Shown: positions 1 through 44,066 of the stretch, piece after piece
How the letters are laid out: each line of letters begins with the position of its first letter
Position numbering within the stretch: position 1 is the first letter of the stretch
Source: a virus
Length of the DNA: 44,066 nucleotides
IMG/VR virus record: IMGVR_UViG_3300014720_000057
Location: 1-44,066 of that record
Direction: 5' to 3' (one strand)
The notes under the pieces: model-generated
Told to the model about the DNA's origin: nothing
Seen by the model: only the letters and a program-made list of their open reading frames with translations
The model's database searches: none
Made by a program: the position numbers and the translations under genes

Positions 1-258
1 AGGACGTATTCAGCCGGTGTTGAAATCGGCGAGCTAGTTTCGCTGAAAGGAACACGGGCGGTACTGGCTAACAGTCGTAAACTATGGCGATGGGATGGCG
101 CTAATACCCTGCACGAAGTGTCACTGCACGGAGTTAGCGAAAAACATACCAGACTCAGCGAACCGGTAAAGAGTGTTATTCTAACAGAGTGCATCGAAAT
201 TATACCGGTCGCAAAAGAGGCGATCGGGAATCTTACGAGATCGAGGTGGGAAAAATGA
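1..258 (+). CDS. DUF6948-like protein, 5' end cut by window edge
   Basis: Reading frame 1 is open from the first base to a TGA at 256-258, giving 85 residues without a start codon in the window. The text 'RTYSAGVEIGEL', a central 'LWRWDGANTLHEVSLHGV' and a late 'ILTECIEIIPVAKEA' match my memory of the DUF6948 family, a small domain of unknown function common in phages. The stop overlaps the ATG of the next gene (ATGA, 255-258), so the two are probably translationally coupled. I recall DUF6948 genes standing next to Gly/Tyr-repeat genes in other phages, which fits here. Family assignment is by eye; the role is unknown. Confidence 0.8.
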   Translation, partial: RTYSAGVEIGELVSLKGTRAVLANSRKLWRWDGANTLHEVSLHGVSEKHTRLSEPVKSVILTECIEIIPVAKEAIGNLTRSRWEK

Positions 259-488
259 GCACACGGTTGGAAATGAGTCGCAGCGGCAGCGGCTACGGCT
301 ACGGCTACGGCTACGGCAGCAGCAACAGCAGCGGCAACGGCAACGGCTACGGCTACGGCTACGGCTACGGCAGCGGCAGCGGCTACGGCTACGGCTACGG
401 CTACGGCAGCGGCAACGGCAGCGGCAACGGCAACGGCAACGGCTACGGCAGCGGCAGCGGCAGCGGCAGCGGCGACGGCAGCGGTTGA
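255..488 (+). CDS. Gly-Tyr/Gly-Ser/Gly-Asn repeat protein
   Basis: A 77-residue product that starts MSTRLEMSRSG and then consists almost wholly of dipeptide repeats (GY, GS, GN, a single GD near the end). ATG 255 is preferred over an in-frame ATG at 189 because it overlaps the upstream stop (ATGA) and has GAGGTGGG just upstream. There is no signal peptide, cysteine or predicted helix. Such a chain should be disordered or form beta/aromatic contacts, like low-complexity Gly-Tyr segments that self-associate. Function is unknown; being coupled to a DUF6948 gene suggests the two act together. The repeat DNA makes the length likely to vary between isolates. Confidence 0.75.
   Translation: MSTRLEMSRSGSGYGYGYGYGSSNSSGNGNGYGYGYGYGSGSGYGYGYGYGSGNGSGNGNGNGYGSGSGSGSGDGSG
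281..485 (+). repeat. Hexanucleotide-type coding repeat (GGC-TAC / GGC-AGC / GGC-AAC)
   Basis: About 205 bp made of GGCNNC hexamers, mostly GGCTAC, GGCAGC and GGCAAC, arranged in blocks such as (GGCTAC)3-4 and (GGCAGC)4. Codon choice is uniform (always GGC for Gly, TAC for Tyr), so it is a true DNA repeat, not only a protein repeat. It can expand or contract by slippage or unequal recombination in steps that keep the frame. Confidence 0.9.
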
Positions 489-541
489 TTCTTGAGCTTA
501 GAATTGAATGGTTAGCATGTACGACACTTTATATCAGATTG

Positions 542-610
542 GTGCAGATTGAACACAAGACAGAAGAGCTTACGAAGTTGCAGGAGCAGCTTGGGAAGGT
601 TGACTTATGA
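542..610 (+). CDS. Possible 22-aa coiled-coil micro-protein
   Basis: GTG 542 opens VQIEHKTEELTKLQEQLGKVDL, which ends at TGA 608-610, overlapping the ATG (607) of the next gene as ATGA. The heptad-like, charged composition looks coding, and the overlap is the same arrangement seen at many other junctions here. No Shine-Dalgarno sequence is visible. The frame stays open upstream to about 485, so the real start could be a TTG there. It is too short to be sure of. Confidence 0.25.
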   Translation: MQIEHKTEELTKLQEQLGKVDL

Positions 611-801
611 AATGCAATATCCAGCACAAACTAGGCGGGCAATGTTGCAATTTGGAATCTGGCCACGAAGGGCCGTGTCGCTGCCGAGCGGAGCGAGGGG
701 CCGACGGAACTGTTACTTATTCGGAGTGGTACTCAAAGGACGGAAAGTTCGTCAGCCATAAAGGTTACTACACAATATATCCGTCGAATGCGAAGAGGTG
801 A
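607..801 (+). CDS. Small Cys/His-rich protein
   Basis: A 64-residue protein preceded by GGGAAGG at a good distance. The N-terminal half carries a Cys3, His7, Cys13-Cys14, His20, Cys24, Cys26 pattern ending in 'GHEGPCRC', which looks like a small metal-binding knuckle. The second half (ADGTVTYSEWYSKDGKF) is polar and beta-like. I recall the 'C..H....C....GHEGPC' signature in small phage proteins of unknown role. It is followed after 5 bp by the next gene's ATG. No function can be assigned. Confidence 0.7.
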   Translation: MKCNIQHKLGGQCCNLESGHEGPCRCRAERGADGTVTYSEWYSKDGKFVSHKGYYTIYPSNAKR

Positions 802-806
802 GTAGT

Positions 807-1070
807 ATGGCAAAGATGATCGACCCTGCTCTGTCGGTTGATGAGAATTATGTCGCAATCTTAAAAAGGCATCGCGAGATCGAAAATCGCGAACTTTCCG
901 GCGAAGTGTTGTGCGCACACTGTCTTCGAAAGAAGAAAGAGCATTTACCAGATACTCGTTGTTCGGTTTACGCCTGCTCTCGAAACTATAGAAGCGTCCT
1001 TGTGGATGAGGTTGCCGCTATCCAGGCGGCATTGAAGTTGATTGAATCGCTTAACGAAGTTGCCTACTAG
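807..1070 (+). CDS. Hypothetical protein with CxxC-type metal site
   Basis: An 87-residue protein. I chose ATG 807 because GAGGTGAG lies 7-8 bp upstream; an in-frame GTG at 798 would overlap the preceding stop but lacks spacing for a ribosome-binding site. 'LCAHCLRKKKEHL' followed by 'TRCSVYACSRNYRSVL' gives two cysteine pairs, consistent with a small zinc ribbon. The C-terminus is helical (VDEVAAIQAALKLIESL). It is unrecognised and sits in the small-gene region before the helicase/methyltransferase pair. Confidence 0.65.
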   Translation: MAKMIDPALSVDENYVAILKRHREIENRELSGEVLCAHCLRKKKEHLPDTRCSVYACSRNYRSVLVDEVAAIQAALKLIESLNEVAY

Positions 1071-1091
1071 GCGAAATATGTGAGGGTGAGC

Positions 1092-1652
1092 ATGGGGCCA
1101 GCGGCAAAAGCATGGCGAGCAGCGGAATATGATCCGAGTGAGTTTATACACTCGCTTCAGTATGAGATCTCTCGATTAGAGTCGGAACTCAATGCCACTC
1201 GACGAGAGCGAGATCAATGGAAAGCTAATCACGATAATCAGGTCAGGCCGAAGGCTGCTATCACTGACGAGCCAGGCGACCGGGTGAAGCGAGTGCGCGA
1301 ACTAACGAAGCATGTGGCACGCTCCGAAACCGATACGCCGCGAACTGAGGCTTCGTGCGTCGACATGCTCGGCAGAGATGCTGTCGCAGACGATATGATG
1401 TGGGATACGCTCGCCTGTAGGTTATTTAGGCGAGGGGAGAATCCTACTGCTGTTAAAAAGTATTTTGACAGCGTGCGTTGTCCGCGACCGGGTGAGGAAA
1501 TACCGGACTTCAAAGGCTGGCAAGATATGTGTTTGGCCATGCAAGAAGCGGGTGCAGTGTTTGAGTGTGATACTTATCGTGAAACCATGCTTAAGTTTAT
1601 CTGCTCCAGAGGCAGTTATCAGCGAAGCAGTGAGTGCAAGTGGAAGATGTGA
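1092..1652 (+). CDS. Hypothetical coiled-coil protein
   Basis: A 186-residue product. ATG 1092 follows GAGGGTGAG; earlier in-frame GTG codons (1080, 1086) are possible. Residues about 15-50 (FIHSLQYEISRLESELNATR...) form a heptad-rich coiled coil, followed by a charged linker and a globular C-terminal part with several cysteines ('MCLAMQEAGAVFECD', 'FICSRGS'). I do not recognise a family. Its stop overlaps an ATG at 1652 that opens a doubtful micro-ORF. Confidence 0.55.
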   Translation: MGPAAKAWRAAEYDPSEFIHSLQYEISRLESELNATRRERDQWKANHDNQVRPKAAITDEPGDRVKRVRELTKHVARSETDTPRTEASCVDMLGRDAVADDMMWDTLACRLFRRGENPTAVKKYFDSVRCPRPGEEIPDFKGWQDMCLAMQEAGAVFECDTYRETMLKFICSRGSYQRSSECKWKM

Positions 1653-1720
1653 TGTCACAGTTCAGCCGGGAGAATGGCCGCCCGGAATCAACCAAACAGC
1701 GTTGCCGCCGCTCCGGTTGA

Positions 1721-1822
1721 ATGCCTTGTTCTGCGGTTCTTGGAATGTTTGGTATGCACTATCGAAACGGGCGAGAAGCCCACAACGGCAACAAGATCGC
1801 TGAACGCGGGCAATCAATATGA
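1721..1822 (+). CDS. Possible 33-aa micro-protein ('NGREAHNGNKI' type)
   Basis: ATG 1721 opens 33 residues ending ...MHYRNGREAHNGNKIAERGQSI, with TGA 1820-1822 overlapping the ATG of the next gene at 1819 (ATGA). Internal ATGs at 1745 and 1754 are alternative starts. 'NGR.A..GDK(I/V)' is a motif I recall from small phage proteins, so this may be a truncated member. There is no clear ribosome-binding site. The overlap and the motif are the only support. Confidence 0.3.
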   Translation: MPCSAVLGMFGMHYRNGREAHNGNKIAERGQSI

Positions 1823-2337
1823 AGACATCTGAAGAAATGTATGACATCGCCAAGGAAGCTTTGCGGCGTTGTCGCGAAGCCATGCCTAAGGGCTACCCAG
1901 CGGATTTGCCTAATCACTTAGGATGGATCGTTTGGCCGTATCATTGTTCAAACGAAGTGCAAGAGTTTGATCGCATTGCATTTCATCTCGACGGTTGCGA
2001 AGTGCAATTGAATTGGATTTATCACGCCAAGAAACCGCACTATCACGATTGCGATATGACAAGCCTGATACTCGCCCAAGGCTACACTTGGCACCTTAAG
2101 CAGCACGGCTCAGAGAACTGGCTCGCCATGTTCGCTGCACCGGGTTCGCTGCTCAGAATGGGTCCGAAAGACGAGCATTTTATCGACGAAATGGCTAGCC
2201 CTTCGCTCTCGCTATGCGTCTTCGAAAATCAAACGAACTGGCACGAGCACTACCCGCCGATCACAGGCCACGAGTTCGCCAATCTGCTGATCGACGCGAT
2301 TTCAACGCTCAAAACAGTCCTGGATCGCTGGCAGTAG
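1819..2337 (+). CDS. Hypothetical protein, 172 aa
   Basis: An intact ORF starting MKTSEEMYDIAKEALRR, with an acidic/helical start and a Trp/His-rich centre ('LGWIVWPYHCSNEVQEFDRI', 'LNWIYHAKKPHYHDC'). No membrane segment or signal peptide is seen. The sequence suggests a compact alpha/beta cytosolic protein, but I do not recognise a family. It lies just upstream of the SNF2-like helicase, separated by about 70 bp that carry the helicase's ribosome-binding site. Confidence 0.6.
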   Translation: MKTSEEMYDIAKEALRRCREAMPKGYPADLPNHLGWIVWPYHCSNEVQEFDRIAFHLDGCEVQLNWIYHAKKPHYHDCDMTSLILAQGYTWHLKQHGSENWLAMFAAPGSLLRMGPKDEHFIDEMASPSLSLCVFENQTNWHEHYPPITGHEFANLLIDAISTLKTVLDRWQ

Positions 2338-2405
2338 ATTTTTTGATGGCTAGAATTGGTTCCGGTTTTTCTGTTGTATGGTTTTTTCAAAAGGAGTGGC
2401 GAAAC

Positions 2406-3845
2406 GTGGCATCAGAATATGAGCTATTCATAAAACGAAGATCGCAGTCTGACAAAATCGCTCCCGCAGAAATCAACGAGATGCCTAGTTATCTATTTGA
2501 CTTTCAAAAGATTCTGGTTGCATGGTCAATCTCTCAAGTTCGATCAGCAGTGTTTGCTGATTGCGGCATGGGAAAAACCGCAATGCAGCTAGCGTGGTCT
2601 AATATTGTTCACAAAATCACAGGCAAGAAAGTCTTACTGCTGACGCCGCTTGCGGTCGCAAGGCAAACTCAAAAAGAGGCCGAGAAATTCAACATAGAAG
2701 CTAAGTGCTCATTTAGTGGTGAAGCATCTTCGCCAATTACAATCACGAACTATGATAAACTCCACTTGTTTGAAAGCACTGATTTTGCCGGAGTGGCCTG
2801 CGATGAATCGTCAATCCTAAAGCACTTTGGCGGATCAACACAAAAACAAATAACACGATTCACAAACAAGACTCAGTATAGGTCGCTTTGGACAGCAACC
2901 GCAGCACCGAACGACTGGATCGAACTCGGCACTAGCTCTGAAGCTCTCGGAGAACTCTCACACTCCGACATGCTCAAAAGATTCTTCAGGCAACTCGACG
3001 ACAAGGGGCAGAAAAAAGAGCAACGATTACAAGATGAGGCGGAAAAGCTCATCAAGCAAGATGGTGAGTATTATGCAAAACTCTCGTTCCGAGTGGCTCA
3101 AACGATAGGTCAATGGCGTCTTAAGAATCACGCTGTTGAAGCGTTCTGGCGATGGGTAGCCTCATGGTCGAGAGCACTCAGAAGGCCTTCCGATATTGGG
3201 TGCTGCGATGGCGGATTTGAACTGCCGCCAATTCACTATCACGACCACATCATAAAGCCAAATACTCGCCAACCTGGAAGACTTTTTGATTTGCCTGCAT
3301 TCGGTCTAGCGGAAGAACGAGACGAGAGACGCAGAACACTCAAAGACAGATGCGATAAAGTGGCAGAGCTTTGCGATCATGAATCGCCAAGCGTGATTTG
3401 GTGCCACATGAACCAAGAAGGCGACATGCTCGAACAGGTGATTCCAGGATCAAGACAAATTGCCGGAAAAACACCTGATGAAGAAAAGGTAGAACTGTAT
3501 GAAGCATTCTCATCAGGCCAATTAAAAAAGCTCATTATCAAACCGAAGATTGGAGCCTACGGGCTGAACTGGCAGCATTGTAGTCACGTCATTTCGTTCG
3601 CAAGCCACTCGTTTGAGCAGACATATCAGAGCGTGAGACGTTGCTGGCGTTTTGGGCAAACAAACACGGTTACAGTCGACACCGTGGCGACTGAAGGTGA
3701 GATCCGAGTCTTAGAAAACATGAGAAGGAAATCAAAGCAAGCGGATGAGATGTTCACGAAGCTTGTTTCCGAGATGAATCGGGCAGAGAGACTAGAACGA
3801 GTCAACATTTATACCAAAAAAGCGGAGTTGCCAAAATGGCTGTAA
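2406..3845 (+). CDS. SNF2-like DEAD/DEAH-type helicase
   Basis: A 479-residue superfamily 2 ATPase. Start GTG 2406 is chosen for the AAGGAG 9 bp upstream; the frame is open further back (to 2214) but that part overlaps the previous gene. Motifs in order: Walker A 'DCGMGKT' (52-58), DEAH-like 'CDES' (132-135), motif III 'TATAAPND' (163-170) and motif VI 'QSVRRCWRFGQ' (408-418). The 'QxxRRxxRxGQ' form is typical of SNF2/Snf2-like ATPases, which move on duplex DNA. It overlaps the methyltransferase gene by 10 bp. This pairing is common in phages and may serve modification or anti-restriction, though that role is inferred. Confidence 0.88.
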   Translation: MASEYELFIKRRSQSDKIAPAEINEMPSYLFDFQKILVAWSISQVRSAVFADCGMGKTAMQLAWSNIVHKITGKKVLLLTPLAVARQTQKEAEKFNIEAKCSFSGEASSPITITNYDKLHLFESTDFAGVACDESSILKHFGGSTQKQITRFTNKTQYRSLWTATAAPNDWIELGTSSEALGELSHSDMLKRFFRQLDDKGQKKEQRLQDEAEKLIKQDGEYYAKLSFRVAQTIGQWRLKNHAVEAFWRWVASWSRALRRPSDIGCCDGGFELPPIHYHDHIIKPNTRQPGRLFDLPAFGLAEERDERRRTLKDRCDKVAELCDHESPSVIWCHMNQEGDMLEQVIPGSRQIAGKTPDEEKVELYEAFSSGQLKKLIIKPKIGAYGLNWQHCSHVISFASHSFEQTYQSVRRCWRFGQTNTVTVDTVATEGEIRVLENMRRKSKQADEMFTKLVSEMNRAERLERVNIYTKKAELPKWL

Positions 3846-4813
3846 GCGACCAATGCGTCACTGATGAGTATGCGATTTACAATGGGGACTGCATCGAAAT
3901 AATGCAAACTATTCCGAGCGAATCCATCGGACTGACTGTTTATTCGCCACCATTCGCAGGGCTGTACCAATATAGCAGCGACGACAGAGACATGAGCAAC
4001 TGCATTGATCAAAGCGAGTTTTTTGAGCACTACGGATTCTGCATTGATCAAATCGAACGAATCACGCAACCAGGACGCATATCCGCAGTCCATTGCATGG
4101 ACATACCACTAAGCAACGCGGGTCGCGATGCAATGTTCGATTTTCCTGGACGAATTATTGGCGAGCATGAGAAACGCGGCTTCGAATATGGTGGCCGCCG
4201 TGTGATTTGGAAAGAACCGCTAATGGTTCGAAATCGCACGATGATGAAAAGCCTTCACCATAAAACTTTCTGTGAAGACACGACACGCTGCAGCATCGCA
4301 AACGCTGATTACCTTCTCATGTTCCGCAAAAAAGGCGAAAACGCAAACCCAGTGACTCAAGAAAATGGCATGCTTAGTTACGCTGGAGAAAATGAGATTC
4401 CGTCTGAACTGAAACGGTTTCGCGGAATGAAAGGCGACCAAAAACTCAATCAGTATTCGCAGTGGATTTGGCGGCAATACGCTTCGAGCGTTTGGATGGA
4501 CATCAGAATAGACAACGTGCTTGCTACCGATTTATCAAAAGACCCAGAGGACGAAAGGCACGTCCATCCGCTTCAACTCGACGTCATTGAGCGGGCGGTA
4601 ATGATGTGGAGTAATCCTGGAGATATAGTTCTCACGCCATTCATGGGCGTCGGTTCTGAAGTTTATGGGGCAGTTTCAGTGGGTCGTCGCGGTGTTGGAG
4701 TCGAGCTGAAGCCAAGCTATTACCGGCAGGCTAAACGCAATCTCGAATCGCTAAAAAACAAGCCAAAAGAAAAAGAAGAACGATTACTTTTTGATCAGCC
4801 TGATTTGACATAG
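3836..4813 (+). CDS. Beta-class DNA methyltransferase (N4-C or N6-A)
   Basis: A 325-residue SAM-dependent DNA methyltransferase. The catalytic motif IV 'SPPF' is at 37-40, a target-recognition stretch fills the middle, and the SAM-binding motif I 'FMGVGS' is near the C-terminus (269-274) after 'HPLQLDVIERAVMMWSNPGD'. The order IV-TRD-I defines the beta class. SPPF/Y fits either N4-methylcytosine or N6-methyladenine, and I cannot say which. It overlaps the helicase by 10 bp, so the two are probably co-translated. A likely role is protecting phage DNA or altering host methylation. No restriction endonuclease is seen next to it, so it looks like an orphan. Confidence 0.9.
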   Translation: MAVSDQCVTDEYAIYNGDCIEIMQTIPSESIGLTVYSPPFAGLYQYSSDDRDMSNCIDQSEFFEHYGFCIDQIERITQPGRISAVHCMDIPLSNAGRDAMFDFPGRIIGEHEKRGFEYGGRRVIWKEPLMVRNRTMMKSLHHKTFCEDTTRCSIANADYLLMFRKKGENANPVTQENGMLSYAGENEIPSELKRFRGMKGDQKLNQYSQWIWRQYASSVWMDIRIDNVLATDLSKDPEDERHVHPLQLDVIERAVMMWSNPGDIVLTPFMGVGSEVYGAVSVGRRGVGVELKPSYYRQAKRNLESLKNKPKEKEERLLFDQPDLT

Positions 4814-4911
4814 CTCTAGCCTTTTGCTATTTGACTCCCTCGACCAGTCGCTCGCAGCAATCGGGCGATTGATCGCAAAAAAGTAAGTGGCTGACAACTT
4901 GATCGAAGCCT

Positions 4912-4993
4912 GAGGCTTAGCCTCATCGAGACTCATTTTGCGGTTCCGCCACTTTCCGCAGCGTGAGATTGCTACTCGGTGAGGCTAAGCCTC
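4912..4993. promoter_or_regulatory. Pair of 13-bp dyads (candidate operators)
   Basis: Two quasi-palindromes, GAGGCTTAGCCTC (4912-4924) and GAGGCTAAGCCTC (4981-4993), lie in the 204-bp gap between methyltransferase and ATPase genes. Each is a 6-bp inverted repeat around one base, and the second is the exact reverse complement of the first. Their centres are 69 bp apart. The second ends 9 bp before the GAAAGGTG ribosome-binding site. They could be binding sites for a dimeric regulator. Transcribed, the two copies could pair as a 13-bp stem closing a 56-nt loop near the start of the next gene. Confidence 0.5.
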
Positions 4994-5017
4994 TTGTTTT
5001 TTGAAAGGTGCCTAAAA

Positions 5018-5902
5018 GTGGAACTCAGAACTGGAAAGCGATCTAAACCCCGCCGAATCGTGCTCTACGGCGAGCACGGCATCGGAAAATCAACCTGGGC
5101 GGCAAGTGCCAAAGGTGCCGTATTTATCGACATCGAAGGCGGCTTAGATGACATTGATTGCCGGAGTTTTCCGCAGTGTCACGATTTATCTGCCGTTCGC
5201 GAATGTGTCATAAATGCTGACCAGATTGAGGGCGTTCGCTGGGTCGTGATCGACTCCGCCGACTGGCTCGAAGCCTTAATATGGAAAGACCTATGCGGCA
5301 GCACGAACGCCGAATCCATCCTCGCCTACGGCGGCGGATTCGGAAAAGGCTACCTTGCAGCCGCCCAGAAATTCGAAGCAGTACTCATCGCGCTAGACGG
5401 CCTGCGAGCTAAGGGCATTGGTATCATTTTCTTGGCCCATGCCAAAATTGCTCGTTTCGAATCGCCGGAAACAGCCGCTTACGATCGCTTCCAGCCTGCT
5501 TTGCATGATCGCACTGCCGCGATGTTACTGGAGTGGGCTGACGAAGTATTATTTGCGACCACGAAAGTCTTCACGAAAAAAGAAGACGCGGGATTCGGTC
5601 GCGAACGCAATATTGCCGTAGGCGGCAAAGAACGAGTCTTGAAAACCGCATCGTCCGCCACATGCGTTGCAAAAAACAGGCTGGGACTGCCTGACGAAAT
5701 CCCAATGGAGTGGCAGGAGTACGCTAAGTATCTGACGCCGTGGAATGTGTCGCCAGCGGTATTGCCAGCGGTATCAAAGCCGCCAATTGCAGCAGTTTCA
5801 GCGCCAGCTTCAGCGAATCCATTGATGCAAGAAATGGAAACAGCATTCGGCGATATCAGAGGAATTGTCACCAACGGGAGTAGTAAAAATGAGACTGTAT
5901 GA
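5018..5902 (+). CDS. Sak4-like phage ATPase (RecA fold)
   Basis: A 294-residue nucleotide-binding protein of the phage AAA_24/Sak4 kind, a RecA-like ATPase linked to single-strand annealing recombination. Walker A 'GEHGIGKS' is at 18-25; 'FIDIEGGLDDI' and the Walker B-like 'RWVVIDSADW' (75-83) follow. The C-terminal 50 residues are a Pro/Ala-rich tail. I chose GTG 5018 because GAAAGGTG sits 7 bp upstream; the frame is open to 4979 but that would include the second dyad. It overlaps the Gp157 gene by 14 bp. The context (Gp157, DUF669, helicase) is the usual Sak4 neighbourhood. Confidence 0.82.
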   Translation: MELRTGKRSKPRRIVLYGEHGIGKSTWAASAKGAVFIDIEGGLDDIDCRSFPQCHDLSAVRECVINADQIEGVRWVVIDSADWLEALIWKDLCGSTNAESILAYGGGFGKGYLAAAQKFEAVLIALDGLRAKGIGIIFLAHAKIARFESPETAAYDRFQPALHDRTAAMLLEWADEVLFATTKVFTKKEDAGFGRERNIAVGGKERVLKTASSATCVAKNRLGLPDEIPMEWQEYAKYLTPWNVSPAVLPAVSKPPIAAVSAPASANPLMQEMETAFGDIRGIVTNGSSKNETV

Positions 5903-6389
5903 AATCGCAGATAAGTGGAATGAGTTAGCCGACATTGCATTCAGCAACGTCGACGAAGATGGCGAAATGCCAAAAGATATTGTTGCAGAAATGCAACAAG
6001 TTGAAGCAGCGTTTGATGAAAAACTCAGTGCCTGCTGTCGAATTGTCAAAAACTTAGAAGCGACAGCAGACGCTTGCGACAACGAAATGAAACGACTGCG
6101 ATCGGTGCGTGACGCTCGCAATGCCAACTCCTCAAAACTCAAAGAGTACATAAAGGACACTCTTGAGAAACTCGGCGAAAAGAAGCGTCAAGTTGACGGC
6201 CTATTTACAGTATCAATTCAAATGAATCCGCCATCAGTCGCGGTGCTCAATTTGGATGAAGTGCCAAGCGAATTCGACAAAGTTTTTGAGCGTACATTGG
6301 AATTATCACGCATCAAAGATGCCTTAAAACAAGGCAAAAATGTGCCTGGAGTGGAATTGACGCAAGGAAGTCACTTGCGAATTCGGTAG
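5889..6389 (+). CDS. Siphovirus Gp157-like protein
   Basis: A 166-residue protein whose start MRLYEIADKWNEL, long helical 'CDNEMKRLRSVRDARNANSS', and ending 'VPSEF...K.ALKQGK.VPGVEL' fit the Gp157 family (PF05565), found beside phage recombination genes and once linked to phage resistance. Its biochemical role is not established. ATG 5889 has GGGAG about 8 bp upstream and overlaps the end of the ATPase gene by 14 bp. The central part is probably a coiled coil. The length is normal for the family. Confidence 0.82.
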   Translation: MRLYEIADKWNELADIAFSNVDEDGEMPKDIVAEMQQVEAAFDEKLSACCRIVKNLEATADACDNEMKRLRSVRDARNANSSKLKEYIKDTLEKLGEKKRQVDGLFTVSIQMNPPSVAVLNLDEVPSEFDKVFERTLELSRIKDALKQGKNVPGVELTQGSHLRIR

Positions 6390-6418
6390 TCTGAAAACGT
6401 AAACTAGAAAGCAAAAAC

Positions 6419-6883
6419 ATGAGCGACCTAAACGATCTAAACTTCAACGCCAATGAAGTTGAGCCACAAAGCGAGTATACTCCTTTGCCGTCTGGTGAGT
6501 ATGACGTGGCAATCATCGACGCCGAAGTCAAGCCAACGGCCAATGGCTTAGGTAAGTATTTGAAGCTCGTGTATCAAGTCACAAGCGGCGAATTTCAGAA
6601 CCGACAACACTTCGAAAACCTCAATCTGTGGAACGCCAACACGCAAACAGTTGAGATTGCGAAAGCTTCACTCTCTGCGATTTGCCGGGCTGTCGGAGTA
6701 TTAACGCCAAAAGATTCGCAAGAGCTTGTCGGCAAAACAATGACCGTCAAAATGAGCGTGAAAGAACGCAAAGATCAACCAGGAACGTATCAAAACCGCG
6801 TCACGAAATACTCGGCACGCAACAACGGCGGCGAACCACAAGCGGCGGCAAAAGCACCTGCCAAGAATGCTGGTGGATGGTAG
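6419..6883 (+). CDS. DUF669-like protein, candidate single-strand DNA-binding protein
   Basis: A 154-residue protein starting MSDLNDLNFNANEVEP, with 'YTPLPSGEYDVAIIDAEVKPTANG.GKYLKLVYQV', the hallmark opening of DUF669 (PF05037). Members sit in phage recombination operons and are thought to bind single-stranded DNA. The centre ('FENLNLWNANTQTVEIAKASLSAICRAVG') and 'VKMSVKERKDQPGTYQNRV' complete the OB-like region. A Gly/Ala-rich flexible tail ends in GGW. The neighbours support a role with the Sak4-like ATPase. Confidence 0.82.
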   Translation: MSDLNDLNFNANEVEPQSEYTPLPSGEYDVAIIDAEVKPTANGLGKYLKLVYQVTSGEFQNRQHFENLNLWNANTQTVEIAKASLSAICRAVGVLTPKDSQELVGKTMTVKMSVKERKDQPGTYQNRVTKYSARNNGGEPQAAAKAPAKNAGGW

Positions 6884-6911
6884 TTAACTGATAAGTTCGA
6901 GGAGAAAAAAT

Positions 6912-8630
6912 ATGCAGCCTCAACTGGCTTTGCGTTGGTACCAACAAGAAGCCGTTGAGGCTGTTTTCAATTACCTTCGCCACGAATCAGGCTCACCCGT
7001 CATTGTGCTCCCCACTGGTGCAGGCAAGTCGATCGTGCTTGCCGAAATTGCACAACGAGTCGTCAAACAGTATCAACGTCGCGTCTTAATCGTCGCACAT
7101 CGCAAAGAACTACTCACGCAAAACGCCGAAAAAGTCAGGCTTTTATTGCCTGACGTCGATGTCGGCATCTACTCCGCTGGACTCAATGCTCGTGATGTTG
7201 ATCACGATGTGATCTGCTGCGGTATTCAGTCGATTTATGATAAAGCACATTTGCTAGGCTCTCGGCATCTCGTATTGATCGACGAAGTGCATCTCGTGCC
7301 TTCCAGCGGCGAAGGCATGTACCGCACCTTCACCCAGTCGCTTCAGGCACTCAATCCGAGCATCAGATTTGTTGGCCTCACAGCAACGCCATTTCGCACC
7401 AGCGAAGGCCGCCTAACTGGTCGCGATAAACTTTTCAATAAAATCTGCTACACCGCTCCGATCACTCGCTTGATCAGCGAAGGCTACCTTTCGCACCTCG
7501 TCAGCACTCCCGCTGAAGCCACGATTGACACCAGCAAGCTACACGTTCGCGGCGGCGAATTTGTGCCGTCAGAAGTCGAATCACTTTTCAACGCCGACAA
7601 AACCGTCACAGCGGCCTGCCAAGAATTGGCAGGGCTGACCAGTGACCGAAAATCAATCCTCGTCTTCTGTGCTGGCGTGAATCATGCCGCCCATGTCGCT
7701 CGCATTATCGAAAGCATGACCGGCGAAGAAGTCGGCACAGTAACAGGCCAAACCGCCTCGCTCGAACGTGCTGGAATCCTCATGCGATTCAAAGAGCAGC
7801 GTTTGCGATGGTGTGTCAACGTGGACGTTTTAACTACCGGCTTCGATGCACCTAGTATTGATTGCGTCGCAGTTTTGCGGGCTACATTGTCCCCCGGCAT
7901 ATTCGCCCAGATGGTCGGTCGCGGACTGCGAACCAGTCCTGCCAAGAAAGACTGCCTGATATTAGACTTCGGCCAAAATCTGCAACGGCATGGGCCGATC
8001 GACTCGCCAACCTTCGGCATGGAATCGCAACGCTCCGGCGATGGCACGGGCGAGGCGGTCGTCAAAACATGCCCTGCCTGCGGCATAGAGCAGTACGCTC
8101 GCTCGCTGGAGTGCGAATGCGGGTTTGTGTTTGCTGTCAAAAACGATGCTCGCCACGATTCCACAAGCGAGCGAGAAGCGGCACTCTTAGAGGCACAGCA
8201 AAAACCCCGCGAACTCTACGTCACGAAAGTCGACTGGTCTCTGCACCGCAAGCGACAAGCTGGTGACGAAGCTCCGCCTACGCTCAGAATGAACTATCAC
8301 TGTGAATCTGAAGACGGCGGCGACCTCACGCACGAAGTCATTAGCGAATGGGTATGCCTACAGCACGAAGGCTTTGCGAGGACAAAGGCGGCAGGCTGGT
8401 GGAAAGCTCATTCTTTAGCACCTGCGCCGCGAACTATCTCGGAAGCGATTAGCCTGCTTTCCAGGGGGGCGGTGGCGATGCCGTCGCATATCACCGTCAA
8501 GAAGGAAGGTAAGTTTTTTCGCATAGTCGGCAGAGTATTAGACGAGAAGCCTGAAGCATGGCAGGACGAATCAACCGAGACGAACAACATAGGCGAGAGC
8601 GGTTTCGGCGAGGATGATGTTCCGTTTTAA
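6912..8630 (+). CDS. SF2 DEAD/DEAH-box helicase with zinc ribbon and SSB-like acidic tip
   Basis: A 572-residue helicase preceded by GAGGAG. Motif I 'PTGAGKS' (34-40), motif Ia 'VAHRKELL', motif II 'DEVH' (124-127), motif III 'TATP' (157-160) and motif VI 'QMVGRGLRTS' define an SF2 ATPase of the UvsW/RAD25-like group. After about residue 395 comes a Cys4 ribbon (CPACG...CECG). The last residues, GFGEDDVPF, resemble the acidic-Pro-Phe tip of bacterial SSB that recruits repair proteins. The enzyme probably remodels replication or recombination intermediates. The tip hints that it either docks partners or imitates SSB, which is an inference. Confidence 0.9.
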   Translation: MQPQLALRWYQQEAVEAVFNYLRHESGSPVIVLPTGAGKSIVLAEIAQRVVKQYQRRVLIVAHRKELLTQNAEKVRLLLPDVDVGIYSAGLNARDVDHDVICCGIQSIYDKAHLLGSRHLVLIDEVHLVPSSGEGMYRTFTQSLQALNPSIRFVGLTATPFRTSEGRLTGRDKLFNKICYTAPITRLISEGYLSHLVSTPAEATIDTSKLHVRGGEFVPSEVESLFNADKTVTAACQELAGLTSDRKSILVFCAGVNHAAHVARIIESMTGEEVGTVTGQTASLERAGILMRFKEQRLRWCVNVDVLTTGFDAPSIDCVAVLRATLSPGIFAQMVGRGLRTSPAKKDCLILDFGQNLQRHGPIDSPTFGMESQRSGDGTGEAVVKTCPACGIEQYARSLECECGFVFAVKNDARHDSTSEREAALLEAQQKPRELYVTKVDWSLHRKRQAGDEAPPTLRMNYHCESEDGGDLTHEVISEWVCLQHEGFARTKAAGWWKAHSLAPAPRTISEAISLLSRGAVAMPSHITVKKEGKFFRIVGRVLDEKPEAWQDESTETNNIGESGFGEDDVPF

Positions 8631-8642
8631 GGAGTGGCGAAG

Positions 8643-10844
8643 GTGATACCGAAGCAAATGGCAGAGGCAACTAGGTGGATTCTATGGCGACTTGAAAAAC
8701 GCGGCGAAATGCCGACAAAAGTGCCTTACGACGCCAAAACTCTAAGGCACGCAAAAAGCAATGATTCTTCCACTTGGTGCGACTTAGACACCGCCCGCGA
8801 AGCTCTAAAAAGCGGCGGCGGGTTTAGCGGACTCGGCTTCGTCCTTGGCGACGGTTTCGCCGGCGTAGACCTCGATGGATGCGTGATTGATACCGATGTC
8901 ATGCCGTGGGCATGGTCGGTCATTCGCAAGCTCGACACATATACCGAAGTCTCGCCATCAGGTTCCGGCGTGAAGCTATTTTTGATGGCAGACGTCAAAC
9001 GCGGGCGCAAAAAGCAACTGGGCACCCCACTGAATGAAGGTGGCAAAACGCCGGGAATCGAGATCTACGGGGCAGGCCGATACTTTGCTGTGACCGAAGA
9101 TTCCCTACATATCAGCGAGGCCTGCGAAGAACGCCAAAAGCCGCTCGATGACATCATTGCAGAGCACTGGCCAGAGCCAGTCGCAACGCCACGATTCGCC
9201 ACAATTCGCCACAATTCGCCAAACGACATCATCGAGCGTGCTGCGAAATATATGCAGCGAGTGGAGCCTGCCATCACTGGGAGCGGTGGGCATGGCGTGA
9301 CGTTCCGGGCAGCGTGCGCGCTCGTATTAGGCTTCGGTTTGAGCGTCGAAGACGCTAGGCCATTGCTTTATAAGTGGAATCAATCCTGCCTTCCGCCGTG
9401 GTCTGAAAAAGAACTTGAACATAAGCTCAAGCAGGCCAACGCGCAAGGCGGTGAGCGTGGGTATCTGCTGAAAAATGAAAGCGACGTAGATCTCAGCCAG
9501 TTTGAGAATTTCTCACGAGAAGACGAACAAGACGCTAATTTGCAGGACGAATCGCTTGAGAATTTCTCACAGGAAGACGAGCCTCAGACGTTTTCAGAGA
9601 AGATCCCTGACGAGATTCTTTATCCACCCGGATTCGTCGGCGAACTGGTCCGCCACAACTTGCGGACGGCATGGTTTCGGCAGCCTGAACTCGCCTTAGC
9701 GGGTGCGTTAGCCGCGATGGCGACGCTAACGGGCGGCAAAATCTGCGACGAATCCGGCACTCGCACGAATCTCTACCTGCTATCGCTCGCTCCTAGTCGC
9801 AGCGGCAAAGAACATGCTCGAAAACTCAACCGTGAACTGTTCCTCGCAGCAGGTTGCGAGGATCTTCTGGGGCCGGAAGAAATAGGCTCTCACGCCGCGA
9901 TATACTCTTGGCTCGCTGAGCATCCGACTATGCTTTTTCAGCTCGATGAGATCGGGCGCAAATTCGCAACAATGCAAGACGCCAGAAAGTCGCCTCACTT
10001 GTGGAATATTATCAGCGTGTGGCTGAAACTGTGGAGTAGCTCTGACAGCATGCTGAAAGGCGACGCTTACGCTGACCTCAAAAAAACCAAAACGCTGCTC
10101 TATCCGCATGCCGTTATCTACGGCACAAGCGTGCCGCATAGCGTGTGGGAAAACCTGACGCGGGAAAACGTCTCAGACGGTTTGCTGGCTCGGTTTTTAG
10201 TGTTCGAAGGTGTGGGCTATCGCGACCTCGCTGCCAATACGAATAAGGCGAGCGACCCACTACCGAGCGTCCTGGTCGACGCAGCGAAGTCATGGCGGGA
10301 GCTTCGCACGCACGAGGGGAATCTGAACTCAGTGCCGTCGAACGCTTCGCCGATTAAACTGGCGACATCTCCTGAGGCTCGCCAGCGATGGCAAGAGCAC
10401 AACGAGGCGGTGGTCGAGCGCAGGCGCGACGAGGACGACGTCACGGCGGCAGTGTGGTCAGGCACGCCAGAAAAGACGGCCAAGCTCGCTCTGTTGTTCG
10501 CGGCCAGTCGGTGGGATGGCTCGTCAGGGATGCTGCCGATCGTTGAATTTGATGATATGGATAGAGCGGTCGGACTAGCGAATCACCTGACTCGCCTAAT
10601 GCTTGATCGAGCCGATCGGCATGTTGCTGAAAGCGAGTCGGACAGGAACTCTAAACGAGTCCTGGAGGCCATCAGGAAGCTTGGCTTGAACGCGACTCAA
10701 AGCGAGGTTTGTCGAGCCACTCAAGGGCTTTCCAGACGCGAAAGAGACGAGGCAATTTCCAATCTTGTACAGTGCCTCAAAATCACATCTTCGACCGTCA
10801 AAACCAAGACGAAGCCGAAAACGATATTTCGAATAACTCAATGA
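8643..10844 (+). CDS. PrimPol-type primase-polymerase with DUF3987-like helicase domain
   Basis: A 733-residue replication protein. The N-terminal 160 residues match the phage NrS-1-like/AEP primase-polymerase: 'RWILWR...KVPYD', catalytic 'VDLDG' (75-79), 'SPSGSGVK' (104-111) and 'IEIYGAGRYFAVT'. A middle block 'GGHGVTFRAACALVLGFGL...WSEKELEHKL' is a primase C-terminal-like helical domain. An acidic linker then leads to a DUF3987-like ATPase with 'APSRSGKE' (383-390) and Walker B 'LFQLDEIG' (431-438). GTG 8643 is chosen for GGAG 8 bp upstream; GTG 8634 is possible. It probably primes and drives phage replication. An alternative reading is a primase plus inactive ATPase. Confidence 0.86.
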   Translation: MIPKQMAEATRWILWRLEKRGEMPTKVPYDAKTLRHAKSNDSSTWCDLDTAREALKSGGGFSGLGFVLGDGFAGVDLDGCVIDTDVMPWAWSVIRKLDTYTEVSPSGSGVKLFLMADVKRGRKKQLGTPLNEGGKTPGIEIYGAGRYFAVTEDSLHISEACEERQKPLDDIIAEHWPEPVATPRFATIRHNSPNDIIERAAKYMQRVEPAITGSGGHGVTFRAACALVLGFGLSVEDARPLLYKWNQSCLPPWSEKELEHKLKQANAQGGERGYLLKNESDVDLSQFENFSREDEQDANLQDESLENFSQEDEPQTFSEKIPDEILYPPGFVGELVRHNLRTAWFRQPELALAGALAAMATLTGGKICDESGTRTNLYLLSLAPSRSGKEHARKLNRELFLAAGCEDLLGPEEIGSHAAIYSWLAEHPTMLFQLDEIGRKFATMQDARKSPHLWNIISVWLKLWSSSDSMLKGDAYADLKKTKTLLYPHAVIYGTSVPHSVWENLTRENVSDGLLARFLVFEGVGYRDLAANTNKASDPLPSVLVDAAKSWRELRTHEGNLNSVPSNASPIKLATSPEARQRWQEHNEAVVERRRDEDDVTAAVWSGTPEKTAKLALLFAASRWDGSSGMLPIVEFDDMDRAVGLANHLTRLMLDRADRHVAESESDRNSKRVLEAIRKLGLNATQSEVCRATQGLSRRERDEAISNLVQCLKITSSTVKTKTKPKTIFRITQ
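9191..9221 (+). repeat. Three 10-bp tandem repeats inside the PrimPol gene
   Basis: ACGATTCGCC is followed by two exact copies of ACAATTCGCC. The 10-bp period is not a multiple of three, so the repeat is a DNA pattern rather than a protein repeat, and copies face the same side of the helix. It could be iteron-like or a slippage scar. Confidence 0.5.
9502..9570 (+). repeat. Duplicated palindrome-bearing segment in the PrimPol linker
   Basis: TTGAGAATTTCTCAC occurs at 9502-9516 and 9556-9570, 54 bp apart (18 codons), encoding (F/L)ENFS(R/Q)EDE twice. Each copy contains GAGAATTTCTC, an inverted repeat around one base. A simple in-frame duplication of an acidic linker explains it; protein binding to the dyads is possible but not shown. 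Confidence 0.6.
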
Positions 10845-10960
10845 GTTTTCCCAAGAGTTATGACAGACAAAATAGAATAACTCAAATAGATCACGATTCC
10901 TCAGTCCGTTTTTTGAAGGATTCGCGGGCGGGCAGGGTGCTGGTTTGTAGCAGTTATTAG
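10841..10960 (+). CDS. Small hypothetical protein, 39 aa
   Basis: ATG 10841 overlaps the PrimPol stop (ATGA) and opens MSFPKSYDRQNRITQIDHDSSVRFLKDS..., ending at TAG 10958-10960. The product is basic and polar with no membrane segment. No Shine-Dalgarno is visible, but the overlap permits translational coupling as at many junctions in this window. I do not recognise it. Confidence 0.4.
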   Translation: MSFPKSYDRQNRITQIDHDSSVRFLKDSRAGRVLVCSSY

Positions 10961-11150
10961 ATTATTCAATAATTCAATCAATCAATCAATAACTTAAGCG
11001 CTTAGACCCTCTTAGCCCCTCTCCACCCTTACTCTTAAGAGAACTCAAGAAAAATGGAATTTTTAGCGTTTTAGCTTTTTAGTTTTATAGCATTGACGGG
11101 CGGCGTTCACCGACCCGTTTTCAAAACCCTGTTCACTAAGGAAACTGCCC
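10961..11150. other. AT-rich intergenic region between replication and envelope cassettes
   Basis: A 190-bp gap much richer in A/T than its surroundings. It holds CAAT-type short repeats (about 10968-10992), the palindrome TAAGCGCTTA (10995-11004), several TTTTAG units (about 11060-11090), and a terminator-like hairpin. It is one of the longest gene-free stretches in the window and a natural place for an end of early transcription, a late promoter or an origin. I could not define a convincing -35/-10 pair. Confidence 0.5.
11097..11121 (+). terminator. Candidate Rho-independent terminator
   Basis: CGGGCGG (11097-11103) can pair with CCG-A-CCCG (11110-11117), with one bulged A, around a 6-nt loop CGTTCA, and TTTT follows at 11118-11121. 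It would close the replication operon about 30 bp before the next gene. The stem is GC-rich but the T-run is short. Confidence 0.4.
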
Positions 11151-11366
11151 ATGATCAAACGCCGCATGTGTTACCCGCTCGCCGACTGGATGGACGGCCA
11201 AGAGCACTCCATCCGGCGCGGTCCCGACTTCGCCGTATCGGTCGCTAGCATGCAAGCCATGCTCCACCAGGCCGCCAAGCGGCATGGAAAGCGCGTCGCT
11301 ACCGAAAGCGAAAATGAAATCATCTGGTTTCAATTCACCGTTGACACTCAACCCGCAACTCGCTAA
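11151..11366 (+). CDS. Hypothetical protein, 71 aa
   Basis: Starts MIKRRMCYPLADWMDG after AAGGAA. It is basic at the N-terminus, with a helical middle ('SVASMQAMLHQAAKRHGKR') and a beta-like end ('ENEIIWFQFTV'). No membrane segment or known motif is seen. It is the first gene of the envelope cassette, transcribed with the following membrane protein after a 35-bp gap. Role unknown. Confidence 0.65.
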   Translation: MIKRRMCYPLADWMDGQEHSIRRGPDFAVSVASMQAMLHQAAKRHGKRVATESENEIIWFQFTVDTQPATR

Positions 11367-11401
11367 ACGCCGCGAACCCTTCCCCGAAATAGGTGCAAAA
11401 A

Positions 11402-11776
11402 ATGGCAGCAATACTCACTACCATCATCCCGCTCATCCTGAAATACATCATCCCGCTCATTGCCGCATGGTTCGCCCAACGCGGCCAAGTTGCGTTGGCC
11501 GCGAATCCAGACGCGACTGCCGACCAGCTTTATCAACTACTCGGCGCATGGGGGGCCATCGGGGCAGCTAGCGCCGGCAGCGGCGAAGCAATCGCCTGGA
11601 AGATCCGCCGCGACGCCGTCGGAGCGATGGACGTCGAAAAGCTCAAACGCATCATCGAGCTAATTTTGCAACTGATCGCGGTGCTCATGCCGGACAAAGT
11701 CAAGGAAATCAGGTCGGTCGTAGCGGCAGGCCTAAGCACCAGCGAAGCGGCCAGTCTCGGACTGCGAAGGGAATAA
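11402..11776 (+). CDS. Membrane protein, possible holin
   Basis: A 124-residue protein. ATG 11402 follows the ATAGGTGC leader. Residues about 3-27 (AAILTTIIPLILKYIIPLIA...) form a strong N-terminal membrane helix. A second hydrophobic stretch lies near 43-60 (GAWGAIGAASAGSG) and a third amphipathic one near 75-95 (LKRIIELILQLIAVLMP). The small size, several hydrophobic segments and position just before a lipoprotein and peptidase suggest a holin or other membrane partner of a lysis cassette. No sequence motif proves this. Confidence 0.55.
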   Translation: MAAILTTIIPLILKYIIPLIAAWFAQRGQVALAANPDATADQLYQLLGAWGAIGAASAGSGEAIAWKIRRDAVGAMDVEKLKRIIELILQLIAVLMPDKVKEIRSVVAAGLSTSEAASLGLRRE

Positions 11777-11809
11777 TACCCGCCCAGAAATTGAAGGTTG
11801 ATAGCGAAA

Positions 11810-12217
11810 ATGACACTGCGAACGGCATCACTCACGACTGGCTTTTGGGCAGCGGCGGCCTCACTCGCCATGCTGCTCGCTGGGTGTGATATGCTCGTGC
11901 CGCCCGTGCCAATCGACCCGCCTGAACCGCCGGTCATCGTGGAGCCGATCGCGAACGTCTCGTGGGCCATCGTGCTTTACGAGTCCTCGGACCTCACGCC
12001 AGAGCAGTCAGTCTTGAAGGCTGATCCGTTCTGGCAGACGGTCAAATCTCGCTGGTATGACGTGGATAGCCCTGACGCTGTGAGTGCCGTGAAGGCGACT
12101 GAAGGGTTAACGCGGCCAACGTTATTGCTGATCGACGGCAAGGGCCGGAAGTTGTGGGCAGGTCCATTGCCTAGCGAGATCGAAACGATCAAGCAGCGGA
12201 TTAGAGGTGCGGCATGA
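11810..12217 (+). CDS. Lipoprotein with degenerate thioredoxin-like domain
   Basis: A 135-residue protein with a type II signal: a positively charged start, a hydrophobic core, then the lipobox LLAGC (Cys26). A Pro-rich spacer (PPVPIDPPEPPVIVEP) follows. The rest looks thioredoxin-like: 'NVSWAIVLYESSDL', then 'RPTLLLIDGKGRKLW', where Pro103 would be the cis-proline. The usual CxxC is missing ('YESSDLTPE'). It overlaps the papain-like peptidase gene by ATGA. An outer-spanin or an envelope-tethered adaptor are both possible. The lipobox is directly visible; the fold is inferred. Confidence 0.65.
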   Translation: MTLRTASLTTGFWAAAASLAMLLAGCDMLVPPVPIDPPEPPVIVEPIANVSWAIVLYESSDLTPEQSVLKADPFWQTVKSRWYDVDSPDAVSAVKATEGLTRPTLLLIDGKGRKLWAGPLPSEIETIKQRIRGAA

Positions 12218-13047
12218 GTGCTATTCGCAGGCTCGGTCTAGTCGCACCACCGAAGGGGTTTGTCTCATCTCACCCACCGCTCCTAGATGCCGAATCGCCA
12301 GTCGAGTTGCTCACTTGGAACGAGATCACCGACATCGCAAAAGGCGGCAAATTTGACGGTCGGCAACGCTATGCCGGGCTGTCGGTTGATACGCAAAAAC
12401 ACAATAATTGCGCTGGTGATTCTGCCGCTCAAATCGTTCGTAAGTCGATCTACGACCTCACTGGTAAAGATTATGACCTTAGCCCGACCTACACCTACTC
12501 GTTGATCAACAGCGGACGCGACAACGGTTCGATGCTCGCTGACGCGATGCTCGCTATCGAGCGAAAAGGTGTCTGCCTTCGCGACACCTGCGGGCCGGAT
12601 GACATTTACCGAGAACGCTACGACACTGCGAAAGCCGACCGCGAGGCTCAACGGTTCAAAGTCCTGGAATGCTACGCCATTCGCGAACGCGACCTAGCAG
12701 GCGAGGAGCTTCAACGAGCGTTCTGGACTGCCCTATGCCTCGGCTTCAAGGTCGGTGTGGCGGTGCAGGTCGGCAGTCGGTTTGACTCGCTCAGCAGCGA
12801 AGGCATCGCGGGCGTTGATCGCGGCAGCGGCAATCATGCCGTTCATAGTTTCGGTATCACTTACGCAGCCGGCAAACTGGCTGCGGTTAGCGAAAATACC
12901 TGGGGAAAAAACTGGGGCCACTCAGGACGCATGCTTTTAACCTGGGATCACTTCGTCCAGACAATTGGCGTGCATAGTTTTTACGCCGCTCGCACTGCGG
13001 CAGAAGACCCCATGAACGCCGATAGGCCGCCTGAGGTGCGAGCATGA
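12214..13047 (+). CDS. Papain-like (C1-type) cysteine peptidase
   Basis: A 277-residue protein with the C1 triad in order: Cys66 in 'NNCAGDSAAQ', His208 in 'GNHAVHSFGI' and Asn228 in 'ENTWGKNWG', the last being the classic N-(S/T)-W-G-x-x-W-G motif. No signal peptide is visible, so export would need a holin or another route. The gene is joined by ATGA overlaps to the lipoprotein before it and the YiiX-like enzyme after it. It may digest host envelope proteins at lysis or entry, or act on virion proteins. I place it in the C1A superfamily with good confidence; the substrate is unknown. Confidence 0.82.
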   Translation: MSAIRRLGLVAPPKGFVSSHPPLLDAESPVELLTWNEITDIAKGGKFDGRQRYAGLSVDTQKHNNCAGDSAAQIVRKSIYDLTGKDYDLSPTYTYSLINSGRDNGSMLADAMLAIERKGVCLRDTCGPDDIYRERYDTAKADREAQRFKVLECYAIRERDLAGEELQRAFWTALCLGFKVGVAVQVGSRFDSLSSEGIAGVDRGSGNHAVHSFGITYAAGKLAAVSENTWGKNWGHSGRMLLTWDHFVQTIGVHSFYAARTAAEDPMNADRPPEVRA

Positions 13048-13571
13048 AACCAGCATCGAAAGGAATCGACATCGTCGCCTACGTCGGCAACCGCGTCTTC
13101 TCGCGGGTGATACAATGGCGGTCAGGCTCGAAGTTCTCGCACGTCGGCATGGTCTGCGAATGCGATGGAGTGGAATATGTGCTCGAATCTCTTGAAGGCA
13201 AAGGCGTGCGACTAGTACCGCTCACGCACTGGCTGACATGGCCGGGTAAGATCGTCGGCTGGAAACTTGACCCCAACATCGTCGGCGATGTCGATCGGCA
13301 AAACATGGTCGATTGGTGCGTTGCCCGCTTAGGCTGTGAATATGCTAGCCCGAAGCAATTTCTACGCTCCTTCGGGTATAGCTCACGCTGGTTGATGCGT
13401 TTGCTGCACCTGCGAATTGACTTAGAATTCGATCGCTTCTTCTGTTCTGAATATCTTTCCCAAGCGATGGAAAGTGTAGGTCTCGTGCTGCCGAAATACG
13501 GTAGCGAAATGACACCAGGCGACGTCACGAAACTGCCGTTTTTGATCAATCCAATCGAGATCAAAACATGA
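13044..13571 (+). CDS. Permuted NlpC/P60-superfamily (YiiX-like) enzyme
   Basis: A 175-residue protein with the permuted papain-fold order: His33 in 'FSHVGMV', a following acidic strand 'EYVLESLEGKGV', and Cys134 in 'FFCSEYLSQAM'. This His-first, Cys-last pattern is typical of YiiX/DUF830-type proteins, which cleave amide bonds in peptides, lipids or peptidoglycan stems. ATG 13044 overlaps the previous stop, and the end overlaps the next gene (ATGA, 13568-13571). It probably works on the cell envelope with the neighbouring peptidase, but no substrate can be read from sequence. Confidence 0.75.
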   Translation: MKPASKGIDIVAYVGNRVFSRVIQWRSGSKFSHVGMVCECDGVEYVLESLEGKGVRLVPLTHWLTWPGKIVGWKLDPNIVGDVDRQNMVDWCVARLGCEYASPKQFLRSFGYSSRWLMRLLHLRIDLEFDRFFCSEYLSQAMESVGLVLPKYGSEMTPGDVTKLPFLINPIEIKT

Positions 13572-13753
13572 GCGACCCTAAGCATCCATTTTGGAAGATC
13601 CTACGCTTGGCCGTTGTCGGCGGCCTGATGCTAGGCTTTCTGTCGCTGAATTATAATCAATTCGATCAACGCGATGTGATTACCATCATCGGCGTGCTTG
13701 CTGGGCTGGGCGGTTTTGATATCGTAAAAGAACGAGCGGCGAAAGGTGACTGA
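13568..13753 (+). CDS. Small membrane protein, possible holin
   Basis: A 61-residue protein with one clear hydrophobic segment (about 11-27, ILRLAVVGGLMLGFLSL) and a second, weaker one (about 36-50, DVITIIGVLAGLGGF), ending in a charged tail (KERAAKGD). The charged, N-in type start and small size suit a class II holin or antiholin. It overlaps the YiiX-like gene by ATGA and lies 2 bp before the second lipoprotein gene, so it is embedded in the envelope cassette. Confidence 0.6.
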   Translation: MSDPKHPFWKILRLAVVGGLMLGFLSLNYNQFDQRDVITIIGVLAGLGGFDIVKERAAKGD

Positions 13754-13755
13754 TC

Positions 13756-14319
13756 ATGCGAATTGCGTTCTGCGTATTATTGCTTCTGACGGGTTGCGAA
13801 ATGCTCGCTCCAAATGGCAACGGCAAGCAAACCCCGAAGCCAGTTCCAGCGGCACAAGTTGTCGAACTGCGAATCATTGTGGATGGTGAAGGCAAGATCA
13901 GCCTAGCGGGCGCGGGCGATATCAACGTGAAGTCTTTGAAGGCTTCCGAGAGCGACGAATGCGAGTGCGGCTGCGGTAAAAAAGGCTGTCAGTGCACTCG
14001 TGATAACGAGACTCAAGACCTCGGCGGCGGGGCGTCAAGTGACGCAGTGGACCGCAAGACCAGAACCGCCGTCGAGGATTTAACTAAACTCAAAAAGAGC
14101 CGCGATATCATCGTCATCAGCACGCAGGGCTGCCTTGCCTGCGATCTTGCAGCGGCAGATATGCGTCTTCTTGGTTTCGATGTGAAGGTTGTTTACGACC
14201 AGCAGGCTCGTCAGTATCCGACGTTAAAGAATCGGCGGGGTGATACCTACGAAATTGACGACGGTTACTGGAATACCGGCGACGACGATATCAGGGCCGC
14301 GAAGAAGCTAGCGGAGTAA
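13756..14319 (+). CDS. Cys-rich lipoprotein with thioredoxin-like CxxC domain
   Basis: A 187-residue protein. The lipobox LLTGC puts the lipid on Cys14. A beta segment (VELRIIVDGEGKISL) is followed by a dense Cys cluster, CECGCGKKGCQC (69-80), which looks metal-binding, then a Gly/Ser linker. The C-terminal part carries 'STQGCLACDLAAADM' (CxxC at 126-129) and 'ARQYPTLKNRRGD' with a likely cis-proline at 155, which is the thioredoxin layout. It may act on disulfides in the host envelope. Together with the first lipoprotein it forms a pair of lipid-anchored thioredoxin-like proteins around two cysteine peptidases. Confidence 0.72.
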   Translation: MRIAFCVLLLLTGCEMLAPNGNGKQTPKPVPAAQVVELRIIVDGEGKISLAGAGDINVKSLKASESDECECGCGKKGCQCTRDNETQDLGGGASSDAVDRKTRTAVEDLTKLKKSRDIIVISTQGCLACDLAAADMRLLGFDVKVVYDQQARQYPTLKNRRGDTYEIDDGYWNTGDDDIRAAKKLAE

Positions 14320-14320
14320 T

Positions 14321-14596
14321 ATGGCAACAAAATACACCGGCAAAAGTGAAGTCGTCCGCTCGTGGCGTAACATGCTTAGCGGCATGATTGCACATCGCAA
14401 CGAGCCTGAAACGCCGCCCAAAAGTGAATACACATGGCGGGATTACGACGAATCATTTCAGAATGAACCGCCGTTCGGATCGAAAGAATGGCGAGCCAGA
14501 CAGGCCGAGCGTGTTGAGATTATTCGCTTCGTTAGAAAGTATGTTTATGAGCCATTCCCCGCGACTCGGTTGGTCGACGCCTGCGAAGGTGATTGA
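14321..14596 (+). CDS. Hypothetical protein, 91 aa
   Basis: Begins MATKYTGKSEVVRSWRNML one base after the lipoprotein stop. It is rich in charged and aromatic residues ('YTWRDYDESFQNEPPFGSKEWRARQAERVEIIRF'), with no membrane segment or signal. Its 3' end overlaps the SNase-like gene by 50 bp. I do not recognise it. Confidence 0.55.
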   Translation: MATKYTGKSEVVRSWRNMLSGMIAHRNEPETPPKSEYTWRDYDESFQNEPPFGSKEWRARQAERVEIIRFVRKYVYEPFPATRLVDACEGD

Positions 14597-14936
14597 TATC
14601 CACGACGGCGATACTCTGACGGTTGAAGTCACTCGGCAGATCACGGTCAGGCTGAAAGATTGCTGGGCACCTGAAACTGGCATGCGAAATGGCAATCGTC
14701 GCATCACGCATGACGAACGGGAACGCGGCCAACAATCGCGGGACGAACTAGAGCGACTGCTCAACGAGTGCGGCGGGGTCGTTACGCTATTTGTGCCGAC
14801 GACCAAAGATCGAAGCTCGATTGATGCCGAGCTAGCCCTGACATTCGGGCGAGTGGTGGGCGAGATTTGGGACGAAGACCTCAACATTGGTGACGAGCTT
14901 GTGCGTCGCGGGTTTGCGACGGCGAAGAAAGTTTAG
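14547..14936 (+). CDS. SNase-like (thermonuclease fold) protein
   Basis: A 129-residue protein with a staphylococcal nuclease-like layout: 'KVIDIHDGDTLTV', 'ITVRLKDCWAPET', 'FGRVVGEIW' and 'NIGDELVRRGFATAK'. The Asp of DGDT, the Arg of VRL, the Glu of APE and the Arg of FGR match catalytic positions, but the second metal-binding Asp of the usual 'DAPE' is Trp here ('CWAPE'). Activity may therefore be altered. ATG 14547 is a guess; ATG 14541 is also in frame. No signal peptide is seen. It could degrade host DNA or act only as a binding fold. Confidence 0.75.
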   Translation: MSHSPRLGWSTPAKVIDIHDGDTLTVEVTRQITVRLKDCWAPETGMRNGNRRITHDERERGQQSRDELERLLNECGGVVTLFVPTTKDRSSIDAELALTFGRVVGEIWDEDLNIGDELVRRGFATAKKV

Positions 14937-15020
14937 GATTATCTTCACTTTCCAACGCGGTCAAAATCTGTTACTTGATCGGCAGCGGGCTGGACTTCGC
15001 TCATCAATCAATCGCCAAAA

Positions 15021-15296
15021 ATGATCGACAAAATGACGCTATTCGCTGACTACTTTTCTGAGAACGCCAACTGGCTGGTGCCATGTGCTGTGGGTATCAC
15101 AGGCGGAGCCATTGGATGGCTCACAAAACTCACAATGACACTGACCCGCATTGAATCTCGCCTTGACTACGTCGTTCAATCGGCGGACTCAGCGGGAAAG
15201 GCTTCGACATCAGCGAGAGAATCAATCGTCGCAAAAATCGACGGGCTAGACGCAAGAATCAGGTCTATCGAACTCAATCAGGCTCATGCACACTGA
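15021..15296 (+). CDS. Membrane-anchored coiled-coil protein
   Basis: A 91-residue protein: a short N-terminal part, one membrane helix (about 18-36, WLVPCAVGITGGAIGWLTK), then a heptad-like tail (LTRIESRLDYVVQSADSAGKAS...IDGLDARIRSIEL). One membrane anchor plus coiled coil is the plan of inner-membrane spanins and some pinholins. Starts at 15021 or 15033 are both possible; no clear ribosome-binding site is seen. The position at the end of the envelope cassette fits a lysis role, which is inferred. Confidence 0.55.
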   Translation: MIDKMTLFADYFSENANWLVPCAVGITGGAIGWLTKLTMTLTRIESRLDYVVQSADSAGKASTSARESIVAKIDGLDARIRSIELNQAHAH

Positions 15297-15306
15297 GGCT
15301 TAATAA

Positions 15307-15546
15307 ATGTTCAATCAGTATATTCCCGACCGCCTCGAAGCGGTAACACCGTCAGACACCACCAACTATGACAACACTGCCTCAGGCTTTATGGTCGAAA
15401 CTAGCGGCGGCGTGGCCGTAGTAACACATCCCGGAGCGGCTGCGGTCGTCATGCCGTGTGTGGCTGGAGTTCAGTATAAAGTGCGGCATGTTCGCATTGA
15501 TGCGACTGGCACGGACGCCGTTGGTGATATTGTCGCCTTCTTCTAG
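15307..15546 (+). CDS. Spike-base-like protein (GTA Rcc01079 type)
   Basis: A 79-residue beta-rich protein. 'DRLEAVTPSDTTNYDNTASGFMVETSGGVAVVTHPG...VPYK-like...VRHVRIDATGTDAVGDIVAFF' follows the plan of the small 'spike base' protein of gene transfer agents: a 'TPSDT' start, a 'GGVAVVT' strand and an ending '(V)R..ATGT.A..IVA(L/F)(Y/F)'. In GTAs this protein supports head spikes. Here it lies just before the packaging genes and not among tail genes. Assignment is by motif memory. Confidence 0.6.
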   Translation: MFNQYIPDRLEAVTPSDTTNYDNTASGFMVETSGGVAVVTHPGAAAVVMPCVAGVQYKVRHVRIDATGTDAVGDIVAFF

Positions 15547-15566
15547 GCTTGAAAAAAGGTGCAAAA

Positions 15567-15803
15567 GTGACAGAGGACGAACTTGATCTTGTCGAGACGG
15601 AAAAGCTCATCGCTGCATTGAAGCGGCGAAATGAGCTATTGATTGTCATCGGGATGAATCCCAAGAATATCACGCAGAGCGACTTCATGATGAGCATCAA
15701 CGGCAACAAACTAGCCGCAATGGCGATGCTGCAAATTGCGACCGATCGGTTGACCGCGAACATGTACCTTGAGTTTGACAGCGTGTTTGATGGGAATTTG
15801 TAA
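15567..15803 (+). CDS. Hypothetical helical protein, 78 aa
   Basis: GTG 15567 follows the AAAAAAGGTGC leader; the frame is open to 15549 but that start would include the leader. The product MTEDELDLVETEKLIAALKRRNELL... is acidic at first and then helical, with no membrane segment. It is 16 bp ahead of the candidate small terminase gene. Unknown; a packaging accessory protein is possible. Confidence 0.6.
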   Translation: MTEDELDLVETEKLIAALKRRNELLIVIGMNPKNITQSDFMMSINGNKLAAMAMLQIATDRLTANMYLEFDSVFDGNL

Positions 15804-15819
15804 TGCGTGAGGTGTTAAA

Positions 15820-16209
15820 ATGATTTCATCAGAAGGCATAGAGCATAACTTATCAGGCAGGACTGAGGCGGCACTCTATCGAAAAGCTATTAAACAGCGG
15901 TGGCCATTGCCTGAGAAATACAAGCAGGCAGTGATTGAACGGCAAGTCAAGATTGCTGTTTCGCCGGAATCGACGCCTCGTGAATCGACATCAGCGGCGA
16001 AAGTAATCATGACGGCTGAGGCTCAAAACCAAGCCGACGAGTTAAAATTAGAGCCTGCTGAAGTCGGTCAGCATGTGCATTTCCATCAACACGGCGAGGG
16101 CGTGAATGGCGAGCTTGGGACCGGCGAGCACAACGCTAAAAGGCTTGAGCGACTCAGAACTGCTATTGCTGAGCGCGAGCGAGCTAGCGGAATTGGAAAC
16201 GCTGGTTGA
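15820..16209 (+). CDS. Candidate terminase small subunit
   Basis: A 129-residue protein with a helical core 'RTEAALYRKAIKQRWPLPEKYKQAVIERQVKIAVSPESTPRESTSAAKVIMTAEAQNQADEL'. The pattern of short helices and the position directly before the large terminase suggest TerS, which recognises phage DNA and loads the packaging motor. It overlaps the terminase gene by 104 bp, which is long but seen in compact phages. A His-rich stretch 'GQHVHFHQHGEG' follows. No recognised DNA-binding motif is obvious, so the call rests mostly on position. Confidence 0.55.
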   Translation: MISSEGIEHNLSGRTEAALYRKAIKQRWPLPEKYKQAVIERQVKIAVSPESTPRESTSAAKVIMTAEAQNQADELKLEPAEVGQHVHFHQHGEGVNGELGTGEHNAKRLERLRTAIAERERASGIGNAG

Positions 16210-17641
16210 GCAGGAATTGTTCCTCGAAATGCCGCCCGAATGCCGTCCCGCCAAGATTAGCCTGCGGGAATATACCGAGCAAATTTGGCCGACGATCGAA
16301 CCGACGTCTGACCTTTCTTGGAACTGGCACTTAGACATCTTCGCGAAGAAATGTAACGACATCGCTCGCAAGCGGTCTCGTGATACGATCGTAAATGTGC
16401 CGCCGGGAACGATGAAATCGCTGTGGTGGAGTGTCATTTTTCCAACGTGGGTTTGGACGTGGTGGCCGGAATCGCGATGGATGTTTTCAAGTTATAATGG
16501 CGGGCTTTCAATACGCGACTCAACGAAGCGGCGAAGGGTGATTGAATCCGACTGGTATAAACGCTCCTTCGGTGTGCATCTGGTTCAAGATCAGAATCAA
16601 AAGATCCGCTTTGAAAACACGCTGGGCGGTTTCATGTTTGCCACGTCGACCTTCGGGCAGGTCACTGGCGAGCATATTGACTTTCTGCTGAACGACGACC
16701 CGCATAAAGCGGATGAGGTCTATAGCGAGACTGAGCGGCAGTCGGTGATTGATTCGTACGAAAGCAATTACACGACTAGAGGCGTTAGTCGTAACGTCAC
16801 TCGCATGGTGATCATGCAGCGTTTGCACGTCGAAGACCTTTCGGGCGTGCTGAAAAAGACAGGCGAGTGGGATCATATTTGCCTGCCTATGCGGTATGAA
16901 TCAGGGCGTGATGACATACACGCCGAAGACCCTCGCAAAGAAGATGGGGAGCTACTGTGGCCGGAGCTATTCAGCGAGGAGAAGGTTGCGAAGCTCGAAG
17001 CCTCGCTGGGGATTAGTAAAACAGCGGGCCAACTTCAGCAGCGACCGCCTGACCAATTAACGGGGGTAGAATGGCCTCAGTCATACTTCAGTGAAGATAT
17101 CTTCTGTGCTGAGCATCGTTGGCCTGAAGCGTTTCAGATGGGTGTGATGGCGTTAGACCCGTCGAAGGGTAAAGACGGCAAAAAAGGTGACTATTCGCCA
17201 ATCCTATTTGTGGGCGAAAATGGCGGGAAACTGTGGGTTGATGCCGATATCAAACGCAGGCCGGTTGAGCAGATCGTTGACGACGGGATTGATATGGCGA
17301 CCAAATACGGCCAATATTTGTTTGCCTTCGCGATCGAAGGCAACGGCTTTCAGGACTTGCTCAAACCGATGTTCGAGCGGCGGTTGATTGATCGCGGTCT
17401 GCTACCGTTGCCATTTCAAATCGTCGTCAATTCCGTGAACAAGAAATTGCGAATTGCAAGGCTCGGACCATACTTTCACGGTAAGCAGATTGTGATTCGT
17501 GACAACGAAGGCGGCAGATTGCTGGTTAAACAGTGCTCGCAATTCTCTATGAAAGAACAGTCTGGCGTTCATGACGACGGGCCAGACTGCTTAGAGATGG
17601 CGATTCGCGTAGGGCTTCAGATGCAAGGCGTGCGGTTATGA
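16106..17641 (+). CDS. terL: Terminase large subunit
   Basis: A 511-residue packaging motor. The ATPase part has the Walker A-type 'VPPGTMKS' (98-105) and 'IDFLLNDDPH' as Walker B (191-200). The nuclease part has 'MALDPSKGKDG', 'FAIEGNGFQ' and 'HDDGPDCLEM', the RNase H-like acidic triad. It cuts concatemers and pumps DNA into the prohead through the portal. ATG 16106 overlaps the candidate TerS by 104 bp; a later in-frame start is possible. The end overlaps the portal gene (ATGA, 17638-17641). Confidence 0.93.
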   Translation: MASLGPASTTLKGLSDSELLLLSASELAELETLVEQELFLEMPPECRPAKISLREYTEQIWPTIEPTSDLSWNWHLDIFAKKCNDIARKRSRDTIVNVPPGTMKSLWWSVIFPTWVWTWWPESRWMFSSYNGGLSIRDSTKRRRVIESDWYKRSFGVHLVQDQNQKIRFENTLGGFMFATSTFGQVTGEHIDFLLNDDPHKADEVYSETERQSVIDSYESNYTTRGVSRNVTRMVIMQRLHVEDLSGVLKKTGEWDHICLPMRYESGRDDIHAEDPRKEDGELLWPELFSEEKVAKLEASLGISKTAGQLQQRPPDQLTGVEWPQSYFSEDIFCAEHRWPEAFQMGVMALDPSKGKDGKKGDYSPILFVGENGGKLWVDADIKRRPVEQIVDDGIDMATKYGQYLFAFAIEGNGFQDLLKPMFERRLIDRGLLPLPFQIVVNSVNKKLRIARLGPYFHGKQIVIRDNEGGRLLVKQCSQFSMKEQSGVHDDGPDCLEMAIRVGLQMQGVRL

Positions 17642-19161
17642 TTGATAACTTTGATGCGGCAAATATCGGGCGGACTGCTGAAAGCGTGTTATGCGATTGG
17701 CTCGAATCACAACTGCAAGTGATGGGTCCGATTACTGATCCGTCTGACCCGCAACTCGGTGTGGATGGTAGGCTGTGGGATGTGCTTTCCACGGGGGACG
17801 AAGGCGACTTCATTCCATACCGCACTGAAGACGACTTAGCACGCTGCCGCCGAATCGGTGAGTGGCTGTATTGGGCTTGCCCGTGGGCACGGGCCGCACA
17901 AGAAAACCGAGTCTCGTATGTTGTTGGCTTCGGGCATACCTATAGTGTGAATGCACGCAAAGACCGCGAACCAACAGGCGAGCAAAAGCGGCGGGTTTAT
18001 GAGTGGCTGAAGGAATGGCAGAAGCTCAATAGGTGGTCACAGCGGCAGCGTGATAATCAACTGCAAGGTGATATGCTGGGCGATGTGTTCCTACGCAAAT
18101 TCGATCTAGGAAATGGCTTCCTAGTCGTGCGTCCGATTCACCCGTCAGCAGTAAAGCGGCCTGATGATAAGATCGACGATCGGTTCTTGTTCGGCATTGA
18201 AACCGACCCGAACGACGTCGAGACGGTGCTGAATTACTGGGTGAATGGCGAGCCTATCGAAGCAAGTCTCATTCAGCACAGGAAATACTGCCCGCCACCG
18301 TTCGGCAAACGCGGGACGCCGTTACTGTGGGCGTGGCGATTTCATTTCCAGCGTGCTCTAAACATGCTGCGAAATGGCAGCAAGGTCGTCGAATTGCAAG
18401 CGACATACGCTGTGATCAAGAAGGTCGCGAAGCAAATGGCGGCGAATATGTCCGCTTGGGCGGCTGGTAATTCGAACGCCAGAGCGACGGTATCACAGCC
18501 AGGAATGGGCACTGGCAGCAGCAACGCGACGAACTACCAGAACGAGCAGAACGGCAAGATCGTTACGATTCCCGACGATCAACAGATCGAGCTACCGGGC
18601 ATCGGAATTGATCCGTCGCGGTATGATGCCAGCGTTGGCACTGAGATGCGATCGGTCGCAGCGGCGATTGTCATGCCTGAATTTATGATGTGTTCAGACG
18701 CTCGAAATGCGAACCGAGCATCAAGCATTGTGGCGGGTGATCCAGCAGAACAAAACTTCCTGCGATTACAGCAGCAGGCGATCGACTGGGATCTTGAGAT
18801 TATCAACGAAGCCGCTCAGTTAGCGGTTGCGTTTGGTGTGCTTCAAGAAGCCGATCTTGAAGACTTAGAGATCGTTGCGACCGCTCCTGAATTGTCGCAG
18901 AAGGACAAACTCAAGGACGCTCAATCGCGGAAGATTGACATCGAGAGCGGTATTCTGTCGGTAAAAACTGCGACGGTAGAAAGCGGTCGCGACCCTGAAG
19001 TTGAGCAGCGAAATAAGCAGGAAGAGCGGGAAGAAAATAACGAAATGAGAATCGCTCCGCAGGAGCGTGTTGATAATATGCCTGAGCCAATTGATGGCGA
19101 ACCAGACGAAGGAGATGAGGACGATGAGCCAACTGATTCTGAACCGAAAACAAGTAATTGA
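17638..19161 (+). CDS. Portal protein
   Basis: A 507-residue protein directly after the terminase. Typical portal features are visible: an aromatic, helical start, 'WARAAQENRVSYVVGFGHTYSV' (wing), 'GDVFLRKF...VVRPIHPSAV', a long central helix region 'RFHFQRALNMLRNGSKVVELQATYAVIKKV', and 'AAAIVMPEFMM...NRASS'. The tail is highly acidic (DEGDEDDEPTDSE). It forms the dodecameric DNA channel. The next small gene starts inside its 3' end. Confidence 0.88.
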   Translation: MIDNFDAANIGRTAESVLCDWLESQLQVMGPITDPSDPQLGVDGRLWDVLSTGDEGDFIPYRTEDDLARCRRIGEWLYWACPWARAAQENRVSYVVGFGHTYSVNARKDREPTGEQKRRVYEWLKEWQKLNRWSQRQRDNQLQGDMLGDVFLRKFDLGNGFLVVRPIHPSAVKRPDDKIDDRFLFGIETDPNDVETVLNYWVNGEPIEASLIQHRKYCPPPFGKRGTPLLWAWRFHFQRALNMLRNGSKVVELQATYAVIKKVAKQMAANMSAWAAGNSNARATVSQPGMGTGSSNATNYQNEQNGKIVTIPDDQQIELPGIGIDPSRYDASVGTEMRSVAAAIVMPEFMMCSDARNANRASSIVAGDPAEQNFLRLQQQAIDWDLEIINEAAQLAVAFGVLQEADLEDLEIVATAPELSQKDKLKDAQSRKIDIESGILSVKTATVESGRDPEVEQRNKQEEREENNEMRIAPQERVDNMPEPIDGEPDEGDEDDEPTDSEPKTSN

Positions 19162-19303
19162 CCTGACGGCAGAAGTCGTTGCACAAGGCGCGGAAGTCAC
19201 CGCGACGCTGCAAGAAATGCGAGATTTCTTCGGGCTTGATCAGCCGATTGCTGCCGAAGCGGCGGTTGAAGACGTGGCTGAAGATGTCGAGGATGCCGAA
19301 TAG
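19124..19303 (+). CDS. Small acidic protein, 59 aa
   Basis: ATG 19124 lies inside the portal gene, preceded by GGAGATGAGG. The product begins MSQLILNRKQVIDLTAEVVAQ and ends in a run of Glu, Asp, Val and Ala (AAVEDVAEDVEDAE). An upstream in-frame start at 19067 has no ribosome-binding site. It is amphipathic and highly acidic; role unknown. The strong ribosome-binding site is the main support. Confidence 0.6.
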   Translation: MSQLILNRKQVIDLTAEVVAQGAEVTATLQEMRDFFGLDQPIAAEAAVEDVAEDVEDAE

Positions 19304-19409
19304 TTTTGAGCCATTTCCCGGAAGCGGTCCGACCGGGTTGGCAAGCGGACGTGATACACCCGCTCTGCCACTACTCCAGGAGTTACATCTCGCCGGGCTA
19401 TTAGCCTGA
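19293..19409 (+). CDS. Possible small protein, 38 aa
   Basis: ATG 19293 opens MPNSFEPFPGSGPTGLASG...LPLLQELHLAGLLA, ending at TGA 19407-19409. It overlaps the preceding small gene by 11 bp, and a GAGG sits close upstream. Composition is plausible but the ORF is short. The rest of the gap (19410-19513) holds no gene that I can support. Confidence 0.3.
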   Translation: MPNSFEPFPGSGPTGLASGRDTPALPLLQELHLAGLLA

Positions 19410-19513
19410 ATTCCTACACATGACGCAATAACATCGGGAACGCACGCTCTTTCCCCTGCCGTGTTGTTCGCACCGCAAGCGAGATACTTTTTACCTTCAT
19501 ACCGTAAAGCAAG

Positions 19514-20770
19514 ATGGCTAGCCCGAAGACGATCAACGAGCGAATCGCAGCGGCATTAGGTCAGTTGCACGTCGAGAAGATCGTGCAGGCTGATGCTTTG
19601 GCCGACTCGTTGGATGAGGTGACAATCTCGGCGATCGACAAGGCGGTCAGAATTGCCAGCAGCATTCGGACGGATGTCGTCAGCAAGATCTTGAGCATCG
19701 GCGGCGTACTAAAGAACCTGCCGAATCAGTATCAAAAGCACTTAGCTCCGCGATTGGCGAAGCTCAATTTGTGGGCTTCCCAGAAGGCGGCATTGATTTT
19801 TACGACTGAAGTTCCGCGAACGTGGATGGCTTCGAAAATTAAAACAGAGCAGGCGAAAAGCGGTAAGAAAGAAACGCCGCCCAGCAAGATTCACGAGATG
19901 CCGAAGGACGAGTATGAATCGCTCGTGCAGCGGTATGTGTTGAAGCCTCGCAAGAAGGCTGATATTGAAAAAACAATGAACCGACCGGTTGAAATCGTAA
20001 AACCGGATGGGCAGCGTGAAGTGCTGACATGGGAAGAACGCATTCAAAATCTGAGCAAACTGGTCGATCCTGAAGCGGTCGCGAAAAAGGTAGTCATCGC
20101 TCAAGAGAGCGGCGAATCGGCGCAAAAGCTCGCTGAAATGCTGGTATCAGAAACGAAGGGTGTGGGAGCGTCTGCGAAGCGTATTGCACGCACAGAAACG
20201 CTGCGGCAACTCGAAGACGAGCAAGTGCAGCGGTATGACGAACTTGGTGACATTTACATTGGTCGGCAGTATATCGCGACGCTCGATGAACGAGTCAGGG
20301 CGGAGCATGCTATTTTGCATGGCCGGATATGGTGGAAGGACCGGCAGCCATATCTGACCGAGTTTCCTTCGCCGCCTATCGCTGCAAACTGTAGGTGCTA
20401 TTCAGCGAGCGTATTAGCACCGCCAGAAGATGCTCTGAACGACCCAGTGTATCTAGCGGAACTGAGGTCGCTCACCGCTGGGGGGCCAGACGTGAATAGC
20501 ATGTCGGCATGGTGGAACGAAACTGACATCGAGCGGCGGCGATTGAGCGTTGGCACAAAACGCTATAACACGTTGGCCGATCACTTAGGCCGGCAGCCTG
20601 ATTGGGTGGACTTTATCAATGTCGACGGCGGGCTGATGAAACTGCCCGCACTTCTCAAAGAGACCGAAGAGCAGCGGCAGCGACGCCGGATGGCCATCAA
20701 TATGACGGTCGGCGATCAAGCGAGATTGGCGGCGGATGTTAAGCAGTTGGGCTTCACGATTCAGGGTTGA
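19514..20770 (+). CDS. Mu F-like minor head protein
   Basis: A 418-residue protein with the phage Mu F-like domain in its second half: 'RIARTETLRQL...RYDELG' followed by 'IATLDERVRAEHAILHGRIW' and 'PPIAANCRCYSASVL', where the D-R-R-H and N-C-R-C motifs are diagnostic. The N-terminal half is helical. Such proteins attach near the portal inside the head and are sometimes fused to toxins or enzymes; here the C-terminal extension after 'NCRC' (about 120 residues) is unassigned. The position after the portal fits. Confidence 0.88.
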   Translation: MASPKTINERIAAALGQLHVEKIVQADALADSLDEVTISAIDKAVRIASSIRTDVVSKILSIGGVLKNLPNQYQKHLAPRLAKLNLWASQKAALIFTTEVPRTWMASKIKTEQAKSGKKETPPSKIHEMPKDEYESLVQRYVLKPRKKADIEKTMNRPVEIVKPDGQREVLTWEERIQNLSKLVDPEAVAKKVVIAQESGESAQKLAEMLVSETKGVGASAKRIARTETLRQLEDEQVQRYDELGDIYIGRQYIATLDERVRAEHAILHGRIWWKDRQPYLTEFPSPPIAANCRCYSASVLAPPEDALNDPVYLAELRSLTAGGPDVNSMSAWWNETDIERRRLSVGTKRYNTLADHLGRQPDWVDFINVDGGLMKLPALLKETEEQRQRRRMAINMTVGDQARLAADVKQLGFTIQG

Positions 20771-20775
20771 AATCA

Positions 20776-21009
20776 ATGCGACAGATCGAAGGTGCGAAGA
20801 CTGAAGAATTACTGCATGCCGTGCATGCGTGCCGATCCGTTCTGCTCTGCGAAGTCGCTGGGCAGTGGGGTGTCACTCCGGTTGGCAACATTGATTTAGA
20901 GCGGTGTCTGCGAATCGTGGAAGCTTATGAGGCGAGAGCGTCTGTTGTCTCGACGGATATCAGGCGACTGATCGCAGACATCAAAGAAGGCCGAAAGCGA
21001 GGCGTCTAA
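20776..21009 (+). CDS. Hypothetical protein, 77 aa
   Basis: Begins MRQIEGAKTEELLHAVHACRSVLLCEVAGQWG and is largely helical, with two cysteines. ATG 20776 is preferred to the TTG at 20767. It ends one base before the next gene's GTG. I see no motif. It sits between a head protein and a zinc ribbon. Confidence 0.6.
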   Translation: MRQIEGAKTEELLHAVHACRSVLLCEVAGQWGVTPVGNIDLERCLRIVEAYEARASVVSTDIRRLIADIKEGRKRGV

Positions 21010-21207
21010 GTGGCTGGGAATCAAGGTGCAGCCTCAGTGACATGCCCGTTCTGCAAAGTTAAAACGACGCAGAAAGTAGAGGCGGTTTATCACCGCACTC
21101 GCCTGCGAGTCGACGGTCAAATGATCGAAAAGGACTTCGTGTGCCGCTACCGACGCTGCCTTAAATGCGATAATACTTTCAAAACGACCGAGAGCGTTTC
21201 AGGTTAG
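21010..21207 (+). CDS. Small zinc-ribbon protein (NrdR N-terminal/Ogr-like)
   Basis: GTG 21010 opens a 65-residue protein with Cys12-P-F-Cys15, then 'HRTRLRVDGQMIEKDFVCRYRRCLKCDNTFKTTE' with Cys45, Cys50 and Cys53. The 'CPFC...R..DG...R.R.C..C...F.TTE' layout recalls the zinc ribbon of NrdR; Ogr/Delta-type late activators are another option. It may bind nucleic acid. Its stop overlaps the stop of a convergent gene on the other strand by 3-4 bp. Confidence 0.6.
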   Translation: MAGNQGAASVTCPFCKVKTTQKVEAVYHRTRLRVDGQMIEKDFVCRYRRCLKCDNTFKTTESVSG

Positions 21208-21689
21208 CCCATCACGATTCCGACTGAGAATGATTGCGATCCAGTGCCGGCGAGATCGAGCGTTTTGACCGTGCTGCTAATGTCGGCCAGTGTGTCCGCG
21301 AAGGTCATGGCGAGCGTTGAGCCGGCAGGTACAACGACGCTACCTGAAGCTCCAAAAATGCTATAACCGTTCGTCGCTCCTTTGCTGATAGTCACCTGAT
21401 TGGCAGCGGCATTCTTGAAAATTAGCGATTGAACCTTCAGGCCAGTGCCGTCAACCGTGCCTTGTGTGCCGGTCAATGCGGTCAGGTCGATCGTCGCTGT
21501 ACCGCTCGAAAGTGCCTTCGTGAAATAGGCGCATACAGTTGCCGGTGGCGTGCTACTCGCATTCAGAGCGAGCGTCGTATCAAACCCATCATGCGTGATG
21601 GCATTACCACGAGCCGACGCGGCTGGAACATTGCTCGTGAGCGTTTCTGTTGTTTTTACAGACAGAGTAACGGCGACTGAAACAGTCAT
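21204..21689 (-). CDS. Beta-rich virion-like protein on the opposite strand
   Basis: A 161-residue protein starting MTVSVAVTLSVKTTETL, with 'DLTALTGTQGTVDGTGLKVQ...', 'TISKGATNGYSIFG' and ending 'TLDLAGTGSQSFSVGIVMG'. I recall this arrangement from small phage virion-associated proteins, though the function is unknown. The start is set at the ATG complementary to 21687-21689, with AAGG upstream; the longer frame to 21758 lacks a site. It is one of only two - strand genes and sits inside the head operon, convergent with the zinc ribbon. It has to be expressed from its own promoter. Confidence 0.75.
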   Translation of the reverse strand: MTVSVAVTLSVKTTETLTSNVPAASARGNAITHDGFDTTLALNASSTPPATVCAYFTKALSSGTATIDLTALTGTQGTVDGTGLKVQSLIFKNAAANQVTISKGATNGYSIFGASGSVVVPAGSTLAMTFADTLADISSTVKTLDLAGTGSQSFSVGIVMG

Positions 21690-21782
21690 TTGATGAGCCT
21701 TGTTTTCTACCGGGTATAAATTACATGTTTCGCTACAAAATAGCCTATTGAACGGCACTCACTGTAACCGTATCAACGCGGC

Positions 21783-22727
21783 ATGGCTACCGCAAAAACT
21801 ATCAACCGCGAATCTGACGAAGTCTGCGAATCCCTCGCAAACAGCGGGGCGATTGTCGATCGCGATGCCAGTCTCATTCGTGGTGTCAAGATTCTTGGCT
21901 TCACTTCAAAGAACAAGCGGACTTACCCGCCTGAAATCGTGCGGCAGTCTGTCGAGCAATACGAAGGCAAGCGAGTCAACCTCGATCATCCCGACGCGAA
22001 CCAACTTGGCAAACCGCGTTCGGTACGAGATCGGTTTGGTACTCTGACGGGTGTCAGATTTGTCGAAGGCAAAGGCTTATTTGCCGACCTCAAATTCAAC
22101 CCGAAGCACGCTGCCGCAGATCAAATCACATGGGCCGCCGAAAACGATGCAGGCTCGATTGGTTTTTCACACAACGCGACGGTCAAAACTCGCCAGGGCA
22201 ATGACGGCAACGTCGTTGTCGAAGGCATTTTGAGTGTAAGGCACGTTGATATTGTTGCCGATCCGGCAACTACTGACGGCGTGTTTGAGCATGATACTTT
22301 TAAGACAACGGAAGGCGATGATATGGACTTCACAAAAGTCACGCTTGAAGACTTGAAGGCCAATCGGCCTGACATCGTTGACGCGATCGAGTGGGCGAAG
22401 GCCAACGAGTTTGCAGAGCAAACTAAAGAGCTAGCGAGCCTCAAAGCAGCGGACGCAAAACGTCAAAAGCAGGCTGTTATTGAGGCAGAATTGAAGGCCG
22501 CGAAGCTTGATCCCGCCGACGCCAAGCACTGCTCAGCGGTCTTTTTGGAGCAACTCAATGCCCTGGAAGACGAGCAGGCTCGCAAGAGTTTGATCGACGA
22601 TCGTGCGGTATTGGTGCTCGAAAGCAAGACCGACAAAGCACCGCAAAAACCGTTCACGGTCACAAATACTACCGAGAGCGTGACGCCATTAACGCGGCAG
22701 GAAATCCTCGCTGCATTTCGTCGCTAA
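21783..22727 (+). CDS. Prohead protease with C-terminal scaffold
   Basis: A 314-residue protein. Residues 33-165 ('IRGVKILGFTSKNKRTYPPE', 'KRVNLDHPDAN', 'GLFADLKFNPKHA', 'SIGFSHNATVK', 'VRHVDIVADPATTDGVFE') form a head maturation protease-like domain, with His69 and Ser129 as candidate catalytic residues. The rest is charged and helical (VTLEDLKANRPDIVDA...QAVIEAELKAAKLDPADAK), as expected for a scaffold. It lies upstream of the major capsid gene and would shape and mature the prohead. Confidence 0.85.
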   Translation: MATAKTINRESDEVCESLANSGAIVDRDASLIRGVKILGFTSKNKRTYPPEIVRQSVEQYEGKRVNLDHPDANQLGKPRSVRDRFGTLTGVRFVEGKGLFADLKFNPKHAAADQITWAAENDAGSIGFSHNATVKTRQGNDGNVVVEGILSVRHVDIVADPATTDGVFEHDTFKTTEGDDMDFTKVTLEDLKANRPDIVDAIEWAKANEFAEQTKELASLKAADAKRQKQAVIEAELKAAKLDPADAKHCSAVFLEQLNALEDEQARKSLIDDRAVLVLESKTDKAPQKPFTVTNTTESVTPLTRQEILAAFRR

Positions 22728-22763
22728 TTGATCCCACGAACATTTATTTGAGAGGAATATGCA

Positions 22764-23480
22764 ATGTCTGTTGCATTGATCAACAAGCCGGATTCGATCG
22801 AAAAGCGACGTTTAGCGTTCTTCATCGAAGACGACTTCGAAGGCTTCAACACGGGTGATACTTGGACGTCCGTTGTTGCTGATGCTGGTACTTCAGCGGC
22901 AGCGACCGACGCGGCTGGCGGTGTATTAGCGCTCGGCACAGCGGCGACCGATAACAATGAAGCCTATGTCAAAACGACGAAGGAAGTCTTCAAGATCGCA
23001 GCGAACAAGACCATTGAGGGTCAGGTTCGTGTGCAGTTTTCTGAAGCTAATACCGACGACGCAAACGTATTCGCCGGGTTCGCCGATGCTATCGGTGCGA
23101 ACACCCTGGTTGATGACGGGGCTGGCATGAAAACCAGCTTTAGCGGTGCGGTGTTTTTCAAAGTCGACGGCGGAACCAAGTGGAAAGTGCTTAGCTCGAT
23201 TAGCACTACACAAACAAGCAATACGACTGACGTGACTGCGGGCGGAAGCTCTTATCAGTTGCTCACGATTCGAATCGTGCCGATCAGCAGCACTGAGGCT
23301 GATGTTACGTTTTTTGTCGACGATCAACAGTGTCGCGACAACACGACCGGCGAGCTTATTAATCACCGTATCACCTACACAGGTGCTACTGAAATGCAAT
23401 TGGGCTGGGGTGTTAAAGCAGGTGGTGCAAACGCCGAAACGCTCAATATTGATTATGTCACCGGCGCGATGACTCGCTAA
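22764..23480 (+). CDS. Beta-sandwich protein, candidate capsid decoration protein
   Basis: A 238-residue protein preceded by AGAGGAA. 'FFIEDDFEGFNTGDTWTSVVADAGTSAAATDAAGGVLALGT' looks like a concanavalin-like jelly-roll, the opening of many virion surface proteins. Its place between protease/scaffold and capsid genes suggests a decoration or cement protein. The final 15 coding bases are part of a tandem duplication that extends past the stop. The fold is guessed from strand pattern only. Confidence 0.65.
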   Translation: MSVALINKPDSIEKRRLAFFIEDDFEGFNTGDTWTSVVADAGTSAAATDAAGGVLALGTAATDNNEAYVKTTKEVFKIAANKTIEGQVRVQFSEANTDDANVFAGFADAIGANTLVDDGAGMKTSFSGAVFFKVDGGTKWKVLSSISTTQTSNTTDVTAGGSSYQLLTIRIVPISSTEADVTFFVDDQQCRDNTTGELINHRITYTGATEMQLGWGVKAGGANAETLNIDYVTGAMTR

Positions 23481-23496
23481 CGCGATGACTCGCTAA
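23465..23496 (+). repeat. 16-bp tandem duplication at a stop codon
   Basis: CGCGATGACTCGCTAA occurs twice in a row, 23465-23480 and 23481-23496. The first copy ends the candidate decoration gene (TAA 23478-23480); the second lies wholly after the stop and is silent. It appears to be a recent slippage event. Confidence 0.85.
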
Positions 23497-23567
23497 TTAC
23501 TTCCAAACCTTTGGCCTCGCTAACTGCGAGACATAAATACTCAATCTCACTTTCAAAGGATTACGCC

Positions 23568-24731
23568 ATGCGTGGCCTGCAACTTTCGAAAATGATCGCC
23601 GCTCACGGCATTAAGCCTGTCGTCCAAGAGTTGAGCGAGGCCGTTAGTGACTTTTGCGAAGGCAAAACGGGCGGGTTGAACCCGTTCGATTTCAATTTCC
23701 GTGATGCCTTTTTGGAGACCGTCAAAGACGGTCATCAGGTGAGTGAAGCGTGGCGGCGTGAAGAGATCGTCGAGTCCGACGCCGTTAATACTGCAGCATT
23801 CCAGGCGATTAGTCGCACATTCATTGCAGGCATGGTTCGCAGTGCTTATGCGAATCCAGGCTTTGTATTTACGGGCCTAATCCGCTCGGAACGCAGCACA
23901 AATCCAGGTATCGAGATTACTCCTGAAGTTGCTCCGATTGGCGAGCAAAATCAGGTTGTCGGCGAAGGCCAAGAGTATCCGGTGCTTGGACTTTCCGAGA
24001 ACTGGACTGAGCGACCACTCATGAAGAAGCGTGGCAGCACGATCTTCCTCACGAAAGAAACGATCACGATGGATCGCACTGGCGTCATTCAGGAAGAAGC
24101 TCGCCAGCTTGGTTATTGGCTCGGACTCAATAAAGAATTGCGTCTGATCGACGTCGCGATTGGGTACACCAACACCTACAAGCGAAACGGCACGGCCAGT
24201 AATACTTATCAAACCGCGACGCCGTGGATCAACGATCAGTCGAATCCGTTCGCGGATTGGACTGATTACGACGACAGCCGCAAATTATTCTATGATATGC
24301 GTCACCCTGACACCGGCCTGCCAATCTTCCTGGGCAGCGAAACAATTGTTGCACCTGCGACGAAGCGGGCCACCTTCAGCCGAGTGCTGTCGGCGACAAC
24401 CGTTGAAACCGGTGTAACGACCGACGCTCTGCGAACCATCGGCGGCAACCCGATTAGCGGTGTTAACGCTCAGTACTCCGAGCTTCTTGATTATCAAATC
24501 GCAGCTCGTGGATTGGCAACCGCTGCTAATGCTCGCTCATGGTGGTTGCATGGCAACCTAGGTGAGGCTTTCGGTTATGCGGAGATCTCGCCGCTGATGC
24601 TGGAGCAAGCCTCGGACGCTGCGATTGCTCAACTTAGTTTCACTCGTGACATCATCGCTGGCTACAAGGCCAGCGAGAAGGGTGTTGCGTTCGTGAAAGA
24701 GCCTCGAAAAGTCGTTCGCAATAAGAACTAA
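23568..24731 (+). CDS. Major capsid protein
   Basis: A 387-residue protein preceded by AAAGGA and starting MRGLQLSKMIAAHGI; the frame is open to 23511 but only 23568 has a good site. Its size, the position after protease/scaffold, the strong terminator directly behind, and features such as 'GLIRSERSTNPGIEITPEVAPIGEQNQVVGEGQEYP' and 'LDYQIAARGLATAANARSW' fit an HK97-fold shell protein. I base the call on position and composition more than on a named motif. Confidence 0.82.
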   Translation: MRGLQLSKMIAAHGIKPVVQELSEAVSDFCEGKTGGLNPFDFNFRDAFLETVKDGHQVSEAWRREEIVESDAVNTAAFQAISRTFIAGMVRSAYANPGFVFTGLIRSERSTNPGIEITPEVAPIGEQNQVVGEGQEYPVLGLSENWTERPLMKKRGSTIFLTKETITMDRTGVIQEEARQLGYWLGLNKELRLIDVAIGYTNTYKRNGTASNTYQTATPWINDQSNPFADWTDYDDSRKLFYDMRHPDTGLPIFLGSETIVAPATKRATFSRVLSATTVETGVTTDALRTIGGNPISGVNAQYSELLDYQIAARGLATAANARSWWLHGNLGEAFGYAEISPLMLEQASDAAIAQLSFTRDIIAGYKASEKGVAFVKEPRKVVRNKN

Positions 24732-24752
24732 GCCTGACGGCTTCACGTCATC

Positions 24753-24790
24753 GAGGCCGTTGGCAGTATGTGCTAGCGGCCTCTTTTTCT
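24753..24790 (+). terminator. Rho-independent terminator after the capsid gene
   Basis: A 13-bp stem (24753-24765 with 24771-24783; eleven Watson-Crick and two G-U pairs) closes a 5-nt loop GTATG, and TTTTTCT follows at 24784-24790. This is the clearest terminator in the window and would end or thin out transcription after the most highly needed gene. Confidence 0.9.
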
Positions 24791-24813
24791 ATACGCCGAA
24801 GGCTTAATTCATC

Positions 24814-25059
24814 ATGTCGAAATCAGACAAAAAACCGTCGCCACATGCGGCGGAGCAAGCCCAAGAAAACGCAATTGAGCGGCAGAATCAATCGTCTGCC
24901 GAATTGCCAATCAAGTCATATAGCGTCTGCCTTTCGGGTCTGGGCGGCACTCCTATTGGCGTGCAATCAACCACGATCGAAGGTGCTGCGGACGAATTTT
25001 ACAAGGTTGCTTTTCAGTGCGATCGAGCGTTGCCGCTCACGATTACTGAGGTCCAATAA
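24814..25059 (+). CDS. Hypothetical protein, 81 aa
   Basis: Begins MSKSDKKPSPHAAEQAQENA with a polar, disordered start, then a compact part 'IKSYSVCLSGLGGTPIGVQSTTIEGAADEFYKVAFQ'. It abuts the next gene, which starts at the base after its stop. It is located between the capsid gene's terminator and the neck genes, so it may be a head-tail connection or virion-associated protein. Confidence 0.65.
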   Translation: MSKSDKKPSPHAAEQAQENAIERQNQSSAELPIKSYSVCLSGLGGTPIGVQSTTIEGAADEFYKVAFQCDRALPLTITEVQ

Positions 25060-25317
25060 ATGCCAACGGCGGCTGAAAATCTTGCGACGATTAAGTCAAC
25101 GGCGATAACGCGAATCATTGCGATTCAAGCGGAAATCGCTGACGGCGACGTTCGTAAGCCGACCTACTCCGTCGAAGGCAGATCGGTCAGTTGGAACGAA
25201 TTTCGTCGGTCGCTGCTCGACGAAATGAAGATGATGCAAGAGCAGATTAAGTGGGCTGATCAGCAGATCGCGAACGAGACTGGTCCGCTCGAATTTATTG
25301 CTCTCGGATATAGCTAA
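25060..25317 (+). CDS. Hypothetical helical protein, 85 aa
   Basis: Starts MPTAAENLATIKSTAITRIIAIQAEIADGDVRKPTYSVEGRSVSWNEFR directly after the preceding gene. The product is nearly all helix, with 'LLDEMKMMQEQIKWADQQIA' as a likely coiled coil. I recall proteins of this form at phage neck loci, but the role is unknown. The following gene begins after 9 bp. Confidence 0.65.
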   Translation: MPTAAENLATIKSTAITRIIAIQAEIADGDVRKPTYSVEGRSVSWNEFRRSLLDEMKMMQEQIKWADQQIANETGPLEFIALGYS

Positions 25318-25326
25318 AGGTGCATT

Positions 25327-25956
25327 GTGGCTCTCGATATCACTGGCGACTTTTCGGTTGTTGACAACCTAGAAACGATCACGGTCACGTTGAAAGACAC
25401 GACCAGTGAGAGCGTTGCTAGTTGTTTTTCAACACCGATCAGAACGCGGGAAATCGAAGCTAGCGATGGACGTTATACGGTAGGTGATATTCGATTTCAT
25501 GTGCCGGTTGATAATACGACTAGCCCGCCAGACGTGGGAGGCACAATTACGACGGCAGGCGGTGCTGTTTATACGATTCTTGATGTGTCAAACGCTGGCA
25601 TGTCGGGAATCTATAAATGTGGGGCGAGGCTGCTTGATATCTATAACGAACTCAACACGCTGATCACGGTGCAGGTTGCTACTTGGGCGAAGAATGCGAA
25701 TGGCGTGCAGGAAGCTACTTGGGCGAATGAAGCGACCAGCGTGAGAGCAAAAATACAACCTGCAACCGAGCAGATTGAGAGCGACGAAGGTTCTCGAAAT
25801 GTGCGGAAGCGTTTCACGATTTACCTAGAAGCGGATCGGGTGATGGATCATTCGCGACGCATTATCGGGCCTGATTCGGCGGTCTATAAGTTTCTGTCAT
25901 ATACGAAACGCGAACGATTGGATCAGTTACCAAGCGTGCTTGTGGAGCTTCTGTAA
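25327..25956 (+). CDS. Candidate head-tail connector protein
   Basis: GTG 25327 follows the TAAAGGTGC leader and opens a 209-residue protein with beta-rich text ('TVTLKDTTSESVASCFSTPIRTREIEASDGRYTVGDIRFHVP'). Its position directly before a gp10-like protein and a tail terminator-like protein suits a head closure or adaptor. The stop overlaps the next start (TAATG). No motif fixes the family. Confidence 0.6.
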   Translation: MALDITGDFSVVDNLETITVTLKDTTSESVASCFSTPIRTREIEASDGRYTVGDIRFHVPVDNTTSPPDVGGTITTAGGAVYTILDVSNAGMSGIYKCGARLLDIYNELNTLITVQVATWAKNANGVQEATWANEATSVRAKIQPATEQIESDEGSRNVRKRFTIYLEADRVMDHSRRIIGPDSAVYKFLSYTKRERLDQLPSVLVELL

Positions 25957-26516
25957 TGGCCAAAAACGGATATCAACTACTAGAGCAAAAACTGAATAAG
26001 GCGAGCCTCAACGCTATTAAGCGGGTGACATCGTTTTTCCATCAGAAGGCTCGTGAGGCGGTTGGTGTGCCAAATTCAGGCGTGAAGATTTCTGCGAAAC
26101 GGATGCGAGAACAGGCACAGAAACAACTCGGCAAGCGAACCAAGGGCTTGGTATCAATCAGTCATGACAAGGACGTTTACAGCACTGAAAGCGATATTGC
26201 GAGGTACGGAACTAGCCTCAAAACGTCGCGAATGTGGCATGATAAGAGCCTGAATAACAACAAGCGATCGGCAACGATTTACCCCTACCCGTCATTGCCT
26301 GGGGAGCCACCGCGTAAGCGGACGGGCGAAGGGCAGCGGTCGATTCAATTTGAAATTGACGAGAACGTTCCAGCGGGGCGAGTCGGCGTTATGCCAGGCG
26401 GAAAGTATATGGTTTATCTCAATTTCGGTACGAAGCGAGTTGCGGCGAGGCCGTGGGTTGAGACGACATTGAGAAAAAACGAAGCAGCAATGGCAGTACT
26501 TGCTAGGTCAAAATAA
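25956..26516 (+). CDS. HK97 gp10-like neck/tail completion protein
   Basis: A 186-residue protein, very basic at the start. The end 'PGGKYMVYLNFGTKRVAARPWVETTLRKNEAAM' has the diagnostic FGT...A-R-P pattern of HK97 gp10-type proteins, which act at the head-tail joint. It shares the TAATG overlap with the previous gene. 'KRTGEGQRSIQFEID' is the usual LTRSI-like segment. Length is normal to slightly long for the family. Confidence 0.8.
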   Translation: MAKNGYQLLEQKLNKASLNAIKRVTSFFHQKAREAVGVPNSGVKISAKRMREQAQKQLGKRTKGLVSISHDKDVYSTESDIARYGTSLKTSRMWHDKSLNNNKRSATIYPYPSLPGEPPRKRTGEGQRSIQFEIDENVPAGRVGVMPGGKYMVYLNFGTKRVAARPWVETTLRKNEAAMAVLARSK

Positions 26517-26527
26517 CAAGGTGAAAC

Positions 26528-26944
26528 GTGGCAGACGCCGTGCAAATTGCTCCGGTATTACATGCAGTTTGGACCGCTTCAGCGGCCTTAACTGCATTAG
26601 TACCGGCATCGCGTTTTGTCACAGGCGAAGTCATGTCGGAAAGCATGACCAGACCTTATGTGACGGTCAATTTCGATCAGGCGCAAGTGACTGTGACGAA
26701 TTCAGGCAGGGCTGATCGAGCAACTGTTTTTTTTGATGTGTATTCCGACGCGGAAGCGACGGCGGACACTATCGGCAGAACGATCGTTGAGGAATTTTGC
26801 AGGACTAATAGCGGGCGGCACGCCAGCGGCAACACAACTGTTGATTGCGATTTGCCGTCAGCACCAATTCGGGAATGGACTGACCTAGATCGGTGGCATT
26901 TGCAACTGACGTTGCAGGCGACCGCTCAAGCACTCTTTAGCTGA
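26528..26944 (+). CDS. DUF3168-like tail completion protein
   Basis: GTG 26528 after AAGGTG opens 138 residues: 'APVLHAVWTASAALTALVPASRFVTGEV' followed by 'RPYVTVNFDQAQVTVTNSGRADRATVFFDVYSDAEATADTIGRTI'. This opening with 'RPYVT' and the 'FDVYS...A' block is typical of DUF3168/tail terminator proteins, which cap the tail tube. It stands between the gp10-like gene and the tube protein gene, as in many siphoviruses. Confidence 0.75.
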   Translation: MADAVQIAPVLHAVWTASAALTALVPASRFVTGEVMSESMTRPYVTVNFDQAQVTVTNSGRADRATVFFDVYSDAEATADTIGRTIVEEFCRTNSGRHASGNTTVDCDLPSAPIREWTDLDRWHLQLTLQATAQALFS

Positions 26945-26955
26945 AGGAATATAAC

Positions 26956-27396
26956 ATGGCCGCAGGAACACTAGCGACTTACAAAGGCTCGACGCTCAAG
27001 CTCGCTGCGACTGGCGTGACGCCGCTCGTTGAGGAGCCGCATTTCAAGGGCTGGTCGCTCGGTTTTACGGCGACCAAGTCGCGAACCGCGACAAACAGCA
27101 CGGGCGGGTATACCACTGGCTCGACTGGCGTAGTGACATGCGAAGGCACTGTCACTTACGAACAGCACGAAGGCGAAGTATCACCGATCAAGATTGGCGA
27201 CATCATCGACGCCGAATTCTACGTCGGCCCGGTGGCTGGTGGTAATTATTACAACGGCACGTTCATTATCACTGCCGGGCCGAAGGAATTGACGGCGGAT
27301 CTTGAGGATTCATCTCAGTTCGTGATGCTGGAATATGACGTTGAATGTCGCGGTGTGGTTGGTGCAACTGGTGACGTTGCTCCGATCCCGACTTAA
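26956..27396 (+). CDS. Candidate major tail (tube) protein
   Basis: A 146-residue beta-rich protein (MAAGTLATYKGSTLKLAATGVTPLVE..., 'GVVTCEGTVTYEQHEGEVSPIKIGDIIDAEFY', 'GTFIITAGPKELTADLEDSSQFVMLEYDVECRG'). The strands and the closing 'E.S..F.LEYDV..RG' fit small tail tube proteins. It is preceded by GAAGGAA and followed by a large hairpin, as expected for a gene expressed at a higher level than the chaperones behind it. Confidence 0.72.
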   Translation: MAAGTLATYKGSTLKLAATGVTPLVEEPHFKGWSLGFTATKSRTATNSTGGYTTGSTGVVTCEGTVTYEQHEGEVSPIKIGDIIDAEFYVGPVAGGNYYNGTFIITAGPKELTADLEDSSQFVMLEYDVECRGVVGATGDVAPIPT

Positions 27397-27409
27397 TTTT
27401 GAGGCTGTC

Positions 27410-27463
27410 TGCCGAGGCGGGTGGAGTGTGGTCGCACCTTCCCCGCGAAGCCCGACCTCGGCA
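27410..27463 (+). terminator. Long hairpin after the tail tube gene
   Basis: TGCCGAGG (27410-27417) pairs with CCTCGGCA (27456-27463), and inside it CGGG (27418-27421) pairs with CCCG (27451-27454) across one bulged A. The tail after the stem is ACTTTTG, a weak T-run. It may be a partial terminator or an mRNA-stabilising stem that sets the tube/chaperone ratio. The GAAAGGTGC leader of the next gene follows directly. Confidence 0.5.
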
Positions 27464-27483
27464 ACTTTTGAAAGGTGCTCGTT

Positions 27484-28047
27484 ATGCTCGATGGTGTTAT
27501 GCACTTAGGACGCTTAGTCGTGCCTTACGTTCTCGGCGAAAAGACATTGCATTTGAGTGTTGGTCGGACTCTCGCTGAATACCGCGAAGTCGAACAATAC
27601 ATCACAGCGATGAGACGCAATCCAGTCGATGTCATTAAGCAGGCGGCGGACTTGCCTGCGAATGTGCTGGGTTTGCTGGTTGCCGAGTCGATCAAAGTTG
27701 CGTCTGCTCCGACGTATGTTCGCGGTGATGAGTATCAATCATTTGAATCGTCACCTCGTGGCATGGCGTTCGACGTGTGGCGAGCATTGCGTGATAATGA
27801 AGAAGAATTCGGCATGATTCCGCAGGGTGAAAAACGCAATGCGGCCTACGTCTTCGGCGGTAAGCGGTACACGCTAGGGCCTGACGAAGGCGTGCAAAAA
27901 GTGCTCGATCTCTTCGACGAATACGGCGGCGACGCCATTCAAGAGCTTGCCAGGATTGCACGAGCAAGCTCGCAGCAGGTGGCGTTGGGAAACTCGAATG
28001 GCCCGACCGAGACGACGGGCCAGACGCAGACGCCTACCGAATCTTGA
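27484..28047 (+). CDS. Tail assembly chaperone, upstream (G-type) product
   Basis: A 187-residue protein (MLDGVMHLGRLVVPYVLGEKTLHLSVGRTLAEYREVEQYI...) preceded by GAAAGGTGC. It sits between the tube protein and tape measure genes, the fixed place of lambda G. Its last 18 codons follow a slippery heptamer and end in 'TETTGQTQTPTES', while a -1 shift there yields a longer G-T fusion. Chaperones of this kind coat the tape measure and guide tube assembly and are not in the virion. Only the position and the frameshift define it. Confidence 0.82.
   Translation: MLDGVMHLGRLVVPYVLGEKTLHLSVGRTLAEYREVEQYITAMRRNPVDVIKQAADLPANVLGLLVAESIKVASAPTYVRGDEYQSFESSPRGMAFDVWRALRDNEEEFGMIPQGEKRNAAYVFGGKRYTLGPDEGVQKVLDLFDEYGGDAIQELARIARASSQQVALGNSNGPTETTGQTQTPTES
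27987..28021 (+). promoter_or_regulatory. Programmed -1 frameshift signal (GGGAAAC plus hairpin)
   Basis: GGGAAAC at 27987-27993 is in the correct register, read as G GGA AAC in the chaperone frame. Six nucleotides later, GGCCCG (28000-28005) can pair with CGGGCC (28016-28021) around a 10-nt loop, the usual spacing for a stimulatory stem. Lambda uses GGGAAAG for the same purpose. Confidence 0.88.
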
Positions 28048-28229
28048 ATAATTCATTAGCGGAACGCGGTGTTTATCGGCGGATGCCGTGGTCTCAAATT
28101 TACCGTATGATGGGCGAGAAAGGATTCTCGTTCGCTGCGGTCGATGAAATGACACTGCTAGAGGTGTTCACGCATCTGGGTGCGAATATCCGAGGCATGG
28201 GCGGCCTCAAGCTCAAGAGGAAAAACTGA
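27993..28229 (+). CDS. Tail assembly chaperone, frameshift (T-type) extension
   Basis: The -1 frame is open from the slippery site to TAG/TGA at 28227-28229 without interruption, reading LEWPDRDDGPDADAYRILNN, then SLAERGVYRRMPWSQIYRMM..., 78 residues in all. Fused to the first 170 residues of the upstream frame it gives a protein of about 248 aa, the GT analogue. A separate TTG start at 28044 is possible but lacks a ribosome-binding site, so frameshift expression is more likely. In lambda the T part binds the tube protein and recruits it to the tape measure. Confidence 0.8.
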   Translation, partial: LEWPDRDDGPDADAYRILNNSLAERGVYRRMPWSQIYRMMGEKGFSFAAVDEMTLLEVFTHLGANIRGMGGLKLKRKN

Positions 28230-28230
28230 C

Positions 28231-31200
28231 ATGGCGTTTACTCTTGAGAATCCGGTTGTCGAATTTACCGCGAAAGGAATCGCGGACGTTCTTGCTCAGG
28301 CGGCGAAAGCGACTGCGGCGGTTGAAAATTTTGCGGCATCGACAAGCAGGCTGGAGAAGTCTGCTACTGCTTTTGCTGTGGTGAATGGTGTTGCGTCGGA
28401 AGTCGCTGCCATTCTGCCGAATGTTGCTACTGGATTTAATACAGCGGCAACTGCGGCTGCCCACTTAGGCGAACAACGAACGCCGATTGCTCAATTGGCC
28501 GTCGAGCTTGCGAAGATCAAAAAGAGTGTCACCGATGCCACTACCGCGATGGCGCCGAAGGCTTCTAAGGGTGGCTTTTTTGCCGGGCTGCAAAGCATGG
28601 CGAACGAGATCATCGGGAGTTTTTCAAAGCAATCGCTCGGCAAAGGCTTGAGCACGTTTGAGACGTCGCTCGGTACGCTGACGCCTAAATTGACGGCGGC
28701 GACAAATGCACTCGCTCAAACGACGCCGGTAGTAAATAGCTTTACGGTAGCAGTTCCAGCGGCGAGTTCTGCGACTCGGCAACTCGCAGTTGATATGGGT
28801 GCTTTGCGATCAAATAGCAGCGGGGCTGCTAAGTCGTTGACACCGCTGACGGCGGTAATGGCACGCATTGCAAAAGATGCTGGCGGTGCCGCGACTGGTA
28901 CTTCATCGATGATGAAATCAATCACCTTCGGTGCGTCCGCTCGTGGTACTAAGGCCTTCGAAGCGGCGTTGACGCAGATCAAACCGAAGTCGGATTTGGC
29001 GAATAGTGCCTTGGCCGTTTTGACGCCGACGCTGGCAGGCTATACGCAGCATGCTCACACAGCGGCGATTACTACCAGAGACTTTGCGAGATCGCTGGCT
29101 GAAGTGAAATCAGGCTCTACGGGCCAGAGTCAGCAGGTCGGCTCGCTAGCTGATGCGATGAAAAAACTAGCGACGGCAACGGCGGGAACTGCGGGCCAGA
29201 AAGGCGGATTGAGAGGCTTTTTCTCAGGCTTTACGCCGCCCAACATGGGTGGTTTTTCGTCACAGTTAAGCGGTATCAAATCGCAGTTACTCGGTATCGT
29301 CGGCGTTACTTCAGTCGGTGCCTTAGGTGCTGGCGTGCTCAAGCTCGCTGCCGATGCCGAGACGCTACAGGTCTCGTTTGAGACGTTGCTGGGTAGCAGT
29401 TCCCAGGCGAAGACGATGGTCAAAGACCTGCAAAAACTCGCTGCAGAAACGCCGCTTTCCGAGATGGGTGTCGGCGACGCGGCTAAAAAAATGCTGGCAT
29501 TTGGCTTCGCTGCCGAGTCGATTATTCCCATGCTAGCCACGGTGGGCGATGCCGCTACATCTATTGCTGGCGGCGGGGCAGCAGGCGAGGAAGCACTAGC
29601 GGGAGTTGTGCGTGCCCTCGGTCAAATTAAGCAAAAGGGCAAAGTTCAGGCTGAGGAGTTTAATCAGCTAGCTGAGCGTGGCATTGGCGCTTGGGATATG
29701 CTGGCGACCGCAATGGGCGTTTCGGTAGCAGAGGCTCAAAAGCAGGTGACTGCCGGAAGCGTATCAGCACAGGTCGGAATTGATTCCCTGATGAAAGGCA
29801 TGCAAGAAAAGTTTGGCGGCGGTATGAAACGCATGTCGCAAACTTCCGCTGGTCTATTTTCGACGTTGATTGATTCGTTTCGCTCGCTAGGCCGTAACAT
29901 TGGCGAGCCGTTCCAGCCGTTCGTCAAATCAGCATTGAAAGCCGGTATAGAAGCTACATCGAGCCTACAAGCGGTCATCATGCCGAGTGTTAGAGTTCTT
30001 CAGCAGGCACTCGGCAAAGAACTAAAGCTCAACATCGACGCCAATTCGGTCACAGCAATCGGCGATACGCTGGCGAGTATTACGCAGACGGTCGTTGATG
30101 GTGTTAGTTCGATCAAGAATTGGCTGCTTTCACTGTCGCCTACTGTGCTCAAATTCGGCGGGGCGTTCGCTAGTATTCTGCCGCTCGTTTCAGCCTTTTC
30201 GACAGGCATGAGCCTACTTGCTCCAGTGCTAGCAGTGCTGCTTAATCCAGTCGGATTAATCACGACAGGCGTCGTCGCGCTAGGTGTCGCATTGTCGCAA
30301 AATAAAGGCATTGCTACCGCGTTTGGCAATGCGACAAAAGCAGCGTTCGAGCTGGTGACTTCAGCGTGGCAAGCGGCCTCAGAAATGGCAGGCGAGCTAT
30401 GGGCAGCAATCGGCGAAACAGGGGCTTGGGACGCGATTCAAACCGGTATCAAAGGCACAATGAATTGGATTGCTAGTCTAATGACTGACGTCGCATTCAT
30501 GGCTCGAAATTGGAAGCAATCGGCGGTAATCGTTGGCGAATCTGTCAAGCTGATGTGGGATAACACTAAGCAGGCTTTCAGAAATATCGGTCAAAACTTT
30601 TTCGACTTTATTGCGGCACTCGAATCGTTCGCTAACGGCGAAGGTTTCAACTTTCAGTGGACTGGCCTAGCGGAAGGCTTCGAAAATTCAACACAACGAA
30701 TGCAGAACGCAATCAGCGAGATGCAGGCGAATGAAGAAAAGAGGCTGAAAGATCAAGCAGATGCACAGCGAAAAGTTGCTGAAGATAGCGTTGTCGCGAC
30801 TCAAGAAACCGAGAACAAAAAGGAACAGATTCGTAAAGCCGGTGCTGATTCTAATGCTGAAACGCAAGACAAGATCAAGCGTGATATGCAATCAACGTCA
30901 ATTTCATGGGTTGATGTTGCTGACCGCATCAAAGCAGGGTTCGATACATTTCCTAAGCCAGACGAGCCATCTTTAGGCCGCTCAATTGGAGAAGCCGCCG
31001 ATAAAAATATGATGCAAGCGGCAAAAGATAGCCTCACGGGATTCACCGACGCTCAGATTGCGGAATCTCAAGCGGCGGGCTTTAGCGATGGGAATGAGAG
31101 TGCTAGACGCAGAGCAGCGATTGAAGAAGCGGCGGCAGAGGCGGCAACTGTTGCTACTCCAGACGAACAAGGGCATAAACTGCTACAGGAAGTCGCTAAG

Positions 31201-31296
31201 ATTCAAGAGCAAATGACACAGTTGATGACGCAACTGGTAACAGCGGCGACGTCGACGGGCCTGAAAATTGAGCCTCAACCAGCAACACTAGGCTAA
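28231..31296 (+). CDS. Tape measure protein
   Basis: A 1021-residue protein with a good AAGAGGAA site. The N-terminal third is Ala/Thr-rich helix. Residues about 390-600 have the tape measure N-terminal domain ('ETLQVSFETLLGSSSQAKTMVKDLQKLAAETPLSE', 'QIKQKGKVQAEEFNQLAERGIGAWDML'). Then come membrane-like segments ('GGAFASILPLVSAFSTGMSLLAPVLAVLLNPVGLI') and a charged coiled-coil C-terminus. It sets tail length; at the usual 0.15 nm per residue the tail would be near 150 nm. The frame is open back to 28180 but those codons overlap the chaperone. Confidence 0.93.
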   Translation: MAFTLENPVVEFTAKGIADVLAQAAKATAAVENFAASTSRLEKSATAFAVVNGVASEVAAILPNVATGFNTAATAAAHLGEQRTPIAQLAVELAKIKKSVTDATTAMAPKASKGGFFAGLQSMANEIIGSFSKQSLGKGLSTFETSLGTLTPKLTAATNALAQTTPVVNSFTVAVPAASSATRQLAVDMGALRSNSSGAAKSLTPLTAVMARIAKDAGGAATGTSSMMKSITFGASARGTKAFEAALTQIKPKSDLANSALAVLTPTLAGYTQHAHTAAITTRDFARSLAEVKSGSTGQSQQVGSLADAMKKLATATAGTAGQKGGLRGFFSGFTPPNMGGFSSQLSGIKSQLLGIVGVTSVGALGAGVLKLAADAETLQVSFETLLGSSSQAKTMVKDLQKLAAETPLSEMGVGDAAKKMLAFGFAAESIIPMLATVGDAATSIAGGGAAGEEALAGVVRALGQIKQKGKVQAEEFNQLAERGIGAWDMLATAMGVSVAEAQKQVTAGSVSAQVGIDSLMKGMQEKFGGGMKRMSQTSAGLFSTLIDSFRSLGRNIGEPFQPFVKSALKAGIEATSSLQAVIMPSVRVLQQALGKELKLNIDANSVTAIGDTLASITQTVVDGVSSIKNWLLSLSPTVLKFGGAFASILPLVSAFSTGMSLLAPVLAVLLNPVGLITTGVVALGVALSQNKGIATAFGNATKAAFELVTSAWQAASEMAGELWAAIGETGAWDAIQTGIKGTMNWIASLMTDVAFMARNWKQSAVIVGESVKLMWDNTKQAFRNIGQNFFDFIAALESFANGEGFNFQWTGLAEGFENSTQRMQNAISEMQANEEKRLKDQADAQRKVAEDSVVATQETENKKEQIRKAGADSNAETQDKIKRDMQSTSISWVDVADRIKAGFDTFPKPDEPSLGRSIGEAADKNMMQAAKDSLTGFTDAQIAESQAAGFSDGNESARRRAAIEEAAAEAATVATPDEQGHKLLQEVAKIQEQMTQLMTQLVTAATSTGLKIEPQPATLG

Positions 31297-31299
31297 TAT

Positions 31300-32214
31300 A
31301 TGCCATCGACAGCAATACCATTCGAGGAGATCACGCCGAAAGGTGGCGGGCTGAAAGTCGCTCGTGACGGATCGGCATCGGCAACTCGCGTTTTTAAGGT
31401 GTCAGGCCCTAATTCATTGGGCTTTATGTCGTATTTGCTCACCGGAGATCTAGGCTTCCCATTGGCTTATCCGGGCCTTCCTGGAATGCGAGTCGACGAA
31501 GTAACGCGGGAGAATTACACAGATAAGGCAACGGCGGCTTCGTTCGGTACTTATACCGACGCGGCGAATCATCTTGCCGTCCGCGAAGAAGTCGAAATCA
31601 CAGTCACATACAAACCTTTTCCGATTCCTTCGGCAGGTGATTCTGCTGATTTACCGAGTGGCACATGGGCTGAATATAAAACTAGGGCGGCAGGTGCGAG
31701 GCGGTCCATTCCAAAGACTCAGCTAACGTGGGCAACAGACGGCAAGCCAGTCATCGGCGAAGATGTCGAAGACTCGCTCTATCTTGTTGAATCCGAGCAT
31801 GTTGTCACATGGCACAACGTGCCGAATCCCCCTTGGTCAGCGATTGCAAACTGCGAGGGTTGTATCAACGCCAATGAGTGGCGAATCCCTGGAACGCCGC
31901 AATATGTGTTTGCCGGGACGATGCTGTTTATGGGTGCGACGACTTCACTGAAACTCGATCTAAATAGCTCGAACAACAAACGCTCGCTGGAATACTCGTT
32001 TCGATCGCGGCATTGGCGAGTCGGTCAACTGGGAAGCGGCAACGTCAAGAATACGGCAGGATCTTATCCCGGCACGGTTTACGGCTGGCAGTATATTATT
32101 CGGCCTGACGCGGCGGACGGTATTAAACTAGACCGACCAGTGCGACCGAATGGCAGTTACCTTTACTCGACTGCAAATTTTGCGACGCTCTTTCAATTTG
32201 AAGCGTTTCCGTAA
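31300..32214 (+). CDS. Tail protein following the tape measure (distal tail candidate)
   Basis: A 304-residue protein starting MPSTAIPFEEITPKGGGLKVARDGSASATRVFKVSG. It is rich in beta-like text, with aromatic clusters ('WHNVPNPPWSAIANCEGCINANEWRIPGTPQYVF') and a late 'KRSLEYSFRSRHWRVGQLGSGNV'. Genes in this place usually encode Dit-like or hub proteins of the tail tip. I find no fixed motif. It is separated from the following tail protein gene by 13 bp. Confidence 0.6.
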   Translation: MPSTAIPFEEITPKGGGLKVARDGSASATRVFKVSGPNSLGFMSYLLTGDLGFPLAYPGLPGMRVDEVTRENYTDKATAASFGTYTDAANHLAVREEVEITVTYKPFPIPSAGDSADLPSGTWAEYKTRAAGARRSIPKTQLTWATDGKPVIGEDVEDSLYLVESEHVVTWHNVPNPPWSAIANCEGCINANEWRIPGTPQYVFAGTMLFMGATTSLKLDLNSSNNKRSLEYSFRSRHWRVGQLGSGNVKNTAGSYPGTVYGWQYIIRPDAADGIKLDRPVRPNGSYLYSTANFATLFQFEAFP

Positions 32215-32227
32215 AAAGGTGGGCGAC

Positions 32228-35050
32228 ATGGCCGAGTTCAAGGCGGGTCAGCCGCTCACAGCACAGGCACTTAACGAAGCATTCGAAGAAGTCTCGACGA
32301 ATCGCAGCGAGGTGCCTTCGTTCGGCGAGCGGGTGCCGCAAAATAATAATCGCATTCGTGTGAGGCTCGATTATCCGTATCGCGCCCCGATGGGCGCTTG
32401 TGTTGGCATCGACTTTCCGATCCGAGGTCATACGGTCGAAGATACCAACGGGCTGTTGCGTTTTTTGCACGAGGAGACGGTCTACTCATGCACGAAGAAT
32501 CAATATCGTCATCACAACCGTTGGGGCATTCTTGAGCAACCACTCGCTCCGGGAGAGGTTGGCTGGGCGATCGTTTCGGGCGTGGCTAAGACTTTTTGGC
32601 ACGCTGCTTGGCCGCCGTATACGTCTGCCCGCAGTGCGATTGACGCTAACTATAAAAGCACTGAAGAAAACCTGCCGCCAGAAAGCACGAATGCGGCGGT
32701 CGATGAATATCGGCAGTTAGCCATTTTGAGTGCTGATTACTCAACATCAGAAGGAGCGGAGAGCGGGCTAAGAGGTTCTGAGCACTACTTAGAAAGCGGC
32801 CAGTGGCATAATCGCGAGCGACCGTGGTGGCTCGCCCCACGTCCAAGACCATATCCGCCCGAAGATGATCCGGATGCTGATAGCGCAAATGAACTGCTAT
32901 ACCCGTTTGGGGAAACACTTGAGTCGACTTATAATCTTTTTTTGCAAGGTACTAGGACGCCTTATATGGCTTCATCCTACGGCAGGGCGATGGGCCTAAG
33001 CGGTTATGTCGTGCCTGAGCCGACATGCACTGGGACATCGACAGCAACATGCCAAGGCGCACACTGGGTTATCACAGAGAGCACATGCAATGGAGGGTGC
33101 TCTTCGTGGCATCTGATTGAAAGAATTGACACTTCAGATAATTATGGATTGACGCTTCCGTGTGCTGAAGATTCTGTAGTCTATGATATTCCTTGCGGTC
33201 CAGAATATCCGGTTTTTGATTTCACAGCAGTTAGCCCAAATCAGAACGACAAGGTTTTTACGTCTCCAGTTGGCGATTGGGATAATTCTTATAAGGCGTA
33301 TTTAGACTATGCTAGAAACTGGATTTTGGGACATGCCATTCTTGGAACGTCTTCGAAATACGGGGTGATTGACGATGAGCTGACGATGATCGACGAGGAG
33401 TTGGATCATCGACCTCTTCATTTTCCAGATCCGCTCAATGACAGCAGTGTTGTTAATGTCGATGGAATCATTAAAGATGAGCAGTGGGGGCTGGTCTTAA
33501 GGGCATGCGCAAACTTAACATGCACATATGAATGTGATGGTTCTTCTTGGCAAAGAGTCAGGGGGGAAACTCCATACTTTATTGACGAGCGTTGGCGATG
33601 TAAGTGCCCGGATGCGTGGATGGCGGATATGGCAGATAAAGATTTGCCATGCGGAGAAAATACGCTTCCGAAGGAATTCACCGTTGGGATGATTTATTCC
33701 CATACAGACATGATCGGGGCCTGTTGTGACCTAGGAAATAGCACATGCTCTAGGATTAGCCGCGAAGACTGCATTGATGCTGGCCATGTGTGGCGTGGTT
33801 ATGGGTCTCTGTGCGAAGATGGGGTTTGCGAAAAAGGTGCTTGTTGCGAATACAATCCTACTCTCAGTTATTACGAGTGCTCTATTGTTTTTGAGCATGA
33901 ATGCGGCGGCACATATCACGGAGATGGATCTAGTTGCAACCCTGACCCATGCAATGCTGTCGGTGCGTGTTGCGTTCCAGATATTGAGTCGAGGGACTGC
34001 CGAGAGATTACGAGGCCGGAATGCCTTGCTCTAAATGGTCATTTTTATGGCGAAAACTCTCAGTGCATTAGCGATATCACCTGCTTTCCGCAAGGTGCCT
34101 GTTGCACTCCGGCTGGTGGCGGAGCGACTAGCGGCAGTTGCTCGGTCGTTCAAGAAGTGTTGTGTGTTGGCTCATCTACATACCTTGGCGACGGGACGAC
34201 GTGCGAGCCAGACCCGTGCAACCAAGCGTGCTGCATGCCAGCGAATGTTTTTCAGCAGTGTTTCGACTATTACCTATATGGTGCAACAGACAACTGCACG
34301 CTGGGTGGCGGTACGCCGCTTGGGCAGTTTACCTCATGTGCCAGCGATGAAGGGTCATGTCCGCCTGATGAGTTTGGAGCGTGCTGCCGGAATAAGGGGA
34401 TTGAGTATGTAATGACCTGTGAAATTCTCAACGAGGCAGACTGCTTGGCGTTAGATCCGAACTACCCGTATGAAGCTGGTATTTATCAAGGCGACGGAAC
34501 ATCATGCACGCCTGATCCTTGCGGGGTTCCAACAACAACCACAACAACCACAACAACCACAACAACCACAACAACTACTACCACTACCACGACTTCGTCA
34601 ACAACCACAACAACCGAAGGCACATCATCGAGCACAACGACAACAACCGGAACAGGTGCTTGTTGTATCAATAATATTGAAGGCGGGCAGACGTGTGCCG
34701 TCGAAAATGAAGAAGACTGCAACGCTCATGCGGGCGGTGCAACATATATGGGCGACGGCACGACATGCTCGCCAAACCCGTGCAGCACAACATCGACAAC
34801 AACGACATCGAGCACAACGACAACCTCGCAGGGCGGAAGTTCAAGCTCATCAACGACAACGACGCAAGGCGGCAGTTCGTCGTCAACGACGACTTCCGAA
34901 TGCGGCGGAACATGCTTCTGGCAGTGTGCCGAAGGCAACTGGAGCGTTGTTACAGACGAGTGTGCGGGTGCTCCGTCTTGCGTTTGCCAAACGCCGTTTA
35001 CTGAGTGTGTGAACGGCGGATTTGATACGACGAATTGCTTCATTCCATAA
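32228..35050 (+). CDS. Large Cys-rich, Thr/Ser-rich tail protein (fibre/adhesin candidate)
   Basis: A 940-residue protein; ATG 32228 follows AAAAAGGTGGG and an earlier in-frame ATG (32150) overlaps the preceding gene. The first ~490 residues look like a tail protein body. From about residue 500 there are seven repeats of ~40 residues, 'GACC....C....C....GDGT(T/S)C.PDPC', six Cys each, so disulfides or metal are likely. Between repeats 6 and 7 lies a poly-Thr run (about 21 Thr, then Thr/Ser), and after repeat 7 two Thr/Ser-rich blocks with Gly-Gly-Ser. The C-terminus is again Cys-rich (about 8 Cys in the last 45). It probably binds the host surface. The glycan enzymes directly downstream suggest it is a substrate. 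Confidence 0.78.
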   Translation: MAEFKAGQPLTAQALNEAFEEVSTNRSEVPSFGERVPQNNNRIRVRLDYPYRAPMGACVGIDFPIRGHTVEDTNGLLRFLHEETVYSCTKNQYRHHNRWGILEQPLAPGEVGWAIVSGVAKTFWHAAWPPYTSARSAIDANYKSTEENLPPESTNAAVDEYRQLAILSADYSTSEGAESGLRGSEHYLESGQWHNRERPWWLAPRPRPYPPEDDPDADSANELLYPFGETLESTYNLFLQGTRTPYMASSYGRAMGLSGYVVPEPTCTGTSTATCQGAHWVITESTCNGGCSSWHLIERIDTSDNYGLTLPCAEDSVVYDIPCGPEYPVFDFTAVSPNQNDKVFTSPVGDWDNSYKAYLDYARNWILGHAILGTSSKYGVIDDELTMIDEELDHRPLHFPDPLNDSSVVNVDGIIKDEQWGLVLRACANLTCTYECDGSSWQRVRGETPYFIDERWRCKCPDAWMADMADKDLPCGENTLPKEFTVGMIYSHTDMIGACCDLGNSTCSRISREDCIDAGHVWRGYGSLCEDGVCEKGACCEYNPTLSYYECSIVFEHECGGTYHGDGSSCNPDPCNAVGACCVPDIESRDCREITRPECLALNGHFYGENSQCISDITCFPQGACCTPAGGGATSGSCSVVQEVLCVGSSTYLGDGTTCEPDPCNQACCMPANVFQQCFDYYLYGATDNCTLGGGTPLGQFTSCASDEGSCPPDEFGACCRNKGIEYVMTCEILNEADCLALDPNYPYEAGIYQGDGTSCTPDPCGVPTTTTTTTTTTTTTTTTTTTTTSSTTTTTEGTSSSTTTTTGTGACCINNIEGGQTCAVENEEDCNAHAGGATYMGDGTTCSPNPCSTTSTTTTSSTTTTSQGGSSSSSTTTTQGGSSSSTTTSECGGTCFWQCAEGNWSVVTDECAGAPSCVCQTPFTECVNGGFDTTNCFIP
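34531..34660 (+). repeat. Poly-Thr coding repeat (ACA/ACC triplets)
   Basis: A stretch of ACA and ACC triplets (ACAACAACC in tandem), then ACT/ACC, TCG and TCA, encodes about 21 Thr and then a Thr/Ser-rich linker in the tail protein. The DNA is a true nonamer repeat that can change length. On the other strand it reads as poly-Val, which is a shadow. Confidence 0.85.
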
Positions 35051-35063
35051 AGGAGTCCGAAAG

Positions 35064-36983
35064 GTGCTTAATAAGGTGCAGAAATTCGGCCAGATACTCG
35101 CCAGGATCGGCGATTGGCTCAGCAAGTTTGGCAAGAAAACCGAAGCGGCCAAAGGCTTGGGCGATTTGATCGAAGCTCAAACGCACGCCACCAAACTCGA
35201 CAAATTCGCAGAATGGTTGGCTGTTGATATTTTGGGCCGTGAAGGCTGCGGTTGCCCTGCCAGACGTAATAGGCTCAACACGCTGTGGCCATTCAGCAAG
35301 CCTAAGCTGATTATCACAATCCCTGAATATAACGACCGAGGCGGGTTGTGGGGCATGTTGCACTCGCTGGTCAGCGAGATTCAACGCTATCAACTAGAGC
35401 AATATGTTGAAATCATGGTGGTGACGCAGACGCCTACGCTGCTCGCTCCTGAAAGGCATGTCACTGGATTTGGTACGCCAGAGCAAAAAGAGCATCAGCC
35501 AATCGGGCCAACGGTTGTTGCCGGTCACGAACCGCTCAAAGGGATGTGTAATACCTTTACTGCTCGTGGCGTCAAAGTGCATTATAAAGAATTCGCACAG
35601 CCTATCGGCACCTCGCCTGCCAAGCGTGCTTGCGTTCGTTTTGCCGCACAAGAGAAAGCGGAATGGGTGTGGATTTGCGATTCTCATTTGCACTTTGTGC
35701 CAGGGTCAATCCATCGTTTTTATAAGTGGGTCTGCAAAACCAAGAACCGCAATAGCAAGCATCTCTATCACTGCCCGCTATTACTCGACGAAGGCAAGAG
35801 TGCCTTCACGGGCATGGAAACGCGTAAACCAAACAAGCTCGCCTTAATCGGCGGCGACAATCTTTGGGGCCAATTCAGAACCGAAGCCAAGTTGCTTTCT
35901 GAGGATTCGAAGCCTGAAGAAATACAGGCTCACGGCGGTTTCTTTTTTGCAACGCGGGTTGATATCGCGTTAGCAACTTTCGGGCACGATCTTTTTAGGG
36001 GGTTCGGCGATCCCGAAACAATCCTGCACGAAATGCGACGAGCGGCAGGCTTCAAGGTCTATTGCCTGCCCGCGAAGATCGTGGCTTGCTGGCATAGGTT
36101 CTTGAAGGTCAGGCATAACGATTATCATTCGCCTTGGACTGATGCCCTTAGAAATCACGTCATCGGCGTGCTAATGCTGCGGGTGCATCTTATGAAAGAA
36201 GCCGTCTCAGCAGGATTTGACGAGCCGTTCGAATGGCTCTTGGCTTCATGGGTTGACGCCTTCCCGGAACGCAAGGAGCAAATTTACGCGACTGGTATCA
36301 AGGCTGCCGAGGAGTATGCAGCCTGGAAAGCCGACGTCGAGCAAATGCAGGAAAAAGCCAAACAACAAAAAGCAGAGCAGCAAGCAGCGAAGGCGTGCAA
36401 GATTACTGAGGAGAATCTTGAGCAGCGTTTTCAACGGCTGGCCAATACTCCCAGCGATATCAACGAGCACTTACCGAAACTCAAAGAGCTTGCCAGCAAA
36501 TGCAAGTCTGTCTGCGAATTTGGCACTCGCGACGGAGTATCAACGACAGCGTTGCTTGCTGGAAAGCCTGCCAAGGTCGTGACCTATGACACAAATCCCA
36601 GCGTGATCAACGAGGCACTTCGTAGACTCAAGCCTGAAGGCACCGAGCTATTTTATAAAGCCGGGCCGCAATTCAATACGGCGACGATGCCGCAAATTGA
36701 GTCCTGCGAAATGCTACTGATTGACTCGCTGAATACTCAGGAGCATGTCAGAAACGAACTGACACGGCATAGCGAAAGCGTATCGCGATGGATAGTTCTG
36801 CATGATTGCTCACCGCCGTTCGCAAACATGGACGAAGGCGGCGGACCTGGTAAAGGTGTGTTGGCCGGCATTGCTGATTGGCGGCAAACGCCAGACGGCA
36901 AGCGATTCAAATTGGCCTACGAAAACAAGGCGAATCACGGCCTGCAAGTCTGGGAGCGAACGGAGCGACCGAATGGCAATTGA
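35064..36983 (+). CDS. GalNAc-transferase-like glycosyltransferase fused to a methyltransferase
   Basis: A 639-residue fusion. GTG 35064 has AAAGGAG 9 bp upstream, and starts 14 bp after the tail protein stop; GTG 35076 is an alternative. The N-terminal helix and Cys-rich 'GCGCPARR' lead to a GT-A domain: 'LIITIPEYNDR' (82-92), 'WVWICDSHLHF' with the metal-binding D-S-H at 206-208, and 'GGFFFATRVDI...FGDPETILHEMRRAAG...CWHRF' (291-346). The D-x-H form and this second block recall polypeptide GalNAc-transferases. After a charged coiled coil (about 415-445) comes a class I methyltransferase with 'CEFGTRDGVST' (484-494), like CmcI-type enzymes. Likely glycan addition and methylation of the tail protein or of the host; target is inferred. 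Confidence 0.7.
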   Translation: MLNKVQKFGQILARIGDWLSKFGKKTEAAKGLGDLIEAQTHATKLDKFAEWLAVDILGREGCGCPARRNRLNTLWPFSKPKLIITIPEYNDRGGLWGMLHSLVSEIQRYQLEQYVEIMVVTQTPTLLAPERHVTGFGTPEQKEHQPIGPTVVAGHEPLKGMCNTFTARGVKVHYKEFAQPIGTSPAKRACVRFAAQEKAEWVWICDSHLHFVPGSIHRFYKWVCKTKNRNSKHLYHCPLLLDEGKSAFTGMETRKPNKLALIGGDNLWGQFRTEAKLLSEDSKPEEIQAHGGFFFATRVDIALATFGHDLFRGFGDPETILHEMRRAAGFKVYCLPAKIVACWHRFLKVRHNDYHSPWTDALRNHVIGVLMLRVHLMKEAVSAGFDEPFEWLLASWVDAFPERKEQIYATGIKAAEEYAAWKADVEQMQEKAKQQKAEQQAAKACKITEENLEQRFQRLANTPSDINEHLPKLKELASKCKSVCEFGTRDGVSTTALLAGKPAKVVTYDTNPSVINEALRRLKPEGTELFYKAGPQFNTATMPQIESCEMLLIDSLNTQEHVRNELTRHSESVSRWIVLHDCSPPFANMDEGGGPGKGVLAGIADWRQTPDGKRFKLAYENKANHGLQVWERTERPNGN

Positions 36984-37845
36984 GCTTCTGACCGCAGGCA
37001 CATGGCATGATTCGATTGGCGATATTGCCATCATGCAAACCATGCAGAACGAGATGGCGTTGCGCGGCGTGCCGGTGGTATCGCAATCGCACTGGTCAGG
37101 CAGCGGCAGTGCGATTATTGGCGGTGGATGGCTACTGCATCCTAACGGAATGCAAGATCCGATCTTAGCCCCATTTCATATCGGCGGGCAGCATGTTTTG
37201 AACGCCGTTTCGGTCGCATCCGGCGAAGGTAATTTCGAGCACCTCAAACACTATAAGCTCGTCACAGTTCGCGATGAGTTTTCGCGGCAGCAACTCTTGC
37301 CATTTCGGTCAGACGCGAAGTGCGTCCCATGTTCGACGGTGCTGCTAAAGCGACCGAATATCGACTATCTCACGAACTGCCACGGTTATCGCTGGCTCAA
37401 GACGCTCAAAGAGCGTAAAGGCGAATTCGTCGTCTACGACATCGAGCTAGAGAAAATGGTCGGCGATTACATCCATCGCATTCCGGTAGATACGCGGGGC
37501 TTTATGCGACGCAAAAGCGATGGCAAGCTGTGCGAGCATCGCAATCCCGAAGCACTGTTGGCACTGATATCGCAGGCTAAGTGCGTGATCACAGCGAGCC
37601 TGCATCTTTCGATCTTCTCGATGGCGATGGGCGTTCCGTTTGTGTGGCCGAATCAAGGCCAGTTTGCCAGCAAAGGTATCAATTACTGGGGCCGGGCTGG
37701 ATTCCCGGAAGCATGCTGCGAAGTCGGGACCGACCTACTCGCTCACGCTCTGAATTATAGGGCGAAGATGCTCGACGTTCGCGGTGATGAAATCAGGCGA
37801 GCGACCGAGCACCTCGACGAAATCGCAACACTACTTAAGGAGTGA
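36973..37845 (+). CDS. Polysaccharide pyruvyl transferase-like protein
   Basis: A 290-residue protein, ATG 36973 inside the end of the preceding gene (11-bp overlap). 'SIGDIAIMQTMQNEMALRG' near the start, 'SGSAIIGGGWLLHPNG' and 'AKCVITASLHLSIFSMAMGVPFVW' follow the order of the pyruvyl-transferase family (PF04230), a GT-B-like fold that puts ketal pyruvate on sugars. The same family also includes some true glycosyltransferases, so the donor is not certain. It belongs to the glycan cassette. Confidence 0.72.
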   Translation: MAIELLTAGTWHDSIGDIAIMQTMQNEMALRGVPVVSQSHWSGSGSAIIGGGWLLHPNGMQDPILAPFHIGGQHVLNAVSVASGEGNFEHLKHYKLVTVRDEFSRQQLLPFRSDAKCVPCSTVLLKRPNIDYLTNCHGYRWLKTLKERKGEFVVYDIELEKMVGDYIHRIPVDTRGFMRRKSDGKLCEHRNPEALLALISQAKCVITASLHLSIFSMAMGVPFVWPNQGQFASKGINYWGRAGFPEACCEVGTDLLAHALNYRAKMLDVRGDEIRRATEHLDEIATLLKE

Positions 37846-37850
37846 AAAAG

Positions 37851-38342
37851 GTGCATCCATCGAGCGTTGATTTAATGCGTAACTTTATCGAGGAGCGTCT
37901 TGATAAAAGTGCTCAATTACGAATCGCAGACGTCGGCAGTTTTGATGTCAACGGTTGCTACCGACCGCTTTTCAAAAGTGAATCGTGGGAGTATGTCGGA
38001 TTCGACAAAGAACCTGGGCGAAATGTCGATCACCTTTGGCCGTACTCGGAAGATCATGTCGGTCAATTTGACGTGGTGATTTCAGGCCAGACGATGGAGC
38101 ATGTTGATAAACCGTGGATTTGGATTCACGACGTCGCAGCACTCGCTAAGCAGGGCGGATTGATCTTTATCATCGTGCCGAATTCCTTCCATTATCACGG
38201 GGAAGGGCACTACCGTGATTACTGGCGAGTTTGGCCGGAAGGCTTAGAAGTCATTTTCAAGGAAGCAGATCTTGAGGTTCAATACTGCCGCCGAGTGGGT
38301 ATGGACACGTTCGGTCTAGCGATCAAGGTGCAATATGATTAG
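37851..38342 (+). CDS. SAM-dependent methyltransferase
   Basis: A 163-residue class I methyltransferase. 'LRIADVGSFDVNGCYRPLF' is the SAM-binding motif, 'YVGFDKEPGRNVD' the acidic loop, 'FDVVISGQTMEHVDKPW' and 'GGLIFIIVPNSFHYH' are the later strands. GTG 37851 is chosen for AAGGAG 8 bp upstream; GTG 37842 overlaps the previous stop. It resembles sugar methyltransferases in O-antigen loci, which fits the neighbours. The end overlaps the next gene by 8 bp. Confidence 0.78.
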   Translation: MHPSSVDLMRNFIEERLDKSAQLRIADVGSFDVNGCYRPLFKSESWEYVGFDKEPGRNVDHLWPYSEDHVGQFDVVISGQTMEHVDKPWIWIHDVAALAKQGGLIFIIVPNSFHYHGEGHYRDYWRVWPEGLEVIFKEADLEVQYCRRVGMDTFGLAIKVQYD

Positions 38343-39087
38343 ACATGTTTTAGGGCTTTGCCCGACGTACAATCGGCCTGGATGTGTTGCAAACACGCTC
38401 GCTCAATGGCGAGATCAGGTCGTTGATTGCGAGCGGCATTTGATCGTTTTCGACGATGCTGGGCAGTATCAGCCAGAGTCATGCGAACTATGGCGAATTG
38501 TCTCTTGGAAAGAACGCTGCCCAACTTTGGGCGAGAAATTCGACAACCTGCTACGCATGGCGGTCGGCATCGCATTAGAAAAGCGATGGAGTACAGCAGA
38601 GACGCTTTGCGTTGTTTTTGAAGACGATGACGTTTATCTGCCGAATCATATTCAGTGCCATATTGACGCGGTTGATACTGCTGAGAAACCGTGGGCAGCA
38701 CCGTCGCGAATTTATGCGAACGACGGTTGCGGGCGAGGCAAGGTGCATCTCAGTAATGCGACGGGAAGGTATCACGGGGCTTGGAGCTATGAGCTTTCAG
38801 CAGCACTGGCGGTCAATGGTTATCCGCATTTCAACGGCGAAAACGGCATTGGCTTCGATCTCGTTTTCGGCGGCAGAATGCGGCAGCGGTGGGGCGATCC
38901 AGTCGATACTACTCCAGGCGAGTCGAAGCCTCATTACATTTACAGGTGGGGCACGGCATCGCGAAACGGATCGGCCTTCGGAATAGAGGGGATGTTGAGG
39001 GAGCAGGGTGAGCCGAAGTATCGAGGACGAATTCATCCACTATATGACGTCGAGACGCTGGGGTATTATTCGGAATTCGCGAAATGA
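38335..39087 (+). CDS. GT2-type glycosyltransferase
   Basis: A 250-residue protein starting MIRHVLGLCPTYNRPGCVANTL, a classic GT-A opening. 'CVVFEDDDVYLPNHI' carries the DxD metal site, and 'WSYELSAALAVNGY' and 'GENGIGFDLVFGGRM' are acceptor-side features. Overlaps the methyltransferase by 8 bp. It completes a set of four glycan enzymes behind the tail protein. The sugar and acceptor cannot be read from the sequence. Confidence 0.82.
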   Translation: MIRHVLGLCPTYNRPGCVANTLAQWRDQVVDCERHLIVFDDAGQYQPESCELWRIVSWKERCPTLGEKFDNLLRMAVGIALEKRWSTAETLCVVFEDDDVYLPNHIQCHIDAVDTAEKPWAAPSRIYANDGCGRGKVHLSNATGRYHGAWSYELSAALAVNGYPHFNGENGIGFDLVFGGRMRQRWGDPVDTTPGESKPHYIYRWGTASRNGSAFGIEGMLREQGEPKYRGRIHPLYDVETLGYYSEFAK

Positions 39088-39247
39088 ATGACGAGCGGCC
39101 TTTCGTCATCATGGTCGAGGCGGCCTATTGCGGGCTGCGACGCTCGCAGAGGCACAGGAAAAGGCGGCTGAGCTAGTCCGGCAGCACGACTGCGGACGGA
39201 TCACGATTTGCGCCGCGATTCAGACGGTAATCTGTGCCCCGAACTGA
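39084..39247 (+). pseudogene. Small phage gene with a -1 frame break
   Basis: ATG 39084 overlaps the GT2 stop (ATGA) and reads MNDERPFVIMVEAAYCG. This frame runs into TAG soon after, but one base earlier the -1 frame continues with a protein-like RAATLAEAQEKAAELVRQ and '...CGRITICAAIQTVICAPN' to TGA 39245-39247. The joined text looks like a small phage protein family with 'TLAEAQ' and 'ITIC.A(V/I)QTV'. No slippery site is visible near 39131, so a frameshift mutation or a sequencing error is likely. It converges with the DUF1937 gene, overlapping it by 28 bp. Confidence 0.5.
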
Positions 39248-39573
39248 TCGACGAATCGGACGGGGATTTCGTGCGAGAGTGCGAATTCGATTTCAGCGGC
39301 GACGCCGACCGATTCCCGCCAGCTGGGAATAGAAGTAGCCACCCAGAGTTCGTCGCAGCGTAGGATCATGTCTTCGTCGATTTTCTGCCACGCTTTCCAG
39401 TCGAATTCTAAGTCGCTTCGCACTGCGATTCCGTGCGAATGAGCGATCGGCGAATAGACGTTCACGCCACGTCGCAGGCAGTGGCCTGCTAGGTGGCAGA
39501 CTTCCGCGTAGCGGGCCTCTCGGACGGCGGATTCAACGTGCGAATAGGGTGACGCTAGATAGATTAGTCTCAT
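39220..39573 (-). CDS. DUF1937-like protein (deoxyribosyltransferase-like fold)
   Basis: A 117-residue protein read on the - strand. Start is set at the ATG complementary to 39571-39573, with AAAGG upstream; the longer frame to 39840 starts far upstream across the divergent promoter. 'MRLIYLASPYSH', 'GVNVYSPIAHSHGIA', 'WQKIDEDMILRCDELWVA' and 'GVAAEIEFALSHEIPVRFV' are the DUF1937 markers, a phage family related to nucleoside 2-deoxyribosyltransferases. A nucleotide salvage or sensing role is plausible. It is divergent from the regulator operon. Confidence 0.82.
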   Translation of the reverse strand: MRLIYLASPYSHVESAVREARYAEVCHLAGHCLRRGVNVYSPIAHSHGIAVRSDLEFDWKAWQKIDEDMILRCDELWVATSIPSWRESVGVAAEIEFALSHEIPVRFVDQFGAQITV

Positions 39574-39641
39574 TTTTTGCCTTTGTTTTTCGGGGTTTGA
39601 AGCGACTTCGAAGAATCTTTGAATTTTGTCTGCCGAAACTA

Positions 39642-39671
39642 TTGACGTTCGAAACTGGTGCCGATTATAAT
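39642..39671 (+). promoter_or_regulatory. Sigma70-like promoter for the regulator operon
   Basis: TTGACG at 39642-39647 and TATAAT at 39666-39671 are separated by 18 bp, in the gap between the divergent DUF1937 gene and the first regulator gene (ATG 39727). It is the best consensus promoter I could find in the window and implies transcription by the host housekeeping polymerase. Confidence 0.8.
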
Positions 39672-39726
39672 CTGCCCGTCGCAAGCACGACAGCGAAACG
39701 AAAAACAAAAAAACAAGGAACGCAAA

Positions 39727-39918
39727 ATGGCTAAGACACGAGAGTATCTGGTGGTTACCGACGACGACAAAATTTATCGGAGATGTTACGCCACGAATCG
39801 GGCACAAGCTGCCCGCCTGCTCAACTACGGAAAGGAGCACGGTGATCTCTATGCGCTCAGCGAGATGTGTTACACGCTCGAAACTCGGCGTGATTACGAC
39901 CGCCGAGCGAAGTATTAA
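39727..39918 (+). CDS. Small basic hypothetical protein, 63 aa
   Basis: ATG 39727 follows AAGGAA and lies about 55 bp downstream of the TATAAT. The product MAKTREYLVVTDDDKIYRRCYATNRAQAARLL... is mixed alpha/beta and resembles short phage adaptor proteins. The first gene behind a strong promoter, so probably abundant early. Function unknown. Confidence 0.65.
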   Translation: MAKTREYLVVTDDDKIYRRCYATNRAQAARLLNYGKEHGDLYALSEMCYTLETRRDYDRRAKY

Positions 39919-39944
39919 GCGAGTGACTTTTTGGGAGTGCTTTT

Positions 39945-40460
39945 ATGCGCGTTTTGTTTTCGACCGCGAGGAACATTCGCTACAGCCTCGTTGAAGATGC
40001 GATTGAGCCGGAGATAGAGGCAGTGCTCGCTGTTTACGGACGGCACACAGAGTTCGTCGGTGCAGGGGTGTCGCAGGTTGAGCACTGCGAGACGGTGCGA
40101 TTCACGATGACCCTGGACGCCGCGCGAAAGTTTTCGGAGCGCCTGCTTGAATGGGCCGATGAGGCCGAGAAACAGGCTACGCGACTGACTCTAAAGAAAG
40201 GCCGAGCCATGCAAAAACGACTAGACCTGCACGATTGGCCGCTGGTTGTGCAGTCCTCGTGGGTCGAGGACGAAAGCCAAGAGGCCAACTGCCAGCACTG
40301 CGGATCACCGATTTGTATCGGCGAAAAACGGTGGATTGAAATCGGTGACGAAGGAGCTTTCGGCACGTTCGCCGTCGGATGCTCTGCCGAGTGTTGTTTT
40401 GAAGCGGCGATCACCGAACTTCACTGGATTAAAGAAGTCAAAGAGGTGCAGAGTGACTGA
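39945..40460 (+). CDS. Hypothetical protein with zinc-finger-like C-terminus
   Basis: A 171-residue protein preceded by GGGAG. The N-terminal half is alpha/beta; the C-terminal half has 'NCQHCGSPICIGEKRWIEIGDEGAFGTFAVGCSAECC', a CxxC plus later CxxxC pattern as in small PARP-type or treble-clef zinc fingers. It overlaps the next gene by 8 bp. DNA or RNA binding is likely; the target is unknown. Confidence 0.65.
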   Translation: MRVLFSTARNIRYSLVEDAIEPEIEAVLAVYGRHTEFVGAGVSQVEHCETVRFTMTLDAARKFSERLLEWADEAEKQATRLTLKKGRAMQKRLDLHDWPLVVQSSWVEDESQEANCQHCGSPICIGEKRWIEIGDEGAFGTFAVGCSAECCFEAAITELHWIKEVKEVQSD

Positions 40461-40806
40461 TGTAAAAAAGAAGGTAGGCCGCCCGCCGAAGTATGCCGAA
40501 GGCATGGTTCGCTGCGGACTTCGACTACCGCAGAAGCATGTCGACTTTTACGAATCGCAGGGCGATTCGTTCAACGACGGCGTTCGGAATGTGGCTGATC
40601 GACTGCTTGAGTCGGCAGGCCGCGACGACGGAGTTTTGCAGGCGGAGTGCCCGTCCTGCGACGGCAAAGGCGTGATCGGATTCGTTCGCGATGTCGACGA
40701 CATTCGCGACGAACGCTGCCAAACGTGCAACGGCGAAGGCAAGCTTGACTTCGACGAAGCTGGCGTTGCCAACTTTTACGCGAAAGGAATCCCATGCCAA
40801 AAATAG
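40453..40806 (+). CDS. AT-hook/RHH-like regulator with two CxxC pairs
   Basis: GTG 40453 follows AGAGGTG and opens a 117-residue protein. 'KKKVGRPPKY' (5-14) is an AT-hook GRP motif; 'RCGLRLPQKHVDFYESQGDSFNDGVRNVADRLLE' looks like a ribbon-helix-helix DNA-binding domain. The C-terminal half has 'CPSCDGKG' (66-73) and 'CQTCNGEG' (89-96), like half of a DnaJ zinc domain. It is probably a transcription regulator of the operon or of the host. The last 13 bp overlap the next gene. Confidence 0.65.
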   Translation: MTDVKKKVGRPPKYAEGMVRCGLRLPQKHVDFYESQGDSFNDGVRNVADRLLESAGRDDGVLQAECPSCDGKGVIGFVRDVDDIRDERCQTCNGEGKLDFDEAGVANFYAKGIPCQK

Positions 40807-40970
40807 CCCGCGTTGGCTGGGCGTCACTTCGCAGCGGCGGCAAGCAGCGTAAGTGCTTACGCTGCAAAAAAAGCTTCAAGTCGATCGGCGACTATATTTG
40901 CACGGATTGCCATTATCAGATTAGCAGTTTATCGAAGATGGACTGCTATCGACCGTCAGTGAAACGATAA
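40794..40970 (+). CDS. Small zinc-ribbon protein, 58 aa
   Basis: ATG 40794 lies within the end of the preceding gene. The 58-residue product is basic: 'KQRKCLRCKKSFKSIGDYICTDCHYQIS' has two CxxC pairs 14 residues apart, a compact zinc ribbon. The next gene's AAGGAG overlaps its stop. It is probably a nucleic-acid-binding protein. Confidence 0.6.
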   Translation: MPKIARVGWASLRSGGKQRKCLRCKKSFKSIGDYICTDCHYQISSLSKMDCYRPSVKR

Positions 40971-40982
40971 GGAGATCGAAAA

Positions 40983-41195
40983 ATGCTGGTCCTTTCTATG
41001 AAGCCTGAAGACAGAATCTTCATCGGCGAAAATGTGGTAGTGACTTGCGTGAAAATCAAAAACGGCAAGGTCGCAATTGGCTTTGAAGCTCCTAAAGAGC
41101 TTCCAATTGTTCGATCGGATGCGATCGACAAAGAATCCAAAACACACAAGCCTAGACTGAGTGTTCTGGGTATTACACCGAAGCCAGTGCAGTAG
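40983..41195 (+). CDS. csrA: CsrA-family RNA-binding regulator
   Basis: A 70-residue protein preceded by AAGGAG. MLVLSMKPEDRIFIGENVVVTCVKIKNGKVAIGFEAPKELPIVRSDAID matches CsrA closely in the first 45 residues, with Leu4 and an Arg at position 44, the key RNA-binding residues. Met replaces the usual Arg at position 6. A 20-residue tail (ESKTHKPRLSVLGITPKPVQ) extends past normal length. CsrA dimers bind GGA motifs in mRNA leaders and block or change translation. A phage-encoded one would redirect host or phage mRNA use. The GGA in AAGGAG leaders here, including its own, are possible targets. Confidence 0.9.
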   Translation: MLVLSMKPEDRIFIGENVVVTCVKIKNGKVAIGFEAPKELPIVRSDAIDKESKTHKPRLSVLGITPKPVQ

Positions 41196-41204
41196 GAATT
41201 CAGC

Positions 41205-41396
41205 ATGACACTCGAAGAAGCAAAGCTAGCACTCGCCAGGATCGAGGCGTTAATCCTGGAAGAACAGATTGCCTTTGAGCAGCAAAACGCATTGCGGGCC
41301 TGTATGCAGGCTATTGGTGAAAAGCAGTATCAGCTTGCCGAATTGCGGCGTGTTCGCCGCAATCGCGAACAATCAAAGCTAGATGTCGAGGTATAA
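41205..41396 (+). CDS. Small coiled-coil protein, 63 aa
   Basis: ATG 41205 follows AGGAA. MTLEEAKLALARIEALILEEQIAFEQQNALRACMQAIGEKQYQLAELRRVRRN... is one long heptad helix, so a dimeric coiled coil is likely. It comes right after csrA by 9 bp and could modulate it, though nothing shows this. Confidence 0.65.
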   Translation: MTLEEAKLALARIEALILEEQIAFEQQNALRACMQAIGEKQYQLAELRRVRRNREQSKLDVEV

Positions 41397-41397
41397 A

Positions 41398-41649
41398 GTG
41401 AAGCGATATAAGGTGCAGTTCGAGGTTGATTTGATGGCCGAAGATCCTGTTTCAGCCAGGGCGTTAGTCGACTATGAGTTGATCGAAACGCAGAAAATGA
41501 AGTGCAAATTGCGTGCAATCGCACAGCGAGCGGACGAAGCGGACGGCGATGTTTTTACATACCCGCCAGAGCGGCACGAGACCGAGGCCGCTGCATGGGA
41601 AGCCGCAGAACAAACGCTAATCGTTAGCGAGGTGCCTGATGGCGATTGA
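41398..41649 (+). CDS. Hypothetical protein, 83 aa
   Basis: GTG 41398 follows CGAGGT about 5 bp upstream; ATG 41383 is an alternative start that overlaps the previous gene. The product (MKRYKVQFEVDLMAEDPVSARALVDYELIETQKM...) has a short beta segment and helices, ends acidic, and overlaps the next gene by 11 bp. I do not recognise it. Confidence 0.6.
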   Translation: MKRYKVQFEVDLMAEDPVSARALVDYELIETQKMKCKLRAIAQRADEADGDVFTYPPERHETEAAAWEAAEQTLIVSEVPDGD

Positions 41650-41887
41650 AGACCTCGCACAGTATCACGCTGATCGGCGCGAAATGCTGATTAAGCTCGG
41701 CATGTGTGTTCGCTGTGGTCGCAAAAAATCAGTGCATCGGCTGCAAATGTGCCAGCCATGCCGCACTGCAAAAAACGCAATGAGCAGGCGTTATCGAGAG
41801 CGAAAGGCGATCGAAAAACGCAAGGCGGAAAGAGAGGCTAAACGTGAAGCACGGCAGATCGCCGAGCGTTCGCGGCGGCTCCAATGA
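41639..41887 (+). CDS. Zinc-finger plus basic helix protein
   Basis: ATG 41639 follows GAGGTG. An 82-residue protein with 'LGMCVRCGRKKSVHRLQMCQPC' (CxxC pairs) and then a long Arg/Lys/Glu helix 'RTAKNAMSRRYRERKAIEKRKAERE'. The Zn ribbon plus basic helix layout is common in small phage nucleic-acid-binding proteins. Its 3' end overlaps the next gene by 44 bp, and the two share a similar CxxC block, so they may be ancient paralogues. Confidence 0.6.
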   Translation: MAIEDLAQYHADRREMLIKLGMCVRCGRKKSVHRLQMCQPCRTAKNAMSRRYRERKAIEKRKAEREAKREARQIAERSRRLQ

Positions 41888-42185
41888 CGTGTGGGCTTGG
41901 ATCGCCGAAGCATTACGGCTAGCGAAATCAGTTGCGGATGGGCATCGTGACGCTAAAATCCGAAAAAGAGCATCGCGACGACTGGAGCAACTTCGCGAAA
42001 TTGCCAGCGAATTACGACGCCAAAGGCGTCTGGAGTACGGCTCGAAAGACATCAGCACGCTGCGTCAGAATGGCATGTGCATTACATGTCGAAGTCATAA
42101 AAGCGAGTCGTGCCGAAGTCGCTGCGAATCATGCCTGAAGCGGTATTCGTCAGAGGTGGCGAATAAACGAAGTCAAATGAAGTAG
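41844..42185 (+). CDS. Second Zn-finger basic protein, probable paralogue
   Basis: GTG 41844 with AGAGAGG 6 bp upstream starts a 113-residue basic protein. The C-terminal 'NGMCITCRSHKSESCRSRCESCLKRYSSEVANKR' has the same spacing of CxxC pairs and basic tail as the preceding gene's finger, but placed at the other end. The N-terminal part is Arg-rich helix. It overlaps the preceding gene by 44 bp. Confidence 0.55.
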   Translation: MKHGRSPSVRGGSNDVWAWIAEALRLAKSVADGHRDAKIRKRASRRLEQLREIASELRRQRRLEYGSKDISTLRQNGMCITCRSHKSESCRSRCESCLKRYSSEVANKRSQMK

Positions 42186-42204
42186 CTTTTTGAAAGGTGC
42201 TAAA

Positions 42205-43125
42205 ATGAAATGGGTTCCAGATGAAACTGCTCGAAGCGTTCTCCAAAAAATGGGGATCAAGCACTCAATCAAACCGGTATCAATCGACTCAATTGATCTG
42301 GTCAGGTCGGGGCAAAACTGTGCTAGGTCCAAAGCTATCAACGGCGAACTTGTCGACAATTACGCCGCAGCTATGGGACGTGGAGACGCCTTCCCGATGA
42401 TCGTGCTTGTCCCGCTCGGTGATAAATATGTCGTTGCTGGCGGCAATCACCGCCTAGCAGCAGCGGTCAAGCATGATGAAAAAGAAATCGACGCAATTGT
42501 TTGCGAAAAGCGTGACGCTCATGATTTTGATATCTTATGCAAAGCATTGAATTCGCGGCATGGAGCGTCAACGTCGCTTCGAGAACGAGTTTTGCAGGCT
42601 GTCGATTTGATTACCGAGCGGAATGTTCCTTTGCGTGTTGCTTGCGAATTTTTGAACGTATCAACCGAGCCGGTTCGCAACGAATTAGCAGCACAGCAGG
42701 TCACTCAAATCGGCATCAATTGCGGCGTCAAAACGACCTGGAATAACACCTGCTTGAACGAGCTTTCGCGGGTAAAACTGGAGTCTGTGATCGAGTATGT
42801 GATGGAAAAAACCGGAACGCTGAAGATCAATCAGGAGCAAATCAGGGCGTTAAGGGCCGATCTTGCAAAGTGCAAAAATGAAGAGGAAATGCTTGTTTCC
42901 GTCGATGGGTGGCATGAGCAGGTTGCAAACGCACCTCGCGCTATTAGGCGAGCAAACAGGCCGAATAAAGCACGATTTCTGAGGGCGGCAACAGAACTGA
43001 AAGGCTTGGCCGAAGAATGCAAGAATCTCAAGCAGTTGCAGGTGGAGCCGGAAGAGTGCTTGGCGATAATCATCTCGATCAAAGAATCGGTCAGCAAGAT
43101 TTGCAAGCTTTCGGAAGGTGGATAA
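42205..43125 (+). CDS. ParB/Srx-fold protein with HTH
   Basis: A 306-residue protein. ATG 42205 follows the TTTTTGAAAGGTGCT leader. 'FPMIVLVPLGDKYVVAGGNHRLAAAVKH' (63-90) has the GxHR block of the ParB/sulfiredoxin fold, which includes CTPases and some nucleases. A helix-turn-helix-like region follows ('ERNVPLRVACEFLNVSTEPVRNEL'), and the C-terminus is helical. ParB-like phage proteins act as regulators, partition or nicking enzymes; no ParA is seen. The stop and next start overlap (TAATG). Confidence 0.72.
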   Translation: MKWVPDETARSVLQKMGIKHSIKPVSIDSIDLVRSGQNCARSKAINGELVDNYAAAMGRGDAFPMIVLVPLGDKYVVAGGNHRLAAAVKHDEKEIDAIVCEKRDAHDFDILCKALNSRHGASTSLRERVLQAVDLITERNVPLRVACEFLNVSTEPVRNELAAQQVTQIGINCGVKTTWNNTCLNELSRVKLESVIEYVMEKTGTLKINQEQIRALRADLAKCKNEEEMLVSVDGWHEQVANAPRAIRRANRPNKARFLRAATELKGLAEECKNLKQLQVEPEECLAIIISIKESVSKICKLSEGG

Positions 43126-43505
43126 TGGGTGCCAGGAATATATTAGATCAGCATCCGCATGGCATAAATCGCGAAGAGTTCATTGAGGCCGTGGCTCGAA
43201 TCGTGCCCTTGCATGTGGCTCTAAGATATTCCAAAAATCAAAACATACTGCTCGCTAAAAGAAGCGTTGCTGCTAGGTCGATTTCAATGCTCGGTGATGG
43301 AGTGCGAATTGATGGCGACATGCTTTTTCCGGTTCAAAAAAAGAGCAGTAGTAAGATAATCGAAGAGCTTTCCAGGGACTTTCAGGGCTGCAACTGGAGA
43401 CTGTCGGAAGAACAGATGAAAGCATTGGCGGCCAAGCATTCGATCAAGCCTGATACGGTAAGACAATACTGCTACAGGATAAGGGCCAAGCATCAGCGAA
43501 ATTGA
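43125..43505 (+). CDS. Helix-turn-helix protein
   Basis: A 126-residue basic protein, ATG 43125 overlapping the ParB-like stop (TAATG). 'RLSEEQMKALAAKHSIKPDTVRQYCYRIRAKHQ' at the C-terminus looks like a helix-turn-helix. The N-terminal half (INREEFIEAVARIVPLHVALRYSKNQNIL) is helical. It is likely co-expressed with the ParB-like gene and may be its DNA-binding partner. Confidence 0.6.
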   Translation: MGARNILDQHPHGINREEFIEAVARIVPLHVALRYSKNQNILLAKRSVAARSISMLGDGVRIDGDMLFPVQKKSSSKIIEELSRDFQGCNWRLSEEQMKALAAKHSIKPDTVRQYCYRIRAKHQRN

Positions 43506-43568
43506 CCCGGCACGGTGTGTCGTCGCTAGTCAATGCGAGTCGAGGCGTTTTTTGAAAGGTGCTGTAGT

Positions 43569-44039
43569 ATGAGCTTATTTGTCAGAAGTGCGGAAGCCTC
43601 GTTGATTGAGGCGGAATTAAAGCAGGCCAGCGTTGGCGAAGTCGTGCCTTATGAACGACTGAATAGCATTGTTGGTCGCGACGTTCGCAAGCAATGTAAA
43701 GGTGCGATTACGACGGCACGCAAGACGCTGGCGAGGGATGGAATTTGGTTCGATTGTGAGACCAACATTGGTCTCAAGCGACTGGGAAGCTCCGGCATTG
43801 CTACCGCCGTTAAAGGTAGAATTGCACGATCGCGACGGGCGGCAACGCGGGCCCTGGATATGTCGAAAGCTGTTGTGCTCGACGATCTTCAGCCGAATGA
43901 ATCTAAGGAATTGATCGCGTCGGTCGCTCAATTGCAGGCGATTGAATTATTCGCGACGCCGTCGAGTCGTGCTAAAATTGCAAGTGCCGTCAATGATGGG
44001 ACGGTATCAATCGGCGACACTTTGAAGTTATTTCAGTAA
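43569..44039 (+). CDS. Hypothetical basic protein, 156 aa
   Basis: ATG 43569 follows TTTTTTGAAAGGTGCT. MSLFVRSAEASLIEAELKQASVGEVVPYERLNSIVGRDVRKQCKGAITTARKTLARDGIWFDCE looks like a winged-helix or similar DNA-binding start, and 'GRIARSRRAATRALDMSKA' is a basic stretch. The end is helical. No family is certain. The sequence after it, 44040-44066, holds nothing I can identify. Confidence 0.6.
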   Translation: MSLFVRSAEASLIEAELKQASVGEVVPYERLNSIVGRDVRKQCKGAITTARKTLARDGIWFDCETNIGLKRLGSSGIATAVKGRIARSRRAATRALDMSKAVVLDDLQPNESKELIASVAQLQAIELFATPSSRAKIASAVNDGTVSIGDTLKLFQ

Positions 44040-44066
44040 TCACGTCCGGTTAGGTCGGGGGCAGTC

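Follow-up and report, generated by a model that had tools for sequence, protein, structure and literature searches.

Here, I show that a gene for a DUF6948 protein and an adjoining gene for a low-complexity chain of alternating glycine and a second residue, (GX)n, make up a widespread and conserved phage module. This is well supported by the 138 loci scored, in which a same-strand array stands downstream of the DUF6948 gene in 120 and upstream of it in 2 (122 in total, by a strict test). The preliminary description of the DNA analysed here, drawn up from its letters, had ascribed the same arrangement to other phages and suspected a functional unit, and the survey bears out that the unit is conserved. 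That DNA, hereafter the window, is an IMG/VR virus record of 44,066 bases classed as linear, and the pair stands at its very start (Table 1).

The open frame at positions 1-258 of the window (forward strand) matches PF22253 with an E value of 3.3e-21 over profile positions 7-82 of 85, its 75.7 bits standing above the curated cut-off of 27 bits; no Pfam family but DUF6948 was matched. The protein lacks its first residues, for the contig begins inside the gene, and it is 65% identical to that of the relative L008. The ATGA that the preliminary description read as common to both genes is present; the span of 255-488 which it gave covers the repeat ORF alone. The repeat ORF opens with a short non-repeat leader, MSTRLEMSRS, and continues as alternating Gly-X in which X is mostly Tyr, Ser and Asn (Tyr 9, Ser 9, Asn 6 and Asp 1 in the longest unbroken stretch). 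The underlying hexanucleotide array is broken once, by AGC AAC AGC AGC, and is reported by Tandem Repeats Finder both at 280-484 (period 6, 34.2 copies, score 207) and at 280-479 (period 42, score 281). GGC accounts for 31 of the 32 Gly codons of this ORF, against 50% of 574 Gly codons in 19 other ORFs of the window, and from codon 10 on the third base is C in 67/68 codons. A DNA-mimic reading was set aside as a general one, there being one Asp in the longest part of the window array. Elsewhere in the window there are a perfect 16-bp tandem duplication, CGCGATGACTCGCTAA (23465-23496), just 5' of the capsid gene, and threonine-rich low-complexity stretches (ACA/ACC-like repeats) at 34530-34615 and 34787-34893, inside the ORF at 32150-35050.

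Table 1. Positions of the features discussed, in the window unless another locus is named
Feature	Position	Strand	Details	Basis
DUF6948 (PF22253) gene, predicted Sm-like fold	1..258	+		Pfam; relative L008 modelled
GAGG, putatively Shine-Dalgarno-like	243..246	+	8 nt 5' of array ATG	sequence
ATGA	255..258	+	DUF6948 stop and array start codon overlapping	sequence
(GX)n low-complexity ORF	255..488	+	77 aa, ATG 255 to TGA 488	translation
Hexanucleotide array	285..485	+	GGC alternating with TAC/AGC/AAC/GAC codons	repeat finder, codon reading
Small ORFs, then replication/recombination genes	downstream of the pair			Pfam
Helicase domain	2406-3842			Pfam
Fusion ORF of locus L164	4963-5622		first ATG 4963, stop 5620-5622	profile, frame reading

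With the window fragment as query, tblastn matched 15 phage records and 3 plasmid-collection records, and a (GX)n frame adjoins DUF6948 in all six of the 15 phage records that were examined (5 downstream, 1 upstream). Among viral contigs the window protein gave no confirmed relative as a single query; a DUF6948 profile search did find relatives, and the best 80 of 568 viral ones by score were kept, plus 51 genome-contig loci. These, the six phages and the window are the 138 loci scored, some phages being present more than once (L001 = L032 = L088; L056 = L090; L059 = L093). The order is reversed, with the array upstream of DUF6948, in L006 and L041. The strict test excludes Pro and drops arrays with less than 70% of X in YFWSDNTHEK, and the same filter (at least 70%, no Pro) lies behind the 106-array composition and the codon-uniformity counts given below. 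By this test 16/138 loci lack an array. Five of these 16 end their contig within 200 bases, and of the other 11, inspected by eye, nine have a short, Ala-/Gly-rich or degenerate array, L138 has a truncated partner and L010 shows none. A gene neighbourhood survey had been called for in the preliminary description; in it a DUF6948 gene mostly has a repeat partner (122/138), so that the partnerless state is not the rule.

Under the one rule chosen for picking start codons, the array ATG lies at -12 from the DUF6948 stop in 67/120 loci and at -3, the value of the window, in 10/120. The 102 array ORFs that are complete span 23-267 aa, with a median length of 85 aa. The invariance of the RTYS-GV stretch in DUF6948 is partly by construction, since the search patterns contain it. 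In the closest relative, L008, about 2 kb following DUF6948 (2790-4780) contain one (GX)n stretch after another, many in all and in differing frames. The contigs of L011, L012, L017, L026, L040, L072 and others end in or just past the (GX)n array, as would happen if short-read assembly failed at the repeat; the window itself begins just before its array.

The pairing was also approached from the side of the repeat. The repeat alone, searched as two DNA patterns, yielded 15 and at least 120 stretches. Of 135 such stretches, 3 had no run and 19 lay at a contig edge; with these left out, 113 non-edge arrays remain. Arrays without DUF6948 led to two upstream gene families, fam2 and fam3, and to a small group, fam2b; array-partner families were defined from the first 95 of the 135 stretches, from which the fam2, fam3 and fam2b profiles were also partly built. 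By profiles, 100/113 non-edge arrays have a partner (DUF6948 50, fam2 30, fam3 17, fam2b 3), and the partner in L207, which matches PF22253 by Pfam, brings this to 101/113; at 12/113 neither the family profiles nor Pfam revealed one. The 40 stretches that played no part in defining the families include 37 non-edge arrays, of which 33 are partnered. The best 80 of 453 fam2 loci by score have the array downstream in 72, upstream in 2, a contig end in 5 and none in 1, and for the best 80 of 329 fam3 loci the figures are 76 downstream, 3 contig ends and 1 without, some of the loci counted being those that defined the family. Taken together, 148 of these 160 loci have a run in the slot after the partner gene, against 17 similar runs outside that slot (about 497 kb, both strands), hence an array in this slot is more than chance. 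That the repeat ORF might not be conserved in relatives was a further doubt raised at the outset; arrays beside DUF6948 recur across both the forward and the repeat-only searches.

Profile comparison indicates that fam2 is probably related to DUF6948, though not the same family: the two compare at 91% when L207, an intermediate sequence (36.1 bits against PF22253), is included in the fam2 set and at 79% (E 1.7e-5) when it is left out. The figure is 98.6% for fam2 against fam3 and 9% for DUF6948 against fam3. The PF22253 match is absent in the two fam2, one fam3 and one fam2b sequences tested, and Pfam gave no match at E up to 1 for two fam2 sequences and one fam3 sequence.

Structural models suggest that DUF6948 and fam2 likely share an Sm/LSm-like small beta-barrel fold. 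The single-chain AlphaFold model of DUF6948 (from L008) has a pLDDT of 94.8 and a pTM of 0.86; that of fam2 has a pLDDT of 87.9 and the same order of elements. For DUF6948, Foldseek lists 50 PDB matches, all of them Sm/LSm, snRNP or spliceosome entries, with a best E of 5.6e-3 and nothing at 0.001 or better; the 50 that VIA lists belong to these groups too, at Z 6.9-8.0, the best being 1i8f (Z 8.0, 62 residues, 1.7 A). The best match of the fam2 model is 6ppq (Z 8.7, 62 residues, 1.8 A), and its 50 matches are also of the Sm/LSm kind, bar two titled NatC and three titled TIP60, which are presumably Sm-type parts. Second for fam2 comes 3by7, an Sm-like protein whose title gives an uncultured source and which is of putative cyanophage origin; it reaches Z 8.3 to fam2 and 7.0 to DUF6948, and has no sequence match to the DUF6948 profile. 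Both models place a helix between strands 3 and 4; in classical Sm proteins the helix comes before the strands. By the tool's own caution, a Z below 8 can reflect nothing beyond a frequent arrangement, and likeness of fold says nothing about function; the fold is graded as likely, short of proven. Sequence comparison of the DUF6948 profile with PDB chains gave no match up to an E value of 10, PHROGs returned only phrog_18306 (E 0.038) and an NCBIfam search gave nothing useful.

Another line of evidence comes from in-frame fusions. L164 joins the two parts in one reading frame, its DUF6948 domain (profile E 3.7e-20) being followed directly by a (GX)n tail. No comparable joining in the DUF6948 frame occurs among the 137 forward loci, where both parts are separate ORFs. 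When two proteins of many phages are met as a single protein in another, this is a classical sign of parts working together, and L164 looks like an unsplit form of the module. A programmed frameshift joining both ORFs was rejected as a general mechanism, for the array frame relative to DUF6948 varies (modulo 3: 91, 24 and 5 of 120).

In L184 (ORF 1746-2279) and L206 the array is instead the C-terminal part of a DUF7666 (PF24703) protein (E 2.8e-29 and 5.7e-30), likewise a phage protein with a low-complexity repeat tail, yet with a different N-terminal domain by Pfam. Among the best 80 of 150 DUF7666 loci the tail is (GX)n in 8, and an Sm-like gene lies nearby in seven of these eight, the eighth ending its contig there; the remaining 72 have other tails or none, and none of those stretches (0/72 examined) has an Sm-like gene nearby. 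The seven loci are 58-100% identical to the query, whose own contig is included, and several DUF7666 contigs end within the tail; being related, they are nearer to one event than to seven, yet they tie the Sm-like gene to the Gly-X chain. The C-termini of the DUF7666 proteins in L184, L434-L440 and L477 carry NTGDWN-like, SAATNTG-like or (GX)n repeats behind a shared N-terminal domain.

Since Sm-fold proteins with low-complexity tails are known and L164 offers the unsplit form, an Sm-like ring with a Tyr-rich sticker chain is proposed here. The module would consist of two translationally coupled proteins, usually separate chains. The product of DUF6948, fam2 or fam3 would be an Sm/LSm-like protein, expected to assemble into a ring and to bind nucleic acid, whether RNA or another. 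The (GX)n chain, of low complexity and made of Gly, Tyr, Ser and Asp/Asn, would self-associate through its aromatic residues and, by physical interaction with the Sm-like protein, serve as its tail in trans, comparable to the disordered tails of Hfq and LSm proteins. During infection, possibly at an early time, it would gather the Sm-like protein and its bound cargo into condensates, or else tune binding. That the module pairs an Sm-like nucleic-acid-binding protein with a self-associating tail in trans, acting through condensates or tuned binding, is the reading I favour, at somewhat less than even confidence. Less probable is the narrower proposal that in phages of very diverse hosts the ring-forming Sm-like binder and the Gly-X chain build a ribonucleoprotein condensate, a compartment on phage RNA or DNA; to the same doubtful degree, the sticker chain of such a condensate would be a fast-evolving one, written in few hexanucleotide units.

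The surroundings of the pair and its rate of change bear on the foremost alternative, namely counter-defence, in which the beta-barrel protein would sequester a host ligand (a nucleotide signal, RNA or a protein) and the (GX)n chain would trap a defence factor, with variation driven by an arms race. The DUF6948-array pair behaves as its own unit. Further downstream in the window lie N6_N4 methylase, AAA_24, Gp157, DUF669, ResIII/DEAD helicase and DUF3987 genes; a scan of the nearest proteins of at least 95 aa (85 of 120 upstream and 72 of 103 downstream candidates) found no Pfam family in more than 2/85 upstream or 3/72 downstream neighbours. Recombination-type families do recur among the 157 (DUF3799 5, ERF 3, AAA_24 3, YqaJ 2, RecT 1). 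Small genes with varied neighbours speak for counter-defence, and so do arrays that change faster than their partner gene. Array length differs in 11/26 pairs with identical partner genes, in 12/14 at 97-100% partner identity, in 14/14 at 93-97% and in 8/8 at 88-93%, with the reservation that the pairs overlap, that some are one phage twice and that array lengths from metagenome contigs can be assembly errors. Subject to such errors, the length variation that the preliminary description had predicted from the repeat DNA is thus seen between near-identical modules of relatives. The contigs are binned to very diverse organisms, which argues against one narrow target; a PADLOC scan found nothing, its models describing defence and not counter-defence. 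On balance I regard counter-defence as unlikely.

The simpler array pairs (L359/L361 and L385/L389) differ by whole blocks, and turnover by block duplication and deletion explains much of the DNA uniformity within arrays. It likewise accounts for turnover without a diversity-generating mechanism of the DGR type, which had been considered given that X varies and third bases often do not; the scarcity of synonymous variants is only partly accounted for in this way.

The composition of the array is consistent with the condensate formation that the preliminary description had suggested. X is Ser, Tyr, Asp, Asn or Phe at 2855/3010 positions in the 106 arrays that pass the composition filter and at 2805/3145 in 110 unfiltered arrays; in the latter Ala stands at X 31 times, against 237 expected were codon positions 1 and 2 independent. 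Strict Gly alternation, dispensable for a condensate, may point to an ordered, silk-like or amyloid assembly, in which beta sheets or fibres would arise from stacked Gly-X strands, with the Sm-like protein as their dedicated chaperone or cap. Silk-type GX repeats are formally alike to the (GX)n alternation, and such an assembly would accord with the limited choice of X and with array and DUF6948 being separate ORFs in the 137 forward loci. Many arrays are Asp-rich, though, which should disfavour stacking, and the L164 fusion fits a tail better than a chaperone and its client; an ordered assembly is accordingly judged rather improbable. The array also hit TrAA12 (E 0.013) and PDB chains (E 0.028-0.58), which was put down to low-complexity noise.

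The codons speak to a third possibility, that what matters is the repeat as nucleic acid, offering the Sm-like protein a multivalent site on RNA or DNA by which it would regulate its own expression, the polypeptide being a by-product. Sm-like proteins bind RNA. Among 72 long arrays, the Gly codon is uniform in 55, the third base of X in 49 and both in 41, and the other two forward frames are both stop-free in 63 of 76 long arrays, all of which would suit such a site. With the other frames open too, an open frame alone cannot pick the reading frame; the Gly-X frame was chosen on the amino acids common to the arrays, on where the ORF starts and on the in-frame fusions. Between arrays, on the other hand, the Gly codon and the third base differ, and Ser is TCN in some and AGY in others, yet the amino-acid set is kept, so that a protein pattern and not one DNA motif is common to them. 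Ala is depleted though its codon consists of common bases, the start codon is kept near the partner stop, the array is in frame with DUF6948 in L164 and with DUF7666 in L184, and uniform codons fit block duplication; a role as nucleic acid therefore appears very improbable. Least probable of all is that hexamers, selfish or neutral, have expanded within an ORF that is tolerated 3' of a useful gene and has no function itself, a reading for which turnover by block duplication and deletion and the short or degenerate arrays at some loci can be cited, but which should leave X unrestricted, as it is not, and would hardly place one pattern beside DUF6948, fam2 and fam3 or confine DUF7666 arrays to loci that either show an Sm-like gene or lie at a contig end.

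To return to the Sm-like protein with its tail in trans, partial parallels are known. Acinetobacter Hfq has a glycine-rich repetitive C-terminal tail (PMC5663733), the acidic tail tip of E. coli Hfq regulates RNA binding of the core (PMC5606850), and the eukaryotic LSm protein Lsm7 forms foci by phase separation and seeds condensates (PMC9240020). The likeness to Hfq consists of an Sm-fold core, predicted in the phage protein, and a low-complexity chain; however, the Hfq tail belongs to the same chain, whereas in the phage module it is usually a separate overlapping gene, fused in L164, and DUF6948 has no sequence match to PDB chains and would bind nucleic acid by inference. Lsm7 is similarly an LSm protein with a disordered region, but it is eukaryotic, of other composition, and has that region in the same chain. 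According to a survey of low-complexity regions with phages among its subjects, aromatic residues are under-represented in such regions, and the part of it available makes no mention of the DUF6948-(GX)n pair (PMC6821194). Searches of an open-licence library found no paper on DUF6948 or DUF7666, nor any on the gene pair among the titles and abstract openings listed.

To sum up, two uncharacterised genes become a defined and testable module, adjoining in well over a hundred contigs, with a fold suggested for DUF6948 as well as for a second family whose tested sequences gave no Pfam match. Here nature has mostly put an Sm-like protein and a low-complexity tail on separate genes, each testable apart. 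Of five annotated phage loci, L003 and L005 have the array annotated in the Gly-X frame and L001 and L006 in another frame, and L004 lacks a call for it. If condensates form, the (GX)n chain would be a widespread component of a phage-made compartment, one badly handled by annotation, and the gene pair may represent an undescribed phage device that gathers RNA or proteins into droplets.
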